Positions 1 through 61,567 of a DNA stretch of 61,567 nucleotides are shown here, piece after piece (the first letter of the stretch is position 1; every line of letters starts with the position of its first letter). Below the pieces are notes generated by a model. It made no database searches. It saw only the letters and a program-made list of their open reading frames with translations, and was not told the DNA's origin. The position numbers and the translations under genes were made by a program. Origin of the DNA: Aureimonas altamirensis (GTDB taxonomy: Bacteria; Pseudomonadota; Alphaproteobacteria; Rhizobiales; Rhizobiaceae); NCBI RefSeq assembly GCF_023702225.1, contig NZ_JAMQCO010000013.1:1-61567 (forward strand), given 5' to 3'.

Positions 1-102
1 ACGTTTCCAGCCAACGAGCTGGGCCGCTTCGTCCTGTAACGACCCATCTAAGTCCTTCGGAGGCCGACCCCTGCGATCCAGAAGCGGACACATCACGAGC
101 CG

Positions 103-681
103 TCAGCTTGGCGCGTCCGCGACGAAGGTCGGCAGCTCGAAGAAGCCGACGTTCAGCTTTTGCTCCTCGCACCACGTTTTGAAGCCTTCCGTGCAGATCG
201 GCATGTAGGGGCGCTCGCGGTCCACCGCGACCATCGCCCCCTCGGGCAGCGGACGGGTGACCACGAAGTTTTCCGCCTTGAACCGCTTCAGGTGCGGCCA
301 GAAGCGCACCGGGTCGATGTCGTCGATCACGTCCACGACGTGCCGGTAGGTCGCGCAGTAGAGGCCACCCACGTCGTCGCCGATCCAGTTCATCAGGTTT
401 TCAGGGCCGTACATGACGATCGTCTCGTAGAAGAGGAAATCGTCCATGTTGGCGCCCAGCATGGCGTCGCGAAACCGCTTCGAGACCATGGGAATGGCCG
501 CATCGACCTTGATGAAGTCGGTGAAGCAAAGCGAGTCAGGCGCAAACTCGTCGGCGCTAAAGGCTCGTGGATAAGGCTTGTTTTCCCGCATCGCATCCCG
601 TGCGGCGTCGTAGTCCTTAGCATGTACCATTTCAGGGGGGTGAAGCGCCGGATGAGTGGTGAGATGGTAATACCGATGCAT
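103..681 (-). CDS. Hypothetical protein, 192 aa
   Basis: Soluble, acidic, aromatic-rich protein with no signal peptide or membrane segment. Its composition and length recall DUF1629-type immunity-like proteins, but I see no diagnostic motif, so no function is assigned. It starts with ATG at 681. It stands alone and is transcribed away from the DUF3088 gene, with a 164-bp divergent gap between them. No toxin gene is adjacent that would support an immunity role. Confidence 0.6.
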   Translation of the reverse strand: MHRYYHLTTHPALHPPEMVHAKDYDAARDAMRENKPYPRAFSADEFAPDSLCFTDFIKVDAAIPMVSKRFRDAMLGANMDDFLFYETIVMYGPENLMNWIGDDVGGLYCATYRHVVDVIDDIDPVRFWPHLKRFKAENFVVTRPLPEGAMVAVDRERPYMPICTEGFKTWCEEQKLNVGFFELPTFVADAPS

Positions 682-845
682 GATCTCACCTTCTGAACGG
701 GCTTAAGCGGGATACGCGTTACATGCAGACCCATGCCATTGTCCGCTTCCGCGGGAAGATAGCCGGAAGCGGACGGTCCGCAACCACCCTTCCCGGTCCT
801 TCTCGGCAGCGGCCTGTGCTACGCATTGAAGTGTCGGAGGCTCAA

Positions 846-1193
846 ATGAAACGCGACACGCTTGTCATCCTCAAACCCGATTTCATCGATCCAGCCTTTC
901 CAGGCATGTGGTTCTACTGCTGGCATTGCGCATTGATGGAAGGGGTAATCGCGAGCTTTCCCAAGCTCACGGAAAAGATCGACGTGCTGAGGGTCAAATG
1001 GCCGCGGCCAAGAAATGAGGTCGTTGAACTGATCGGGGCCGAAAATCAGTCGCTTCCCGTGCTTATCTTCGCTGAAGGCGCCAGTGACAGCCTAGCGACC
1101 GGAAGCTTCAAGGGACGCCTCTTCGCGGAGGGCAAAGATATGATCCTTGCTGCGCTCTCTGAGCGGCACGGTATCCCTTTCCCGCATCCGTAG
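846..1193 (+). CDS. DUF3088 family protein
   Basis: 115 aa from the ATG at 846. The open frame extends upstream to 723, but those 41 codons are unlike the family and an SD-like 'cggagg' sits just before 846. The family signature is visible: an N-terminal 'RDTLVILKP', then 'FYCWHCALMEG', 'WPRPR' and 'ENQSLPVL'. The two Cys of FYCWHC give a redox- or thioredoxin-like look, but no activity is established. It is monocistronic and cytoplasmic. Confidence 0.75.
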   Translation: MKRDTLVILKPDFIDPAFPGMWFYCWHCALMEGVIASFPKLTEKIDVLRVKWPRPRNEVVELIGAENQSLPVLIFAEGASDSLATGSFKGRLFAEGKDMILAALSERHGIPFPHP

Positions 1194-1253
1194 CCTCCAC
1201 GATCCGCCTTGCGTCCGATGACGATCGTCTAACGGACGCCTCGAAGCCCCTTG

Positions 1254-2090
1254 TCAGTTGAGCGCTATGGCGGCGATTCCGAACAGGACCAGAATCGTGC
1301 AAGCCGCCTTCTGAAGGCCGAGCCGTTCGCGGAGAACGAGGGAGCCGAAGATCATCGTCATCACGACGCTGACCTCTCGAAGGGCGGAGACGAGGGCCAC
1401 TTCGCTGCGCGAGAGAGCCCAGATGATGAGGGCGTGCGCGAGCGACATGACGAAGCCGCTCGCGGTGCAGATCTTCCAGTTCTCGGCCGTGTAGGCGAGA
1501 AACGCCCGGGGACCGGCCACCAGCCCGGCGAGAAGCATCAACAGCCCTTCGAGGAGAAAGACCCACAGGATGTAGGTGATCGCCTGTCCGCCCAGCGCCG
1601 CGCCTTCGGCATCGAGCAGGGTGAAACACGCGACGAACGCTGCCGTCACGAGGGCGAAGCCGACGGCGTGGTAGTTCGTCGGGATCCCGCGGACGAACGT
1701 CAGGCCCATGATGCCCAGCGCGATCGTCAGAACCGCACCGATCTGAACCCCGGAGACGTCGGCGTTCACGAAGATCAGGGAGAGCGGGAGGACAAAGAGC
1801 GGGATCGCCCCGCGCGCGATCGGGTAGACTTGGCTCATGTCCCCATAGCGGTATCCTGCCGAGAGGAAGATCCGGTATCCGGCGTGCAAGGGTGCGGAGG
1901 CCGCCAGAAACCACCACGCGGCAGGATCAAGGGGCGGCGCGAACGGAAGGGCGAGCAGGCAGATCACGCCCGACGTCGCCGCCATCAGCGAGAGGGAGCG
2001 GAACTGGTCGCGCCCCTTCTTGACGAAGAGGTTCCAGCTCGAATGGAGGAATGCGGCCAGGATCACGACCAGAAACGTGGTGATGTCCAA
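1254..2090 (-). CDS. EamA/DMT family permease
   Basis: 278 aa and almost entirely hydrophobic, with about ten predicted membrane segments in two repeats, as expected for drug/metabolite transporters of the EamA type. The N-terminus (MDITTFLVVILAAFLHSSWN) is typical of the first EamA helix. The substrate cannot be inferred. Sequence just beyond its 3' end (about 1212-1240) carries a 'tccgatgacgatcgtctaacggacg' string resembling a string at about 2187-2211, so the gene is flanked by short related sequences. Confidence 0.8.
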   Translation of the reverse strand: MDITTFLVVILAAFLHSSWNLFVKKGRDQFRSLSLMAATSGVICLLALPFAPPLDPAAWWFLAASAPLHAGYRIFLSAGYRYGDMSQVYPIARGAIPLFVLPLSLIFVNADVSGVQIGAVLTIALGIMGLTFVRGIPTNYHAVGFALVTAAFVACFTLLDAEGAALGGQAITYILWVFLLEGLLMLLAGLVAGPRAFLAYTAENWKICTASGFVMSLAHALIIWALSRSEVALVSALREVSVVMTMIFGSLVLRERLGLQKAACTILVLFGIAAIALN

Positions 2091-2418
2091 GCCTACGTTC
2101 TCCTTCCAATATCGCCGTCGATTCTAAGCTAACACAACTCGCAGGCGATGCGGGGAAACCGCTTGTCCGCCTGACACAGCGTCGGTCCGATGACGTTCGC
2201 TCAACGGACGAATGCGCAATGCGTAGCCGAGCCGTCGTTCCACCGCGCCTGCACCACGGGCCGAGTGTCCGTTTGAGTGGTCCGGTCAAAATTCTCACTA
2301 CCAGGCGTCTATCGGACGGGTTCGTTTTGGGTATGCCTTTTGAAGACCGGTCCAACCCTGGTCTTGTAAGTGCTGTGAAACGCCACGATAAACGGCGGCA
2401 TCCTGATCGCGGTATTTG
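2091..2418. other. Intergenic stretch holding a dispersed repeat
   Basis: This stretch has no convincing gene. It contains the 'ccgatgacgttcgctcaacggacg'-type string near 2187 and the longer dispersed repeat at 2262-2335. It forms the boundary between the EamA gene and the tni module. Confidence 0.5.
2262..2335 (+). repeat. Dispersed repeat, copy A (pairs with 54871-54944)
   Basis: A 74-bp segment that aligns without gaps to 54871-54944, with roughly four of five bases identical. The best-conserved core is 'tgtccgtttgag' followed by 'gtccggtcaa'. At 54.9 kb the sequence lies directly upstream of a decayed serine recombinase, which suggests a res site or promoter from that recombinase family. 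Here no recombinase follows. Confidence 0.6.
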
Positions 2419-3297
2419 TCAGTTGCCAGGTCCGATCACGAGGCAGTCACGCGCAGCCTGAACGACGTCGGCGGATACCTCCTCAACGCAGTTGAGGGTC
2501 ATGATCCGCCTCATCTTCGCGAACAGGCGCTCCATCAGCCGGAAGTTGCCGCGCGTAATCCGAATCACTGCCGCTTGCGCCTCGATCCCTTCGAGCTGGG
2601 TCGGATCAAAAGTGATCCCGAAGTCGCCGGCGTGCGTCGTCAGCAAGAGGCGCATCTCGGTTTCGGTGAGCGGCTTGAACTCGTGGACAAAGCCGATCCG
2701 CGAGTAGATCTGGGCGTAGCGGGAAAGCCGTTTCTCCAGGCCCGGCATTCCCATGAGGATGAGGCCGAAGCCCTGCCGGTCGGATAAATCGCGAAGATGC
2801 TCGAGCGACTTGATGGACAAGCGATCGGCTTCATCAACGATGACGAGCGGACAGGCGATGCAGGCCGTGTCGAAGGTCACGTCGTCCAATGAGCCGGCAG
2901 CTATGGTCACCCGCGCAAATCCCAATTTTGTTAGGCTCGTGCCGAGCTCTGTGTTGAGCGTCTTGGGCGTGTTGCTGACGCGGACCGTATAGAAAATCGC
3001 CTTGCAGCGTGCGATCTTCTCGCCGAAGGGTGCAGCAATCGCGTTGCACGCACCGTAATCCCGTAAGTCGGGAAAGCTGGAGAACTCGCGCGCCGATCGT
3101 GTCTTTCCCACCCCTGGCCGACCATGGCACACGCCGATGTAGCGGTAGTGTGAGCAAGCCTCGGCGAACTCGACAAATCGAGCATGTTCGCGCGTCTTCA
3201 GGAACGGCTGCTCGACGGGGAATTCAATCGTCAGCGGCGTAGAGCCGGAGTCCTCGGACGGTTGTGGGGCGGGAAGTCGTACTCTCTTGGTCGCCAT
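2419..3297 (-). CDS. tniB: TniB-like AAA+ transposition ATPase
   Basis: 292 aa from the ATG at 3297, which has a GGAGG six bases upstream. The frame continues upstream only to a TTG at 3318. Walker A GRPGVGKT lies about residues 59-66, and Walker B 'PLVIVDEAD' at about 150-158. The family (TniB/TnsC-like) acts as an ATP-dependent target-selection or activator protein for a DDE transposase. It overlaps the end of the tniA-like gene by about 74 bp, consistent with translational coupling in tniA-tniB order. Confidence 0.85.
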   Translation of the reverse strand: MATKRVRLPAPQPSEDSGSTPLTIEFPVEQPFLKTREHARFVEFAEACSHYRYIGVCHGRPGVGKTRSAREFSSFPDLRDYGACNAIAAPFGEKIARCKAIFYTVRVSNTPKTLNTELGTSLTKLGFARVTIAAGSLDDVTFDTACIACPLVIVDEADRLSIKSLEHLRDLSDRQGFGLILMGMPGLEKRLSRYAQIYSRIGFVHEFKPLTETEMRLLLTTHAGDFGITFDPTQLEGIEAQAAVIRITRGNFRLMERLFAKMRRIMTLNCVEEVSADVVQAARDCLVIGPGN

Positions 3298-4624
3298 CGG
3301 GAACCTCCGTCCTGGCAAGCGCCTGTTTGTCGCGCTCCTTCACGCCGCGCCGCGCCTGCTGGATCGCGCGCAGCGACGGACTACCCGCGTGCTCGGGGCT
3401 GAGCGCACGGCAGACAAACCGGCCTTGGTGGTAGACATGGATCTCGGTCAGGTCGCGGGGATCATAGACCGCCTCGACCTGCTCACCGACGAAGGCGGCG
3501 AGCGTCGGCTCGACGTAGCGTCTGCCCATCAGGCGGATGCCGTCGCGCAGCACCTTGCGTGGCTTCGGCACATGCACGAGCAACATGTCGAGTTGTTCGA
3601 GGCTGTCAGGCATGGCGGGCAGGAACCCGCCTTTCTGCCATCGCGCGATCGGGGGTTCCCTGGTGCTGCCATGTGGGCGGCGATGATAGACCTCGCACAC
3701 GAACGTCTCGAACCGGACCCGCAGCTCGTCGAGCGTGAGTGCTGGCGCCGACAGGGCTTTGCCCGCGATCAGGTGCCCAGGCAGGTCTGGCAAGAACATG
3801 TCGTTGATGGTGCGGAACAGGCGCTCGATCTTGCCGCGCCCGCGAGGACGGCCCGGGAGCGAATGAATGAGGCGAATCTTCAGGACGATGCACGCCTGCT
3901 CGATATGCTCGGAAACGAAATCCGAGCCGTTGTCGACGTAGAGCTGTTCGGGGATTCCGCTGACGATCCACTCGGGGTTTAGCTTGCGCCAGATTGCTTG
4001 CCGCAACGCCAGCGCCGTGTTGAGGGCGCTCGGCGCATCGAGGCTGATGAAATAACCGGCGATGGCCCGGCTGTGATCGTCAAGTACGACAGTCAGCCAG
4101 GGGCGCACCGGGCTTACGGCGTCATCAAGGACAAGTATGTCGAGAATGGTATGGTCCGCCTGCCACATCTCGTTGGCGGCCGAGGCTTCGCGCCGATGCA
4201 CCAGCTCGTGCTCGTCGCGGTAGGCGGCTGGATCGGAGGCCACCGTGATCTGGCTCACCGGGATCGTCCTGACAATACGCGCGACGGACGAATAGCTTGG
4301 TGCCCTGTGCCCTTCGGCAACGGCGAGTTCCTGCATTTTCCGGTGGATGGCAGCGACCGGTGGACGTGGACGCTTGATGGCACGATCGCGAGCAAGCCTG
4401 ACCAGATGGTCCGGCAGATGCAGCCTACCCCGGTCGCCCCGTGGAAGGCTTGCGAGGCCGGCAAGCCCTTCAGCTCGGTAACGCCCGAGCCAACGCTGCA
4501 GAGTCCGATCGCTCACCGTGCCGGCGCGTGCGAGGTCCGCGAGGGGGACGCCATCGGCCAGATGTGGCTCGAGGATACGGTAGCGCTCGATCGCCAGCGG
4601 CGGAGCGAGCGCCGGATGTGTCAT
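3224..4624 (-). CDS. tniA: TniA/Mu-type DDE transposase
   Basis: 466 aa from the ATG at 4624; the frame stays open to 4702. It has an N-terminal helix-turn-helix region (IERYRILEPHLADGVPLADLARA...), then an rve/DDE core with D157 (MWQADHT), D231 (LYVDNGSDF) and E267 (RGRGKIERLF), then a Mu-transposase C-terminal beta-barrel-like region. Length and partner match the Tn5053/Tn402-like TniA family. The catalytic triad is intact. No terminal inverted repeats could be assigned by eye. Confidence 0.88.
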   Translation of the reverse strand: MTHPALAPPLAIERYRILEPHLADGVPLADLARAGTVSDRTLQRWLGRYRAEGLAGLASLPRGDRGRLHLPDHLVRLARDRAIKRPRPPVAAIHRKMQELAVAEGHRAPSYSSVARIVRTIPVSQITVASDPAAYRDEHELVHRREASAANEMWQADHTILDILVLDDAVSPVRPWLTVVLDDHSRAIAGYFISLDAPSALNTALALRQAIWRKLNPEWIVSGIPEQLYVDNGSDFVSEHIEQACIVLKIRLIHSLPGRPRGRGKIERLFRTINDMFLPDLPGHLIAGKALSAPALTLDELRVRFETFVCEVYHRRPHGSTREPPIARWQKGGFLPAMPDSLEQLDMLLVHVPKPRKVLRDGIRLMGRRYVEPTLAAFVGEQVEAVYDPRDLTEIHVYHQGRFVCRALSPEHAGSPSLRAIQQARRGVKERDKQALARTEVPDGDQESTTSRPTTVRGLRLYAADD

Positions 4625-4813
4625 CGCGGAGCGCTCAGAGCGTGAGTAAGGAAAACGGAGATTTGTTTGCCTAACGCCATGTTCAGTCCGATCGCGTTGC
4701 AAAACCGACCTGTCGCAGGTAAATCTATTCGGTAAAGAAAACTAGGGCAACATACTCCTGCCGATGACGACTTCCCTGCCAAAATCAGCGTGCCGGAGCC
4801 ACAACACCCGCTC

Positions 4814-5389
4814 ATGATGAAAATTGGATACGCGCGCGTCTCGACGATCGAGCAGAATCTCGATTTTCAGAAGGACGCCTTGTTGGCTGCCGGGTGTGAG
4901 AAAGTTATAACCGACAAGGCGTCCGGCGCAACGGCCGCCAGGCCTGGTCTCGAGAAGGTTAAGGAGCAGCTCCGCGCCGGTGACACCCTGGTCTTATGGC
5001 GGCTTGATCGCCTCGGTCGATCTCTGCGCGATCTCATTGGCTGGATGACCTACCTCGAAGAACGGAAGATCGGGCTGCTCAGCCTCCACGAGGCGATCGA
5101 TACGACGACCACCTCGGGCAAGCTCACCTTCCACCTGTTCGGTGCTCTGGCGGAGTTCGAGCGCAACTTGATCCGCGAGCGGACCCAGGCCGGTCTCGCG
5201 GCGGCGCGCGCTCGCGGCAAGAAAGGCGGGCGGCCCACGGCGCTCAACAAAGACAAGCGCGATCTGGCTATCAGGCTCTACCACGAGAACAAAATGCCGA
5301 TCGCCAAGATCTGCTCGATGCTCGGCATCTCCAAACCGACGCTCTACGCCTACGTTCGTGCAGCCGGGGAGGCCGCGACGACCGCATAA
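4814..5389 (+). CDS. Serine resolvase/invertase (TniR-like)
   Basis: 191 aa from ATG 4814. Resolvase N-terminal domain: 'IGYARVST' contains the catalytic Ser. It continues with 'LVLWRLDRLGRSLRDL', 'EFERNLIRERTQAGL' and a C-terminal Hin-type HTH with 'GRPTAL' and 'ISKPTLYAYV'. It diverges from tniA across a 189-bp gap that is the natural place for its res site. Together with tniA and tniB it makes a Tn5053-like transposition/resolution set. Confidence 0.88.
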   Translation: MMKIGYARVSTIEQNLDFQKDALLAAGCEKVITDKASGATAARPGLEKVKEQLRAGDTLVLWRLDRLGRSLRDLIGWMTYLEERKIGLLSLHEAIDTTTTSGKLTFHLFGALAEFERNLIRERTQAGLAAARARGKKGGRPTALNKDKRDLAIRLYHENKMPIAKICSMLGISKPTLYAYVRAAGEAATTA

Positions 5390-5535
5390 AGGGAAAGGCT
5401 TCGATCTGCCCAGACAGGTCTAGAAGCACAAGTGATGCCCGAGAGGGTCCGCAGTGCCAGTCTAATCCCAGGCATGAGCCGACCCACCCTGGAGGCCTCT
5501 CCGGACACGGACGCTAGCCTCAAAGCCACTTGAAC

Positions 5536-5561
5536 ATTGCAATCATATTTGCAACGTTGCA
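5536..5561. promoter_or_regulatory. Probable ArsR operator
   Basis: The perfect palindrome TGCAACGTTGCA (5550-5561) lies four bases before the arsR start. A second half-site-like ATTGCAAT is at 5536-5543. Position and symmetry fit an autoregulatory ArsR/SmtB operator; binding is inferred. Confidence 0.5.
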
Positions 5562-5564
5562 TTT

Positions 5565-5912
5565 ATGAACGATGATGCAGCCGTTGCCGCCCTTTCCGCC
5601 CTTGCTCACGCCGACCGCCTAGCGGCCTTCCGGATGCTCGTCCGCGCGGGTCCGAACGGCATGGCGTCCGGCGAGATCGCCGACGCCCTGTCGATCCCGC
5701 CGACGCGCATGAGCTTTCATCTCGCGACGCTGGAGCGCTCGAAGCTCTTGCGCTCGTGGCGGGACGGGCGTCGCATCCTCTACGCCGCGAGCTACGACGA
5801 CATGCGCCAGCTCCTTGCCTTCCTCACCGAGGATTGCTGCTCCGGGAACCCGGAAATCTGCGGCGACCTCGGAGACTTCATCGCCACCTGCGCCCCGGAG
5901 ACCTTCCGATGA
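5565..5912 (+). CDS. arsR: ArsR/SmtB family repressor
   Basis: 115 aa winged helix-turn-helix protein ('AHADRLAAFRMLVRAGPNGM', 'MSFHLATLERSKLL'). The C-terminal half carries a Cys pair (EDCC), a further Cys in EICGD and one in ATCAPE, which are candidate As(III) ligands. It opens the ars operon and overlaps the next gene (ATGA at 5909-5912). It is likely autorepressed through the palindrome upstream. Confidence 0.9.
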   Translation: MNDDAAVAALSALAHADRLAAFRMLVRAGPNGMASGEIADALSIPPTRMSFHLATLERSKLLRSWRDGRRILYAASYDDMRQLLAFLTEDCCSGNPEICGDLGDFIATCAPETFR

Positions 5913-6436
5913 CTGCCCAGCCCTTCAACGTCCTGTTCCTCTGCACGGGCAACTCGGCCCGCTCGATCCTCGCCGAGAGCGTTTTGCGCAAGGAAGGCGT
6001 CGGTCGCTTCGCCGCCTTCTCAGCCGGGAGCCACCCGAACGGGCAGGTGAACCCCTTGGCGATCGAGGTCCTCCGGGATGAGGGCTATCTGACGGACGGG
6101 CTTCGGTCGAAGTCGTGGGACGAGTTCGCGGTGCCCGGCGCGCCCAAGATGGATTTCGTCTTCACGGTCTGCGACCAGGCCGCCGGCGAGAGCTGCCCCG
6201 CCTGGCCCGGCCAGCCGATGACCGGACACTGGGGCATTGAGGACCCGGCCGCCGTGGCGGGGTCCGAGATGTGGCGCCGCGCCGCCTTCGAGCGTGCCCT
6301 GTCCTACCTGAGGAACCGCATTCTCGCCTTCACGGCCTTGCCCGTTGAGAGCATCGAGCGGACCAGCCTGACCGCCAAGCTTCGAGAGATCGGCCATCTT
6401 GAGGGTGCCTCGTCGCCTCGCTCGGACGTCGCGTAG
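5909..6436 (+). CDS. arsC: Arsenate reductase, LMW-phosphatase type
   Basis: 175 aa from the ATG at 5909 that overlaps the arsR stop; the frame upstream of this is an arsR shadow. The P-loop CTGNSAR (C12-R18) and 'GHWGIEDPAA' are the marks of thioredoxin-coupled or phosphatase-type ArsC, which reduces As(V) to As(III). It is longer at the C-terminus than the smallest family members. A second, unrelated ArsC follows after 3 bp. Confidence 0.9.
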   Translation: MTAQPFNVLFLCTGNSARSILAESVLRKEGVGRFAAFSAGSHPNGQVNPLAIEVLRDEGYLTDGLRSKSWDEFAVPGAPKMDFVFTVCDQAAGESCPAWPGQPMTGHWGIEDPAAVAGSEMWRRAAFERALSYLRNRILAFTALPVESIERTSLTAKLREIGHLEGASSPRSDVA

Positions 6437-6439
6437 GGA

Positions 6440-6859
6440 ATGCCGATGACCGTCACGATCTACCACAATCCAGCCTGTGGAACCTCTCGCAACACTCTGG
6501 AGATGATCCGCCAGTCCGGCGAGGAGCCGGAAGTCATCGAGTACCTGAAGACGCCGCCGAGCCGCGACCGGTTGGTCGAACTTCTCGGTGCCATAGGCAT
6601 GAAGCCGCGTGAGCTCCTGCGCGAGAAGGGCACCCCTTACGCCGAGCTCGGGCTCGACGATCCGACCCTTTCCGACGACATCCTAATGGACGCGATGGTG
6701 GCCCACCCGATCCTGATCAACCGCCCGATCGTCGTGACGCACAAGGGGGCCGCGCTCTGCCGTCCATCGGAGGCGGTCTTGGCCCTGTTGGACAACCCCG
6801 TCGCGACCTTCACCAAGGAGGACGGCGAGATGGTCAAGGCGGCGGGATCTGTATCGTGA
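6440..6859 (+). CDS. arsC: Arsenate reductase, glutaredoxin type
   Basis: 139 aa. '[13 protein letters not shown]' holds the catalytic Cys13, and 'YLKTPPS', 'NRPIVV' and 'CRPSEAV' are characteristic of the glutaredoxin-dependent ArsC/Spx family. It performs the same chemical step as the preceding gene by another fold, so the operon encodes two arsenate reductases that draw on different thiol systems. Confidence 0.92.
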
Positions 6860-7578
6860 CCGTATCGTCCATCGACATGCCGAATGTTGATCTCGATCAA
6901 CTCCAGCCAATCGACATGGCTGCGCTGACCGCGTCCGGCGAGGCGTCGCACCCGCCGCGCATCCTGGTCCTCTACGGCTCGATCCGGGACCGCTCCTTCT
7001 CCCGCCTCCTGTCGGAGGAGGCCGGGCGCCTTCTCCGCTGGTTCGGGTGCGAGGTTCGCACCTTCGACCCACGGGGCCTACCACTCCCCGACGGAGCGGA
7101 GCCCGACCACCCGAAGGTCAAGGAACTGCGCGACCTCGCCGACTGGTCCGAGGGCATGGTCTGGGTCAGCCCGGAACGTCATGGCGCGATGACCGGGATC
7201 ATGAAGGCGCAGATCGACTGGATTCCGCTGGCGCTCGGTGCCACGCGCCCGACGCAGGGCAAGACGCTCGCCGTCATGGAGGTATCGGGCGGCTCGCAGA
7301 GCTTCAACGCCGTGAACCAGATGCGCATTCTCGGCCGCTGGATGCGGATGGTGACGATCCCGAACCAGTCCTCCGTCCCCAAGGCGTTCCTCGAGTTCGA
7401 CGAGGCGGGACGCATGAAGCCGTCCGCCCTCTACAGCCGGGTCGTCGACGTCTGCGAGGAACTGGTGAAGTTCACCCACTTGGTGCGCGGCCGCTCCGCC
7501 TACCTGACGGACCGCTACTCCGAGCGCGTCGAGAGCTCCGAGAAGCTGTCTGAGCGCGTGAACCAGCGCTCCATCTGA
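6856..7578 (+). CDS. arsH: ArsH, NADPH-dependent FMN reductase
   Basis: 240 aa, with a GTG start overlapping the preceding stop (GTGA). '[18 protein letters not shown]' is the FMN-binding loop, and '[21 protein letters not shown]' is the ArsH signature. The family uses NADPH and FMN and is associated with oxidation of trivalent organoarsenicals and with redox balance. It is cytoplasmic. Confidence 0.93.
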
Positions 7579-7600
7579 CCCTCTCTCCCCCGGACCTCCC

Positions 7601-8905
7601 ATGCTCGCGCTCGCGATCTTCGTCGCCACCCTCGTCCTCGTCATCTGGCAGCCCCGGAGCCTCGGCATCGGCTGGTCCGCCCTCGCGGGCGCCGGCGTCG
7701 CCCTCGTCACAGGCGTCGTCGGCTGGGCGGACGTCGGTACGGTCTGGCACATCGTCTGGGACGCGACCTTCACCTTCGTCGCGCTCATCGTCATCTCGCT
7801 CATCCTCGATGAAGCCGGGTTCTTCGCCTGGGCCGCGCTCCATGTCGCCAGGTGGGGCAGCGGCGACGGACGCCGGCTCTTCCCGCTGATCGTCACGCTC
7901 GGGGCCGCGATCGCCGCCGTCTTCGCCAACGACGGCGCAGCGCTGCTCCTCACGCCGATCGTGCTTGCGATCCTCTTACGACTGAACTTCCCGCCCGCCG
8001 GGGCGCTCGCCTTCGTCGTCGCCTGCGGCTTCGTCGCCGACACGACAAGCTTGCCACTCGTGGTGTCGAACCTCGTGAACATCGTCACGGCGAACTTCTT
8101 CGGCATCTCCTTCGGCCGCTACGCCGCAATCATGGTTCCTGTGAACCTCGTCTCGCTCGCCGCGACGCTTCTCGTTCTCTGGCTCTGGTTCCGCAGGGAC
8201 ATTCCCACGAACTACCGCACCGAAGAACTGGAGGAGCCACGCCGTGCCATCCGCGACCACGCCGTCTTCCTGGCGGCATTCCCGCTTCTCGGGCTCCTGC
8301 TGGTCGCCTATTTCGTAACAGGTCCGCTGGGCGTCCCGATCGCGTTCGTCACCGGGGCGGCCGCCCTCATTCTTATGGCGATTGCCGGACGCTGGTTCTC
8401 TGCCGGTCGCGGCGCGGTCGTACCGCTCGCCAAGGTGCTGCGTGAGGCGCCCTGGCAGATCGTGCTGTTCTCGATCGGCATGTATCTCGTGGTCTACGGC
8501 CTCGGGAACGCGGGGCTCACCGACATTGCCGCCGCAGCGCTCGTCTGGCTCGCGCAACAGGGCACGTTCGTTGCAACGGTCGGGACGGGCTTCGTCGTGG
8601 CCGTGCTCGCCTCTGTCATGAACAACATGCCCGCGACCCTCGTCGGAGCGCTCGCCATCGACCGTGCCGCCCTCGATCCGCTGACGCAGGAGCTGATGGT
8701 CTACGCCAACGTCGTCGGCAACGATCTCGGGCCGAAGTTCACGCCGATCGGCTCGCTTGCGACCCTTCTCTGGCTCCATGTGCTGGCTGGCAAGGGGCAG
8801 ACAATCACCTGGGGCCAATACATGAAGGTCGGCCTCGTCCTAACCCCTCCGGTCCTCCTGGCCGCGTTGGTCGCGCTCTGGATCTGGCTTCCGGTCGTGT
8901 CGTGA
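7601..8905 (+). CDS. arsB: ArsB arsenite efflux permease
   Basis: 434 aa, the usual ArsB length, with about 11-12 membrane segments. It starts '[19 protein letters not shown]' and contains '[14 protein letters not shown]' and '[13 protein letters not shown]...[22 protein letters not shown]', typical of the ArsB/ion-transporter superfamily. It exports As(III)/Sb(III) across the inner membrane. The stop overlaps the following GTG start. Confidence 0.92.
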
Positions 8906-10071
8906 GATCGCGCTGGCAGGTCATCTCGGCGCTCGGCGTCTTCGAAATACTGGCCTGGGGATCCTCGGTCTATCTTCCTGCCGTGCTGGCGGTCCCGATC
9001 TCGCAGGAGACTGGATGGCCCCTCCCATGGGTCGTCGGCGGCATCAGCGTCGGGCTTCTCGTTTCGGCCGCCGCTTCTCCGATTGTCGGGGCGACCATCG
9101 CGGCGAAGGGCGGACGTCCGGTGCTGGCATTCGGAGCCGTTCTGCTAGCGCTCGGCCTTGTAATCCTCGGCCTGTCGCCAAACCTGCCAACGTTCCTTGC
9201 CGGCTGGGTCGTCATCGGGTTCGGGATGGGCATGGGCCTCTACGATCCTGCATTCGCCACCCTCGGCCGCCTCTACGGGGCCGATGCCCGGTCCGCCATC
9301 ACGACGCTGACCCTCTGGGGCGGGTTCGCCAGCACGGTCTGCTGGCCACTCTCGGCCTTTATGGTCGAACATCTGGGATGGCGCGGAACCTGCCTCGCCT
9401 ACACCGCGCTCCACGTCTGCGTCTCGCTTCCCTTGGTCCTTTTGTTCGTGCCATCGACCGTGTCGACCGGCATCCAGCAAGCGCGTTCCAAGGAACAGAT
9501 CCCTCCTTCGCCGGAGGAGCGTCGCGCCTTCCTCCTCCTGATCGCGCTGTTCGTCCTGTGTAGCACGATCTTCGGGCTCGTGTCCGTGCACCTCCTGACG
9601 CTCCTTCAAGCCCGCGGCGAGACGCTCGCTGCTGCCGTCGCCTTCGGTGCGATGGTCGGGCCCTCGCAAGTTGGCGCCCGTATCCTGGAGATGGCCGGAC
9701 GCGGTCGCCACCATCCGCTCTGGACTCTACGCGCCGCCGTGGCGCTGACGGCGATCGGCATCTGCTCGCTTGCCTTCAACCTCTTGCCGATCGCCGCCGC
9801 GATGGTCTTCTACGGTGCAGGTAACGGCATCCTGTCCATCGCCCGAGGTACGGTGCCGTTGGCCCTGTTCGGCCCCGAGACCTACGCCGCCGTCATGGGC
9901 CGGCTGGCGCGTCCGGCGCAGATCGCGCAAGCGCTCGCACCGACGATAGGCGCAGCGATCCTTGCTTTAGCCGGAGCCAATGCCACAATGCTGTTTCTCG
10001 CGGTTCTCTCGATCGGAGCGCTCGGCACCTTACAGCTGTTGCGACAGGACCACCGCCATCAAGCCGGCTGA
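8902..10071 (+). CDS. MFS exporter, probably arsenical (ArsK-like)
   Basis: 389 aa with a GTG start overlapping the arsB stop, and twelve predicted membrane segments. It begins '[26 protein letters not shown]', a form often seen in MFS proteins encoded in alphaproteobacterial ars operons. ArsK of Agrobacterium is the characterised relative I would compare first. The substrate is inferred from operon position only. It is the last gene of the operon. Confidence 0.8.
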
Positions 10072-10362
10072 GACGTCTGCTTATTAACGTCCTCGTCGAA
10101 AAGCGGCCTTTCCACTATCCACCCACCTCGCCATTAGCGGACGCTCTGCTTCAACGGCGTTTGCGATCCCTTGGCGTACATCTCTGTGTGCTGACCCCCC
10201 CGTGAGGGTCCGCAGGGTCGGTCCGAGACTAATCCGCCGAACCGGCGGCACGACACTTATCGTGACCAGATTCCCGCTATTCATCTCGACCGTTCACATA
10301 AGTGCGCTTTAACCGCGTAAAAAGGACTGAACGCAAAGAGACCATCCAAAACGGATCAAGCC
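10072..10362. other. Intergenic, upstream of a recombinase
   Basis: 291 bp without a gene. It contains 'gagggtccgcag' (about 10205), also found near 5442 on the other side of the ars operon, and 'ccattagcggacg' (about 10132), also found near 60104. It probably includes the res/promoter region of the following recombinase. Confidence 0.4.
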
Positions 10363-10998
10363 ATGTTCGTGCGCGCCTACCTTCGAGCGTCCACCTCGCA
10401 GCAGGACGCGTCACGAGCTCGTGGAGCGCTCGACGCCTTCGCGGCCGAGCGAGGTTTGCGCATCGCGGCCCGCTACGTCGAGAACGAGAGCGGCGCGAAG
10501 CTGCACCGGCCTGAGCTGTTTCGTCTCCTTGCCGACTGCGAGCCCGGCGACGTCCTTCTCGTGGAACAGGTCGATCGTCTATCCCGCCTCACCTCCCCCG
10601 ATTGGATGAAGCTGCGGGCTGAGATCGACGCCAAGCAGGTCCGCATAGTCGCGCTTGATCTGCCGACGTCTTGGAACTTGGCTGCGCCGGAGGACGAGTT
10701 CACAAGCCGGATGTTTTCGGCAGTGAACAACATGATGCTCGATGTCCTCGCGGCCGTCGCGCGCAAGGACTATGAGGATCGTCGCCGGCGCCAGTTGGAG
10801 GGTACTGCCCGAGCGAAGGCCGCTGGGCTCTACAAGGGCCGCCCCGCGAACTTGTCGCGCAATGCGGCTATCGCGGCCATGCTCCAAGATGGGCGGACAT
10901 GGAACCAGATCATGAGCGCAACCGGATGCAGTCGGACCCTTCTCGCGAAGCTTACACGGGAACAGCGCGCTCAAGGTGCTTCGCAAACCGCAAATTAG
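10363..10998 (+). CDS. Serine recombinase (resolvase family)
   Basis: 211 aa. 'VRAYLRASTSQQDASRAR' contains the nucleophile Ser, with 'DVLLVEQVDRLSRL' and a C-terminal HTH 'GLYKGRPANLSRNAAIAAMLQDG'. It lacks the usual 'YxRVST' spelling, having YLRAST instead. It ends six bases from the stop of the convergent membrane-protein gene, so it abuts the conjugation-type operon. The pseudogene at 54945-55109 resembles its C-terminus. Confidence 0.85.
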   Translation: MFVRAYLRASTSQQDASRARGALDAFAAERGLRIAARYVENESGAKLHRPELFRLLADCEPGDVLLVEQVDRLSRLTSPDWMKLRAEIDAKQVRIVALDLPTSWNLAAPEDEFTSRMFSAVNNMMLDVLAAVARKDYEDRRRRQLEGTARAKAAGLYKGRPANLSRNAAIAAMLQDGRTWNQIMSATGCSRTLLAKLTREQRAQGASQTAN

Positions 10999-11004
10999 GG
11001 AGCG

Positions 11005-11739
11005 TCAGCCTGCCTTGTTTTCAGAGCTTATCAGCGTCTCGGTACTGAGGGCGAGCTGCCGTGCGTATGTCTTAGATGCATCCAGAACACTGGCCTGACT
11101 TACGCCGAAAATGAAGAACATGGCGTGGATGAGTGAGAAAATAGCCAGGAAGACGAGTTTTCCATCACTCAAGCTGGCAAACCCGGGCTCAAGCCAAACG
11201 ATGGCGGCAGCCAACGCGAACACAAGTATGTTAAGGAGTATACCAACGGGTTTTAGCCCGAGTAGATTGCGTCTAAACCCATAGCTGACGTTCTCGTGGA
11301 ACAGTAGCTTGAAACGCTCCGTATCGCGTGTGTTCTCCCGCAGCCAGAAGAAACACTCATCATAGAAATCGCGTGAAAGTTGTGGGTTCTGCCTTTCGTC
11401 GTCTTCCGATAGAGGCGTTTGATTTATTTTATTAGCGATGAAAGCGCGGTAGCGGTCGCGCATGCCTTTGACGAGCGTAGAATTGTCATGACAAAGCTCA
11501 GTGTTGTAGGGCTTTCCACCTGTCTCAGCGAAAAGCTGACGCTCTCGCCGTCTACCCATGCGGCGAGCTAGATCTGCCGCAGCAAAGAAAAGAACAGCGA
11601 TCCCGGCCGTAGAGACGATTTCGGAAAGGCCCGGGTCAGTCCAGTTCGTGGCGAGCAGCGCAAGAGCCACCGCCGGGGCGATCGTCAGGATCGCAGGGAA
11701 GAGACGGGCTCGAATCGAGTATGCGTCAAGGAATTCCAT
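11005..11739 (-). CDS. Four-TM membrane protein, putative effector
   Basis: 244 aa. Two N-terminal hydrophobic helices (about 12-32 and 39-58) and two C-terminal ones (about 162-184 and 193-214) flank a soluble middle of about 100 residues rich in charge and aromatics. This layout resembles 4TM/SLATT-like predicted membrane effectors that travel with nucleotide- or ubiquitin-type defence genes; family membership is not proven. The start overlaps the E2-E1-JAB gene by 14 bp, so it is third in the operon. The C-terminus is Lys-Ala-Gly. Confidence 0.8.
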   Translation of the reverse strand: MEFLDAYSIRARLFPAILTIAPAVALALLATNWTDPGLSEIVSTAGIAVLFFAAADLARRMGRRRERQLFAETGGKPYNTELCHDNSTLVKGMRDRYRAFIANKINQTPLSEDDERQNPQLSRDFYDECFFWLRENTRDTERFKLLFHENVSYGFRRNLLGLKPVGILLNILVFALAAAIVWLEPGFASLSDGKLVFLAIFSLIHAMFFIFGVSQASVLDASKTYARQLALSTETLISSENKAG

Positions 11740-14014
11740 TCGCTCCCTCTTCCGTTCCCATGATGCAATGGAAATCCGTTGGCGTGACGATCAGGAGGAT
11801 GGCGGGAGGAGCCCTTTCATCCGCTAACTGTCGCGCTGTGTCGCGATCAAGGTTTGAAGGTCCAACGTCCACGAGATGGCTGTGCCATGTGCCTATATCG
11901 AGCAGGCCGCCGCCACTGCGTTGGTGTCTGTCTCGAATGGCGGCTTGGGCCCCCTCGGTTCCCAGAACGAACTTCGTCGCGCTTCTCGTGCTGTCAGGGG
12001 GCGCGGGTAAGGTATCGACCACGGTGATCGTTCTCATGCGAGCACTGCAGCTCCCGATGAGAAAGCCGCCAGTCTCCACATCCGTGTAGGCCGCAGCTTC
12101 GGCTCGAATGCGGTCGATTACTTCAACCGTCACCCGAACTCTCCAGTCTGCCCCCGTGACCGGTATCTCAATCAAGGGTGGAACGGCCAATCGCCGCCAG
12201 GTGAGGTTTGACGTCGTGCGATCCCGAACGCAAATCGCGACGTGACCCCCACCCTCACGCTCTTCCCATCGATCTAGAATTTCCTCTGTCGCGATCGCTG
12301 TCATCGATGACAAACGAGCATCCGACATAGGCATCGTCAAAGATCCACAACCTTGACCAATCTGAACCTGCGCAAGGCCATGCTCTTCGTCGAACAGCAA
12401 AGCACTCTCATGAGGTGCTGCCGCTCCTGTAAGCACGGCCATCAGATCGACGAGGTTCGGGTTTCGCCCCTGCCCTTCGTAAAGGACGAAGCACCCCTCG
12501 CCACGTCCAAAAAGCGCGACTTCAGAAACTCGCGGGGGAAAGTGTTCGAGGGATGTAAGGCTGAGTGCTTCACGTACGAGAAGAGATGCGGTGGAATTGA
12601 TCACCGTCTCAGCATGACGGGGCGCAACTTCCTTCCAAATGCTGTCGTCCGCGAGACCGACAAGAATGTCGCCGCGATAGACTGAAGGCGACTGACCAAG
12701 GTTTCGAAGGTTCTCGGCTACCACGTCAGCCTTCGGCTGAGGGAGCGGTCCTGCAACGGGTCCATATCGAGCCATGTTGTGCGGTAGAAGGTTGCTCTTG
12801 TCGGTCACAGCCGAGACCGGAATTCCGGCTCTCGCAAGGTGCAGCGCAATCTTCGATCCCACACTGCCGCAACCGATCAAGGCGGTCGCAGCCCGCTCGG
12901 GCTCGTTGGCCACTTCTCTCAGAAGAGCGGGCGACGTCTTCTCCAAGCATCGTATCGGCGCTGAATGAAGGCCATCCTCGCCGTCGAACAAGGTCGAGCG
13001 CCCAACTGTGGGACGGACTTCGATGGCATACGGCAGAAGTTCGATGGGCGTCCGCCGATCCATCAAATCAAATGGCCGACGGGCGCAAAAGACGATGCCG
13101 ATTGGAATGGGATAGTCGCAGCTCTGGTCCGCCAACATTCGCTCGAGACCATCAACGAACGATCGAAACTGGCTTCGAAACCCCAATTGGTCGGCTCGAG
13201 CTGTCAAATCGGCGATGGAAGTGATTGTTTCCGGGAGGAACTCGGAAGCCACGAGGGGCTGACCATCAGGCTGTCGGCCGCTCCAGAAAATGCCGACAAC
13301 TGTTTTACCGTATGACCGTTCAGGAGAAGGCGACCACAACTGAACAGGTCGCTTCTTCGTCGCCGCAAAAAGCGCCGTCGGCTCATTCTCGACATCAAAA
13401 AAAACTTCCACGTCAGGGCCGAGAACGGCATCCTGCCGACCAAAGCGATAGAACCCAGTCTTCAAGGCGGTCCACCCGGCGTCCTTGCCAACACGTTGCC
13501 GGACATAATCCGTCTCCGCGATAAGGGCGCCGCTAGCCTGGTAGCGAATGGTGGGCTCCCACCCTTGAGCCTCATTCATCAACGTGCCTTCGGCGGCACG
13601 AGCGAGCCAAACGGCTAGCTGATCAAATAGATAGACGATCCCCAACTCGAGCATGCCGAACTGGTTGAAGTATTCTCCCGCAGCTCCGTCGACGAGACAG
13701 GGTGCAGGCTCATCGTCTGCAGATCCAGGATACAGGTGCGGAAGATTCCTAGGGAAGTCTCGCCGGAAGCGGAACGTCGGTTCTCGCCAAGGATAGGCGT
13801 TCGTCAGAACGACCCAGACCCGCTCGACTTTGAGCACCCCATTCGAACTGACGCCACGCGCCCGTTCGATAAGCGTCATCTCGACATCGACGTCGACGTA
13901 CAAACGTGCGCTCAGATCACCGATGTCTTCAATACCCGCAGCAAGACACTGAGGGTGACCGGTTACGACACGCTGGAAATGTTCAGCGTGCCGCTGCAGG
14001 TCCGCCGCAGACAT
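11726..14014 (-). CDS. Fused E2-E1(ThiF)-JAB protein
   Basis: 762 aa. Residues 1 to about 150 look like the bacterial E2-like domain that precedes ThiF domains, with 'PHLYPG' and candidate active Cys106 in PCLVDG. About 370-600 is a ThiF/E1 adenylation domain: nucleotide loop G381-C-G-S-V-G386, then D405, N410 and R416. About 625-755 is a JAB/JAMM metalloprotease with E647 (DVETGG), H711-S-H713, S720 and D723, the full zinc set. The family logic is adenylation of a C-terminal Gly, thioester transfer, conjugation, and removal by JAB. It starts 3 bp after the MBL stop and is the middle gene of three. No CD-NTase or free ubiquitin-like protein is nearby. Confidence 0.9.
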   Translation of the reverse strand: MSAADLQRHAEHFQRVVTGHPQCLAAGIEDIGDLSARLYVDVDVEMTLIERARGVSSNGVLKVERVWVVLTNAYPWREPTFRFRRDFPRNLPHLYPGSADDEPAPCLVDGAAGEYFNQFGMLELGIVYLFDQLAVWLARAAEGTLMNEAQGWEPTIRYQASGALIAETDYVRQRVGKDAGWTALKTGFYRFGRQDAVLGPDVEVFFDVENEPTALFAATKKRPVQLWSPSPERSYGKTVVGIFWSGRQPDGQPLVASEFLPETITSIADLTARADQLGFRSQFRSFVDGLERMLADQSCDYPIPIGIVFCARRPFDLMDRRTPIELLPYAIEVRPTVGRSTLFDGEDGLHSAPIRCLEKTSPALLREVANEPERAATALIGCGSVGSKIALHLARAGIPVSAVTDKSNLLPHNMARYGPVAGPLPQPKADVVAENLRNLGQSPSVYRGDILVGLADDSIWKEVAPRHAETVINSTASLLVREALSLTSLEHFPPRVSEVALFGRGEGCFVLYEGQGRNPNLVDLMAVLTGAAAPHESALLFDEEHGLAQVQIGQGCGSLTMPMSDARLSSMTAIATEEILDRWEEREGGGHVAICVRDRTTSNLTWRRLAVPPLIEIPVTGADWRVRVTVEVIDRIRAEAAAYTDVETGGFLIGSCSARMRTITVVDTLPAPPDSTRSATKFVLGTEGAQAAIRDRHQRSGGGLLDIGTWHSHLVDVGPSNLDRDTARQLADERAPPAILLIVTPTDFHCIMGTEEGANGIP

Positions 14015-14017
14015 TTC

Positions 14018-15193
14018 TCACCCATGTCCGCGTGCAGTCGTTGAAACCGCGCTAACCCCGGCCGCTGATGCGCCGATCGTGGCCGCGAGCTTCAAGGTGC
14101 GCTGCGTACCCCTGTGGCTAATCTTGAACTCCACAGGTCTGTCTTCCTTATCGCGCACCTCTTCCGTGCATAGAAAGCGATCCGTATCCTCGCCAACCAT
14201 GGAAAGGTATTCGCGTTTGGCCCGCTCATGCGGCGGGTTCGCATCGTCCTTTTTGATGGGTTTGCAACTCGCCACGATGACGGAGCCCTCTCGGCCCTGC
14301 CCAAGCGCGTCTCGAGCCTCCGGGCAAACCTTGACTGCCTCACCGAGCTGAGACCAGCGGTCGAAGCTCAACGTCCGCCATGAACAATGATGCGGCGTTT
14401 CCATGATGTCATACTGGAGCCAATCGGTCGTTCCATCTTCCGAATGGCGTTCCCAAAGTCGCTTCCAGATCGCAACGCCAGCATCGCCTCCGGATAGAAA
14501 GAGACACTTTCCTTTGTAGCCGTCGGCTGAGATCGAAAAGCGCGTGATGACGGAGGAGTTGTTCTTCTCGATCTCGTCGAGGAGGGGATCGTCCTCGTCC
14601 TCGAAAAAAATTGGGGCAAGGAGCCGTCCCTCTAGTTCACCCGACTGCACGCGGTTGACCTTCGTGATGAGCTCTTTGCATTCGATCAGGATATCGCCCA
14701 GATCGTCGGTTTTTCCGTCCTTATCTTTGCCGAGGATAAGGATGCGATCTCCATTCTCCGTCGCCAGTCCATCCTCGCGAAACCGTCGAACCCTCCGACG
14801 AGCCTCAGAAGCCCACGCCTTGGCTTCCTCGCAAAGCTGATGCTGCGTGCTGGCCCGACGAAACACGATCGGTGACGACCACATTTCACGGATCAGAATT
14901 AGGTTCTTGTTCCCAACGGGGAAATCGTCGGGAGAGCCGAGATGAAAATGCGTGCTCAAGCCGGTGACGTGGTCTGCATCAGGGTGGGAGACAAGAAACG
15001 CGTCGACATAGAGCCTGCCCTTCTCATCACGAGGTAGGCGGTCCTTCAGATCCTTCGCGACGTCGTACGTGCTATCGTCCGGGTTGTCGGCTGCCGCCCG
15101 AATGTTGATATCGATTAGGACATTCTGGCCGTTGTCGAGCTGAATCAACGCCATATCGCCGTTCCCGACGGGGAAGAAGGTGAGGTATGCCAT
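14018..15193 (-). CDS. ComEC-type metallo-beta-lactamase-fold protein
   Basis: 391 aa from ATG 15193, chosen for a GGAGG 8 bp upstream; the frame stays open to 15247. The metal motif SHPDADH (H70, D72, D74, H75) is the HxDxDH form seen in ComEC/Rec2-type MBL domains. No ComEC membrane domain is present. It ends in a Gly/Ala/Ser-rich tail terminating Arg-Gly-His-Gly. It is the first gene of the operon with the E2-E1-JAB and 4TM genes. Its role could be a nuclease or hydrolase, or the substrate of conjugation. Confidence 0.87.
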   Translation of the reverse strand: MAYLTFFPVGNGDMALIQLDNGQNVLIDINIRAAADNPDDSTYDVAKDLKDRLPRDEKGRLYVDAFLVSHPDADHVTGLSTHFHLGSPDDFPVGNKNLILIREMWSSPIVFRRASTQHQLCEEAKAWASEARRRVRRFREDGLATENGDRILILGKDKDGKTDDLGDILIECKELITKVNRVQSGELEGRLLAPIFFEDEDDPLLDEIEKNNSSVITRFSISADGYKGKCLFLSGGDAGVAIWKRLWERHSEDGTTDWLQYDIMETPHHCSWRTLSFDRWSQLGEAVKVCPEARDALGQGREGSVIVASCKPIKKDDANPPHERAKREYLSMVGEDTDRFLCTEEVRDKEDRPVEFKISHRGTQRTLKLAATIGASAAGVSAVSTTARGHG

Positions 15194-15385
15194 TTCATGC
15201 CTCCAGCTTTTAGAGGCACATATATGGTGATTTGGTCGCCAAGACACAAGATGTGGTGTGTAGATGGGTAAGATTTTCGATATCTGGGTCAGTTCTGTCC
15301 AACGTCCCGGGCCTGCGGGGTACGCTCTAAGCTGCGTCAGTCCAAATCGTTCTCAGATAGCACCTCTCGCGCACGAACTAGGCTC

Positions 15386-15598
15386 ATGAACACGGTTGAG
15401 CCTGACGAACTCGCTGGTTTGGCGAAGCGCTACCTCGATCTCGCCGACGCGGATCTCCTCCGCGCTTTCGAACTCGCTCTCGCTGATCTCGTGGTCGCCG
15501 AACGGCACATCTCCTGGGGCCTCGTCCGCGGTCGTGTAGATCCCGTCGCTGTGCCGGAAATCTTCCTCCGAAACTACGAAGCGACAGACCCTGCATGA
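15386..15598 (+). CDS. Small hypothetical protein, gene 1 of 3
   Basis: 70 aa, acidic and helical, beginning MNTVEPDELAGLAKRYLDLA. It reads divergently from the MBL operon across 192 bp. The stop overlaps the start of the next gene (ATGA at 15595), a sign of translational coupling. Not recognised. Confidence 0.6.
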   Translation: MNTVEPDELAGLAKRYLDLADADLLRAFELALADLVVAERHISWGLVRGRVDPVAVPEIFLRNYEATDPA

Positions 15599-15882
15599 CT
15601 GGTCACGCGCGTCGAGACGCGGGACGGTGGCGGATGATCGTCACGAACATCAGCCGAGGAATGATATCGATCGAGGACGGGCCGCGCCGCTTCGAAGCGC
15701 ACGGCGAGGGTTTGTTGCCATCCGACCCGGGCGAGGTCGCTTACGTCGTGTATTTGAATTCCCTCTTCGAGATCGGTGCCGACGGGCAGAAGCGAGCGGC
15801 CTTGCCGAATGACTGCGACCGGATGATTGCGGTCATCAAAGAGCGGTTCGCGTCGAGAAAAAGCGTCGTCGATTTCGAGTGA
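15595..15882 (+). CDS. Small hypothetical protein, gene 2 of 3
   Basis: 95 aa. The core 'MIVTNISRGMISIEDGPRRFEAHGEGLLPSD' looks like a small beta-rich domain. An internal ATG (15634) is an alternative start. It overlaps both neighbours by 4 bp (ATGA, then GTGA at 15879). No family recognised. Confidence 0.58.
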   Translation: MTGHARRDAGRWRMIVTNISRGMISIEDGPRRFEAHGEGLLPSDPGEVAYVVYLNSLFEIGADGQKRAALPNDCDRMIAVIKERFASRKSVVDFE

Positions 15883-16139
15883 CGGCCGACAAATCCCTCA
15901 CCGATCTGCACCGCCTGTCCGTCGTCAGGCTCAACGCAACGGATCGTCTGGACGCTCAAGCCTTTCGCAACCTCCTCGAGGCTCTTCGTGCCGTCGCTCC
16001 ATCCGACGCTTCCCGCAATCTCGCGCGGGAGGCGTCCGCGACTTTGCGGATCTACGTAGAGTTCGCACGCTCTGACGACGCGGACCTCTTGGCGCTTGCG
16101 GACGCATTCGAGGCCGTATCCTCGCCTTTCACACCGTAA
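15879..16139 (+). CDS. Small hypothetical protein, gene 3 of 3
   Basis: 86 aa with a GTG start overlapping the previous stop. Predicted all-helical, with Leu/Ala heptad-like spacing (LLEALRAVA...LAREASATLRIYVEFA). It closes the coupled trio. Function unknown. The REP-like element and leader copy 1 begin just beyond. Confidence 0.55.
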   Translation: MTADKSLTDLHRLSVVRLNATDRLDAQAFRNLLEALRAVAPSDASRNLAREASATLRIYVEFARSDDADLLALADAFEAVSSPFTP

Positions 16140-16160
16140 CCCCTGGAACCGTCGTCGATC

Positions 16161-16184
16161 GGTCGCGCGGAACGGGACGCGACC
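16161..16184. repeat. GGTCGC...GCGACC palindromic element 1
   Basis: Arms GGTCGCG and CGCGACC around 'cggaacggga'. One of five related elements between 16.1 and 19.7 kb, usually with a 'ggaac' in the centre and followed by CCC. Confidence 0.5.
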
Positions 16185-16272
16185 CCCACGCAACCCGGCG
16201 AAACCCTCTGTTTCTCTCGGCGCCGACCTTGGACTTATCCAGTCCGCCGCCGCCGCTCGCACTGCCCGCGAC

Positions 16273-16307
16273 GGTCGCGCTCCTGTTGCGCGGAACGACA
16301 CGCGACC
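16273..16307. repeat. GGTCGC...GCGACC palindromic element 2
   Basis: Seven-base arms with an inner 'gttgcgcggaac'. Nearly identical to element 5 at 19656, including the flank 'ccctgaaaccc'. Confidence 0.5.
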
Positions 16308-16359
16308 CCTGAAACCCCGAGCGGAACGCCCCGTCGCGTAGACAAGCAGGACGCGCTAC

Positions 16360-16670
16360 GGGCGCGACATTTGAACGGTCGACGAGCTGACCGCTCGTCG
16401 GCTTCTTGCCGGTCCGTAGATCGCCCAAGCGCCCGCGCCCGGAACGGTCAAGGGGCAAGCGCGCGTCCCGCGCGTCGGATCGGCCTTCGGCCTCGCCGGA
16501 GAAAATCGGCTTTCACGGCCGAGGCCGCGAACCTTCCGATTTTCGCCGTCGCCGACCCCGTGACAGTCCCGGACCCGGCACTCGGGGGTCTTCACCCCCC
16601 TCCCTTCGCTCCGGTGAATGACAGGAGGTCATTCACCGGCACGAACGCCGGGGCCTCGCCCACAGGCGAT
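16360..16670 (+). promoter_or_regulatory. Structured leader, copy 1
   Basis: First of three 311-313 bp leaders. Ordered hairpins: 16380-16400 (CGACGAGC stem); 16501-16544 (GAAAATCGG/CCGATTTTC); 16584-16599 (GGGGGT-CTTC-ACCCCC); 16611-16639 (12-bp CCGGTGAATGAC stem, loop AGGAG). It ends 'ggcgat' just before the SD AAGGAG of the 16687 gene, with 47 bp between the last long hairpin and the ATG. 'Ggacttatccagtcc' upstream (about 16231) is shared with copy 2 only. Confidence 0.75.
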
Positions 16671-16686
16671 GAAGGAGTCCCCGCCG

Positions 16687-16959
16687 ATGACCGAAGCCCT
16701 TAGCCTTTCCCTCGACGTTGGAACCATCATGACCGCCAAGCGCAGCCCGAACGACACCCGCGAGGACTTCTTCCAGATCACCCGCATCGTCAGCCGCGCC
16801 ACCGTGGAACTGCGTCAGATCGTGGTGGACCAAAACGGCAACCCCGTCGCCAGCGCCTTCGTCGCCCCGCCCTTCACAACACCCGTTGCGGTCGAGATCC
16901 AACCCGACCGTCAGGGCGTCGTGTGGGGCAACCCGTCCGACTGGAGCGCGGCCCTTTGA
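16687..16959 (+). CDS. Small hypothetical protein behind leader copy 1
   Basis: 90 aa from the ATG at 16687, with SD AAGGAG nine bases upstream. Contains 'VGTIMTAKRSPNDTREDFFQITRIVS' and looks like a compact beta-rich protein. Not recognised. It shares its leader with the ArdC relic and DUF736, which suggests expression under the same conditions. Confidence 0.65.
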   Translation: MTEALSLSLDVGTIMTAKRSPNDTREDFFQITRIVSRATVELRQIVVDQNGNPVASAFVAPPFTTPVAVEIQPDRQGVVWGNPSDWSAAL

Positions 16960-17041
16960 CAGGCGGTCGCGCCTTGCGCGCAACGCCGCCGCCTTCACGC
17001 GACGGCGTTGCCGTCGTGTCGCCTATAGGCTACACTATGCC

Positions 17042-17344
17042 ATGAAGCTCGTTTTGCATCCAGTATTCGAGAAATGGCTGTCGGACCTTCGGGACCGGCA
17101 GTCCCGCAGCCGCATCCTGACGCGCCTTTCGCATGTCCAGGAAGGAAACTTTGGGGATCACAAGAGTGTCGGAGACGGCGTGTCGGAACTGCGCTTCGCC
17201 TTCGGCCCCGGCTACCGGGTCTACTACACCCGGCGCGGAAACGTCGTCGTCATCATGCTTTGCGGCGGCGACAAGGGCAGCCAGCAGAGCGACATTCGCA
17301 AGGCCAAGGCATTGGCCGCAGAGTTGGAGGACGGAACATGGTGA
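17042..17344 (+). CDS. RelE/ParE-type toxin (HigB-like)
   Basis: 100 aa from ATG 17042; the longer upstream frame is not plausible. 'FEKWLSDLRDRQSRSRILTRLSHVQEGNFGDHKSVGDGVSELRFAFGPGYRVYY' is the addiction-module killer protein signature. This family usually cleaves ribosome-bound mRNA or targets gyrase. The toxin precedes its antitoxin, with a 7-bp overlap, the HigBA order. Confidence 0.88.
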   Translation: MKLVLHPVFEKWLSDLRDRQSRSRILTRLSHVQEGNFGDHKSVGDGVSELRFAFGPGYRVYYTRRGNVVVIMLCGGDKGSQQSDIRKAKALAAELEDGTW

Positions 17345-17652
17345 AGGTCAGCGACCTCAAAGAATACGACCCCGCCGACTTCCTCGAAACGGCCGAGGAT
17401 CGCGCGAGCTTCATCACGGCCGCATTCGAGGATGGCGACCCCGTTATCATCCGCAAGGCGCTCGGAGCCGTCGCGCGATCCATAGGAATGAAGGACATCG
17501 CGGAAGCCGCGAACCTGAACCGGGAAAGCCTCTATCGCTCGCTTGGCGAGAACGGCAATCCGGAACTGGCGACTATCCTCAAACTCATGAAGGCGATGGG
17601 CCTGACGCTTGCCGCCAACCCGACCGACCAGACCCTTGCGAAGGCGGGATGA
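17338..17652 (+). CDS. Antitoxin of the addiction module (HigA-like)
   Basis: 104 aa. The N-terminal part 'EYDPADFLETAEDRASFITAAFEDGD' probably contacts the toxin. The C-terminal HTH 'MKDIAEAANLNRESLYRSLGENGNPELATILKLMKAMG' is the usual addiction-module antidote form. The ATG at 17338 overlaps the toxin end. Likely to stabilise the plasmid. Confidence 0.88.
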   Translation: MVKVSDLKEYDPADFLETAEDRASFITAAFEDGDPVIIRKALGAVARSIGMKDIAEAANLNRESLYRSLGENGNPELATILKLMKAMGLTLAANPTDQTLAKAG

Positions 17653-17689
17653 CCGGATCGAGCCGCAACCGGCCAAGGAGACAGACCCC

Positions 17690-17992
17690 ATGACACCGCA
17701 AGAGCGCGCCGCCGTGGAACGGCTGATCGAACTGGCGAAGAGCGACACCGGACAGGCCCGACGCGCGGCCGACTTCCTGCTCGCATGGTGGAACGCCACT
17801 GACCTTGGCGGCTTCAACCCGATCGACGCGGGCAACGTCGACGAGGCGATTGCCGAGGACATGATGACGGTCTTCGCCTTCGTCGCTCGCGCCCCGAGCC
17901 CGGTCTATCCCGACGAGTACGAGCGCGACATCAGGACCCTGATTCAGCGATGGCGACCGGACGTATGGGCGCGCTCGCAGGAGACCGCCTGA
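17690..17992 (+). CDS. DUF7673-like protein
   Basis: 100 aa. 'LIELAKSDTGQARRAADFLLAWWNATDLGGF' is a motif I associate with the DUF7673 family common on alphaproteobacterial plasmids. Cytoplasmic. Function unknown. A strong terminator follows. Confidence 0.7.
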   Translation: MTPQERAAVERLIELAKSDTGQARRAADFLLAWWNATDLGGFNPIDAGNVDEAIAEDMMTVFAFVARAPSPVYPDEYERDIRTLIQRWRPDVWARSQETA

Positions 17993-18010
17993 ACACGACG
18001 ACAGCAGGAA

Positions 18011-18030
18011 GGGGCCGCAAGGCCCCTTTT
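18011..18030 (+). terminator. Rho-independent terminator
   Basis: GGGGCC-GCAA-GGCCCC followed by TTTT, 18 bases after the DUF7673 stop. Confidence 0.75.
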
Positions 18031-18148
18031 CCGCGTCTGCCGGATCGCGGCCGAGGGGTCCAGTCACCGCGCTTCGAGCGCGCCGCCTGGACCATGAGGG
18101 GCGCCCCGCGCCCCGCCCCTCACATTCCCCGCCCACCCGTCGCCTCGA

Positions 18149-18787
18149 TCACGCATCGACCGGAGAACGCTTCTGCCAGTCAAGCGGTACGAGGATCCGC
18201 GTATGGGCGTCACCGTTCCATTGGGGTCGCAGCCCGTTCCGCTCGACGGTCGCGACCGTCTCGCGCGCAACCGTCAGAGGCACGCCCGCCTCCTCCGTGA
18301 AACTGCCGAATGCAAGGTAGATGCCCTCGCCCTCAACAGCCTTGTCCACGTCCTGCGCGTGATAAAACACAAAGCCGCGCGATGGCTCGCCGGCGTCCTG
18401 TCGCTGCCGGTGGAGTTCGTAAGCTTCGGTCACGCCCTCTGACCGGGTGTTGCCGGGACAGTGCAGGGCGAGAATGCCGGACGCTTCCAGCTCGTCGAAG
18501 GCGCGCGACAACCGGTCGAAATCCGTTGCGGGAGGCCATGCGGCCTCCTCCTCGCGCTTGTCAGCGAAGACGCGCGAAACCTCCGCGCCGATCCAGCGCG
18601 CATCGTCGGGGCTGATCGTGTCGGGCTCTAGATACTCCTCGCGCAGCGCCTCGAAGGCCGCATCTTCGGTGTGGAATCCACCCTTCGCCCAAAGCGCGAT
18701 GCGCCTGGTCGCGTCGGATCGGTCCACCGGCTTATAGCCGCCGGCGGACGTGTCCTGGCCGAAAAGCCTGCGCAGGAAATCGAGCAT
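18149..18787 (-). CDS. DUF6891-like protein
   Basis: 212 aa. Centre 'DFDRLSRAFDELEASGILALHCPGNTRSEG' and 'GFVFYHAQDVDKAVEGEGIYLAFGSF' match my memory of DUF6891 proteins, with a single Cys where others have several. It is the only minus-strand gene between 16 and 21 kb. Its C-terminal coding end contains REP-like element 3. Confidence 0.65.
   Translation of the reverse strand: MLDFLRRLFGQDTSAGGYKPVDRSDATRRIALWAKGGFHTEDAAFEALREEYLEPDTISPDDARWIGAEVSRVFADKREEEAAWPPATDFDRLSRAFDELEASGILALHCPGNTRSEGVTEAYELHRQRQDAGEPSRGFVFYHAQDVDKAVEGEGIYLAFGSFTEEAGVPLTVARETVATVERNGLRPQWNGDAHTRILVPLDWQKRSPVDA
18226..18258. repeat. GGTCGC...GCGACC palindromic element 3
   Basis: GGTCGC and GCGACC arms, lying inside the 3' coding end of the minus-strand gene. 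The centre reads 'cccgttccgc', the inverse complement of the 'gcggaacggg' form. Confidence 0.4.
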
Positions 18788-18917
18788 TCACAAAGCCTCC
18801 TCGCCGTTGTCGAGGGGAGAGCTTGGACCGAACCCGCTGGAAGGACCACCCGCGCCGGTTCGTCAGCAGGAGAAAGGTTAAGGCCCTCTTAACCATGCTG
18901 TGTAACCCTGTCGGGAC

Positions 18918-18952
18918 GGTCGCTCGCCTGTTCCATGGAACGGGACGCGACC
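18918..18952. repeat. GGTCGC...GCGACC palindromic element 4
   Basis: GGTCGC/GCGACC arms around the perfect 12-bp palindrome GTTCCATGGAAC (18930-18941). It is nested in a larger dyad, 'tgtaaccctg' (about 18901) with 'caggggttaca' (about 18965). It sits directly before the 18980 gene and may be its operator. Confidence 0.55.
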
Positions 18953-18979
18953 CCCAACGAACCGCAGGGGTTACAGGCC

Positions 18980-19459
18980 ATGACGACACTTTCCCTTGGA
19001 CAGGCAGCCAAGCTCGCCGGTGTCGGCAAGACGACCATTTCGCGCGCGATCACAGCAGGGCGCTTGAGTGCCATGCGCAAGGACGATGGCGGTTATGCCA
19101 TCGACCCCGCCGAGCTTGGCCGCGTTTACGAGCTGGATGCGGCGAGACTCGAGCGGACCCCCGAGCCGGACAATGACGACGGTCACGACGACGGTCACGC
19201 GGAACGAGGCGAGACCCTTGCGGAACGCATCGAACGCGAGAGCGAGATCCGCATCCTCACCGCGCAGATCGAGGCGCTGCGTGAACTGATCGCCGGCGAG
19301 AAGGCGCGCCGCGAGGCGGCCGAGGCCGATCGCGACCGCTGGGCGCAACAGGCCGAACGGGTCGCGGGCCTCCTGCCGCCACCGTCGCCGGTGACGCCTT
19401 CGGCACCGCCCGTTCGGCAAGGCTTCTTGGCCTCGCTGTTCTCGCGCCGCGCTGCGTAG
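18980..19459 (+). CDS. HTH protein with C-terminal coiled coil
   Basis: 159 aa from ATG 18980; upstream codons to 18935 run through the palindrome and are rejected. Residues about 5-50 form an excisionase/MerR-like HTH (LGQAAKLAGVGKTTISRAITAGRLSAMRKDDGGYAI). Then an acidic His/Asp linker, a long charged coiled coil (ERIERESEIRILTAQIEALREL...) and a Pro-rich tail. Looks like a plasmid-encoded DNA-binding protein. The target is unknown, but the dyad before it suggests autoregulation. Confidence 0.72.
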   Translation: MTTLSLGQAAKLAGVGKTTISRAITAGRLSAMRKDDGGYAIDPAELGRVYELDAARLERTPEPDNDDGHDDGHAERGETLAERIERESEIRILTAQIEALRELIAGEKARREAAEADRDRWAQQAERVAGLLPPPSPVTPSAPPVRQGFLASLFSRRAA

Positions 19460-19655
19460 GCGACGGGTTCACATTTCGAGCGGCGCCGAGACCCCGGCGC
19501 CGACCTTGGACTTATCCAGTCCGAAGGACCGCCCCGCGCCCTCGCGGGAGCGCAGGCGAGACCGAACGCGCTTCCCATAGCGCCGTAGAGAGGTCGAGCC
19601 TGTGGGTAAGTCCGACACCGCTGCCGGCATCCGTCCAGATCGCACCGGGCGCGAC

Positions 19656-19690
19656 GGTCGCGCTCCTGTTGCGTGGAACGACACGCGACC
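19656..19690. repeat. GGTCGC...GCGACC palindromic element 5
   Basis: Almost identical to element 2, with the flank 'ccctgaaaccc'. Lies about 55 bp before leader copy 2 begins. Confidence 0.5.
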
Positions 19691-19743
19691 CCTGAAACCC
19701 TGCGCGGAACGCTCCGTCGCGGGAAGAGGGCAGGGCACGCCTT

Positions 19744-20056
19744 GGGCGCGACATCTGACCGGTCGACGAGCGGTCCGCTCGTCGCCTTACCCCTGTCTGT
19801 TGATCGCCCAAGCGCCCGCGCCCGTGCCTGTCTAGGGGCAAGCGCGCGTCCCGCGCGTCGGATCGGCTCACGCCTCATCGAACAAAATCGGCTTTCACGG
19901 CCAGGGCCGCGAACCTTCCGATTTTACCCGCTGCCGACCCCATAGACAGCCCCGAACCCGGCCACTCGGGGGTCTTCGCCCCCCTCCCTTCGCTCCGGTG
20001 AATGTCAGGGCAGACATTCACCGGCACGAACGCCGGGGGCCTCGCCCACTGGCGAT
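19744..20056 (+). promoter_or_regulatory. Structured leader, copy 2
   Basis: Hairpins in the same order as copy 1: 19764-19784 (9-bp CGACGAGCG stem); 19884-19925 (AAAATCGG/CCGATTTT); 19968-19983 (GGGGGT/GCCCCC, one T-G pair); 19995-20024 (12-bp CCGGTGAATGTC stem, loop AGGGCA). The last hairpin ends 46 bp before the ATG of the ArdC relic. Relative to copy 1, the eleventh stem pair is T-A rather than A-T. Confidence 0.75.
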
Positions 20057-20070
20057 AGGAGGCAACAGCC

Positions 20071-20294
20071 ATGGCTCGCAAACCCGCGCGTCGTCCCGCA
20101 TCGGACACCCCCCGCATCGACGTCTATCAGCGCGTCACCGACAAGATCGTGGCCCAGGTCGAGGCGGGCGCGCGCCCGCCGCATCGATGGCCGAGAAGGC
20201 GGCGACGTTCCTTCACAGCTTGCAGCCCGGATATGTCGCACCCGGCGAGGCCGAGGGGGAAGGGGAGGGGGAGCCGCAGAAGCTTGCGGCCTGA
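20071..20294 (+). pseudogene. Truncated ArdC-like antirestriction gene
   Basis: Start at ATG 20071 with SD GGAGG. The first ~38 codons (IDVYQRVTDKIVAQVEAGARP) match the N-terminal ssDNA-binding domain of ArdC-type antirestriction proteins, which normally run about 300 aa. After 'GARPP' the frame becomes Arg-rich and meaningless. Another frame (from about 20187) gives 'KAATFLHSLQPGYVAPGE...PQKLAA' and stops at 20294, likely the remains of the 3' end. The metalloprotease part is gone. The intact leader and SD suggest a fairly recent internal deletion. Confidence 0.6.
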
Positions 20295-20300
20295 ACCATG

Positions 20301-20380
20301 GGTGGCGCTCGCAAATCGTGAGCGCCACCAGCCCCCACCGGAGGCGTTCAGCCGCCATGCCGGCATCGAGCCGGCATGGC
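20301..20380. other. Two long perfect hairpins
   Basis: 20301-20329: arms GGTGGCGCTC and GAGCGCCACC. 20354-20380: arms GCCATGCCGGC and GCCGGCATGGC with a 5-base loop. No T-tract follows, so simple termination is unlikely. They begin a 570-bp hairpin-dense non-coding stretch. Confidence 0.55.
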
Positions 20381-20470
20381 GACGCTCCATGTGGAGCCTT
20401 CCGGCCCCGTGGGGGCCTCGCGCGCTGCGCTTGCAGATGAGGACGTGCGCCAGGCGCACGGCGTTTGATC

Positions 20471-20493
20471 GCCCCGCGTCAGCGGGGCTTTTT
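20471..20493 (+). terminator. Rho-independent terminator
   Basis: GCCCCGC-GTCA-GCGGGGC followed by TTTTT. It would end transcripts coming through the ArdC relic. Confidence 0.75.
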
Positions 20494-20638
20494 GCTGCTC
20501 CATGTCATCCCCCTTGTCCGGAGGCCCAAGGGTCAGCTTGACCGCGAAGCGGCCTCATCGGTGCGACCCTGCCAGCGAGCGAATGCGGCGGCCAGTGCGG
20601 GCGAGACCGGCGGCTCTCACCGCCCCTTTGAGGCGTCA

Positions 20639-20846
20639 GCGTCGTTCATTCACAGGTCAGAATGCCCCTCGGCCGCGTCGCTGCAACGTTTGGCAGGGAG
20701 AATTTTCCCCGCCCGCAAGCGGGCTCCTCGCGGCCGCGGCTGCGCCGCTCCAAAATTCCCCCTGCCAAACGTCCTCCGCTGCGCTCCGGCCCTGCGGGTG
20801 CAACGCCGCTCAACGCCGAGGGGCACCTTTGACCTGCGAACGACGC
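20639..20846. repeat. 208-bp imperfect palindrome
   Basis: Outer arms 'gcgtcgttc...caggtca' (20639-20659) and 'gacctgcgaacgacgc' (20831-20846). Middle arms GCCCCTCGGC (20664-20673) and GCCGAGGGGC (20815-20824). Inner arms CGTTTGGCAGGG (20687-20698) and CCCTGCCAAACG (20760-20771), each inner and middle pair perfect. A small hairpin GCCCGCAAGCGGGC sits near the centre. No gene inside. It lies immediately before the 58-aa ORF. Confidence 0.7.
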
Positions 20847-20868
20847 AGACACCTCAAAGGAGCTACCG

Positions 20869-21045
20869 ATGAAAACCACCTTCAAGTTTCTCGCCCGCAC
20901 TGGCCGCCGCATCCGCTCTTACGTTGGCAAGCTCATCAAGCCCCTCGCTAAGAACGGCCGCTTCACGGTCAAGCTGACCCTCTCCGTCCCGCTCTTCGCC
21001 AAGGTCGAGATCGGCGCGGAATGGAGCAGCAAGAAGCCCCGCTGA
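20869..21045 (+). CDS. Small basic protein, 58 aa
   Basis: ATG at 20869 with SD AAAGGAG seven bases upstream. Begins MKTTFKFLARTGRRIRSYVG and is very basic, with an amphipathic C-terminal half (TVKLTLSVPLFAKVEIGAEW). It follows the 208-bp palindrome and ends inside a hairpin, giving it clear gene-like boundaries. Not recognised. DNA or membrane association is conceivable from the charge. Confidence 0.6.
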   Translation: MKTTFKFLARTGRRIRSYVGKLIKPLAKNGRFTVKLTLSVPLFAKVEIGAEWSSKKPR

Positions 21046-21075
21046 CGCGGGGCGCCGGGGCCTAACGGCCCCGGC
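21036..21075. terminator. Tandem GC hairpins at the end of the 58-aa gene
   Basis: GCCCCGC-TGAC-GCGGGGC (21036-21053) has the stop codon in its loop and the same stem as the terminator at 20471. It is followed at once by GCCGGGGCC-TAAC-GGCCCCGGC (21054-21075). No T-run follows, but they lie between convergent genes. Confidence 0.5.
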
Positions 21076-21088
21076 TTCGGCCGCGACA

Positions 21089-21583
21089 TCAGGCCGTCGC
21101 GCTCGAAGTCGCAAGTCGCGCCGCCACGTTGTCCGGTGTCGGCTGCGGCTTCGATGGTATCCGAACGATCCGATAGTGCCCTTTCGAAAGGAGCCGGTCT
21201 CGATCGGCGTCCTTGCGGACGTCGTGGGACGCATCGTCGAACTCGATAATCGTCTCGACACAGCCTGTCTCCGGATCGATCACGACGAAATCGACGACCT
21301 TCTGACTGATCCTGTTCTGAACCGCATGCAAGGCTTTCCGGTCCAGTCCGCGCGTTGGCTTCAGGAGAGCGCCCATCGCAATCTGACAGTTCACATGATG
21401 GCGCGGGAAATGGTTTCGCAGGATCGTCAACAGGTTGAGTTCAGCCAGCGTAAGAAATACTCGCCGTTCCAATGAGGCGTGAGTCTTGCGTTGCCGTCCG
21501 AACAGCTCGACAGCCGCCACGAGAACGAACGCGACGAAAGCAACGATCAGGAGTGTGTTGTTCATATCGAGGGTGTCGAACAT
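21089..21583 (-). CDS. DUF2726 protein, nuclease-like
   Basis: 164 aa. One N-terminal membrane helix (about residues 10-27) is followed by a DUF2726 domain with 'KVVDFVVIDPETGCVETIIEFDDASHD' and 'DRDRLLSKGHYRIVRI', resembling a PD-(D/E)xK endonuclease core. Membrane anchoring with the domain in the cytoplasm is likely. M7 is an alternative start. Substrate unknown. Confidence 0.78.
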   Translation of the reverse strand: MFDTLDMNNTLLIVAFVAFVLVAAVELFGRQRKTHASLERRVFLTLAELNLLTILRNHFPRHHVNCQIAMGALLKPTRGLDRKALHAVQNRISQKVVDFVVIDPETGCVETIIEFDDASHDVRKDADRDRLLSKGHYRIVRIPSKPQPTPDNVAARLATSSATA

Positions 21584-21792
21584 GAAATCCCGTTCCGATT
21601 GTTACGTGGTTCTATCAATAGCCTCATGGGTGAATGAGCATCTGTCTTATGGCGGGGAACGTCGGGCGGCCCCTTCGGGCCGGGCTCTACTCGCTGCGCT
21701 CCCCGAGCCCTGCGGGTCTCGGCCCTTCGGGTAACGATCCCTGCCGCCTCCAGGCCGCTCACGCGACCTTGCGCGCTCCGCTTGCCGGATCC
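21584..21792. other. Intergenic, no gene seen
   Basis: Contains short GC-rich inverted segments such as 'cccttcgggccggg'. Nothing protein-like on either strand. Confidence 0.4.
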
Positions 21793-22404
21793 TCACCGGG
21801 CGTAATGACCGCCCGAGTAGCGGGGCCAATCGACGGCATGGCCGCCGCGAACCAGTTCGGTGGCAACGTCCTGCCCGTTTACAAAACACGTCGCCACGAC
21901 TCGGTTGTAGCTCGTCGGGTCGGATCGACCATCACAGACCGAACCACTCCCGACGCCACGGCAAGAAACCGACCGACCGTCGATCAATCGGCCGAGATAG
22001 GCGCCGGCTTCCCTATAGCCGAGCTCGCATTGTTCGGGCGCGTTCACGCCGCAGATGCGAACCGCGCGATCGCCTATGCGAAACGTGTCGCCGTCGGTGA
22101 TCTGCGTCACGACGCCGGCGAACGTCCCGTCGCCTGTCGATGTCGGCGTGCGGGGTGTGGAGACGCCGGCGCTGCCCTCGATGCCGTTCCAAACCCGGGC
22201 CGCCATGTCGGGACCGCCGACCACCAGAGCCAGCAGCACGACCGCGCCGATGCCAAGCCATTGCGTGCGCGAGCGCGAGCGCCAGGACGGCCGCCGCGAT
22301 CGGCGCCGTCGCCGTCGAAAGAGATCCCGCGCATCTAATCGCATTCGTTCTGTTGCACTTGGTGCTTCGCTTCCATGCTCGAGCCAATAGGTCAGACGCG
22401 CCAC
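21793..22404 (-). CDS. Membrane-anchored thermonuclease (SNase-like)
   Basis: 203 aa. A basic Arg-rich N-terminus, one membrane helix (about residues 50-66), a linker, then a staphylococcal-nuclease-like domain: 'VTQITDGDTFRIGDRAVRICGVNAPE', 'YNRVVATCFVNGQDVATELVRGG', ending 'YARYSGGHY'-like residues. The catalytic Asp of DGDT and the Arg/Glu of ICGVNAPE are present. The domain would lie in the periplasm. SNase-like proteins are common near conjugation genes. Confidence 0.85.
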   Translation of the reverse strand: MARLTYWLEHGSEAPSATERMRLDARDLFRRRRRRSRRPSWRSRSRTQWLGIGAVVLLALVVGGPDMAARVWNGIEGSAGVSTPRTPTSTGDGTFAGVVTQITDGDTFRIGDRAVRICGVNAPEQCELGYREAGAYLGRLIDGRSVSCRGVGSGSVCDGRSDPTSYNRVVATCFVNGQDVATELVRGGHAVDWPRYSGGHYAR

Positions 22405-22715
22405 GGGCGCGACATCTGAATGGTCGACGAGCTGGCCGCTTGTCGTCTTCTTGCCTGTTCGAGGACGCCCACGCGCCCCCGTCCGGGTCGGTCAATGGGC
22501 AAGCGCGCGTCCCGCGCGTCGGATCGGCCTTCGGCCTCGCCGGAGAAAATCGGCTTTCAGCCCTGCGCGCCGAACCTTCCGATTTTCACCGTCGCCGACC
22601 CCTGACAGTCCCGGCCGCGGTCACTCGGGGGTCTTCGCCCCCCTCCCTTCGCTCCGGTGAATGTCAGGGCAGACATTCACCGGCACGAACGCCGGGGGCC
22701 TCGCCCACTGGCGAT
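22405..22715 (+). promoter_or_regulatory. Structured leader, copy 3
   Basis: Hairpins: 22425-22445 (CGACGAGC with GCTTGTCG, one G-T wobble); 22545-22587 (GAAAATCGG/CCGATTTTC); 22627-22642 (GGGGGT/GCCCCC); 22654-22683 (12-bp CCGGTGAATGTC stem). The last hairpin ends 51 bp before the DUF736 start. Confidence 0.75.
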
Positions 22716-22734
22716 GAAAAGAGGAACCGAACCC

Positions 22735-23094
22735 ATGTCCAACACCACCAACACCGCGCCCGTCACCAACGCCATTCGCATCGACGGCAAGAGCCTGTCC
22801 GGCAACGTCGCAACGCTCGCCTTCGACATCGACGTGACCGGCGCTCCGGTCCAGTCCACCAACGAGAAGGCCCCCAAGTTCCGCCTCTACGCGCAGAGCC
22901 CGCGCGGCCGTCGCATCGAGATCGGCGGCCTGTGGGAGAACGAGAACGTCGAGGGCAAGCCGTATTACTCGCTGACCCTCTCCACCGGACACGGGCGGTT
23001 CTACGCGAACCTTGGCCGTTATCCCGGTCAGGACGACGACGACCTCTATGCGGTGATCCCCAACGAATACCTCAACGGCGAGCGCCGCCGCTGA
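22735..23094 (+). CDS. DUF736 family protein
   Basis: 119 aa from ATG 22735 behind SD GAGG. 'PKFRLYAQSPRGRRIEIGGLWENENVEGKPYYSLTLSTGHGRFYANLGRYPGQDDDDLYAVIPNEY' is a clear DUF736 domain, a small beta-rich plasmid-associated protein. Function unknown. Preceded by leader copy 3 and followed after 53 bp by the large ParB-like gene. Confidence 0.88.
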   Translation: MSNTTNTAPVTNAIRIDGKSLSGNVATLAFDIDVTGAPVQSTNEKAPKFRLYAQSPRGRRIEIGGLWENENVEGKPYYSLTLSTGHGRFYANLGRYPGQDDDDLYAVIPNEYLNGERRR

Positions 23095-23147
23095 CCCGCG
23101 AGGGTCAGCCATCCTATCCCCACACTTGATTCTTGAAAGGAACGACC

Positions 23148-25163
23148 ATGACCGCGACCACCACGGCACCGGCCAGCGCCACCGCCATCGAGACCATCGC
23201 CCTCGCTAAGCTCGCTCCCTCCAAGGAGAACGTGCGGCGCACGAATTCACAGGCCGGGATCGAGAAGCTAGCCGCCAGCATCGAGGCGCACGGCCTGTTG
23301 CAGAACCTCACCGTCCGCAAGGGCGCGAAGGGCAAGTTCGAGGTTGTCGCGGGCGCGCGGCGCTTGGGCGCGCTGCGCCATCTGGCGGGGGAGGGGCGGA
23401 TCGCGAAAGCCTTCCCGGTTCCTTGCCACGTCCTGACCGACGCCAACGACACGGAAATCTCGCTGGCCGAGAACATGATGCGGTCGGCCATGAACGCGGT
23501 CGATGAAATCGAGGCGTTCCGCAAGCTCGCAGCGGACGGGATGACGCCGGAGGCCATCGGGGATCGGTTCGGTATCTCGCACATGACCGTGCGCCGCCGC
23601 ATCAAGCTCGCCCACCTGTCGCCGCGCATCCTCGAAGCTATGCGCGCCGACGAGATTACGCAGCAACAGGCCGAGGCGTTGGCGCTGGCCGACGACCATG
23701 CCACGCAGGAAGCGGTGTGGTTCGACGCGCCTTACATGTGGCAGCGCGATCCGCGCCAGCTTCGCGAAACTCTGTCCAAGGAGCAAGTGAAGGGCAATCA
23801 CCGCTTCGCCCGCTTCGTCGGGGTGGATGCCTACAAGGCGGCAGGGGGAGCGATCATTACCGACCTGTTTTCCGACGAAGGCGATTGCTACCTCTCGGAT
23901 CGCCCGCTCCTGACTAGGCTCGCCAACGACAAGCTCGCCAGCGCCGCCGAGGAGCAGGGCAAAGGCTGGTCGTGGGTCGAACCCGATCTTGAGGGCAACG
24001 CCCATCACCACCACACCGGGCTTCATCGCATCTGGCCGCAGCGCCGCGAGGCGACCGAAGCCGAGGCCGAGGAACTATCCCGGCTTGGAACCGAGTACGA
24101 CGAGCTGGCCGCGCTGATGGAGGGCGGCAGCGAGGACGAGGGCGCCGAGGAACGCGCCTCGCAGCGCGCCGACGCTATCCAAGACCGCATCGCGGACATC
24201 GAGGAGGCCCTGAACGGCTTCGATCCCGTCGAGCAGACATTCGCCGGGTGCATCGTCAGTGTGAACCACAGCGGCGAGCTTTCCGCGTCGGGCGGATGGG
24301 TGCGCGAGGAGGATTGGGCGTCGATCCTCGCCCATCGCAATCAGGGCGAGTCCGCTGGTGATGGATCGGCACCGACAGTCGGAAGCGGTTCGCAGGACGA
24401 GAGCCCCGACGCGGACGCCGGAACCCTGTCGGCCGCGCTGGTGGAAGAACTGACCGCGATCCGCACCGCCGCGTTGCGGGTGGAAATGATCGACCAACCG
24501 CGCATCGCCTTGGCCGCGATCCTGCATCCGCTTCTGGCGAGCCTGTTCTACAGCGGCCTCTATGGCGGCGCTGCCGTGCAGAGCGCGGTCGAGGTGCGCG
24601 GCGAGAAGAAGACTCTTGATCCGTGCATCCAGAAGCCGGGATCGCACCGCGCCGTGGTGGAGTGGACCGCACACATAGAGAGCGTGAAGAGCGCGCTTCC
24701 CCACGACGCGGCCCTTCTATGGGATTTCCTGTTGGAGAAGGACACCGATACGCTTCTCGCCCTTCTGGCAACGGCCAGCGCCGCGAACACGAACGCGATC
24801 CGGTTCCGGCATGAGACCCGCAAGAGCGACCGGACCCGGCAGGGCGACCAGATCGCGGAAGCGGTCGGGCTCGATATGGCGCGCTGGTGGAAGCCCGACG
24901 CTGAATTCTTGGAGCGCCTGTCCAAGAAGGCCATGGGGAACGTGATGCGCGGCCTTGCGGTCGCAGAGGACCGTATCGCGTCGATGCAGAAGCTTCTCAA
25001 GCATGAGGCCGTGCATCGCACCGAGGCCGAAATCTCGGGGAGCGGGTACATGCCCGAATGCCTCACGGCCCCGCAGCTTGGGACCGACGAGGACAACACC
25101 GGCGAGGACCGGGCTGAGGTCGAGGAAGACGAGGGCACCGTCTACGCCGAAGCCGCCGAATGA
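23148..25163 (+). CDS. Large ParB/RepB/Spo0J-like protein
   Basis: 671 aa from ATG 23148 with SD GAAAGG. N-terminal ParB domain: 'LAPSKENVRRT', 'ASIEAHGLLQNLTVRKG', 'VVAGARRLGALR', 'SLAENMMR'. An HTH 'TPEAIGDRFGISHMTVRRRIKLAHLSP' follows. The remaining ~400 residues are a plasmid-type extension with acidic segments. It lacks an adjacent ParA of its own, so it is more likely a regulator or accessory factor than the partition protein. Confidence 0.85.
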   Translation: MTATTTAPASATAIETIALAKLAPSKENVRRTNSQAGIEKLAASIEAHGLLQNLTVRKGAKGKFEVVAGARRLGALRHLAGEGRIAKAFPVPCHVLTDANDTEISLAENMMRSAMNAVDEIEAFRKLAADGMTPEAIGDRFGISHMTVRRRIKLAHLSPRILEAMRADEITQQQAEALALADDHATQEAVWFDAPYMWQRDPRQLRETLSKEQVKGNHRFARFVGVDAYKAAGGAIITDLFSDEGDCYLSDRPLLTRLANDKLASAAEEQGKGWSWVEPDLEGNAHHHHTGLHRIWPQRREATEAEAEELSRLGTEYDELAALMEGGSEDEGAEERASQRADAIQDRIADIEEALNGFDPVEQTFAGCIVSVNHSGELSASGGWVREEDWASILAHRNQGESAGDGSAPTVGSGSQDESPDADAGTLSAALVEELTAIRTAALRVEMIDQPRIALAAILHPLLASLFYSGLYGGAAVQSAVEVRGEKKTLDPCIQKPGSHRAVVEWTAHIESVKSALPHDAALLWDFLLEKDTDTLLALLATASAANTNAIRFRHETRKSDRTRQGDQIAEAVGLDMARWWKPDAEFLERLSKKAMGNVMRGLAVAEDRIASMQKLLKHEAVHRTEAEISGSGYMPECLTAPQLGTDEDNTGEDRAEVEEDEGTVYAEAAE

Positions 25164-25168
25164 ACGCG

Positions 25169-25199
25169 AGGCGCGGGGGGAACGGCCCTCCGCGCCTCA
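25169..25199 (+). terminator. Probable terminator-like hairpin
   Basis: Arms GAGGCGCGG and CCGCGCCTC after the ParB-like stop. No T-tract. Confidence 0.4.
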
Positions 25200-25398
25200 A
25201 CTGGCGGGGGGCATCGGCCCCGCCCCGCCGAGCCCAGGACGCATCGAGCATCCCGGTCTCGGACTTCGCCAACTGGCTCAAACGGCTAGGCCAAATCGCA
25301 GGAACCAGTCCCGTCCTGTATCAATCCGTGGCATAGGGTTTCGGCCCGCCGAATTTGCCGTATGCACCGCGACCGATCTGCCAATGAAGGAGTCCGCC

Positions 25399-26154
25399 AT
25401 GAAAATCCTGCATGTGACCAATCGCAAGGGCGGCGTCGGCAAAACCACGATCGCGCTTCACGCTGCATGGTATTTTGCCGAAAAACGCCGCGTCCTGTTC
25501 ATTGACCTCGACGACCAGCGCAATTCGTCCCGCGTCATGCAAGACCACGCCAGCGACATCGTGACTTCGACGCTCCTTGCCGAGCGGGTTCAAGTTCCGG
25601 GGCTGGATGCCCCTGGTATCGTGGCGATCACCGCCGACGATGGCGTTAAGAATTTCGCGATGGACGCCAGCGTTGGCATCCCGAACCTGCGCAACAACGT
25701 CATCGCCGCCTCGTCGGGTTTCGATATCTGCATTCTCGATGCAGGGCCGAGCGCGTCGGCTCTGAACGTCGGACCGCTTCTGTTCGCCACCCATGCCGTT
25801 TCGCCCATCGAGCTTGCAACGTTCTCGCTTGAGGGTGTGACGGCGCTTCTCCAGAGCGTCATCGGCATGAAGCGGGAATACAATCCGAATCTCGAATTTC
25901 TGGGGCTGCTGCCGAACAAGTATGTCGCCAACCAGCCCGATCAGAAGGTGGCCCTGAACGAGATTTTCGAAAAGTTGGGCAAGAGCCGAGTGTTCGAAGG
26001 CGTAATCTGCCAGCGTCAGGCTTACGCCCGCATCGGGCGAACGCGAGAGCCCGTATGGCTCGATCCGGCGACCGCCTCGCGCGATGCCGGGCGTGAGATA
26101 CGCGGCGTCATGAAAACGATTGAGGATCGAATCTGGAAAGGAGCAGAGGCGTGA
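25399..26154 (+). CDS. parA: ParA-type partition ATPase
   Basis: 251 aa from ATG 25399, SD AAGGAG. Deviant Walker A 'KGGVGKTT' at residues 10-17, 'VLFIDLDDQRNSS', and Walker B-like 'DICILDAGPSA'. It is a short ParA lacking the N-terminal HTH. The stop overlaps the parB GTG start. It segregates the replicon together with ParB. Confidence 0.92.
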   Translation: MKILHVTNRKGGVGKTTIALHAAWYFAEKRRVLFIDLDDQRNSSRVMQDHASDIVTSTLLAERVQVPGLDAPGIVAITADDGVKNFAMDASVGIPNLRNNVIAASSGFDICILDAGPSASALNVGPLLFATHAVSPIELATFSLEGVTALLQSVIGMKREYNPNLEFLGLLPNKYVANQPDQKVALNEIFEKLGKSRVFEGVICQRQAYARIGRTREPVWLDPATASRDAGREIRGVMKTIEDRIWKGAEA

Positions 26155-27308
26155 GCAAGGGAAGCAAGGTTTTCGAGGGGATCGACTTCAGCGGTTTCGA
26201 CGCTCTCGACGAACTCGATGCGGCGAACGCAAAGAAGGCAATGGCTCCAACGAATTTCCTGCCCCTGTCCTCGATTATCGAAGACCCGGACCAGCCGCGC
26301 ACCGCGTTCGATGACGAGAAATTGGAGGAATTGGCGAACTCAATCCGCGAACGAGGGCTCATTCAGGCGATCACGGTCAAACCGGCCAACGCTGACGGTA
26401 AGTATATGATCGTCTCGGGCGCGCGCCGCTTCCGCGCCTCTCGGCTGGCGGGCAAGGACACCGTTCTTGCCGTGATCCGCTCGGAGGCGAGCGACAGCTA
26501 CGATCAGATGATCGAGAACGTTCAGCGTGAAGCGCTTTCCCATCGGGATACGGCGACGTTCATCCGCGACCAGATGGCGACGGGAGCGAAGAAGTCGGCC
26601 ATCGCCAAGAGTCTCGGGAAGCCCCCCGCATGGGTGACGGCATATGCCGATTTCTTCGACATGGACCCAGCCATTCAAGACGGTATGGAGGAGTATGGCG
26701 CACGCGCGGCCTACGAGCTTCACGCCGCCATGCAGATCGATGCCGATAAGACGCGGGAGTTCATCACAAGCGGGGAGACGGTCACACAGCGGAGCGCCGT
26801 CGCCTTCCGCCAGTCGTTGAAAGCGGGACAGGAGGTGCCCGCGCATCTTCAACAGGCGGTCGCGCCAGCCCCGGCGGGTTCGGCTCTTTCCGACGTTGAC
26901 CCGAACACAAGCAACGATAGCCCTGGCGCGAGGAGCGTGATGCCGCCGCCAGTGGTGCCGGACGACACTGCGCCTGTCTCGGCTACGGCGTCGATCCCCA
27001 AGCCGATACCGTCTTCGCAGGAGCCCGCGCGTTCGGCGCCCGACGCATCCGAGGTTTCCGAGAGCGGGCCGGTTTCGCCACAGGAGCCCGTGTCGGTGTC
27101 GGCTACCAGCGAGCCGAGGGCGGCGCTTGCCATGCGAGTTCGGGACGGTGATCGTGTCGGGCGGCTTCTTCTGGATCACGAAGCGGGGCAGGGGGGGAGC
27201 TTCGGCGTTGTCGCCTTCGACGACGGGGTCGAGGAAGAGGCGAGGCTTTCGGACCTCGTGTTGTTGGAGATTGTCAGAGCAGCCGAAAGTAGAAGCGATG
27301 ATGCATAG
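26151..27308 (+). CDS. parB: ParB partition protein
   Basis: 385 aa with a GTG start overlapping parA (GTGA). ParB core: 'IIEDPDQPRTAFDDEKLEELANSIRERGLIQAITVKP', 'MIVSGARRFRASRLAG', 'MIENVQREALSHRDTATFI', and an HTH 'KKSAIAKSLGKPPAWVTAYADF'. Then a Pro/Ser/Ala-rich linker and a C-terminal 'MRVRDGDRVGRLLLDHEAGQGGSFGVVAFDDG' domain, unlike the usual ParB dimeriser and more like a small beta barrel. Confidence 0.9.
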   Translation: MSKGSKVFEGIDFSGFDALDELDAANAKKAMAPTNFLPLSSIIEDPDQPRTAFDDEKLEELANSIRERGLIQAITVKPANADGKYMIVSGARRFRASRLAGKDTVLAVIRSEASDSYDQMIENVQREALSHRDTATFIRDQMATGAKKSAIAKSLGKPPAWVTAYADFFDMDPAIQDGMEEYGARAAYELHAAMQIDADKTREFITSGETVTQRSAVAFRQSLKAGQEVPAHLQQAVAPAPAGSALSDVDPNTSNDSPGARSVMPPPVVPDDTAPVSATASIPKPIPSSQEPARSAPDASEVSESGPVSPQEPVSVSATSEPRAALAMRVRDGDRVGRLLLDHEAGQGGSFGVVAFDDGVEEEARLSDLVLLEIVRAAESRSDDA

Positions 27309-27648
27309 CGTATTCGACGCCCTCGGGGGCAGCGTCCGCTGGTCGGGCCGGATGGCCCTCTATGGAGTCCGCATGGCAGTTTGGACGATCCTCACAGCCC
27401 TGCGCCGTCCTATGCAGCTCGTATGCGGGCTGGTGACGTTCAGCGGTTGGATCGGCGGTGTCATCGCCATGCCCGCGTTCCTTGCCTATGCCAATGCGAA
27501 CCGAGGCAGCGATTTCGGATGGGAAGCGTTCGCGCTGTTCATCGGTGTAGGGCTCGCGATGGGTCTCCTCTCTCCGATCGCCAGCGTCAAATACGACAGC
27601 CTGCTCTTCAGGCTTGAGCCGAAGGACCGGGTGACGCTCTACTACTGA
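27298..27648 (+). CDS. Small inner-membrane protein
   Basis: 116 aa from ATG 27298 (27301 is also possible), overlapping the parB end. Two to three membrane segments (about 40-63 and 77-97). Not recognised. Its position after parAB and before a strong terminator makes it the last gene of the partition operon. Confidence 0.6.
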   Translation: MMHSVFDALGGSVRWSGRMALYGVRMAVWTILTALRRPMQLVCGLVTFSGWIGGVIAMPAFLAYANANRGSDFGWEAFALFIGVGLAMGLLSPIASVKYDSLLFRLEPKDRVTLYY

Positions 27649-27674
27649 CCCGCGACCCACCATCGAACGACGAC

Positions 27675-27708
27675 AAAAACCCCGGCCCTCGAAGCCGGGG
27701 TTTTTTTT
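27675..27708 (+). terminator. Strong rho-independent terminator
   Basis: CCCCGGC-CCTCGAA-GCCGGGG followed by nine T residues and preceded by five A residues, so it is bidirectional in form. Confidence 0.88.
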
Positions 27709-27899
27709 TGTGCGCTTGCCTGCCAACTGGTGAACCCCCGGAGCCGCGCCTGTCCGATCAACGGAGCGGTTCGGGAAGGTGCAAGGGCGAAGAGCGGAGC
27801 ATCCCTTGCAGCTTTTCGGGCCGGTTCGCAGGCCATGAAGGCGCGTCTTTGGAAGTGAACCCATGGAGAGCGTCCGAAGGAAGGTTTTTATGTTCGAGC

Positions 27900-27975
27900 A
27901 TAATTTTACGTGCTATGCATTTCTAGTGCAGGATAGCCGTAGCGACGGAGTTTTGCCAAACTGGTGATGATGGGA
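27900..27975 (-). other. Candidate oriT with IncP-like nic core
   Basis: The minus strand reads CTATCCTG^CAC (nick between 27929 and 27928), matching the IncP/RP4 nic core CTATCCTG^C. Immediately 5' is CCGT-CGCT-ACGG (27937-27948 region), a small hairpin, then an AGTTT/AAACT dyad. It lies about 50 bp before mobC, the usual place for a MOBP oriT. Confidence 0.6.
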
Positions 27976-27980
27976 TCGCG

Positions 27981-28520
27981 GTGAAACACGTCAGCACGCA
28001 CATCGATGACGCCCTCGCAGACCGCTTCGCGGCCTTGGCGAAGGCGCATGGCGGCAAGTCCGCCCTACTTCGTCATCTGGTGACGATGGCCGTAGACGGC
28101 CCGTCGAGTGCGCCCACCCCGACGCTTCCCGCCGCCGAAGGCGCGGTCAGCCACCTGTCGGTGCGGCTTTCCCAAAGCGAGGTCGAAGCGGTCCGAAAGG
28201 CTGCGGTGGCGCGCGGCATGAAGCCCGCGCAGTGGCTCCGATCCGTGGTCCGGGTCCGTCTCGGGGGCGGGACGCAATACAGTGCCGAGGAGCTTCACCA
28301 GCTCCGGGCGCTGACCGTTCAGGTTCGCAAGGTCGGCGTGAACCTCAACCAGATTGCGCGTTCGGTGAACGAGGCTCGGCTAGAGCGATCCTCTTTCACC
28401 GTGGACGCGAAGGCTCTTGAGAAGGCGCGGGCCGAGGTCGAGCGCGCCATCGGCGTCCTTCATACGATGGCGCAGGGCAACGTTCGTTCGTGGGAAGGGG
28501 ATAGCGACGATGGCGAATGA
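27981..28520 (+). CDS. mobC: MobC-like relaxosome accessory protein
   Basis: 179 aa, GTG start. N-terminal ribbon-helix-helix-like segment ('HIDDALADRFAALAKAHGGKSALLRHLV'). Second half 'LSVRLSQSEVEAVRKAAVARGMKPAQWLRSVVRVRL...VGVNLNQIARSVNE' is the MobC signature. It probably binds oriT just upstream and loads the relaxase. Overlaps the relaxase gene by 11 bp. Confidence 0.85.
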   Translation: MKHVSTHIDDALADRFAALAKAHGGKSALLRHLVTMAVDGPSSAPTPTLPAAEGAVSHLSVRLSQSEVEAVRKAAVARGMKPAQWLRSVVRVRLGGGTQYSAEELHQLRALTVQVRKVGVNLNQIARSVNEARLERSSFTVDAKALEKARAEVERAIGVLHTMAQGNVRSWEGDSDDGE

Positions 28521-29652
28521 TGCGAAGGTCCGCGCGCTCTACGAAGACTTCTATCGGGGCTTCGGCGTCTCGGCCGCCTGGACGCCGCCAGCGAAAATGC
28601 GTCTCTACCGAGACCAGTTTCCCGCTGTCATGCAGCAGATGCGGCAGTCCAAGGCCGCGACGGCGAAGCTCGCTCGCATCGTGTCTAAGACGCCGGAGGT
28701 GATGGTGAAGGTGTCCGGCCGGACCTACGGGAGCGACCATCTTGGCGAGCATATGAACTATATCACCCGCAACGGGAAGGTCGCGGCCGAGACCGAATAC
28801 GGGATGATGAAGGGGAAGGAGGCCGTGCGCGACCTCCACGCGGACTGGACCGACGACGAGAAGATCTACGGCAACCAGCGCAACGTGCGACAGGCGCCGC
28901 TTTCGGTGAATATGGTCCTGTCCATGCCTCCGGGTTCGGATCGTGAGCGGTTCAGGAACGCCGTCCGCGATTTCGTAGACCGGGAAATTCGCCCTCGCTC
29001 GGAAGCCATGGTCGCCTTCCATGACGACACGAAGCATCCGCACGCGCACGTCACCGTGCGCGGCCGACAGCACAACGGACGGGCCTTCAACCCCGGCAAG
29101 CCGGTCCTTGAACGCTACCGCGAGCAATTCGCATCCGCGTTGCGCGAACGCGGAATCGAGGCCGAGGCGACGCCGCGCTTCGCGCGCGGACGAACGACCA
29201 AGGCCGAACGGCAGTCCATGCGCCACATGCGAGCGCGCGGTGTCACTCCACGCAACACCGAAAACGCCTTGCGGGAAGCGCTGGGGGAGGCCCAAAAGGA
29301 GCGAGCAGGCCGACAGAAAGGGAATGCATCACAAAACCAGCAGCCGCGCCCATGGAAGCAAGCGGTGGTAGACCGACAGGCTGGTGTTCAAGCGGTCTAT
29401 CAGATGGCCGCTCGTGAGCTCACTCGGAGTCCAAGTCGAGCCGAACAAGGTCTGGCCGTCGCGACTGCCGTATATGCACAAAAGCTCGAGCGTCCCGAAC
29501 TGCGGCACGACATCATGAAGAACACGATCCACCGACGGCTGGATGAGCGCGAGGCGGCGCAACGAAACCTAAATTTGAGGCCGGAACAGGATCGGAGTGT
29601 GCCACAACGGGACAGTGAGCGGACGGGGGACCGAAAACGCGAGCGGCCCTGA
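28510..29652 (+). CDS. MOBP-type relaxase (VirD2-like)
   Basis: 380 aa from ATG 28510. Contains a VirD2/TraI-like region with 'HLGEHMNYITRNGKV', 'NMVLSMPPGSDRERF' and the metal-binding His cluster 'HDDTKHPHAHVTVRG' (motif III). The nucleophilic Tyr is probably among the Tyr residues near 'YITRNG'. The C-terminal half is basic and lacks a helicase. It nicks oriT and pilots the strand. The stop codon lies inside the arm of the shared terminator. Confidence 0.87.
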   Translation: MANDAKVRALYEDFYRGFGVSAAWTPPAKMRLYRDQFPAVMQQMRQSKAATAKLARIVSKTPEVMVKVSGRTYGSDHLGEHMNYITRNGKVAAETEYGMMKGKEAVRDLHADWTDDEKIYGNQRNVRQAPLSVNMVLSMPPGSDRERFRNAVRDFVDREIRPRSEAMVAFHDDTKHPHAHVTVRGRQHNGRAFNPGKPVLERYREQFASALRERGIEAEATPRFARGRTTKAERQSMRHMRARGVTPRNTENALREALGEAQKERAGRQKGNASQNQQPRPWKQAVVDRQAGVQAVYQMAARELTRSPSRAEQGLAVATAVYAQKLERPELRHDIMKNTIHRRLDEREAAQRNLNLRPEQDRSVPQRDSERTGDRKRERP

Positions 29653-29672
29653 TGAAGATCAGGGCCGCTCGC
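29639..29672. terminator. Perfect 15-bp stem between convergent genes
   Basis: GCGAGCGGCCCTGAT-GAAG-ATCAGGGCCGCTCGC, overlapping the relaxase stop codon (29650-29652) and lying 37 bp from the stop of the convergent LPD7 gene. Likely bidirectional. Confidence 0.75.
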
Positions 29673-29708
29673 GATGATCGGTGTTGAAGGACGGTTGCCG
29701 CTTTGCGG

Positions 29709-31256
29709 CTACCGTTCGCGGCCGCGATCCTGTTGCCGCTCGCGAGCGCGATCAAGTTCACGGTCGCGATCACGTTCCAAATCGGATCGCGCTTCGCGCT
29801 GGCCCCGTTCAATCTGTGAGCGATCATCGTCCCGGCCGCGATCGGCACCGCGCTCCTGCTCGTTGGGGGAACGCTCCCGCGTTTCCTCAACTCGCACCTT
29901 CGGAAAATCGTGGCCAGAGGCCACGGCATTCCCAATGCGAGCGCGGGCCATGTTCATGACCCGATCAACCGCAACTGGATCGTTTCCGAGCTTCGCGCGA
30001 ACCTTCCGTTCCACATAAGCTTCCATCGAGGCGGCACCGCGGAGACCGGGATCGCTGGCTGCAGCGGCCCGACCCTGCGCCATATATTCCTTCGCGCGAG
30101 CTTCGTTCGCGTAAACGCCTTCGGTTACGGCCGCGTCGCGGCCCGCGCCGACGTGGAGTGCCTGGTCGCGTGCATCGACCATGTTTTCCGCTTTGGCCCC
30201 GACCGCCTGTATGCGTTGCTCGCGATCAGCCGCTCCGGGCGTCTCGCGCTCGTTCACGACTTTCTGGCTTTCCTGTTCAAGATCCTCGCGGGTGCGCGAC
30301 ACATCAGCCTCCCATGAACGGCGATTGACTTGTTGTTCGACACGCTGGAGCTGGCCGTCGACCTCGCGGATCACCGACTTGCTGACTTGCTCCATGCCGG
30401 TTTCGCGCAAGCGCACCTGATCGCCCTCACGGGCGCCAGCTTGCATCATGGCGTTCGGGATGCCGACGCCCCATGCCGTATGTTCGCGGCCCTGCGCATC
30501 GCGCAGCACCGCGTAGGGCGAGGGATCGGCATCGGGGCCGTCGCGATAGGGACGAGAGCCCTGTTCGATTAAGACGCCTTCGATTCCGGCCTTATAGTCT
30601 GCCTGACGTTGCCGCTCCGGCTCGTCGGGCGACTGGCGCGTGTCAGGGCCGTCCCGCGTAGCGTTCAAAGTCCTCGCCGGCTCGCCAGCTTCACGGGACA
30701 CTGCCGGCGAAATCTCGTTGCGCAGGTGCGCTTGCTCGCGTTTCTTAAGCTCCTGCAGGTCAAGTTCGTTCGGCCTGTAACCTTTGACCTCGATCCCGCG
30801 CGCTTGGCCTTCCAGCCAGGTCTCACGCCGAAACTCGTCCGATCCCTTCGCAGTGATGCTCGACCAGCCGCGATGGGCGGCGGTGTCGAGCATCATTTTC
30901 ACACACTGCGGATCATCGACTTTCGTGCGAAGGCGGTTCTCGGACGCTTGGAAAATCTCGCGCGAGCCCCTGGAATCCGCGTAGACGTGTTGCTCGCCTA
31001 CATGATCCTTCCGGCAATAGTACCGCTTGGTGATTTCGTCGGGCAGGGAATGCGGATCGCGCTGTTCGGTAGGCGCGGGAGCCGCGTCCCTCGAAGCCGC
31101 GTCTGGTAGCACGTCGCGGGAGAGGTCGCGGTCGATGTCGCCGAAGGCCTCCGCAAGAACCCTTTGGTCGCGTTCGGCTACGGGTGCGTCGCGTGGTTCG
31201 GGGGGAATCTCGCGAAGAGGGGGCCGAGCGTTGTCGTTGTCGTCGTCATCGATCAT
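29709..31256 (-). CDS. LPD7-domain conjugation protein
   Basis: 515 aa, very hydrophilic. The LPD7 region 'TKRYYCRKDHVGEQHVYADSRGSREIFQASENRL' and 'GWSSITAKGSDEFRRETWLEGQARGIEVKGYRP' lies at about 75-170. The rest is charged coiled coil ending in an Arg/Asp/Glu-repeat tail (RDRELDRARERQQDRGRER). Such proteins resemble the C-terminal parts of relaxase or primase multidomain proteins, here encoded separately. Last gene of the transfer operon. Confidence 0.82.
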   Translation of the reverse strand: MIDDDDNDNARPPLREIPPEPRDAPVAERDQRVLAEAFGDIDRDLSRDVLPDAASRDAAPAPTEQRDPHSLPDEITKRYYCRKDHVGEQHVYADSRGSREIFQASENRLRTKVDDPQCVKMMLDTAAHRGWSSITAKGSDEFRRETWLEGQARGIEVKGYRPNELDLQELKKREQAHLRNEISPAVSREAGEPARTLNATRDGPDTRQSPDEPERQRQADYKAGIEGVLIEQGSRPYRDGPDADPSPYAVLRDAQGREHTAWGVGIPNAMMQAGAREGDQVRLRETGMEQVSKSVIREVDGQLQRVEQQVNRRSWEADVSRTREDLEQESQKVVNERETPGAADREQRIQAVGAKAENMVDARDQALHVGAGRDAAVTEGVYANEARAKEYMAQGRAAAASDPGLRGAASMEAYVERKVRAKLGNDPVAVDRVMNMARARIGNAVASGHDFPKVRVEETRERSPNEQERGADRGRDDDRSQIERGQREARSDLERDRDRELDRARERQQDRGRER

Positions 31257-31277
31257 GGCCGGGTCTCCGGTTCAAGT

Positions 31278-33461
31278 TCACGAGGGTACGCCGTCAGCGC
31301 TCTTAGCTGGCGCTCGTTTCGGTGCAGCCGCACCTTTCGCAGTCGGCTTCGCGGGTTTCGTGGACGCTGTAGGTTTAGCGCGGGGTTTTGCCGTGGCCGT
31401 CGCCTTCGTCTCGACCACGTCTGCCTTCGTGGCAGTTGGCGCTTTCTTGCGTTTCACAACCTTGGCAGGGGCAACGATTGGCCCACCGAGGCTGATTTCG
31501 TTGACTGCCTCCTCCGGCTGACCGCCTGCGGGCCTCTCCGGCGGAACGGTGATGGCCTTATCGAGAAATGAGATTGTTTCCGCTTCGACGGCCTCACGAA
31601 ACTGATCGGGATCGCCTTCGCTGACATCGATTTTTTTGAAGTCTGCCCCAAGGTCCTTATCGATCGTGAGGTGCCAGGTCTGCCCGTCTGTACCGTCTGC
31701 GACCTGTGTCGGCGCCGAAATCTCTTCAGTGGACGGGTCTCGAACAACCAGCTCCTCGATCCGCTTTGCGTAGCTTCGGACCTGCGATTGCAGTGACTCG
31801 ATTTCCGCTCGATCCGGGGTGAGAGACGGCTGGACAACAGGCGGCGGCAGGAGCCGCTTCTTGAAGACCGGATCCTTGAAATAGAGGATTTTCTTGGCCT
31901 TCAGCGGTGGCATCTGACCCTTGAGGATATAGGCATCCTCATAGGGCGTCAGGGTGAGTTCCTGCGGCAGCATCAGCGCGCGTTGCTGGTCGGAGGTCGA
32001 TTCCGAGCGGTGGCGCTTCGAGAAGCCGAGATTGCGGGATCGCGATGTGCGCGACACCGTGTCGAAGCCGAAGCGCTCGCTCAATTCCTTGGCGACAGCC
32101 AAATCTTTCGGCGTGAACACGACCTCCACGCCGTGGTTGGTGATGAAGTTGGCCGCGTCGTCAGGGCCGTACACGGCGCGGAGCTGGGCCGGAGACTGGA
32201 CGATCGTCACGATGCGGAAGCCGTAGCCGGCAAGAAAGGCCACCCCCTTGCTGATGACCTCGACATTGCCGAGCGCGCGAAACTCGTCGAGCATGAGCAT
32301 GACCTGATGCTTGAACGTGGCGTCCTGTTCGGCGACGAGGCGAGAGTTGAGGTCGACCGCCTGTTGGAAGAACAGGTTCAGGAGTGGCGCGAGGCGGTTG
32401 AGGTTGTCCGGGGTCACGCCGAGGTAGATCGAGATCGGTTGCCGGCGCAGCTCGCGCAGGTCGAAATCGTTGGCACTGGTCGCATAGTCGACCCGTGGAT
32501 TGAGCCACAGGTTCAGCTTCGACGTAAGGGTGCTGCGGATGCTCTGCAGCGCCTTGTCGCTGTTCGACAGAAAGTCGGTCAGGGCCGTGCAACACTGCTG
32601 CGAGAGGGCTCGCGGCGTGTCCCTTCGCGCGGCGATGATGGCAAAGAAATGATCGGCCAGTTTGGGCGAAGCACTCGTTTGGCGCAGAACCTCTCCGATC
32701 GTGAAGGGGAGATCGTCAGTCTCGGCGATGTAGCCAGCGATCCCTATGAACGCGGTTCGCGCCGAGTCCGTCCAGAAGGGATCACCCGAGCGCGCATCGG
32801 ACGGGAAGAGCATATTCGCGATGCGTTGGAGATCGTCATAGAGTTCGGTCGTGTTGGAACGGTTCACATAGCCGAGCGGGTTGTAACGGGCCGTGCGCCC
32901 CTCTGCATCGAGGGGATCGAACAGATGGACGCTTTGGCCTGCACTCTGGCGGAAACCAGCGGTGATTTCCCAATTCTCTTTCTTCACATCGAGGACGATC
33001 GTCGACCCTGGCCAGTTGAGGAGGTTCGGGATGACAATACCGACGCCCTTGCCGCCGCGTGTCGGCGCGCTGACGAACACATGCTCTTGGCCGCCGAAGT
33101 TTAGATAGCGGCCACCGAATTTGCCGAGGATCAGGCCTCCGCGTGAGCGAAGGCCTGCCTTCTTGACCTCGCTTTCGGTCGCCCAGCGCGCTTCACCGAA
33201 GAGGCTTTGCCGATTACGCGCGTTCCAGATGCCGAGGACGGCAAGGACGGCCGCGCCGCCAACAAGCATCGACGCCAGACGCGCAGCCGTCGCCGCGCGT
33301 TCGTTGGCGCCGGTGAGCATCGGCCAGACCGTCAGTGTGTGAATCTGGCCGTCGTGGGCGCCGTAGAAGAGGAGAGAAAGGTTCGATGCGAGCACCACGC
33401 CCAGGGCGGCTATCAGGAGCGCGCCGAGCGCCCATAGGCCGTACTTCAGTCCGTCAGGCAT
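31278..33461 (-). CDS. virD4: VirD4/TraG coupling protein
   Basis: 727 aa. Two N-terminal membrane helices (about 8-34 and 63-80), Walker A 'APTRGGKGVGI' at about 132-142, 'GSTIVLDVKKENW', and Walker B-like 'VMLMLDEFRALG'. It couples the relaxosome to the secretion channel. The last ~55 residues are an Ala/Lys/Pro/Thr-rich tail (KRKKAPTATK..., KPRAKPTAST...) like histone H1, outside the usual family length. Confidence 0.95.
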   Translation of the reverse strand: MPDGLKYGLWALGALLIAALGVVLASNLSLLFYGAHDGQIHTLTVWPMLTGANERAATAARLASMLVGGAAVLAVLGIWNARNRQSLFGEARWATESEVKKAGLRSRGGLILGKFGGRYLNFGGQEHVFVSAPTRGGKGVGIVIPNLLNWPGSTIVLDVKKENWEITAGFRQSAGQSVHLFDPLDAEGRTARYNPLGYVNRSNTTELYDDLQRIANMLFPSDARSGDPFWTDSARTAFIGIAGYIAETDDLPFTIGEVLRQTSASPKLADHFFAIIAARRDTPRALSQQCCTALTDFLSNSDKALQSIRSTLTSKLNLWLNPRVDYATSANDFDLRELRRQPISIYLGVTPDNLNRLAPLLNLFFQQAVDLNSRLVAEQDATFKHQVMLMLDEFRALGNVEVISKGVAFLAGYGFRIVTIVQSPAQLRAVYGPDDAANFITNHGVEVVFTPKDLAVAKELSERFGFDTVSRTSRSRNLGFSKRHRSESTSDQQRALMLPQELTLTPYEDAYILKGQMPPLKAKKILYFKDPVFKKRLLPPPVVQPSLTPDRAEIESLQSQVRSYAKRIEELVVRDPSTEEISAPTQVADGTDGQTWHLTIDKDLGADFKKIDVSEGDPDQFREAVEAETISFLDKAITVPPERPAGGQPEEAVNEISLGGPIVAPAKVVKRKKAPTATKADVVETKATATAKPRAKPTASTKPAKPTAKGAAAPKRAPAKSADGVPS

Positions 33462-33478
33462 GAGTCCCCCGCTTGGTC

Positions 33479-34495
33479 CTAGATCCCTTGCTGACGCTTC
33501 TTTTCGGGATCGAAATAGACTTCTGTGATCCGACGCTTGCCGTCGGGCATCTTTTTGATCTGCACGACGATATCGACGAGCATCACCAAGAGCGCCCGGA
33601 TGTCGTCGCGGTCGATCTGCGCGCCACCTTCGGACTCCTTCACAAGGAGCGTCAGTTGCTCGAAGGCGAGCATGGCCGAGTCCGCGTGAACCGTCGTGAT
33701 CGAGCCGGGATGGCCGCTGTTGGCGTTGCGAAGGTAAAAGAAGGCCGTTCCGTCGCGCAACTCCTGGAGGAGGATGCGATCCGGTCGCATACGCAGGCAG
33801 CTTTCGAGAAGCTGCTTCGGCCCTGCCACCGACTGGCCTTGCCCGTCTTTGGAGTAGAGCAGGCGAACATGGTTCGGCGCTGGCACCTCGAGCTCAAGCG
33901 CGTCCTCGATCGTGACGATGCGTTCGTGATCGGGAATGCACCGGATCAAGCTTTTCGAGAACGTCGTCTTTCCCGAGCCCGTCGCGCCGCTGATGATGAT
34001 GTTTTTGCGAGCCTTAACGGCCTGGTCGAAGAACACCGGCCAGTCGCCAGCGTTGTAGAGCGTGAGCAGGCGTTCGTCGCTTTCGCTCAATTTCCCGGCC
34101 GAGGTCTGAACCTCCTCGAACAGCCCCGCCGATCGGAGATCGCCAAGGCTCAACGACACGTCCGAAGGCTTGCGGATCGTGATCGAGATCGTCCCGTCCG
34201 GCACCGCCGGCGGGACGACGATCTGGCACCGCTCCCCACCGGGGAGGGTGGCCGACAGGACCGGCTTCTGCTTGGTGATTTCCTGCCGCGTGAAGCTCGC
34301 CACCAACCGGGCGAAGCCGTTCACAAGCCCATCGGCCGAGAGCTTCGGATCGTCGATCTGGTGGCGTTGCCAGCCGTCGCGACCCTCGCACCAGATTTCG
34401 TTCGGGCGGTTGATGCAGAGTTCCGTCAGCCCGTCCATGTCGAGGAAGGGCTGAATCGGCTGCATCCACGACAGCAGCGGAGCGGTGTTCGACAT
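33479..34495 (-). CDS. virB11: VirB11 ATPase
   Basis: 338 aa. Walker A GATGSGKT at 170-177, 'RIVTIEDALELE' (Asp box), 'CLRMRPDRILLQELRDGTAFFYLRNANSGHPGSITTVHADS'. Hexameric ATPase powering assembly and substrate transfer at the inner membrane. Separated from virB10 by 10 bp. Confidence 0.95.
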   Translation of the reverse strand: MSNTAPLLSWMQPIQPFLDMDGLTELCINRPNEIWCEGRDGWQRHQIDDPKLSADGLVNGFARLVASFTRQEITKQKPVLSATLPGGERCQIVVPPAVPDGTISITIRKPSDVSLSLGDLRSAGLFEEVQTSAGKLSESDERLLTLYNAGDWPVFFDQAVKARKNIIISGATGSGKTTFSKSLIRCIPDHERIVTIEDALELEVPAPNHVRLLYSKDGQGQSVAGPKQLLESCLRMRPDRILLQELRDGTAFFYLRNANSGHPGSITTVHADSAMLAFEQLTLLVKESEGGAQIDRDDIRALLVMLVDIVVQIKKMPDGKRRITEVYFDPEKKRQQGI

Positions 34496-34505
34496 TCCGC
34501 CCCGG

Positions 34506-35786
34506 CTACTTCGTTATCATCGGCTGTGAGAAATTGTTGCCGCTGATGGTCCGGTCAAAAATCTGGTTGCGTGTCTCGATCGCGCGCAGATCGTACACGT
34601 CGCCGAAGTCGAGATCGCGAGCCACGAAAATCGCGACCTGTTCGCCCTGGTTCTTGTAGAGCGTCGGGCGAATGTTGATCGAGTTCTCCAACGCGATCGA
34701 GGCGGCATCGCGGGTCGCGCGTTCCGTCTCGTTCGTTTGGAAACCACCGCCGCCGCGTCCACCACCGCCGTCGAGCTGGTCGAAGGCGTAGGCCGAGGCG
34801 TCGCCGACGATCGACATGAGGATGGCACCCCCGAAGCGCTCCCAAAACTTATTGTCGATCCGCCCGTCGAAGCCGGCGCGGCCGAGACCGTCCGTCGCGG
34901 TGCTCGCCATATTCACAATGACGCCGGTTGGGGTGCGAGCACGGTTCCAGAGCACGAAAATGCGCTTCTGGCCGCGCTGAAGGTTTGCCTCGTACTCGCC
35001 GACGATGACCGTCCCGCGCTCCATAAGGACGACCTGTCCGCTGGCGCTAAGAACGTCACGTTGGACGGTGCACGAGACCATGCCGGGAACGTCGCTCGAC
35101 ATAGCCGTTTGCAGGACGCAGGGGATCGAAGTGCCCTGCGGCACCACCATGTGCAGGTCGGGGATAACCGAGGCCCGAACGCCCTCCAAGGGCGTCGTCT
35201 CGAGCCGGTCGCGCAAGCGCGACAAGTCTTGCTGACCGCCGCCGCCGATCAGACCAGCCAGCTCCGGCGGGAGATCAACGGAGAAGTCCTGACCGCCGCC
35301 TTGGCCCTGCCCTTGCCCTTGTCCGCCGCCCTGGCCGCCGCGCTGCTGTTGCTGCGGGTTGGAGCTGAAGGCGATGACCGGCGCGCCGAACGTCGCGTCG
35401 AGATCTTCATCGATCGCGGGAATGGCTGTCGGCTGTTGTTGTGGCTGTGGCGTTGGTTCGGTGAAGTCGAGCGGTTGGACCGGCTCCTCTGGTGGCGTGA
35501 TCGTGGTCGGCGTGAACGGGACGGCAGGTCCGATCCGGGTTCGCGTGACCTGCTCTTCATCCGACCCGTTGCCGCGATCCCAAGTGAGCCAGAGAAAGCC
35601 GAGGCCGCCAAGGATTAGAAGGACGAGGACGGCGGCGCGACCGATCGTGTTGTTGCCGCCCTTATCGTCGGAAACGTCGGTGACGCCTTGGCCGCGCTCG
35701 CCGACGACGGTTTCGGGCTGCGGCTGGCTCGCGGTGTCAGCGGGCCCTGGTGTCTCGGCCGTCTTCGTCTCGTCGGTCTGGCTCAT
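34506..35786 (-). CDS. virB10: VirB10 (TrbI/VirB10 family)
   Basis: 426 aa. Cytoplasmic N-terminus, membrane helix at about 49-66, Pro/Gln/Gly-rich periplasmic stretch, then a C-terminal beta barrel with 'VRASVIPDLHMVVPQGTSIPCVLQTAMSSDVPGMVSC' and 'LWNRARTPTGVIVNMASTATDGLGRAGFDG'. It spans both membranes in the core complex. Overlaps virB9 by 4 bp. Confidence 0.94.
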   Translation of the reverse strand: MSQTDETKTAETPGPADTASQPQPETVVGERGQGVTDVSDDKGGNNTIGRAAVLVLLILGGLGFLWLTWDRGNGSDEEQVTRTRIGPAVPFTPTTITPPEEPVQPLDFTEPTPQPQQQPTAIPAIDEDLDATFGAPVIAFSSNPQQQQRGGQGGGQGQGQGQGGGQDFSVDLPPELAGLIGGGGQQDLSRLRDRLETTPLEGVRASVIPDLHMVVPQGTSIPCVLQTAMSSDVPGMVSCTVQRDVLSASGQVVLMERGTVIVGEYEANLQRGQKRIFVLWNRARTPTGVIVNMASTATDGLGRAGFDGRIDNKFWERFGGAILMSIVGDASAYAFDQLDGGGGRGGGGFQTNETERATRDAASIALENSINIRPTLYKNQGEQVAIFVARDLDFGDVYDLRAIETRNQIFDRTISGNNFSQPMITK

Positions 35787-36655
35787 CGATCACTCCCCCT
35801 CGGAGCGGGTTGCACGACGCGCTGAACGGAAGCCGACGTCGTTCCGGTCCCAGGGTTCACACCTACGGGATCGTACGCCTCGTTGAAGATGCACAGGACG
35901 TCGCCACCACGCCGGAGGCGGATTTCCTGCGCGACGGTATGGACGACGACGAACTGACCCCCGCGACGGGCGTCCCATGGGATCAGCGTTTCGCTGCCAT
36001 CGCTCTGAACGATGTAGATGGCCGGCACCTCACGGTTGCCGGCAAAATGCAACGTCGTGACCTTCCCGTCGTCGTAGACGCTATCGGGTTGCAGACCTCG
36101 CGACCCTTGCGCGGAGTACCGGTAGTTGCGGGCGCCGAACTGCTGGTGGACAGACAGCGCCGTGTCGACGAGCTGGTTGTTGGCGGCCGCGCTTTGCGCG
36201 GCTTGCCGAAGCGCGGCCTCGCGCTGGCGCGCATTGGCATCGTCAGTCGGATAGTTGAAGCGGACCACGAAATAAGCGTCCGTCGAGGTCACGTCGCCGT
36301 CCACGGCGCGAAGCTCGAACTGGTAGACCCGGCGCTCGCCGGTCTCACGGATCGTCACGACTTGAAGGTTCGTCGGCGGATTGCGCAGGCGCGGCTTGAG
36401 GAACAGGATGTTCCTCGCCGGCGCCGTTTCCCAGGACGCGCTATCCCCGATCGCGATGTGTGCGATTTCCTCTGTCGCAGCGAACTCGATTTGCGTGGAT
36501 GCACGGTAGCGGCCGATGACCTTAATCACGTCGCTCGCGGTGTAATTCACGACCCGGATTCGACTGTCGCGTTGCAGAGCGGACGGGATTTCGAGCGCTT
36601 GCGCGACAACGGCTGAGCCGAGAAGGAGGGTGATTGCCAGCACGAACGACTTCAT
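35783..36655 (-). CDS. virB9: VirB9 (TrbG-like)
   Basis: 290 aa with a cleavable signal peptide (ends AQA near residue 20). 'FVVRFNYPTDDANARQRE' and the C-terminal 'DGSETLIPWDARRGGQFVVVHTVAQEIRLRRGGDVLCIFNEAYDPVG' are typical of VirB9. Outer-membrane core component that pairs with VirB10 and the VirB7-type lipoprotein. ATGA overlap with virB8. Confidence 0.94.
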   Translation of the reverse strand: MKSFVLAITLLLGSAVVAQALEIPSALQRDSRIRVVNYTASDVIKVIGRYRASTQIEFAATEEIAHIAIGDSASWETAPARNILFLKPRLRNPPTNLQVVTIRETGERRVYQFELRAVDGDVTSTDAYFVVRFNYPTDDANARQREAALRQAAQSAAANNQLVDTALSVHQQFGARNYRYSAQGSRGLQPDSVYDDGKVTTLHFAGNREVPAIYIVQSDGSETLIPWDARRGGQFVVVHTVAQEIRLRRGGDVLCIFNEAYDPVGVNPGTGTTSASVQRVVQPAPRGSDR

Positions 36656-37332
36656 TGGACCACCTCCGGATCGACGCGATACTCTGTGACGGCGAACGCG
36701 ATCGGATTGATGAGCCGCTGTTGCCAGGTCAGCCGCTCATTCGGCAGAACCTCGTAGACGACGGTCGCGATGTTGTACTGCTCGCGGGAACTGGCCTCGT
36801 ACTGCGCGATCTGCACGAACCGCACGGTCGCCACGCCTTCGCTGTTGAGCTGGATCGACCGAATTTCGACGCGGACCGTTCCGTTCGGGCCGTAGATCGT
36901 CTGTGGCGAGTCCGGGTTGTTGCCGGAGATCCAGCGATTGTAGGCGTCGGAGACGTTGCCCGTGGACATCGTGACGACGGTCCGATGGTTATCCGTCACC
37001 GTGGCGCGTGAATAGCTTTCCCGGGCCGTGACGTACTTCGCCAAGAAATAGCGAACCTGCGCCTCATCGAGCGTTACCGGGCCATCGCGGAGAAGCTGCG
37101 CAGCCTCCGTAATGCCGTTCCCGGTGTCGACGCGAACGATGAAAGGCTCGATCCGCTGGAGCGGAACGAGCATGGCGACCGCGGCAACAGATGCGATCGC
37201 GAGTAAGCTGGAAATGGTGGCAACCGTCCATGCGAGACGCTTGGAGCGGATGGCGGAACGCAATTCGTCCTGCTCCCAACGACGGGAGCGGTCGAAATAT
37301 TCCTTCAGGTCTTCGGACTTCACAAACGCCAT
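36652..37332 (-). CDS. virB8: VirB8
   Basis: 226 aa from ATG 37332, chosen because it begins 2 bp after the preceding gene's stop; the frame extends to 37371. One membrane helix ('LAWTVATISSLLAIASVAAVAMLVPL'), then a periplasmic NTF2-like domain with 'ARESYSRATVTDNHRTVVTMS' and 'ERLTWQQRLINPIAFAVTEYRVDPE'. Inner-membrane assembly factor. Confidence 0.93.
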   Translation of the reverse strand: MAFVKSEDLKEYFDRSRRWEQDELRSAIRSKRLAWTVATISSLLAIASVAAVAMLVPLQRIEPFIVRVDTGNGITEAAQLLRDGPVTLDEAQVRYFLAKYVTARESYSRATVTDNHRTVVTMSTGNVSDAYNRWISGNNPDSPQTIYGPNGTVRVEIRSIQLNSEGVATVRFVQIAQYEASSREQYNIATVVYEVLPNERLTWQQRLINPIAFAVTEYRVDPEVVQ

Positions 37333-37334
37333 CC

Positions 37335-37619
37335 CTACACACACGCCCGTTCGGACGCGGCGATGTTCCATTCAGGTTCAACGACGCCGGACACTGCGCC
37401 GAGCGCAGAGTCGGGGCGCGGCGTTGGGATCGGGCCGAACTGCATGACCGTTGCAGGTGCGGAAGGCTCACCTTCGCTCCACGCCCACAGGTCTGCATTC
37501 AAGGGCCGGCGATCGTTGCCGGAGCATTTGGGAAGGCCGCGGTTCTCGATCGACGCGCAGCCGGCGAGGACAGTCATGATGAGAGCCGGAGCGACGGCAT
37601 ATCGAATGATGCGGGACAC
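37335..37619 (-). CDS. VirB7-like lipoprotein
   Basis: 94 aa. Signal peptide with lipobox V-L-A-G-C (Cys21). Followed by a Cys/Pro-containing segment 'NRGLPKCSGNDRRPLNADLWAWSEGEP'. Position between virB6 and virB8 is the classic virB7 slot, although it is longer than Agrobacterium VirB7. Confidence 0.75.
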   Translation of the reverse strand: MSRIIRYAVAPALIMTVLAGCASIENRGLPKCSGNDRRPLNADLWAWSEGEPSAPATVMQFGPIPTPRPDSALGAVSGVVEPEWNIAASERACV

Positions 37620-37623
37620 TGGA

Positions 37624-38553
37624 CTACCTGTTGGGAGTGATTGAGCCGCCTCGCAGGGCGGCAGCAGCGGTCCCGGCGCCGGGAACTTTCATGGCGGCGT
37701 TGATGGCTGCCTGAGCAATGCCGCTACCGAGAGCGAGACCACCGCCAGATAGGCGTGCGGCAATGCTCGGGAGCTGGAGGCCGAGGTAAAGGGTGAGGGC
37801 GAAGAGACCTGCCAAGCGGATTGCCAGCACGAAATCTTCGTACCAAGCCGACGCCTCAGCACTATCGATGAACTCCTGCAGGAGGGAGATCATCATCCCG
37901 ATCAACGCGATGGCGAGGACCTGCAGCAGCACGAAATTCGCGGCGGCAGCCAACCACGAGGAGAAGAAGGGTTGCGTGACCCGAAAGAGGAGAAGCGCGA
38001 TGAAGAGGGGCCCGAGGACCAGGACCAGAGCGAGCGCCACCTTGCCGAAGATGTAGATGGCCAAGAGGACCATCGATACGATGATGGCGAGGGCCATGTA
38101 GAAGGCTGCCACGAGATAGGGGTACCAATCTCGCCAAGAGCCCTCGGCCGCGATGTCTTCCGAAATTTGAATCGACCGATTGATAATCTCGTCGAAGGCG
38201 CTGCCGCTGGTGATGCCGCTGCTATCCATAGACCCGCCGCTCATACCCCCGACCGCGGCGCCAATGCCTTCGGGAAGCTGAACGAAAAACAGGTCAGTGA
38301 CGTAGGTGTTGTAGGTGTCTACCTCGTTCACAATCAGTACGATGATACTGATTTTTATGATGTTTATGACGAAATCCGAAATCGGGGCGCGAACATAGCC
38401 AAGCAGGATCATAATCCCGAAGATCACGATGTAGAGGGCGGCTGCGGCGGTCAGGGGACCCTGAACCGCCTGTGCGACGCTGTTGGAACCTTCGTTGATA
38501 TACCCTTGAAGAGGGTCAACGAATGAACTGATAACGCTGCTCGCGACCGACAT
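37624..38553 (-). CDS. virB6: VirB6
   Basis: 309 aa polytopic protein with about six membrane segments ('AAALYIVIFGIMILLGYV', 'FVINIIKISIIVLIVNEV', 'FGKVALALVLVLGPLFIALLLF'). The last is the VirB6 signature helix. Inner-membrane channel component. Confidence 0.92.
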   Translation of the reverse strand: MSVASSVISSFVDPLQGYINEGSNSVAQAVQGPLTAAAALYIVIFGIMILLGYVRAPISDFVINIIKISIIVLIVNEVDTYNTYVTDLFFVQLPEGIGAAVGGMSGGSMDSSGITSGSAFDEIINRSIQISEDIAAEGSWRDWYPYLVAAFYMALAIIVSMVLLAIYIFGKVALALVLVLGPLFIALLLFRVTQPFFSSWLAAAANFVLLQVLAIALIGMMISLLQEFIDSAEASAWYEDFVLAIRLAGLFALTLYLGLQLPSIAARLSGGGLALGSGIAQAAINAAMKVPGAGTAAAALRGGSITPNR

Positions 38554-38558
38554 GTGGA

Positions 38559-38873
38559 TTATCCCCCGAGACGTTCGCGAGTGGATTGGCGTCGAGCTTG
38601 CGAATTGGCTTCGTCAGCGTTCACGCAATCCCGTGAATTTTCCAAAGCGCCCGGATCGTTGCGGCATTGCTCACGCACCGCTCGCCGCTCGTCGGGGTTG
38701 TCGATGAAGAACTGAACGTCGCGAACGACGGTTTCGTCCTCGGAAGTGCCGGCCTCGCCGATCTCGGCGGTTGGGATCGACGACGGCTGTTCGGCAGTCT
38801 GCTCAGGCTCGCTGCCGCAGCCGACAAGGACGAGTGCCGCGGTCACAAATAGTAGCAATCGAACTAGCATCAT
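38559..38873 (-). CDS. eexN: EexN-type entry-exclusion lipoprotein
   Basis: 104 aa. Lipobox 'VLVGC' (Cys19), then an acidic linker and the EexN motif 'FFIDNPDERRAVREQCRNDPGALENSRDCVNADEA'. The family limits redundant transfer between cells that already carry the element. Lies between virB5 and virB6 and overlaps virB5 by 4 bp. Confidence 0.88.
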   Translation of the reverse strand: MMLVRLLLFVTAALVLVGCGSEPEQTAEQPSSIPTAEIGEAGTSEDETVVRDVQFFIDNPDERRAVREQCRNDPGALENSRDCVNADEANSQARRQSTRERLGG

Positions 38874-39625
38874 CGGCCTGCCTCCAGAGCCGACCGGATG
38901 CCGTCACGGCGCATCTGGCTGCGCTCCTCGAGCCGCTGGTCGTCGACACGGTTGCGAGCTTCCTGAATCATCGCGAGCCCCTGCATCCGCAGGACCTCGT
39001 TTTGTAGGATCGTGCTTTCGGCCTGGAGCCGCGCCTGAAGGTCCATGACCTCCTTCGGCGTCGTTGCGCTTGAAAGGCGATCGCGGAGCTGGTTCAGGCC
39101 GTCCAGGCGCTGGGACGCTTGATTATAGACGACCTTACCCACTGCCATGTCCTGGTAGGTCTCGCCTTTCCGCCGCTGCACTTCCTGCTGGTAGAAGGAG
39201 TTGGCCGCGTTGCCGCCTTCGTTCTGGTAGTAGTCGTACTGCTGCGCGAAGCCGTCGATGTTGCCCTGGAGGAGGCCGTTCACAGCCCCGGCAGTGCGCG
39301 AATATTCCGGCGGAAGAAGCTGCTGGAACTGGCGATCGTTTAGAAGGCCGCCGAGGCTCGACACGTCGGTGATCTGGTTGAAGCTGTCGCCGAGGTGCTG
39401 CGCCTCGTCATAGATGCTTCTGGCCTGATCGAGCTGCGCCTGCATCTGTTGAAGCTGCTGGCCCCACCGCACAATCGCGGTGGCGTCGATCACGGGGATG
39501 CCCTGCGCCACGACGGCGGGGGCCGACACACCGACAAGGGCGATCCCGAGGACCGCGCCCCGAAGAGGGTTCTTCAGTGCGCCGAGGGGACGGCGAGGAC
39601 GCGTCGAAGACCGTTCGTTGGTCAT
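38870..39625 (-). CDS. virB5: VirB5 (minor pilus protein)
   Basis: 251 aa. Signal peptide ('VLGIALVGVSAPAVVAQGIPV'), then 'QQLQQMQAQLDQARSIYDEAQHLGDSFNQITDVSSLGGLLND' and coiled-coil C-terminus, the VirB5/TrbJ pattern. Pilus-tip adhesin-like role. Overlaps virB4 by 4 bp. Confidence 0.92.
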   Translation of the reverse strand: MTNERSSTRPRRPLGALKNPLRGAVLGIALVGVSAPAVVAQGIPVIDATAIVRWGQQLQQMQAQLDQARSIYDEAQHLGDSFNQITDVSSLGGLLNDRQFQQLLPPEYSRTAGAVNGLLQGNIDGFAQQYDYYQNEGGNAANSFYQQEVQRRKGETYQDMAVGKVVYNQASQRLDGLNQLRDRLSSATTPKEVMDLQARLQAESTILQNEVLRMQGLAMIQEARNRVDDQRLEERSQMRRDGIRSALEAGR

Positions 39626-42006
39626 GCTGCTACTCCTTTCGCAGTGGCCTTGTTGAGAAATCGTGGCATCCAGTCGGCCGGGTCATCCCCAACCTCTGCC
39701 CGGATTTCGTCGAGCCGATGCACGCTTGCGGTGCGGCCCGAGAGGACGGTCAATTCGTCCTCGAAACCGTGGAGCGACAATTCCGCGACGACGGAATTGT
39801 GCTCCTGCTTGATGAGGAACTGCCGGCGCTCGACCGTCAGCTCGTTCTTGATGAGGTCAAATTCGCGCCGCGAGAGGCCGAAGCCCTTGATGTAGTCCTC
39901 TTCCGACGCGGCCGCGTTCGGCATGAAGATCTTCGTCGCGCACTGTTCGATGATCGTGTAGCCGATTTCCGAGGCGATCGCGTCGCGCGGCGATTGCGTC
40001 CCGAAAATCATCAAGCCGTTCTGCTTACGGATCGTCTTGAGCTTGTTCTGTGCCAGGTCGCGGAAGGCGCTATCGCCGAGTGCCTTCCAGAACTCGTCGA
40101 TGTCGATGACGATGCGGCGACCGTCGATGAGCCGTTCGATCCGGTAGAACAGGTACATCATGAGCGGCGTCCGGACAGCCGGGTTGTCGAGGAAGTCTGT
40201 CATGTCGAAGCCCATGAAGTGGGCGTCGAGATCGAGCACGTCGGCCTCGTTGTCGAACACCCACCCGAGCGACTGTCCGTCCAACCAGCGCTCCATGCGA
40301 GCGCCCGTGCCTTCGAGGTCGTTGGATGACAGGAACTGGAGCAGCGCCGTCAGCGAACGTTCCGATTGCGGAAGCTGGCGAAGCTGCTGGATCGCGTTCT
40401 CAACGTCCTTCTGTTCGGTGACGGAAAGCTCGCGGCCATCCCGTTTCACGAGCTGGCTGACCCACTGAACGGCGAAAGTGTGATCAGCCGGGTTCTCCAG
40501 ATCGAGCACCTTCAACGGTGCACAGCCCGTCGACCGGCCGTTCTGCAGGGCGAGGTACTTGCCCTCGGCAGCGCGCACGAAAATGTCGGCGCCGCGGTCC
40601 TTGTCGAAGAAGACCGTCGTCACGTCGAGCTTCTGGAGCTGGGCGAGGATGAAGTTCTGCAGGACCGTCTTGCCGGAGCCGGACGGGCCGCAAATGAACG
40701 TGTTTCCCAAATCCCCGACGTGAAGGTTCAGGTGAAAACCGCAGCCGCTCGATGTCTTCAAAAGCGCGATCGACGGCCCCCAGGGCGAGGTCTGCGAGCC
40801 CTTGGGGTAGGACATGAAGGGCGACAGCGCCGCGAAGTTGCGCGAGCTGATATGGCCGGATCGCGGCCGGTTCGAAAAGTTGCCGGGGAACTGGCCCCAA
40901 TAGGCCGCCTCAAGCGCGAGATCTTCGCGCGCGGTCACGATGCTGCAATCCGACAGGATGCGGCGCGCATGGGCCATCTTGTCCATGAGCGACGCGGCCG
41001 TGGGCGCAACCACCATCAGGTTCAGGTGATGGCGGCCCATCGTGAATTTCGAGGATTCGAGATCGTCGAGCGCACGATCGAGGTCCACGATCTGCGAGAG
41101 CGCGCGATCGTGGACGTTGGTCATCTGGTTCTGCTTGAGCGTCAGGATCGACCGGCTTTCGGTCTTCGACGCCATCGAGAAGGACTGCGACAGGACGAAC
41201 TCGAACGGCGCTTGGAGGAGGCTGTTGAGCATTCCGGGGCGCGTGGTGGCGGGATATTCCTTCACGCCGAGGATGCCGGCGAAGCGCGATTGCCCGGCGC
41301 CGCGCAGTTCGATTACCTCGCGGCCGAAGAGGGGCCGATCGAGGAGGATCGCGCCGTTCATTGGCCCGTTCGTCAGCGGCAGACGCTCAAAATCGACCGT
41401 TCCGACGGCGTTCAGGTACTCGGCGACTTCCGAGAAGATCCCGCCATTGTGCTCATAGAGACCGCACAGGCGGGCCTCATAGCGGCCCAGCGTCGTGACA
41501 ACGGTCGGAAGGATGCCGCGGAAGTCACGCAGCGCCTTTTCGTTGATTTCGGTGCCGTTGCCGCGAGCCTTGCGCAGGCGGGACATCACCGAGCCGATCC
41601 GGCGCTCGGCGTTGCGCGCCGGCGCCCATAGGAGCGCGCAGAAGAGCCGATTGCGATACAGCGTCTCGCTCGACATCTTGTGCTTGTATTTGTCGTCGAG
41701 CTGGCGCGCGAACGACGCCTTGAACTGCCCTTCGGGGTACTCGACGTCGCGTGTGCGGATGACATGCGTCCAGAGCGCCAAGCGCTCGTCGTTCACATTG
41801 CGCCAGAGGAGATTGAGCTTGCCGTGGAGGTCGTTCAGCTCGCCTTCGTCGGCCGTGTCGAAGGCAGCGCCCTCCATTTCCACGACGGCCATCATCTGGC
41901 CGGTGCGCAGGCTGATGATGTTCTCATCGATATGGCGCGTGTACGGCACCTTGTCCGACACATGCTCCTCGCGCAGGATCGCCCTCGATCGGCCCGTCAG
42001 CTTCAC
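39622..42006 (-). CDS. virB4: VirB4 ATPase
   Basis: 794 aa from a GTG at 42006 overlapping the virB3 stop (GTGA). The frame upstream to 42177 is a virB3 shadow. Walker A CGPSGSGK at about 439-446, Walker B-like 'RIVIDIDEFWKAL', and 'KTIRKQNGLMIFGTQSPRDA'. Drives pilus biogenesis and transfer. Confidence 0.95.
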   Translation of the reverse strand: MKLTGRSRAILREEHVSDKVPYTRHIDENIISLRTGQMMAVVEMEGAAFDTADEGELNDLHGKLNLLWRNVNDERLALWTHVIRTRDVEYPEGQFKASFARQLDDKYKHKMSSETLYRNRLFCALLWAPARNAERRIGSVMSRLRKARGNGTEINEKALRDFRGILPTVVTTLGRYEARLCGLYEHNGGIFSEVAEYLNAVGTVDFERLPLTNGPMNGAILLDRPLFGREVIELRGAGQSRFAGILGVKEYPATTRPGMLNSLLQAPFEFVLSQSFSMASKTESRSILTLKQNQMTNVHDRALSQIVDLDRALDDLESSKFTMGRHHLNLMVVAPTAASLMDKMAHARRILSDCSIVTAREDLALEAAYWGQFPGNFSNRPRSGHISSRNFAALSPFMSYPKGSQTSPWGPSIALLKTSSGCGFHLNLHVGDLGNTFICGPSGSGKTVLQNFILAQLQKLDVTTVFFDKDRGADIFVRAAEGKYLALQNGRSTGCAPLKVLDLENPADHTFAVQWVSQLVKRDGRELSVTEQKDVENAIQQLRQLPQSERSLTALLQFLSSNDLEGTGARMERWLDGQSLGWVFDNEADVLDLDAHFMGFDMTDFLDNPAVRTPLMMYLFYRIERLIDGRRIVIDIDEFWKALGDSAFRDLAQNKLKTIRKQNGLMIFGTQSPRDAIASEIGYTIIEQCATKIFMPNAAASEEDYIKGFGLSRREFDLIKNELTVERRQFLIKQEHNSVVAELSLHGFEDELTVLSGRTASVHRLDEIRAEVGDDPADWMPRFLNKATAKGVAA

Positions 42007-42356
42007 GGAATGAGCTCCGTCTTTTGGAGATCGCGCCAGGAGCGCGCGCGGCGAACCCGCAAGGGGCTCACGGACGATGCGCCCCAGTAGAAGCGGTTGC
42101 GGCAGCGCAGCTTGGTCGCCATCCAGGCGAAGAAGATGCTGAACTGGTTGGGGTCGTGGGCGCAGACTGCGCGGCACGCGAGATAGATGATGACCCCGAC
42201 CCCGAGATACAGAAGGCTCCCCCCGACGAGGAAAATGATGCCCGTCAGGAGGATGATGATGAATCCGGCCTCAAGCGTCACCCCGGCCCACATGGCAGGC
42301 CGAGTGCAGGCGAGGAACAGGATGTCCTCGGTGAGCTTTTCGCGCTGGTCAGACAT
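42003..42356 (-). CDS. virB3: VirB3
   Basis: 117 aa. Short N-terminus, then two closely spaced membrane helices ('TLEAGFIIILLTGIIFLVGGSLLYLGVGVIIYLA') and 'CAHDPNQFSIFFAWMATKLRCRNRFYWGASSVSPL', typical VirB3. Works with VirB4. Confidence 0.93.
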   Translation of the reverse strand: MSDQREKLTEDILFLACTRPAMWAGVTLEAGFIIILLTGIIFLVGGSLLYLGVGVIIYLACRAVCAHDPNQFSIFFAWMATKLRCRNRFYWGASSVSPLRVRRARSWRDLQKTELIP

Positions 42357-42371
42357 GGAAACCCTTCGGGA

Positions 42372-42677
42372 TCAGGTCGCGACGAGATCGACGATCTCGG
42401 CGGCGCCGAAGAGGATGATGCAGCCGACGATGAAGTAGCCGACGGTCCGCAGGTCGACGTAGCCGAACAGGAACGCGAAGCCGATCACGACGGCGGCGAT
42501 GATGGCGATGAGGCGCGCGATGTTGCCGGTCAGGGCGTCCACGATCGTCTGAAGGATGGTTTCCGCGCCGCCGAGGCTCTGTGCGAACGCCGGTTCGGTC
42601 ATCACGACAGAGAAGGCGACCGCGACGAGAAGGAGCGGAAGGACGCGCACGACGCCGAGATTGAAGAGTGCAGGCAT
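42372..42677 (-). CDS. virB2: VirB2 major pilin
   Basis: 101 aa from ATG 42677; the frame upstream belongs to the virB1 shadow. A long signal peptide ending 'EPAFAQ', then the pilin core 'AETILQTIVDALTGNIARLIAIIAAVVIGFAFLFGYVDLRTVGYFIVGCIILFGAAEIV' with two hydrophobic helices. Confidence 0.92.
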   Translation of the reverse strand: MPALFNLGVVRVLPLLLVAVAFSVVMTEPAFAQSLGGAETILQTIVDALTGNIARLIAIIAAVVIGFAFLFGYVDLRTVGYFIVGCIILFGAAEIVDLVAT

Positions 42678-42685
42678 GTTCGAAA

Positions 42686-43297
42686 TCACCGTGAAAAAAC
42701 CAGCAGCGACCGGGATTGGTCGCGGCCATAGACATCCCATTGCGAACCGGGCTCCTCTGCGGGTTCGGCCACGCTCAAGAAACTGGCGGGCATAGGCTCG
42801 CGGGCTTCTTCGAGCCGCGAACTTGCTGTTGCCACGCTCGAAGTGTTGAAGACCCCGACCAGGGCTTGAACCTCCGCAAGAGCCTCGTCGTAACGAGCCG
42901 CGAACTCCCCGTTCACACCGGGCTCGCCCGTCGCAAAGTCGAGCGCCGCAAGACGCCAATGGTCATCGCCGCCGCCGAAGTCCGCGTGTCGCGCTTGCAG
43001 CTCGTCGGCTGCCACGGAAAGGTTGATGCAGGGTGAGAACCCGTCCGTGTAGGAGCGATCGGTGAACGCATCGACCGGAACACTCGCGAGCCCGATCCGC
43101 GCCTTGGAATCGTAGACCATCGCGAGGGCGACCGACTGGACCGCAATATCAAGAGCAGAATGGTCGCTCCGGTCGCCGTTCACAGCGACGTGGTAGACCG
43201 CGCCTTGTGTCTCGGCCATGGCAAGTGCGGCGACCACGGGCGCAGGCGCCGTGGTCGCGCATTGTAAGGACAGAGCGAGGATCGAGAGCGCATCCAC
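42686..43297 (-). CDS. virB1: VirB1-like lytic transglycosylase
   Basis: 203 aa. 'VAALAMAETQGAVYHVAVNGD' has the catalytic Glu (about residue 29) position of SLT domains. 'ARIGLASVPVDAFTDRSYTDGFSPCINLSVAADEL' matches the VirB1 end of the fold, though the usual 'GLMQI' is altered to GLASV. Cuts peptidoglycan for channel assembly. No obvious signal peptide beyond the first ~15 residues. Confidence 0.78.
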   Translation of the reverse strand: MDALSILALSLQCATTAPAPVVAALAMAETQGAVYHVAVNGDRSDHSALDIAVQSVALAMVYDSKARIGLASVPVDAFTDRSYTDGFSPCINLSVAADELQARHADFGGGDDHWRLAALDFATGEPGVNGEFAARYDEALAEVQALVGVFNTSSVATASSRLEEAREPMPASFLSVAEPAEEPGSQWDVYGRDQSRSLLVFSR

Positions 43298-43299
43298 GG

Positions 43300-43812
43300 T
43301 CAGAACCAGATGCGTTGGGACTGACCCTCAACGACGTAATCGAGGTATCGGGGCCGGCTGCGGGCAACGGCGTCCTCTTCGACAACTTCGCCCCATACGG
43401 ACTGACCGTTGATCCGGCGAGTTTCGAAAACGCGGTTGTCATCCTCGTTGCGAGGGCCTCCGGCACCGTCCGGAACGAAGACGTAGCAGACACCGCCGCC
43501 AGGGCGTCCGCTACCATAATCCGTCCGCTGGCGCGCTCGCGACCCGTCCGAGCAGCGTTCCCAGCGCTCCATGCCATAGCGGGTGAAGTTCACATGCCCG
43601 TCGGCCGACTGGCAAAGCGGGAAGGCCCTGCCCTTCGCAAGATGCTCATAGAGCTTGGTGATGGGCGGAACACACTGGCTGACGGCCATTGGACCGGCAG
43701 GATTGGACAGGCACAAGGCGACCTCGCACGCCCATTCGGCCTTCGCCGTTTGTGTTGAGAAAGCGATAAAGCCCGCTGCCAGAGCGCCAAGAGCAATTGT
43801 GCCGTTTGTCAT
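43300..43812 (-). CDS. Periplasmic protein preceding virB1
   Basis: 170 aa from ATG 43812; the frame runs to 43839. Signal peptide ('IALGALAAGFIAFSTQTAKA'), then 'WACEVALCLSNPAGPMAVSQCVPPITKLYEHLAKGRAFPLC', a Cys-rich segment I recognise from alphaproteobacterial transfer operons without a named function. First gene of the T4SS operon, so it may be a structural or regulatory accessory. Confidence 0.75.
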   Translation of the reverse strand: MTNGTIALGALAAGFIAFSTQTAKAEWACEVALCLSNPAGPMAVSQCVPPITKLYEHLAKGRAFPLCQSADGHVNFTRYGMERWERCSDGSRARQRTDYGSGRPGGGVCYVFVPDGAGGPRNEDDNRVFETRRINGQSVWGEVVEEDAVARSRPRYLDYVVEGQSQRIWF

Positions 43813-44062
43813 GTGTCCAACCCTGTCGCGCCTTACCAAACTGTGCGGCGTTCACTCTCAAATGGACATACATCTTACCGTCTTGGATTTTCACCTACCC
43901 CTTATGGATGATGGATTGAACGGTAATATCCAAGTTTTCCACATGTTGATGCCAACGGCTTCTGCGTATGTTGCGCAATGGGCACAGCGTTCGTGCTGCT
44001 AGCGGTAGCGTTCCCTATGAAAAATCAGTGGTTTTATGGGCGGGCAGACACCGGACATTGCC

Positions 44063-44077
44063 TTTCAACTATTGAAA
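44063..44077. promoter_or_regulatory. Dyad between the T4SS operon and the Rrf2-like gene
   Basis: TTTCAA-CTA-TTGAAA, a perfect dyad 43 bp before the GTG start of the regulator and 250 bp before the T4SS operon. A plausible operator for divergent control. Confidence 0.4.
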
Positions 44078-44119
44078 TCTATTAAGCGGTTCAAAATTCC
44101 TTTAAGGCTATGATCTGAA

Positions 44120-44560
44120 GTGTATTTCTTTGCTCGAACAGACCTTGGCCTGAAGCTCTTGTTTCTGTTGGCTTCGCAGCCCAATAGAAGGTTGGCGCGC
44201 TCGGATTTCGGCAACGTTTTTCCCTGGTCGATAAGCTCAATTCGGCCCCCTTTGGAAGCGCTTGCCGCTTCCGGTCTCATAACCTCCCATATCGGAAACG
44301 GGGGCGGCTATCGCTTAAGTCGGCCGCCAGATGAGATTACCCTTCTCCAGGCAATTACTGCGCTAGAAGGTGGCTTCGAACTCATTAAGTTAGAAGCCGA
44401 GGATTGCATTAGCCTCTATGTGAAAACGCTTGGCAAAGCGAAATCGGCCTTCTTCAGAGAACTTGAGAAAGTGACGTTAGCCGATATCGTAAGGGACGCC
44501 GATTCCATGAAGGCACTCGGTATTAACCCGCCGAGCGTGAAGCGTCGTAACCGGAGGTAA
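44120..44560 (+). CDS. Rrf2-like winged-helix regulator
   Basis: 146 aa, GTG start. 'RTDLGLKLLFLLASQPNRRLARSDFGNVFPWSISSIRPPLEALAASGLITSHIGNGGGYRLSRPPDEITLLQAITALEG' is the Rrf2 winged helix. The three-Cys cluster of iron-sulfur Rrf2 proteins is missing, with a single Cys in 'AEDCISLY', so it probably does not bind a cluster. Two bp before ssb and divergent from the T4SS operon, a natural transfer regulator. Confidence 0.8.
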   Translation: MYFFARTDLGLKLLFLLASQPNRRLARSDFGNVFPWSISSIRPPLEALAASGLITSHIGNGGGYRLSRPPDEITLLQAITALEGGFELIKLEAEDCISLYVKTLGKAKSAFFRELEKVTLADIVRDADSMKALGINPPSVKRRNRR

Positions 44561-44562
44561 GT

Positions 44563-44877
44563 TTGAAGAACCTTGCCGAGTTTGAAATCATCGGTCGCGT
44601 TGGCAGGATCACGACCCATAACAACGCGACCAGGGTCACCATTTGCGCCAACTACAGATACCAGGACGACGGTGTGTGGAAAGATGATCCGCACTGGAAC
44701 GAGGTAGTGGTATTCAGTCGCCAGCTCCGTAAGTATGCTTCGGAAAAGCTCGCGACGGGCGCCCTCGTCCACGCCCGAGGCCGCATCCGCCAGAACCAGT
44801 TCGAAGACGCGACCACAAACGAAACGCGCTACACTATCGACCTCGTGGCGATCGATATCGGGGCGTTTGCTTTATGA
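44563..44877 (+). CDS. ssb: Single-stranded DNA-binding protein
   Basis: 104 aa with a TTG start behind a good GGAGG. OB-fold: 'FEIIGRVGRITTHNNATRVTICANYRYQDDGVWKDDPHWNEVVVFSRQLRKYASEKLATGALVHARGRIRQ'. It lacks the acidic DDDIPF tail of housekeeping SSB, ending at the fold. Likely a plasmid SSB protecting transferred DNA. Confidence 0.87.
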   Translation: MKNLAEFEIIGRVGRITTHNNATRVTICANYRYQDDGVWKDDPHWNEVVVFSRQLRKYASEKLATGALVHARGRIRQNQFEDATTNETRYTIDLVAIDIGAFAL

Positions 44878-45243
44878 ACGACGCTTTCAAGCGATCACCC
44901 TTCTAGGGATTGTTGGAACAACTGGGTTCCTGCTCGTTCAAGCGGCCGACAATGAGATGATCCATGCCCAAGCCCAGGCACTTACCGGGCGCATTGAGCA
45001 TGGCCTAAGGGAAAGCTCGCGTCGGATGGTCCTAACCCGTGATCTGCCCGAGACCCTCACCGGCGCCGCCGAAGTCCTCAATGGACGCACGCTACGTCGA
45101 TACGGACTTGATCGTGCAGCTTGTCGGCATCAACATTTGCGCTCGCAACCAGAAGGCCACGTTCGAAGGAACTCCACAGCCTTACGCCAGCGCCAAGATC
45201 GAGATGAATATGTCTCTAATGAGAGGCGTATCAGCGTGAGGTG
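44878..45243. other. Unassigned stretch downstream of ssb
   Basis: A run of clean reading frame ('ITLLGIVGTTGFLLVQAADNEMIHAQAQALTGRIEHGLRESSRR') has no start codon and looks like a decayed gene. A 52-aa frame from about 45081 to 45239 (MDARYVDTDLIVQLVGINI...) could be a small gene. Neither is recognised. Confidence 0.3.
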
Positions 45244-45861
45244 TCAGGGTAGACGCAACGCGGTTCCAATCCAGCCAAAGTGTCGAGCTTCTTCCAGTAG
45301 TTCGAAGGCTGGCCAGGCAGAAAAAAAGAGAAAGCCATCGGCCAGGGTTCTAATTACCCGTCGTGGCTGAACCTCAATCACCGGCGTATCCCTCCATACT
45401 GAAGGACGCGGACCGAAACGCGGTACCCGACGCCGATAGATTTCGTAGGTTGAGCCGAATTCGGCAGCAAGAAATGTCTCCTCGCGTTCGATTACTAAGC
45501 GGAAAATTGCAGCTACGGTAAGCGCTAGGATGATCCCGATCGTTAGGCTACCCGACTGGGCGCCAACGCCGAACATGGCGACGTAGGTGAAAAGGTAGAG
45601 CGGATTTCGACTAATCGAGTAGGGGCCTAAATCCACCACTTCCCGCGTCTTGCGTCCACCGATGTAGAGGGAACACCAAGCCCGTCCCAAGACGCCAAGC
45701 GCGATACAGGCAAGGCCCAACGTCTCGACGGCATCTCCTATCAAGGAATTCTCGGCCCATAACGGGCCGATTGCAAGGCAAAAGGATAATAGTCCTAGTG
45801 CCGAGACGCGTAGAACTCGTTTGCGACGCCGCTGGACAATGCTGATGTCGATGGCGTTCAT
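45244..45861 (-). CDS. Isoprenylcysteine methyltransferase-like protein
   Basis: 205 aa from ATG 45861 (M27 of the longer frame). Four to five membrane segments. 'GRKTREVVDLGPYSISRNPLYLFTYVAMFGVG' is the ICMT/PEMT SAM-site motif, followed by 'EREETFLAAEFGSTYEIYRRRVPRFGP'. Integral-membrane methyltransferase of unknown substrate. Confidence 0.83.
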   Translation of the reverse strand: MNAIDISIVQRRRKRVLRVSALGLLSFCLAIGPLWAENSLIGDAVETLGLACIALGVLGRAWCSLYIGGRKTREVVDLGPYSISRNPLYLFTYVAMFGVGAQSGSLTIGIILALTVAAIFRLVIEREETFLAAEFGSTYEIYRRRVPRFGPRPSVWRDTPVIEVQPRRVIRTLADGFLFFSAWPAFELLEEARHFGWIGTALRLP

Positions 45862-46520
45862 GGTTAGACTTAACCTCAGGTTTTTGCAGCTTGTGGCGAG
45901 TGGTGATAGGAGATTGGGGCAATACGGCGACATATGCATTCAGTATCAATGAACAGCGCGGTGCCCCAGCGGGAGCCTTTCCAGCAAGCTTCTTCGAGGG
46001 GCTGGCAACCTCAGGAAAGGCACTATCGAGCCTTGTTCGGTGCTTTTTGGAACCTTTGTTCCGATAAGCCCACGCTTCCATGGGCGGCAGCGACGCCGCC
46101 GCTCGATGTGCGGCGTCGCCAGCGTCGGCTGCAAGGCCAAGCACAGCAGTCGAATCGGACTTCATCTTAGAGATAGCAATGTCCATTAGTCCAAGGGCCG
46201 CGGACGGAGATTGTTCAACCTTGGTAAGCAGCTCGTCCCCACAACAAAGCGATCTAGAGTGCTGCAGGCGTCGCGCTCTCGTTCGAGCCAATCAGCGTCA
46301 ATTCGGTTTCGCTTAGCAGCCGGGAAAGGGAGCGTGGAAGACGCGTTTGACGATCCCGCCGGTCCACTGGTGACGCGCAACCTATCACTCGCGTATCGAT
46401 CCGGCGTCCTGGCCAGTCGACGAATGAAAACTCCGGGGCTTGTAAAAGCGGCGTGGAACAGTTGGGTCCGGTACCGTATTCATCAGAGTGTGTCCCAAAG
46501 CCACTATCCCTGGAGGGGGA
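45862..46520. other. No recognised gene
   Basis: Several overlapping open frames on both strands (e.g. 46211-46768, 46254-46571) have no family resemblance or RBS. I read this as old, decayed insertion debris. Confidence 0.35.
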
Positions 46521-46524
46521 TGCC

Positions 46525-46629
46525 ATGCCGGAAGAAAAACCAGGCAAACACCACGACCATCCCGGACACACGCCGGGCGACCTCGACCAGCACGGTCATC
46601 GCGACAAGAGCGGCTCGACGCGGAAATGA
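46525..46629 (+). CDS. His-rich 34-aa microprotein
   Basis: ATG at 46525 preceded by GGAGGGGG seven bases upstream. The peptide contains HHDHPGHTPGDLDQHGHRDK: seven His in about 20 residues. It has no membrane helix. A terminator hairpin lies 40 bp after the stop. It converges on the DmeF gene, whose own loop is His-rich, so a metal-binding role is suggested. Confidence 0.5.
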   Translation: MPEEKPGKHHDHPGHTPGDLDQHGHRDKSGSTRK

Positions 46630-46668
46630 CGCCGGCTTCCCGCGTGAAATTCCGGAAGCAATATCACA

Positions 46669-46690
46669 AGGCCCGCTTCAGCGGGCTTTG
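46669..46690. terminator. Rho-independent terminator
   Basis: GCCCGC-TTCA-GCGGGC followed by TTT, between the microprotein and dmeF, facing convergent transcription. Confidence 0.7.
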
Positions 46691-46781
46691 TGTTGTCGGT
46701 GGATACGGCTGGCATTGACGGACATTGGCGCACTCCGAACGGCTCGGAGCCCGCCGGGACTGAGATAACGCCGGTTCAAAC

Positions 46782-47723
46782 TCACGCTGCCTCCACCTCG
46801 AGCGTCAGGTGCGACAGGTCGTGGATATGGGCCAGCTTCGCCCGGTAAACTGCCAGGGGCTGGGGCTGCTTCGTGCGGATCGCGACGATTGCCGCATGAT
46901 GGCCGGGTCCGACCTGCCATACATGCAGGTCCGTGATCCGGTCCTCATCGGTCTCGACGGCCTGGCGGATCTCCTCCGGCAGATCCTTGTCCTTGGGAAC
47001 GTAGTCGAGCAGCACGGCGCCGGTATCCTTTATCAGGCCCCAGGACCAGCGGGAGATCACCAGTGCCCCGACGATGCCCATGATGGGATCGAGCCAGATC
47101 CAGCCGTAGAAGCTGCCAAGCACCAGCGCCAGGACCGCAAGGACCGAGATCAGCGCGTCGGCAAGGACATGCGCATAGGCGGCGCGCAGGTTGTTGTCGT
47201 GCCCGCCGCCATGGGTGCCGTGTCCGTGGTCGTGTCCGTGATGGTGCCCATGACCATGATGATGCGCGTGGTCGTCCTTAAGAAGCCACGCCGAAGCGAG
47301 ATTAACGACCAGTCCCACGATCGCGACGGCGATGGCCTGCCCGAAGGCGATCGGGACGGGGCTCATCAACCGCAGGACGCTCTCGTAGGCGATGAAGAGC
47401 GCAACGAGGGCGAGGATCACCGCGCTGGCAAAGCCCGCCAGATCCCCGAGCTTGCCGGTGCCGAAGGTAAAGCGGCGATTGGAGACGTGCCTGCGGGCGT
47501 AGAAATAGGCCCCCGCCGCGATCAGCATGACGGCCGCATGCGTCGACATGTGCAAGCCGTCGGCGACGAGCGCCATCGAGCCGTAGGCGATGCCCGCCGC
47601 GATCTCGATCACCATCATGGAGACCGTGAGGGCGACGACGGCCCACACCCGGCGCTCGTTGCGTCCGTGGTTCTTTCCGAGGAAGTCGTGGGTATGGGCC
47701 GCGGCGCGGGTTAGGTCGGACAT
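46782..47723 (-). CDS. dmeF: DmeF-like CDF cobalt/nickel exporter
   Basis: 313 aa from ATG 47723. A GTG at 47738 that overlaps the dmeR stop is an alternative. Six membrane helices, 'LVADGLHMSTHAAVM' with the CDF metal-site H/D residues, 'HVLADALISVLAV', and a His-rich loop (HHHGHGHHHGHDHGHG) between helices IV and V. It exports divalent metal in exchange for protons. Translated with dmeR. Confidence 0.9.
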   Translation of the reverse strand: MSDLTRAAAHTHDFLGKNHGRNERRVWAVVALTVSMMVIEIAAGIAYGSMALVADGLHMSTHAAVMLIAAGAYFYARRHVSNRRFTFGTGKLGDLAGFASAVILALVALFIAYESVLRLMSPVPIAFGQAIAVAIVGLVVNLASAWLLKDDHAHHHGHGHHHGHDHGHGTHGGGHDNNLRAAYAHVLADALISVLAVLALVLGSFYGWIWLDPIMGIVGALVISRWSWGLIKDTGAVLLDYVPKDKDLPEEIRQAVETDEDRITDLHVWQVGPGHHAAIVAIRTKQPQPLAVYRAKLAHIHDLSHLTLEVEAA

Positions 47724-47734
47724 CGGACGAGCTC

Positions 47735-48013
47735 TCACTTCAGGTAGGTCTTCAGGACCGCGAGCAGATCCGCCGCGCCTTTGGCCTTGTCGGCATCGGC
47801 TTCGCGATCCGGATCGACGACGTGATGGCGGACATGATCATCGATCAGTTCCACGGTCAGTCCGTTCACCGCCCCCCGGATCGAGGCGACGAGTTGGAGG
47901 ACCTCGCCGCACGGCGTGTCGCTTTCGAGAGCTCGAGCCACTGCGTCCAGTTGCCCCTGAAGGCGACGGACGCGAGCAACGAGCTTGGCGGGATCTCTGG
48001 AAAGATGCGTCAT
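47735..48013 (-). CDS. dmeR: DmeR-like metal-sensing repressor (RcnR/CsoR family)
   Basis: 92 aa, all-helical, DUF156 family: 'LVARVRRLQGQLDAVARALESDTPCGEVLQLVASIRGAVNGLTVELIDDHVRHHV'. Cys35 and the following His residues are the metal-site pattern (C-H-H). It represses dmeRF until cobalt or nickel binds. Confidence 0.9.
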   Translation of the reverse strand: MTHLSRDPAKLVARVRRLQGQLDAVARALESDTPCGEVLQLVASIRGAVNGLTVELIDDHVRHHVVDPDREADADKAKGAADLLAVLKTYLK

Positions 48014-48016
48014 AGA

Positions 48017-48036
48017 ATACCCCCTACCCTATAAGT
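48017..48036. promoter_or_regulatory. DmeR/RcnR-type operator
   Basis: ATACCCCCTACCCTATAAG: AT-flanked C-tracts as in RcnR/DmeR operators, starting 4 bp upstream of the dmeR ATG. Confidence 0.55.
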
Positions 48037-48261
48037 AGAGCGGGGTCTATTGGCTATCGGAGCCATCTTCGTCCGGGAACCACAATCCCTAAAGCGTAAT
48101 CGCCCTGCGCTGATGGCTGCCTTTTCGATCCGTTCGACCACCTCTGGACCAGTCTCTTGCGCGTGAGCACCTTGCGAGTGTCTCCCCAATGCACGAGCGT
48201 AATTTAGGTGGTCAGGCAGAAGGGCCGTCGCTCTAACCGAGTCGTGACCTACTTCCACCTC

Positions 48262-48600
48262 ATGGACTTCCTTCTCGAACCCCAAAGCGTCGGCTTCGCG
48301 ATCGTTCGCTGGATATCGGTCGTCGTCTTGATCGTCGCCTTCTGTCTACTCGCGGCTCGTATCCTTACTCACCTACTCCGGATGGATCAGACTGGGTGGG
48401 AAGAGGAGGTCGAGCGGAACCATGGCTACCGAAAGTACGGGATTGGCACCGGCGATGGACCTGGTTTGCTCGTTCCGAACCGAATCCTTCTCGCGCTCCT
48501 CCGCAAATACGCGGCGACATGGTTCGGGGCCTTGCATCTTGCCATCGTTACGGCCTCGGGTCTCGTTGCGATTGTGCTATCGACAATCGCGCACTCGTGA
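48262..48600 (+). CDS. Small membrane protein
   Basis: 112 aa from ATG 48262 (the frame extends to 48208). Two membrane helices (about 11-37 and 87-108) around a charged centre 'DQTGWEEEVERNHGYRKYGIGTGDGPG'. Not recognised. Divergent from dmeR across about 250 bp. Confidence 0.6.
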   Translation: MDFLLEPQSVGFAIVRWISVVVLIVAFCLLAARILTHLLRMDQTGWEEEVERNHGYRKYGIGTGDGPGLLVPNRILLALLRKYAATWFGALHLAIVTASGLVAIVLSTIAHS

Positions 48601-48983
48601 CCATGGCAGTTGCCGCCACTGCCATCGAGTCGCCGGATGAAGATCAGATCATCGGCTTCTTCGAAGGTGGACGTTTGAGAATGCCTGCATGTTCGCCGCT
48701 TTTTGTTCGCCTTAGAACGTGAATGGTTGGGCATTGCCCGCCAACTCCTGGAACAAGCAGAAGGCCGCATCGGGACCCAAGCGTACTGAAAGGCCGCTAT
48801 GCGACGAAGCAGAAGAGGAAATCAGCGTCCTAAACGAGGCCGGGGGTTGCCACTCAGATAGGTCTATCACTAGCGGTAGCTAGTCCATCCTTTACAGACA
48901 GGGGAGGGTGTTCGACAGTGACCGCGAAGCTAGTGGAACGGGCGAGCGTAGGCGTGAGAAGCTTGCGACAAGTGACGTTGTCA
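48601..48983. other. No gene seen
   Basis: No open frame with plausible composition or RBS. No repeat noticed. Confidence 0.35.
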
Positions 48984-49331
48984 TCAACGAAGATGGACGA
49001 CGGATAATCCTTTTACCTTCACCTTCCTCCATTCCCGATCAGCTGTGAGGACCGGAATATCCAACGCCATGCAACTCCTGTCGCCAAGTCCGCGGCCGTA
49101 CTCGCGTGTCTGAGCATTCAGAGATGCGGCAGCGTAGGCAGCTGCCTCGTCGTGGGCTCTGACATCCAAGCGCAGTTCATACAGAAACTCGCGGATCATT
49201 TGAGAGTCGATGCCCTGCACGGATAGTTCTTTGATAACCTCATGAAGGTTTACAGCTGAGATCACTGCACGACCAATATGGCGTTCGACGACCTCAGGTG
49301 GAAAATAATGGCAAACTCGTATCTCTGCCAC
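48984..49331 (-). pseudogene. PIN-domain (VapC-like) toxin remnant
   Basis: 115 aa. From residue 13 on, 'VVERHIGRAVISAVNLHEVIKELSVQGID...LRLDVRAHDEAAAYAAASLNAQTREYGRGLGDRSCMALDIPVLTADREW' matches a VapC-like PIN domain. The N-terminal 'LDASAxL' strand with the first catalytic Asp is missing, and about five residues are absent between 'CMA' and 'LDIPVLTAD'. No VapB partner is seen. Probably inactive. Confidence 0.65.
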
Positions 49332-49454
49332 GCCGCGCTGCGCATAAACGTTCGATTATGAGCAGGCGTTGGCAAGAGTGCGCAGAAACCGGATGGAAGT
49401 TATATTGCGCATGCGCTAAAGGTTCGAGGCGTTTTTGAGCTACGTGAGCCTTCG

Positions 49455-50087
49455 ATGTCCCGTGTCTTCGCCTACGTTCGCGTCTCTACCCAAGGTCAAA
49501 CGACCGATAATCAAGTTGGGGAAATCCGCGCTGCTGGTTTCGAGGTTCAAGCTCGACGCGTTGTTTCTGAAACCGTGTCCGGATCGCTCGCGGCTAGGGA
49601 ACGAGAGGGGTTCACCAAACTGCTGGATCGCATGGAAGACGGAGACGTCTTGGTGGTAACCAAGATGGACCGTCTTGGCCGTAATGCCATGGACGTTCGT
49701 GCCACCGTCGAGCTTCTGTCAGGGATGGGTGTCAGAGTTCACTGTCTGGCCTTAGGGGGTGTCGATTTGACGAGCTCAACGGGTCGCATGACCATGAGTG
49801 TCATCAACGCTGTCGCTGAATTTGAGCGTGACCTCCTCATCGAACGCACGCATGCTGGTCTTGTTCGCGCAAAGGAGCAGGGCAGGGTACTTGGCCGCCC
49901 CGCCAAGCTGACGGCTGAGCAAAAGCGCGTTGTACGCGAACGGCTCGAGGAGGGGACGTCGCTCTCCGCGCTCAGTCGCGAATACGGAGTAAGCCGTTTG
50001 ACCATCCAACGGGCACGCGATGGCATGAAAAGGTCTTTTGAAAGGGCGTCTAACGATCAGCACATATCAACTGACCAAATCAGATGA
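49455..50087 (+). CDS. Serine recombinase (Tn3-type resolvase)
   Basis: 210 aa. 'VFAYVRVSTQGQTTDNQ' with catalytic Ser11, 'DVLVVTKMDRLGRNAMDVRATVELL', 'EFERDLLIERTHAGLVRAKEQGRVLGRPAKL', HTH 'SLSALSREYGVSRLTIQRARD'. Third intact serine recombinase in the window. No transposase partner close by. Confidence 0.88.
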   Translation: MSRVFAYVRVSTQGQTTDNQVGEIRAAGFEVQARRVVSETVSGSLAAREREGFTKLLDRMEDGDVLVVTKMDRLGRNAMDVRATVELLSGMGVRVHCLALGGVDLTSSTGRMTMSVINAVAEFERDLLIERTHAGLVRAKEQGRVLGRPAKLTAEQKRVVRERLEEGTSLSALSREYGVSRLTIQRARDGMKRSFERASNDQHISTDQIR

Positions 50088-50187
50088 GCTTTCGATAGCT
50101 TCACCGTGATCGCGCTAGCCCAAACCCTCACGCGACTTATCTGGTGCCTCACTGATAATTCTCCCAACTTACGATTGAGAAAAGACA

Positions 50188-50373
50188 ATGGGCGCAGACG
50201 AGAGGTTGGCGCTTTGCGCTGGTTTTAAGGGCATGTCCATGAGCCTCGACCAGTTCACAGACGACGAGCTGCCGCTACTCGCTCGCCTGCATGAACAGGG
50301 AAAGATCCGGCTCACTGGTATGAAGGGGCATATGCCGTTCATCGAGGTTTGCGAAAAGCTCACCTCTGCCTGA
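50188..50373 (+). CDS. Small hypothetical protein
   Basis: 61 aa, amphipathic; 'SLDQFTDDELPLLARLHEQGKIRLTGMKGHMPFIEVCEKL'. No RBS of quality. Not recognised and could be spurious. Confidence 0.35.
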   Translation: MGADERLALCAGFKGMSMSLDQFTDDELPLLARLHEQGKIRLTGMKGHMPFIEVCEKLTSA

Positions 50374-50919
50374 TTTTGGCAAGGCTGCTGACGGAAGATG
50401 TATGTGCGGCAGCAATCCCTCCATGGCTGAGGCCGCGCCGCTTGCGTCAGGCGATCACTGAGGCTCTGGCTCGCTTGGTACAGCCATGTTGGTTGCCACC
50501 GCAAAATGCCGACGGTGAGGCAGTCGTCCGCTTGCAGATTTCACCGGATGGCGAGCTTTCTTGGCCACCTGAGCTCGAATACGGTGACGAGGGTAAGGGC
50601 ACACTCTCGGTAAGTGCGCTCCGCGCCGTACAGGCCTGCGCACCCTACCCGAGCGTCGGCGAACTGACCGGCGACGAACCTATTTCGATCCGCGCGACCT
50701 TCTCCCTCACTGGTTTTTCAGCGGTGCGAGGCGAGCAGGCCTTACGGCCTGGTAGAGAGCGTAACGATCCCCGTCGGGGCCGATATTGCCCTGCACGTGC
50801 CTCTGCCAGTCGGGCTCTGCTATGTCGACCCGGCAGGTGGTGGGCTGCAGGCGGAGTATATTGAGTGGGTGGCATCGCGAACTAAAATCGTCATCGACAA
50901 CCAGATGGATGGGAAATAG
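50374..50919 (+). pseudogene. Decayed gene with TolA/TonB-C-like segment
   Basis: About 50430-50720 reads 'LVQPCWLPPQNADGEAVVRLQISPDGELSWPPEL...VSALRAVQACAPYPS', which resembles a TolA/TonB C-terminal domain. Near 50722 the sensible frame shifts to 'ASRPYGLVESVTIPVGADIALHVPLPVGLCYVDPAGGG...' and stops at 50919. Two gene remnants or one frameshifted gene. Confidence 0.4.
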
Positions 50920-51135
50920 GCGGCGGGCTTCCTGCGAATATTCACCTTCCGGTCGTGCTACCTGAAAGCCGCCCACTATTTAAAGTGCTCGTGCTTCCCA
51001 ATAGATTATCGTTTGCGCAAAAGCTCGCCGCGATCGCGAATGACAGTTATCGCCAATTTAATCCGTAAGCGAACCGGAAGCTTTCCACCCCATATTGATA
51101 GTCGTGGGCGTCGACATTCATCGTATGTTAAGCGG

Positions 51136-52107
51136 TCATCCGCGGAACCTCCTTCGATACTCGGCGGGGCTCAAGCCAACAATGCGGATGAACATTTTGC
51201 GGAACGCCCCTGGGTCGCCATAGCCGACCTCCCAGGCCACCTGATCGCCAGTCAGGTGTCCAGCTTGGAGTAGCTCACGTGCCCGGTTGACCCGAAGTCG
51301 CTGACCGTATTCCGTCGTCGTGAGTCCTGTCGCATTCTGGAAGCGGCGAAGAAAGGTGCGTTTCTCCAAGCCGGAGCGCTCAACCAGCGCTGGGAGCGCA
51401 AAGTCTTTCCCAGCCGTCTCGTGGAGCCAGTGCTGGATGGCCCGAATCGCCGCATCACCGTGGTTCAGTTTAGGCACGAAGCTGCTGTAGTAGCTTTGTT
51501 CGCGTCCCGGCGGATCGATCAGGAATACCTGTGCCGTGTCGAGCATCACCGAGACGCCGAGGAAGCGTTCCACCAGACGCAGGGTTAGGTCGGTCCATGC
51601 CATCACCCCGCCAGCGGTCAAAAGATCCCCGTCGTCGATCAGGAGTCGATCGGTATCGACGTGGGCCATTGGAAACCGTTCCTGGAACTCGGCCTCGTAG
51701 GTCCAATGCGTTGTGACGGTACGTCCCGCGAAGAGGCCGGTTTCGGCGAGAAGAAACGCTCCCTTGCATATGGATCCGAGCGCCGCGCCGGCTTCATGCT
51801 GCTCGCGCAGCCACCGAGCGAAAGGTGCAGCCTTGTCCGAGCTTAGAGGCTCGCCCAAACCTGGCGGCAGCACGAGGACCGCAGGGGAGCCAGAATGGTC
51901 CGGACATGTGTCGAATACGCGTACAGGCGCGTCGGCATTATTTGGCCATTCCCACTGACTGACCCGAAGGCGCGGGCGATCCAGTTGTTCGCTGGCCCGA
52001 CGAGCAAGCTCATCTGCGGCGGACAGCAGGTCCGCCATTCCCAGAACGGCCGCCAACTGAGCGCCCGGAAAGTTCACGATGCCGATTTCCGGCAACTCGT
52101 CGATCAT
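51136..52107 (-). CDS. GlxA-type AraC transcriptional regulator
   Basis: 323 aa from ATG 52107 (M23 of the longer frame). N-terminal DJ-1/PfpI-like domain ('IGIVNFPGAQLAAVLGMADLL', 'GSICKGAFLLAETGLFAGRTVTTHW'), C-terminal AraC pair of HTHs ('RVNRARELLQAGHLTGDQVAWEVGYGDPGAFRKMFIRIVGLSPAEYRRRF'). Divergent from the MBL gene, which it most likely regulates across the 98-bp gap. Confidence 0.9.
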   Translation of the reverse strand: MIDELPEIGIVNFPGAQLAAVLGMADLLSAADELARRASEQLDRPRLRVSQWEWPNNADAPVRVFDTCPDHSGSPAVLVLPPGLGEPLSSDKAAPFARWLREQHEAGAALGSICKGAFLLAETGLFAGRTVTTHWTYEAEFQERFPMAHVDTDRLLIDDGDLLTAGGVMAWTDLTLRLVERFLGVSVMLDTAQVFLIDPPGREQSYYSSFVPKLNHGDAAIRAIQHWLHETAGKDFALPALVERSGLEKRTFLRRFQNATGLTTTEYGQRLRVNRARELLQAGHLTGDQVAWEVGYGDPGAFRKMFIRIVGLSPAEYRRRFRG

Positions 52108-52205
52108 GGCACTTTCGACCCGATTTTTGTCGATCACGCCACTCCATGTGGCGCAACTTTCCCTGTAGCTCAAGGCTGTACGATCGAACCTGAAGGACGC
52201 AACCC

Positions 52206-53096
52206 GTGACCAACGACAACCTCACGATGAATCGGCGCCAGACCTTGGCGCTTTTGGGCGGCGGCGCCCTTCTCTCCACGACAGGTGCCTTGTTGATGAC
52301 CGACAAGATGGCCGCTGCCGCGACGACGCAGGCGACCCTGACACAGATTCGCAACGCCACGCTCCGCGTAGACTACGGAGGTGTTCGCTTTCTGGTGGAC
52401 CCGATGCTCGCAAGAGTTGGCGCCTATGCCGGTTTTGAGGGCTCGGCTATGAGCCACCTGCGCAATCCGCTGGTTCCGTTGCCTGTGCCCGTAGAAGAGC
52501 TGACCGAGGTCGACGCCGTACTCGTCACGCACCTTCACTCGGACCATTGGGACGAGGTTGCGATCGCGACGCTGAACAAAGCGCTGCCGATCTTCTCTCA
52601 GAACGAGGAGGACGCGGGCGAGATCCGCAAAGCCGGTTTCACCGACGTGCGTGTTCTCACGGAACAGATGGAGTTCAACGGCGTCTTGCTGTCGAAGACC
52701 GAAGGTCTTCATGGTACAGAGGCAACGCTCAATGTGCTTCCGCTAGGCCATGTCTGCGGCATCGTCTTTAGCCATCCCGACCATAAGACCCTCTATGTCG
52801 CGGGCGACACCATCTGGAACGAGGATGTCGAGACCGCTCTGAAGCGTCACAAGCCGGACGTCATCGTTCTGAATACGGGCATGGCGACCTTTATCGGTCT
52901 CGACCCCATCATCATGGGCGAGAAGGACGTTTTGTCCGTTCACAGGGCTTCACCGAACGCCATGCTTGTCGCCAGCCACATGGAGGCGGTGAACCACTGC
53001 ATCTTGTCTCGCGCCGATCTTCGTGCCTTCGCCGAGAAGGAAGGCTTCTCCGAGAAGCTTCTGATCCCCGCAGACGGTGAAGCTCTGCGCATCTGA
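52206..53096 (+). CDS. TAT-exported MBL-fold hydrolase
   Basis: 296 aa, GTG start. Twin-Arg signal 'MNRRQTLALLGGGALLSTTGALL', then an UlaG-like MBL fold: 'LVTHLHSDHWDE' (HxHxDH), 'LPLGHVCGIVFSH', 'TLYVAGDTIWNE'. Predicted periplasmic and zinc dependent. Substrate unknown. Confidence 0.88.
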   Translation: MTNDNLTMNRRQTLALLGGGALLSTTGALLMTDKMAAAATTQATLTQIRNATLRVDYGGVRFLVDPMLARVGAYAGFEGSAMSHLRNPLVPLPVPVEELTEVDAVLVTHLHSDHWDEVAIATLNKALPIFSQNEEDAGEIRKAGFTDVRVLTEQMEFNGVLLSKTEGLHGTEATLNVLPLGHVCGIVFSHPDHKTLYVAGDTIWNEDVETALKRHKPDVIVLNTGMATFIGLDPIIMGEKDVLSVHRASPNAMLVASHMEAVNHCILSRADLRAFAEKEGFSEKLLIPADGEALRI

Positions 53097-53158
53097 CCCC
53101 CAAGGTCGAACACTCTGACTAGTCGGCGACCGAAGTTCGCCGACACTGAAGCATTCCC

Positions 53159-53395
53159 ATGAATGGATTTGGAACGGGGCCAGGACGGTCAGGCCTTTCG
53201 GCCGCACAGGCGATCGGCGGTGCCCATGCCACCGTCATTTTCGCGACCGGGGCCGTGGTCGGCGAGCATCTGGCGCGAACGAAGCGGTGGCGACCCTGCC
53301 GATCTCGGCCTTCGTCGTCGGCATGGCGGCAAGCACGCTTCCCGTTGGAACCGTCGCGACCCGCTTCGGGCGGTCAAGGGTGTTTCTGAGACGAA
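53159..53395 (+). pseudogene. MFS transporter N-terminal fragment, frameshifted
   Basis: First frame 'AIGGAHATVIFATGAVVGEHLA', then another frame 'VATLPISAFVVGMAASTLPVGTVATRFGRSRVFL': together the first two helices and the A-motif region of an MFS protein. It is cut off where the convergent transporter gene begins, so its 3' part was lost by rearrangement. Confidence 0.6.
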
Positions 53396-54363
53396 GATGC
53401 CGCCGAAGTGGCCTCGTTGGTGATGTCGCTGCGTGCGGCGAGGAACTTTGCCGCAACCGGCGACGTAATCATTTGGATAACGGCGAAGAACGCCGCAGGG
53501 ACTGCAATCTCCGTAGGAAGTCCCGAACTTACAACAAAGGCCGCCGCGATCGAGAACTCTTTTTTGCTCGTCGTGAATAGGTAAGCGATCAACTCGCCAC
53601 GATCGGCCGTGAATACTCGCGCTACCAAAGCGAGAGCGTAGCCGGTGAGGTTGAGGGTCAATGCAGCAAGGGCAATGACGACGGCATACCAGCCGTAGCC
53701 GAGGATGGTTTCGGCGTTCGGGCCGATGACGGCAACCAGCAGCAGTAGGTACAGGACCGATCCAAGCGACGGGTAGACGGCATCACAGCGACCAATGGTT
53801 TGAGGAAAGCGCGTGCGGAGGAAAACTCCGGCAATCGTCGGGATCAACACCACGAGAACCAGTTCGAGGACAACGGCGCCGACCGGAACCTGTAGCTCGA
53901 TGCCCGTCAGGGCAAGGAACAGGAATGGGACGATGAACGGCGATAGCGCTGTATTCACGGCGTTCAGCACCGCCGCCAGCGCCACGTTACCCTTCGCGAG
54001 GAGCACCAGCAGCGGAGCGGACACGTCGGTCGGGAGCGTTCCAACAAGTGTCTGACCGGCGGCGAGGTTGCCGGTTCCGAAGAAAAGGCGGCCTGTCAGC
54101 CAACCCGCTATCGACATCGGCCCATAAACCAGCGCCAAGGCCCAAACTTGCCGTTCCGGCTTCCGGAAGACGATTTTCACAGCATGGGCGTCGAAGGTCA
54201 GGCTGATGACGAACATAAGGGCTGCGAGGAGCGGGCTGATACCGGCTTCGAGGGCGAACCCGATCGAAGGGACGGCAAGGCCAAAGATGGCGGTCGCGAT
54301 TGCCAGCGACAGGAGGTTGTTCTCGACAAAGTCGAAGGCTCTTTGCACGGTTCTTGTCCTCAC
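53374..54363 (-). CDS. BASS-family (bile acid:Na-type) permease in an ars-like pair
   Basis: 329 aa, GTG start overlapping the regulator stop. About ten membrane helices. 'ARQTLVGTLPTDVSAPLLVLLAKGNVALAAVLNAVNTALSPFIVPFL' is BASS/Acr3-like, but the essential Cys of Acr3 ('PCTAM') is absent. Often annotated as an arsenic resistance protein because of its ArsR partner; the real substrate is uncertain. Confidence 0.8.
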   Translation of the reverse strand: MRTRTVQRAFDFVENNLLSLAIATAIFGLAVPSIGFALEAGISPLLAALMFVISLTFDAHAVKIVFRKPERQVWALALVYGPMSIAGWLTGRLFFGTGNLAAGQTLVGTLPTDVSAPLLVLLAKGNVALAAVLNAVNTALSPFIVPFLFLALTGIELQVPVGAVVLELVLVVLIPTIAGVFLRTRFPQTIGRCDAVYPSLGSVLYLLLLVAVIGPNAETILGYGWYAVVIALAALTLNLTGYALALVARVFTADRGELIAYLFTTSKKEFSIAAAFVVSSGLPTEIAVPAAFFAVIQMITSPVAAKFLAARSDITNEATSAASSSQKHP

Positions 54364-54725
54364 CCGCAGCGCGGCGGGCCATTAGGACGGCCCGTGCATT
54401 GGGCGAACAGGGCAATCGCCTTGTCGCAATAGGCGCAGTGCCCCTCGCAGCAATCGTGCATGAGGAAGGCGACGAGATCTGAGAGAGCGGGAAAGTTGGC
54501 GCTGTAGATGATCGACTTGCCTTCTCGCCGGCTAAAGACGAGACCCGCATTGTCGAGCTCCTTGAGGTGAAACGAGACGCGCGACGGCAGGGCATCATCT
54601 AGCGCAGTAGCAATCGCACCCGCAGCCATCCCATTAGCGCCGACAACGATCAGCATCCGGACGATACGGAGCCGATCTAGGTGAGCGACTGCGGCAAAGC
54701 CAGCGAGTGCGGAAGTTTCATCCAA
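54360..54725 (-). CDS. ArsR/SmtB family repressor with a Cys-rich tail
   Basis: 121 aa winged helix ('FAAVAHLDRLRIVRMLIVVGANGMAAG', 'RVSFHLKELDNAGLVFSRREGKSIIYSANF'). C-terminus has seven Cys (HDCCEGHCAYCD..CTGRP..RC), suggesting thiophilic metal(loid) sensing. GTGA overlap with the permease. A perfect dyad lies upstream. Confidence 0.88.
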   Translation of the reverse strand: MDETSALAGFAAVAHLDRLRIVRMLIVVGANGMAAGAIATALDDALPSRVSFHLKELDNAGLVFSRREGKSIIYSANFPALSDLVAFLMHDCCEGHCAYCDKAIALFAQCTGRPNGPPRCG

Positions 54726-54729
54726 AACA

Positions 54730-54755
54730 GTTCAACATTTCATGCTTCGTTGAAC
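54730..54755. promoter_or_regulatory. ArsR-type operator dyad
   Basis: GTTCAAC (54730-54736) and GTTGAAC (54749-54755) with a 12-bp spacer, 5 bp before the regulator start. The sequence differs from the operator of the first arsR. Confidence 0.6.
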
Positions 54756-54870
54756 CGTCAATGGCATATGGTGGGTACTGTGGCAACCATATCTGTTCGT
54801 TGACGTTCGTCTACCGGGCGAATTCACAACACGGGGCCTAGCCGGTGATCCTTCGCTTCCGCGCTGGGGT

Positions 54871-54944
54871 CGACTGTCCGTTTGAGTAGTCCGGTCAAGA
54901 TTCTCTCTAATGGGCGTTTAACTGACAGGTGCGCTTTGGGTATG
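54871..54944 (+). repeat. Dispersed repeat, copy B (pairs with 2262-2335)
   Basis: Gap-free match to the 74-bp segment at 2262. It ends at an ATG-like triplet from which the recombinase remnant follows. Weaker similarity continues upstream of both copies (for example 'gacgttcg'). Confidence 0.6.
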
Positions 54945-55109
54945 GACTACAGGGTCGCCGCCGGCGCCAAGCCGAAGGCACAGCGAGAGCAAAGGCCGCC
55001 GGGCTTTATAAAGGCCCAGATCACGACCGCAACTGGTTACACTTGGACTCTGCTCGCTAAACTCGCCCACGAACAGCAAGATCAGGCCCAGCCGGCAGCA
55101 CTCATCTGA
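54945..55109 (+). pseudogene. Serine recombinase C-terminal remnant
   Basis: In one frame 'GTARAKAAGLYKGP' equals the GTARAKAAGLYKGRP of the recombinase at 10363. In the next frame 'WTLLAKLAHEQQDQAQPAAL' parallels its 'RTLLAKLTREQRAQG' end. The N-terminal catalytic domain is missing. Confidence 0.65.
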
Positions 55110-55261
55110 CTAGTCATGCCGACGCCAGCGCAATGATCGTTCTGGACCAGAACGGTATTGGACCCCTCTACGCTCTGTAAAACGTCTTGCTACTCTAGTG
55201 GCTAGAGGAGGTAGAGGTCTGCTGACCTGATTGGACAACCAACTCTGCAAGCGAGGATTCC

Positions 55262-56167
55262 GTGCCGCTACTTCCCGACGTCAAAGGCTTCTACGATCCG
55301 CGAACGTTCTCGATCCAGTACGTCGTCACGTGTCCCGAAACGCTGAGCTGCGCCATCATCGATCCGGTTCTCGACTTCGACGAGAAGTCCGGTTCGACGG
55401 CGACGTCGCAGGCCGACGCAATCCTCGATCACGTTGCTCACAAGGGATTGCAGGTCGAATGGATTCTCGACACCCATCCGCATGCTGACCATTTTTCTGC
55501 CGCGAGCTATCTTCGCGAACGCACCCAAGCGCCGATTGCGATCGGCGAGCGGATCGTCGACGTTCAACGGCTCTGGAAGGACATTTACGACTGGTCAGAG
55601 CTTGTCGCCGACGGCTCGCAATGGGACCGACTTTTCAGTGAGGGCGAAGACTTCTCCATCGGCAATCTCAAGGGGGCAGTCCGTCATTCGCCCGGCCACA
55701 CGCTTGCTTCGGTTAGCTACGTCATCGGGGATGCGGCGTTCATTCACGACACGCTGTTCATGCCCGACAGCGGCTCCGCACGGGCGGATTTTCCGGGCGG
55801 GAGCGCCGCTTCTCTCTGGCAATCGGTGCAGGACATCCTGTCCCTTCCGGATGCAATGCGCCTGTTCGTCGGGCACGACTATCAGCCCGATGGCCGCGAG
55901 CCGCGATGGGAAACCACCGTCGCCGAGCAACGAGAAACCAATATCCATCTTCGCCAAGCCGCGACGGAGGCCGAGTTCGTTGCTCTACGCGAAGGGCGCG
56001 ATCTAACACTGCCGCTGCCGAAGCTCATGCTGGCAGCGCTTCAGGTGAATTTGCGGGGTGGACGCCTTCCAGAGCCGGAAGACGGTGGCAGGAGATTCCT
56101 CAAGATCCCCCTGGACGCATTCCCTGAAGCAGCTTGGGACCAAACAATAGCGCCTCACACGACGTGA
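55262..56167 (+). CDS. Blh/ETHE1-like MBL-fold protein
   Basis: 301 aa, GTG start. 'ILDTHPHADHFSAASYLRERT' (HxHxDH), 'AVRHSPGHTLASVSYVIGDAAFIHDTLFMPDSGSARADFPGGSAASLWQSVQDIL', 'RLFVGHDY'. Matches persulfide-dioxygenase-like proteins (Blh, ETHE1) in sulfide homeostasis. No sulfide-quinone reductase is adjacent. A respiratory oxidase lies 1.3 kb downstream. Confidence 0.85.
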   Translation: MPLLPDVKGFYDPRTFSIQYVVTCPETLSCAIIDPVLDFDEKSGSTATSQADAILDHVAHKGLQVEWILDTHPHADHFSAASYLRERTQAPIAIGERIVDVQRLWKDIYDWSELVADGSQWDRLFSEGEDFSIGNLKGAVRHSPGHTLASVSYVIGDAAFIHDTLFMPDSGSARADFPGGSAASLWQSVQDILSLPDAMRLFVGHDYQPDGREPRWETTVAEQRETNIHLRQAATEAEFVALREGRDLTLPLPKLMLAALQVNLRGGRLPEPEDGGRRFLKIPLDAFPEAAWDQTIAPHTT

Positions 56168-56434
56168 TCATCCCGTGACCTGTAATGGGTGCCGCCCCCA
56201 AATCCTAGCGACCGGCAACAGGATTGAAGAGCCGACGTGCGAACTATCAGTGTTATTTTGTGACCGTATGCAGGAGTCGATGTCGTCACGATGCGTCCGC
56301 ACAATCTGATCGATAACAGCGCAGGGTTCGTCCCGTTGTTCGGAAAGCTCCAGCATAACGACAATGCTCGCCAAAGGCAGACCAAGCGCTCGCGCACGTC
56401 GAATAAATTGAAGCCGCTTGATGTGTTCCGGGCT
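56168..56434. other. No gene seen
   Basis: Both strands have only short frames without family resemblance. Transition between the MBL gene and relic genes. Confidence 0.3.
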
Positions 56435-56910
56435 TTATGTGCGAACCCGGTTAGGCGCGAGATGCGGAGCGAAGAGGTCGGCGTACTCCATGGTATCCAA
56501 CGCGCGGGAGATGTCAGACGGGCGAAGCCAAAGCTTCATGATCTCCTCCGCCGATCGCGTCGGACCGCCGTTGCCCGGATGGGCCGGAGCCGCCAAGACA
56601 AACCCTCGATGCGCCAGGGGAGCGGCGATCCAGCTCATCGCCTCGGCCTGTCCCGCCAACCGCACCGTGGGACAGAAGCACAAGCGGGAAGCGGACTTCC
56701 GCAATCGGTGCACCCCACTGCGCAGGAGTACCAGTGAAGAACGGCGTGTCTCCCAGCACGAACTCGCTGCCGCCAGCCGCGCTCCAACGACGGAACCTCC
56801 ATCTTGCGCACGCCGACCCCAACCTGCGCGCCGACGGCCATTGGCGCATGGAAAGCAAGGAGTGCGACGGTTCCCATCACCGCCAAGACCTGATCCCGAA
56901 CCCTCATCAC
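56435..56910 (-). pseudogene. Broken dienelactone-hydrolase-like gene
   Basis: Read across frames: signal peptide 'LAVMGTVALLAFHAPMAVGAQVGVGVRKMEVP', then 'FPLVLLSHGAVGGT' (nucleophile elbow region), then 'IAAPLAHRGFVLAAPAHPGN'. This is an alpha/beta hydrolase with at least two frameshifts, truncated at the 3' end. Confidence 0.55.
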
Positions 56911-56974
56911 CGTTCCCTTCCATTCAGATGCTGGCGATGGACGGACCCTGCCGTCGCGCCGAAGCGAATCGGGA

Positions 56975-57370
56975 TTGGGTCACCACGGGAAGATGGCGGA
57001 TCGAAGGGACGGCCGAAGGTCCGATTCAGTCATGGATGTGTTGGGTCAAGCTGGCGACGCGCCCATGGCGGCCAAGCTGCTCGATACCGTCGCTTCCGGT
57101 GCGACCGTGATCGTGGACAGGGCCTACGACACGGATGGCATCCGGGCCTTCGTGGCTGCGCGCGGTGCTTGGGTCAACATCCCGCCGCGCTCGATACGCA
57201 AGGGCACCTTCGTCTTCAGCCGCTGGGTCTATCGTCAACGCAACCTCGTCGAGCGCTTCTTTAACCGCCTCAAGCAGATGCGTGGCCTAGCTACCCGCTA
57301 CGGCCGAAGGGCCGACAACTTCCTCACAGCCATCAAGCTCGCCGCCGTCCGAATCTGGATCAACGCGTAA
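56975..57370 (+). mobile_element. IS5-family transposase 3' fragment
   Basis: 'GATVIVDRAYDTDGIRAFVAARGAWVNIPPRS' (second D of the DDE) and 'QRNLVERFFNRLKQMRGLATRYGRRADNFLTAIKLAAVRIW' (E region) are IS5-type. The N-terminal half and first Asp are absent; the upstream part is joined to foreign sequence. Confidence 0.8.
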
Positions 57371-57484
57371 CGAGTCCGCTGCCTAGGTCAAACCGTCCAA
57401 TGTCGCCCGTGACAAGACAGGCTTATGTCTTTGCCGGCCCATGCGCTCCTTTTGGTGGGATGCAAGCTTAAAGCGAGATAACGA

Positions 57485-58891
57485 ATGTTCGAAGATGTCG
57501 ATGCCATCCTGTTGGCACGAATCCAGTTCGCCTTCACAGTCAGCTTCCACTTCATCTTCCCAGCGTTTTCAATCGGGCTTGCGAGCTTTCTCGCAGTTCT
57601 CGAGGCGATGTGGCTGAAAACCGGCAAAGACCTCTACCTCGAGCTCTTCCGCTACTGGGTAAAAATCTTCGCAATCACCTTCGCCATGGGTGTCGTCTCC
57701 GGCATCGTCATGTCCTATCAGTTCGGATCGAACTGGGCGGTGTTCTCGGACCGGGCCGGTCCGGTGATTGGACCGCTTATGGCCTACGAGGTGCTAACAG
57801 CATTCTTCCTTGAGGCCGGGTTCCTCGGCGTCATGCTCTTTGGTATGAACAAGGTTGGTAAGGGCCTTCATTTTGCCTCGACGCTAGCGGTCGCTATCGG
57901 CACCCTAATCTCAGCGACGTGGATCCTTTCGGTCAACAGCTGGATGCAGACCCCTGTCGGCTTTGGTGTCAACGAGGCCGGGCAGTTTGTCCCAGAAGAT
58001 TGGTGGGCTATCGTCTTCAACCCTAGTTTTCCTTATCGCCTCGTCCACACCGTCATCGCCGCGTTCCTGACAACGTCGTTCATCGTAGCGGCAGTTGGAG
58101 CATGGCATCTTCTGAAAAACCGTTCCGACCGCCATGCCCGGAAGATGTTTTCAATGGCCATGGGTCTAATCGTCGTTCTCGCGCCCGCGCAAATCTTCGC
58201 GGGCGACATGCACGGGCTGAACACGCTTGAGTACCAGCCTGCGAAGGTGATGGCAATGGAAGGACACTTCCAGAGCCATCCTAATGGCGCGCCTCTCGTG
58301 CTCTTCGGTATTCCTAACAGTGCCGAGCAACGGATCGACTACGCCGTCGAGATCCCCAAGCTCTCGTCGCTTATCCTTAAGCACGACTTAAACGCTCCGC
58401 TGGACGGGCTCGACACTGTGCCGATCGAGGACCAGCCTCCGGTCGGCATCGTCTTCTGGTCGTTCCGCGTCATGGTAGCCATTGGCATGGCAATGCTCGG
58501 CATGGGAGCTTGGGGCCTATACGCTCGCTGGCGTGGACGGATGTACGACTGGACTCTGCTGCATCGTGCGACGGTCTTTATGGGGCCCTCGGGTTTGATC
58601 GCCGTCCTTGCCGGCTGGATCACGACCGAGGTTGGTCGGCAGCCGTTCACAGTCTACGGGTTGATGCGCACTGCAGAGAGCGCGTCTCCCCTGTCAGCCC
58701 CTGCCGTTGGTGCTTCGCTCGTCGCGTTCATCGTCGTTTACTTCACCGTGTTCGGCTTCGGCACCTGGTACATCCTGCGCCTAATGCGAAAGGGCGCACA
58801 CCAGGGCGAACCTTCACTGTCGGCGAACGCGCCCATCCGAACCGCGGGAATTACCCCCGGCCCCGCGACACAGATGGAGAACGCCCAATGA
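57485..58891 (+). CDS. cydA: Cytochrome bd-type ubiquinol oxidase subunit I
   Basis: 468 aa with nine membrane helices. N-terminal His of 'ARIQFAFTVSFHFIFP', 'GVVSGIVMSYQFGSNW', a short Q-loop (cyanide-insensitive CIO type), and 'GWITTEVGRQPFTVYG', where bd oxidases usually have GRQPW. Quinol oxidation with O2 reduction at the inner membrane. Overlaps cydB by 4 bp. Confidence 0.93.
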   Translation: MFEDVDAILLARIQFAFTVSFHFIFPAFSIGLASFLAVLEAMWLKTGKDLYLELFRYWVKIFAITFAMGVVSGIVMSYQFGSNWAVFSDRAGPVIGPLMAYEVLTAFFLEAGFLGVMLFGMNKVGKGLHFASTLAVAIGTLISATWILSVNSWMQTPVGFGVNEAGQFVPEDWWAIVFNPSFPYRLVHTVIAAFLTTSFIVAAVGAWHLLKNRSDRHARKMFSMAMGLIVVLAPAQIFAGDMHGLNTLEYQPAKVMAMEGHFQSHPNGAPLVLFGIPNSAEQRIDYAVEIPKLSSLILKHDLNAPLDGLDTVPIEDQPPVGIVFWSFRVMVAIGMAMLGMGAWGLYARWRGRMYDWTLLHRATVFMGPSGLIAVLAGWITTEVGRQPFTVYGLMRTAESASPLSAPAVGASLVAFIVVYFTVFGFGTWYILRLMRKGAHQGEPSLSANAPIRTAGITPGPATQMENAQ

Positions 58892-59898
58892 ACGACTTCG
58901 CTTTCGACCTCACGGTCATCTGGGCGTTCATCATAGCGTTTGCGGTATTCGCCTATGTCGTCATGGACGGCTTCGACCTTGGCATCGGCATCCTGTTCCC
59001 GGCTTTCGCCGTCGGCGATGAGCGAGACAAGGCGATGAACTCCATCGCGCCGGTGTGGGACGGCAACGAGACCTGGTTGGTGATGGGAGGTGGTGGGCTC
59101 TTCGCGGCCTTCCCCCTCGCCTACGGGATCGTTATGACTGCTCTCTACCCACCGATCATCGCAATGCTGCTTGCTCTGGTGTTCAGGGGTGTTGCCTTTG
59201 AGGCTCGCTGGCGCGACCCGGGGCATAGACGCTGGTGGGATATAGCCTTCACCGGAGGCTCCATCGTCGCAGCCTTTTCGCAAGGAATCATCTTGGGTGC
59301 ATTGCTGCAGGGGGTGGCGATCGAGAATCGCGCCTACGCGGGCGGCTGGCTCGACTGGCTGACTCCGTTCAGTCTGATTACAGGAGTGAGCGTCGTGTGC
59401 GGCTACGCTCTTCTCGGTGCTACATGGCTGATCTGGAAGACGGGAGGCGGTACGCAACGGCATGCCTACCGGCTAGCCTGGAAGGCGGGAGCCTGTACCT
59501 TCATTGCCATCGGCGTTGTCAGCATCGCCACCCTGACCCTCGACTATCAGTATAGAGATAAGTGGCTGAGCTACCCCACCATCCTCCTAACGGCGCAGGT
59601 TCCGCTAATGACCGCAATTCTTGCTTTCGCCTTGCAGCGGTCCCTGTGGAGGAAACGCGAGGTACGGCCGTTCTTCCTTACCCTAGCGCTGTTCCTGCTG
59701 ACCTTTGTAGGTCTCGGTGTCAGCATGTTCCCTTACATTGTCCCGGACACGTTGACGATCTGGGATGCGGCATCGCCACCCTCCAGTCAGCTGTTTATGC
59801 TCGTTGGCACAGCCGTTCTTATTCCGATCATTCTTGCCTACACTGCGTTCTCCTACTGGGTGTTCCGAGGCAAGGTCGAAGCGGACGGATACCATTGA
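58888..59898 (+). CDS. cydB: Cytochrome bd-type ubiquinol oxidase subunit II
   Basis: 336 aa from ATG 58888 (ATGA with the cydA stop). The open frame upstream is a cydA shadow. 'FAVFAYVVMDGFDLGIGILFP', 'VWDGNETWLVMGGGGLFAAFPLAYG' and 'FEARWRDPGHRRWWD' are CydB motifs. Eight membrane helices. Confidence 0.93.
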   Translation: MNDFAFDLTVIWAFIIAFAVFAYVVMDGFDLGIGILFPAFAVGDERDKAMNSIAPVWDGNETWLVMGGGGLFAAFPLAYGIVMTALYPPIIAMLLALVFRGVAFEARWRDPGHRRWWDIAFTGGSIVAAFSQGIILGALLQGVAIENRAYAGGWLDWLTPFSLITGVSVVCGYALLGATWLIWKTGGGTQRHAYRLAWKAGACTFIAIGVVSIATLTLDYQYRDKWLSYPTILLTAQVPLMTAILAFALQRSLWRKREVRPFFLTLALFLLTFVGLGVSMFPYIVPDTLTIWDAASPPSSQLFMLVGTAVLIPIILAYTAFSYWVFRGKVEADGYH

Positions 59899-60020
59899 TG
59901 GATGCAAACAGACCTGGTCCACTCTGGCATCGCCTCCTCTGGCTCGCCGCGATATGGATGGCGAGCTTGGCAGTCGTCTTGATCGTTGCGCTCGTTATTA
60001 GGTATTGGTTGGCGCCCTGA
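59898..60020 (+). CDS. DUF2474 small subunit (CydX-like)
   Basis: 40 aa, ATG overlapping the cydB stop (TGATG). 'PLWHRLLWLAAIWMASLAVVLIVALVIRYWLAP' is one membrane helix with the 'HRLLWLAAIW' DUF2474 pattern. Probably a bd-oxidase accessory subunit. Confidence 0.8.
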   Translation: MDANRPGPLWHRLLWLAAIWMASLAVVLIVALVIRYWLAP

Positions 60021-60292
60021 CGTGAACCTGTGTTTGGTTCACCATCAGGGTCTTCTTGATACCCAGTTGCCGACGTTCGAATGCAGCTCCAAAGCCGTCT
60101 GCCATTAGCGGACGAGGTCCTGGCCATCTGTAATGTCGACCCTTGCCGCGCAGTGATTAACAGAAGTGGACTATTTCAAGATCACAAATCGGCATTAACT
60201 GCCGGTGTAAACGCTATACCGTTAATGAGATGAGCTGCATTGAAACCGATCGTGGGCAGGGCACCAAATTGGCCGCAGGGTTCGAGAGCCAG
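60021..60292. other. Intergenic before IS3 element
   Basis: No gene. Contains 'ccattagcggacg' near 60104, shared with about 10132. Confidence 0.35.
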
Positions 60293-60318
60293 TGGTCTGC
60301 CCCGTTAGGTGGCCCGGT

Positions 60319-61160
60319 TCAAATCTGATGCATGGTGGGCTTTGCGGCCACGGTTGAGATGGCCGGCGTAGCGGGTTGGATTGGCGCAGCCGGCCACAGC
60401 ATAGCGGTCGGTCCTGGCGGTCGGTATCCGAGGGCGGAGTGTGGGCGCTGGGTATTGTAGTGCTGTCGCCAGCCTTCGATGACGATCCGAGCCTCGGCGA
60501 GGCTGTAGAACAGCTCGCCGTTCAAAAGCTCGTCGCGGAGCCGGGCATTGAAGCTCTCGCAATAGCCATTCTCCCAAGGAATGCCGGGCTCGATGAACGC
60601 CGTCTTCGCTCCGGGCACGCCGCGTAGGATGAACAGGTCGGACATGACGTCGATGACCTCCGTAGATCTAAGCTTCCGGTCGATCCGGATCGCGATGCAT
60701 TCCCGGGTGAACTCGTCGATCACGTTCAACATTCGGAGCTTCCGCCCGTTGTGGGTGCGATCCTCGACGAAGTCGTAGGACCAGACATAGTTGGGATATT
60801 CTGGCCGAAGCCGGCTGCACGAGCCGTCGTTCAGCCAGAACCGACTTCTCTTGGGCTGCTTGGCCGGCACCTTCAGACCTTCCTGGCGCCAGATCCGTTC
60901 GACGCGCTTCAGGTTGACCAGCCAACCCTCATCTTGCAGCAGAGCCGTGATCCGCCTGTAGCCATACGGTCATACTGCGTCGCCAGCTCGATGATGTCGG
61001 CCGTCAGCGACGCGTCGTCAGCTCGCCCCTTCGGCACCTTGCGCTGCGTTGACCAGTGCTGCCCCAGAACCCGGCACGCCAACCGCTCCGACACACCAAA
61101 CTTCAGAACGGTGTGGTTGATGCAGCGACGGCGACGAGCGGGGCTCACCAGCTTCCCAAG
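60319..61160 (-). pseudogene. IS3 transposase orfB, frameshifted
   Basis: N-terminal part 'LVSPARRRRCINHTVLKFGVSERLACRVLGQHWSTQRKVP' and C-terminal rve core 'NYVWSYDFVEDRTHNGRKLRMLNVIDEFTRECIAIRIDRKL' ... 'PWENGYCESFNARLRDELL' (DDE) are in different frames. One T is missing near 60968 (CGTATGGC where CGTTATGGC is expected). Either a natural frameshift or a sequencing indel. Confidence 0.8.
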
Positions 61161-61423
61161 GCGGCCTCCTGCAGGATCAGCTTCTCGAGCGTCAGATCCG
61201 AGACCGCCTTGCGCAACCGCTCGTTCTCTTTCTCGAGATCCTTTAGTCGCTTCACCTGGTCGGACTTCAGCCCACCAAACTCCTTGCGCCACCGGCAATA
61301 CGTGAACGGCGTCACGCTGATCGTGCGGATCGCCTCCGTCACCGGGCGGCCCTGCGAGAGCAACACGTCAACCTGCCGAAGCTTGGCGACGATCTCCTCG
61401 GGCTTGTGCTTCTTCTGCGGCAT
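61145..61423 (-). CDS. IS3 transposase orfA
   Basis: 92 aa from ATG 61423. HTH 'KPEEIVAKLRQVDVLLSQGRPVTEAIRTISVTPFTYCRWRKEFGG', then a Leu-zipper 'VKRLKDLEKENERLRKAVSDLTLEKLILQEAA'. Overlaps the orfB start by 16 bp, the usual site of programmed -1 frameshifting. Confidence 0.88.
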   Translation of the reverse strand: MPQKKHKPEEIVAKLRQVDVLLSQGRPVTEAIRTISVTPFTYCRWRKEFGGLKSDQVKRLKDLEKENERLRKAVSDLTLEKLILQEAALGSW

Positions 61424-61567
61424 TCCTGGCATCCACCATCGGCTCAAAAGCCTACTTCAGGAAAGACCACTTTTCAGGGGGGGCAGACCACACGAGAACT
61501 TGGCTTTGAGATCGGTCAATCTAGGGAACTGCTCGCGTTGTGCGGAGCGGCGGATCGTTCTTGCGAG

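Follow-up and report, generated by a model that had tools for sequence, protein, structure and literature searches.

A covarying multi-hairpin element ahead of plasmid leading-region genes in Aureimonas altamirensis: a candidate single-stranded DNA promoter

Three stretches of about 311 bp with the same order of hairpins lie ahead of three different genes in a 61,567-nucleotide contig of Aureimonas altamirensis (NZ_JAMQCO010000013.1; the whole stretch analysed is called the window here). This raises the question in which molecule the hairpins form, and what they do there. The copies, found where a preliminary description had placed them, are the following:

16360 to 16670, minus strand predicted to fold: element copy 1, with P1 arms at 16447-16457 and 16554-16566, P3 at 16502-16543, P4 at 16584-16599 and P5 at 16611-16639.
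19744 to 20056, minus strand predicted to fold: element copy 2, with P1 arms at 19830-19840 and 19936-19949, P3 at 19884-19925, P4 at 19968-19983 and P5 at 19995-20024.
22405 to 22715, minus strand predicted to fold: element copy 3, with P1 arms at 22491-22501 and 22597-22608, P3 at 22546-22586, P4 at 22627-22642 and P5 at 22654-22683.

Copies 1 and 2 are 89% and 84% identical, respectively, to copy 3 (331-base query). With this query no further copy was found in the source genome, the extra matches being two short palindromic ones inside copies 2 and 3. The claimed fixed place ahead of three genes was borne out: the last stem (P5) is 47 nt from the ATG at 16687 (copy 1), 46 nt from that at 20071 (copy 2) and 51 nt from that at 22735 (copy 3). 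The compensatory exchange of A-T for T-A in P5 is present as described, and so are the plus-sense wobbles, G-T in the hairpin at 22425-22445 and T-A or T-G at 16584-16599, 19968-19983 and 22627-22642. A terminator-like match at 22425-22445 in copy 3 is at chance level. The element was said to belong to no named RNA family; Rfam 15 likewise gave no family at its gathering score in the whole window, and a search with copy 1 that admitted E values up to 10 gave four weak matches, all far under the cut-offs.

The genes behind the copies and the transfer functions of the window are listed below.

16687 to 16959, plus strand: gene behind copy 1, encoding 90 aa, without Pfam or NCBIfam match.
20071 to 20541, plus strand: reading frame behind copy 2, read as a remnant; by eye, its beginning looks like that of ArdC, without family match.
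22735 to 23094, plus strand: DUF736 gene behind copy 3 (PF05284, 40.5 bits, cut-off 22.1).
27928 to 27936, minus strand: predicted nic; the minus strand reads CTATCCTG/C, and the T-strand would exit leftwards.
27981 to 28520, plus strand: MobC-type relaxosome protein (PF05713 over cut-off).
28495 to 29652, plus strand: relaxase with MobA/VirD2-like nuclease domain (PF03432 over cut-off; top NCBIfam match MobP1, NF041450, 97.3 bits, under the cut-off of 200).

The earlier assignment of the DUF736 gene is thus backed by its Pfam score, and the frame behind copy 2 looks like an ArdC relic by eye but matches neither Pfam nor NCBIfam. The MOBP nic consensus used for the window was taken from PMC3772185. 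Because the motif lies on the minus strand, the minus strand would be the transferred T-strand, and the elements would lie in the leading region. Among related plasmids carrying the element, the nic motif was found solely on the template strand of the gene in all 13 MOBP plasmids tested (a count that leaves out L010, L012 and L080). In two MOBQ/Ti-type plasmids the T-strand is presumably the template too, judged by a nic motif that we take to be theirs; in L083 no relaxase was found in a further 21 kb.

The covariance-model search proposed in the preliminary description did find homologues. At E≤1e-3 the model (R1) matched 27 of the 247 genomes searched within the family, the source genome and several weak matches among them. 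At E≤1e-6 it matched two of 297 genomes in the order draw (the source and a second member of its family) and two of 385 in the class draw (the source and one other), figures for these large draws that are lower bounds because only 6-10 candidates were scored per genome. Among the nearest relatives it matched three of 21, including the source genome and one weak match. In 49 fetched stretches, two of which (L015 and L048) are apparently one record fetched twice, there were 72 element matches with 64 distinct sequences and up to six copies per plasmid. The core alignment was built from 69 of these matches, the three that end early being left out; they gave 61 distinct cores, from which 24 representatives, each pair less than 90% identical, were taken. 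In annotated stretches the element ends 23-73 nt ahead of a same-strand CDS in 43 of 50 copies. Different copies precede different genes, which according to annotations and Pfam (SSB, ArdcN, DUF932, DUF736) encode ArdC, DUF736, DUF932, ParB-like and SSB proteins. Within one plasmid (L007) the copies score equally.

The fold consists of a long-range helix, P1, that encloses P2 and P3, followed by P4 and P5, several of the hairpins being GNA-capped. The core hairpin, P3, hardly varies and has an asymmetric internal loop that is conserved. The covariation proposed from the three copies exceeds chance in the 24 homologues: of the 70 pairs in the T-strand structure 37 had changed on both sides, and of the 66 in the plus-strand structure 30 had done so, values reached by none of 500 shuffles in either case. 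Sliding the partners by 1-3 columns lowered the paired cells from 86.0% to 41-51% (T-strand) and from 82.5% to 40-53% (plus strand), a comparison that favours the unslid version since both structures were derived from the tested alignments. The covariation score was 0.303 for the T-strand and 0.226 for the plus strand.

Folded as DNA and compared with dinucleotide shuffles, the window copies lay below them by 3.2-5.3 SD (plus strand) and by 5.0-6.4 SD (minus strand). In all 24 representatives the T-strand was more stable than its complement, 23 of them lying past the shuffle mean, and the preference went beyond composition (z of -2.50 vs -0.12 in 160 random windows). With RNA parameters, too, the minus strand came out ahead in every one of the 24. 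Taken singly, window copy 1 and L083 had a strand preference not above their own shuffles. In the 110 nt that lie upstream of the core and include the outer hairpin, no strand bias beyond composition was seen. Real RNA controls showed no sense-strand preference in the energy test (z of -0.8 to 0.8 as DNA and -1.5 to 0.9 as RNA), so this test alone would have missed an RNA leader, and its result carries weight only in comparison with random windows and the Frpo promoters of plasmid F.

Loops and wobbles point to the same strand. C-closed GNA triloops make up 48 of 95 loops on the T-strand and none on the other strand (background 253 and 275 of 3110). DNA mini-hairpins with GNA or GNNA loops are known, for example d(GCGAAGC), and C-closed GNA triloops are extraordinarily stable in DNA (PMC4686876, PMC6479982). 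The T-strand hairpins follow this loop rule and have the G-C stem; the mini-hairpins of those papers were isolated or engineered, whereas those described here are conserved within an element carried by plasmids. Across 59 distinct P3 hairpins, A-C mispairs of the plus strand, equivalent to minus-strand G-T, outnumbered plus-strand G-T wobbles by 53 to 12. In folds made without G-T pairs the ratios were 34:22, 41:21, 48:45 and 15:13, an A-C excess so small that most of the wobble bias must stem from helix extensions. Judged from these sequence comparisons, the conserved fold is probably that of the minus, transferred strand as single-stranded DNA, not RNA.

The preliminary description had regarded the folded molecule as a plus-sense RNA leader. 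This is probably wrong, given the P3 wobbles of the homologues, the fold energies and the GNA loops. Its wobble argument was correct for the two wobbles it named, but these are two pairs in three copies, and the bias in the homologues is opposite. A cis-regulatory leader whose transcript hairpins govern translation or termination would share with structured RNA leaders (Rfam 15) the ordered, covarying hairpins ahead of start codons. The strong covariation of the plus alignment, the plus-sense wobbles that the window copies show in P4 and in their outer hairpin, and the chance-level terminator-like match would fit it too. With no family match, and with strand bias, wobbles and GNA loops all favouring the other strand, we regard a leader as unlikely. 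A structured antisense RNA made from the minus strand and acting on the adjoining gene would agree with the RNA parameters, which favour that strand in every representative. However, a GNA loop in which the middle base is free is a signature of DNA, and a promoter scan of both strands around copies 1 and 3 (copy 2 left out) gave no site, so that such an RNA appears extremely improbable. Scarcely more credible are double-stranded inverted repeats, serving either as binding sites for a protein or as repeats for recombination that gene conversion has spread: the equal-scoring copies of L007 would suit them, but they predict no strand asymmetry, yet asymmetry was found, and there are no copies elsewhere in the genome.

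In our opinion it is rather likely that the element is a single-stranded DNA promoter that works as Frpo does but belongs to a family we have not found described. Computation showed conserved structure, strand specificity, gene adjacency, gene families in common with Frpo operons and, by way of the nic motif, the T-strand as template. From here we infer polymerase binding, early transcription and shut-off, in the following way. The plasmid would enter the recipient as a single minus strand, from nic at 27928 leftwards. On it each element would fold into the hairpins described above, and the local duplex could give RNA polymerase a place to initiate while the strand is coming in. Transcription would proceed in the direction of oriT and reach the gene, which is a few dozen nucleotides away. 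Leading-region proteins (ArdC, DUF736, DUF932, ParB-like, SSB in relatives) might so be made ahead of the second strand; in the double-stranded state the fold would be lost and expression would drop.

Masai and Arai reportedly worked on the Frpo single-stranded promoter in 1997. Frpo1 and Frpo2 of plasmid F are single-stranded DNA promoters (PMC9849209), for which reconstituted -35/-10 boxes have been described. We located them as two 89%-identical stretches ahead of ygeA/ygeB and ssb, not by published coordinates. Their folding energies, too, lean towards the T-strand (-2.4 and -1.4). The elements resemble them in leading-region position, in the T-strand as template, in being present in more than one copy, in a long multi-stem fold stabler on the T-strand, and in the DUF932, ssb and large ParB-like families behind them. 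They differ in having the P3 core and GNA loops, up to six copies and alphaproteobacterial hosts, and in having no -35/-10 pair found by an E. coli- or rhizobial-type scan: sigma-70-like box pairs were not above chance (mean best 6.79 of 12 vs 6.78 in shuffles, and 7.29 vs 7.25). The element profile showed no homology to 18.5 kb of F including Frpo1 and Frpo2 (best E 0.52). Short blocks like CAAGGGGCA, common to F and P1 by eye, were set aside as evidence.

Single-strand initiation (ssi) sites form hairpins on a transferred single strand, to which an initiating enzyme is recruited. The main rival reading takes the T-strand hairpins for such sites, at which a primase or primosome starts the complementary strand, the nearness of genes being secondary. 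The T-strand structure fits it equally, as do the lack of promoter boxes and the several copies per plasmid. Priming requires neither the place of 43 of 50 copies just ahead of a same-strand CDS nor different copies for different genes, and we hold it doubtful. Our elements have hairpins on the transferred single strand in common with ssi sites and differ from them in position, lying nearly always directly ahead of gene starts. PMC11541004 names ssi sites for ColIb-P9 and for other plasmids. The title of one paper describes Frpo as promoter and primer source, so both roles may hold.

Single-stranded promoters determine which plasmid genes are active ahead of host defences. Two published surveys sought them with known Frpo or ssi sequences, to which one of the two added sigma-70 consensus boxes for four islands, and would therefore miss unrelated families. 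A covarying family in Rhizobiaceae and beyond would be a second lineage, and strand-specific structure with GNA loops offers a route to finding more such elements. The element marks DUF736, DUF932 and large ParB-like leading-region genes as candidates for early establishment or counter-defence, and the absence of recognizable boxes makes it testable how transcription starts on incoming single strands outside enterobacteria.

Tentatively, the elements may even form a single-stranded DNA regulatory class across Rhizobiales, Rhodobacterales and Sphingomonadales that serves leading-region genes without imitating a sigma-70 promoter, the P3 core being read on the T-strand by another factor (an alternative sigma, a primase or a plasmid protein) and the GNA mini-hairpins stabilising it. 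The core hairpin was found again in other alphaproteobacterial orders. A pattern scan gave 67 stretches, 46 of them assigned to Rhizobiales from record titles; seven (L099, L104, L113, L138, L142, L145 and L156) were put down to chance on the grounds of taxon and context, and six of these served as controls. A further set, picked by eye with near-duplicates dropped, comprised 17 Rhizobiales copies, one of which (L132) is apparently the contig of representative L064, and 11 divergent copies, of which L102, L124 and L126 belong to Rhizobiales. A slightly positive z was obtained for L157 among the 17 and for L114 among the 11.

The element, a multi-hairpin sequence of about 311 bp, was found three times in the window and nowhere else in the 4.33-Mb genome to which the window belongs. 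Each copy lies before a plus-strand gene:

16360-16670, before a plus-strand gene, element copy 1
19744-20056, before a plus-strand gene, element copy 2
22405-22715, before a plus-strand gene, element copy 3

The order of parts is common to the three copies: an outer hairpin (P0), a core of about 216 nt (P1 enclosing P2 and P3; P4; P5), then the start codon. P1 is a long-range helix with an arm of the GTCAAGGGG type with CCCC..GAC, and the P3 sequence is AAAATCGG-CTTTCA..GAACCTT-CCGATTTT. The gene behind copy 1 encodes a 90-aa protein without family match, the frame behind copy 2 looks, by eye, like the start of ArdC, and the gene behind copy 3 encodes DUF736. A 48-nt GC-rich repeat (GACGGTCGC..CGCGACCCC type) occurs near the elements in four places (16139, 16262, 18907 and 19645), and the block CTTGGACTTATCCAGTCCG is present close to copies 1 and 2.

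Among 72,556 plasmid records blastn matched 22 with copy 1 and 31 with copy 3, the hosts being mostly Agrobacterium, Shinella, Sinorhizobium and Rhizobium. When 49 stretches totalling 1.23 Mb, the window among them, were searched with an iterated profile, 72 element matches emerged, 64 of them distinct, with a maximum of six per plasmid. Annotated genes behind these relatives include DUF932, DUF736, large ParB-like proteins and a methyltransferase. In the annotated stretches a same-strand CDS begins 23-73 nt past the element end in 43 of 50 copies, a count including the window, whose gene starts were assigned by us. The seven exceptions comprise one copy at a record end, two without a nearby annotated CDS, one that is truncated and has an IS gene behind it, and three copies within ParB-type CDSs with an annotated start upstream:

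L007, 29237, copy inside an annotated ParB-type CDS
L015, 27494, copy inside an annotated ParB-type CDS
L078, 20169, copy inside an annotated ParB-type CDS

The true start of these three genes is probably downstream of the element. In L007, a Shinella plasmid, three element copies between 15954 and 25712 have equal profile scores and a fourth nearly equals them; the equal scores suggest gene conversion among the copies.

The exact P3-core pattern was found in 67 stretches of a species-genome collection, 46 of them Rhizobiales (assigned by title, former Ochrobactrum species, now Brucella, counted in). The others included Leisingera, Sulfitobacter, Litoreibacter, Paracoccus, Cypionkella, Sphingopyxis, Sphingobium and a few more; by reading, most copies outside Rhizobiales retain P3 without the whole core. 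Seven of the 67 we judged to be chance matches. Behind divergent copies we found SSB (three examined, one under the Pfam cut-off) and DUF736 (three examined), behind nearer copies ArdC and DUF932 (one examined each).

The relaxase domain encoded in the window is MobA/VirD2-like, with MobP1 as best NCBIfam match, under that model's cut-off. PMC3772185 gives (C/T)ATCCTG(C/T) as the consensus for MOBP nick sites and places the relaxase on the 5′ cleaved end. Upstream of mobC this consensus occurs once, on the minus strand at 27928-27936. From the motif and by convention, we read the minus strand as the T-strand, the single strand transferred in conjugation, departing leftwards; the elements would thus lie in the leading region, with the T-strand as template of their genes. 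In 13 of 13 MOBP plasmids tested the motif was on the element's template strand and absent from the other strand, a pattern seen in 10.75% of random 760-nt windows. Two plasmids with Ti-type TraA carry what we take to be a Q-type nick motif, oriented as in the MOBP plasmids.

Folded as DNA, the minus strand was the more stable in all 24 representatives (homologues pairwise <90% identical), in 23 beyond the shuffle mean. The strand difference averaged -9.2 kcal/mol, versus -3.4 in shuffles of the same sequences; RNA parameters gave the same direction (-18.7 versus -9.8; 24/24 and 23/24). Window copy 1 and the relative in L083 do not surpass their own shuffles. The standardised difference, negative where the T-strand folds better, was -2.50 (SD 1.34) in the representatives versus -0.12 (SD 1.21) in 160 random windows (Mann-Whitney p 2e-10, indicative only, since homologues are not independent). 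It was -3.57 in 17 additional Rhizobiales copies, -1.21 in 11 divergent copies and 0.04 in six chance matches, raw energy favouring the T-strand in 17/17, 11/11 and 3/6, respectively. The bias lies in the core, with a value of 0.09 for the 110 nt upstream of it. Of the plasmid F controls, the ssDNA promoters Frpo2 and Frpo1 (located as two 89%-identical stretches) gave -1.4 and -2.4. Five cobalamin riboswitches and RNase P of the window's own genome ranged from -0.8 to 0.8 as DNA and from -1.5 to 0.9 as RNA; these RNA controls showed no T-strand-like bias as DNA, nor was their sense strand preferred.

DNA hairpins whose GNA or GNNA loop sits on two or more G-C pairs are described as extraordinarily stable (PMC4686876, PMC6479982). 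In the representatives 48 of 95 C-closed triloops were GNA on the T-strand and 0 of 95 on the other strand, and GNNA tetraloops numbered 10/55 and 2/55, counts that are not independent across homologues because homologous positions recur. All 61 distinct cores gave 138/279 versus 6/279, background loops 253 and 275 of 3110. With the closing-pair rule dropped, the counts were 61 versus 4 of 152; additional copies gave 39 versus 3 of 72, divergent copies 15 versus 2 of 28. The P4 loop has a variable middle base (TGC, TTC, TAC on plus) between a mostly constant T and C.

Both-side changes were seen in 37 of 70 pairs of the T-strand alignment (covariation score 0.303) and in 30 of 66 of the plus alignment (0.226), neither value being matched in 500 shuffles (0/500). 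The T-strand alternates between C-G and T-G, for example in columns 113-232 with 13 and 11 sequences. Across 59 distinct P3 hairpins, 53 cells were A-C on plus, that is G-T on the T-strand, versus 12 G-T on plus (712 Watson-Crick, 46 other). Strand-neutral folds built without G-T pairs gave a far smaller A-C excess.

In plasmid F, Frpo1 precedes ygeA/ygeB and Frpo2 precedes ssb, yfjA, yfjB, psiA and psiB, and their deletion reportedly abolishes early expression in recipients (PMC9849209). The F annotation places a DUF932 gene after Frpo1; after Frpo2 it has ssb, psiB and a gene of the large ParB-like kind. Since strand, place, orientation and gene families are common to Frpo and the element, the latter would best be explained as an ssDNA promoter. 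A profile search of the F sequence that contains Frpo1 and Frpo2 detected no homology, and sigma-70-type scans recognised no promoter boxes above chance. Under the nearest rival reading, the element would instead serve for priming, likewise on the T-strand. PMC11541004 probed leading regions with five known Frpo/ssi (single-strand initiation site) sequences and candidates from four islands, its main text mentioning neither Alphaproteobacteria nor Agrobacterium; PMC12826799 ran BLAST with 18 Frpo sequences, and its main text mentions neither 'rhizobi' nor Agrobacterium. Our searches of open-licence PubMed Central papers turned up no description of such an element family.

Between copies 2 and 3, five nested inverted repeats (20470-21054) form a near-perfect fold-back of about 585 nt enclosing a 58-aa ORF (20869-21046). 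The fold-back matches only one of the 72,556 plasmid records. Its DNA energy is -246.5 kcal/mol on the T-strand and -223.3 on the plus strand; an 81% identical A. larrymoorei relative (L006, about 11084-11688) gives -225.3 and -188.4. Between the two, both partners differ in 14 of 176 long-range pairs and still pair, and on the T-strand Watson-Crick pairs became G-T in 13 cases and A-C in 2. This structure may be another element specific to the T-strand, and a much larger one. Minus-strand genes at 11005-15247 encode three proteins: one of 762 aa that PADLOC E1-E2 and JAB models match, one of 409 aa that is matched weakly by defence models of the metallo-beta-lactamase type, and one of 244 aa without match; by these matches they look like a ubiquitin-like defence cluster.
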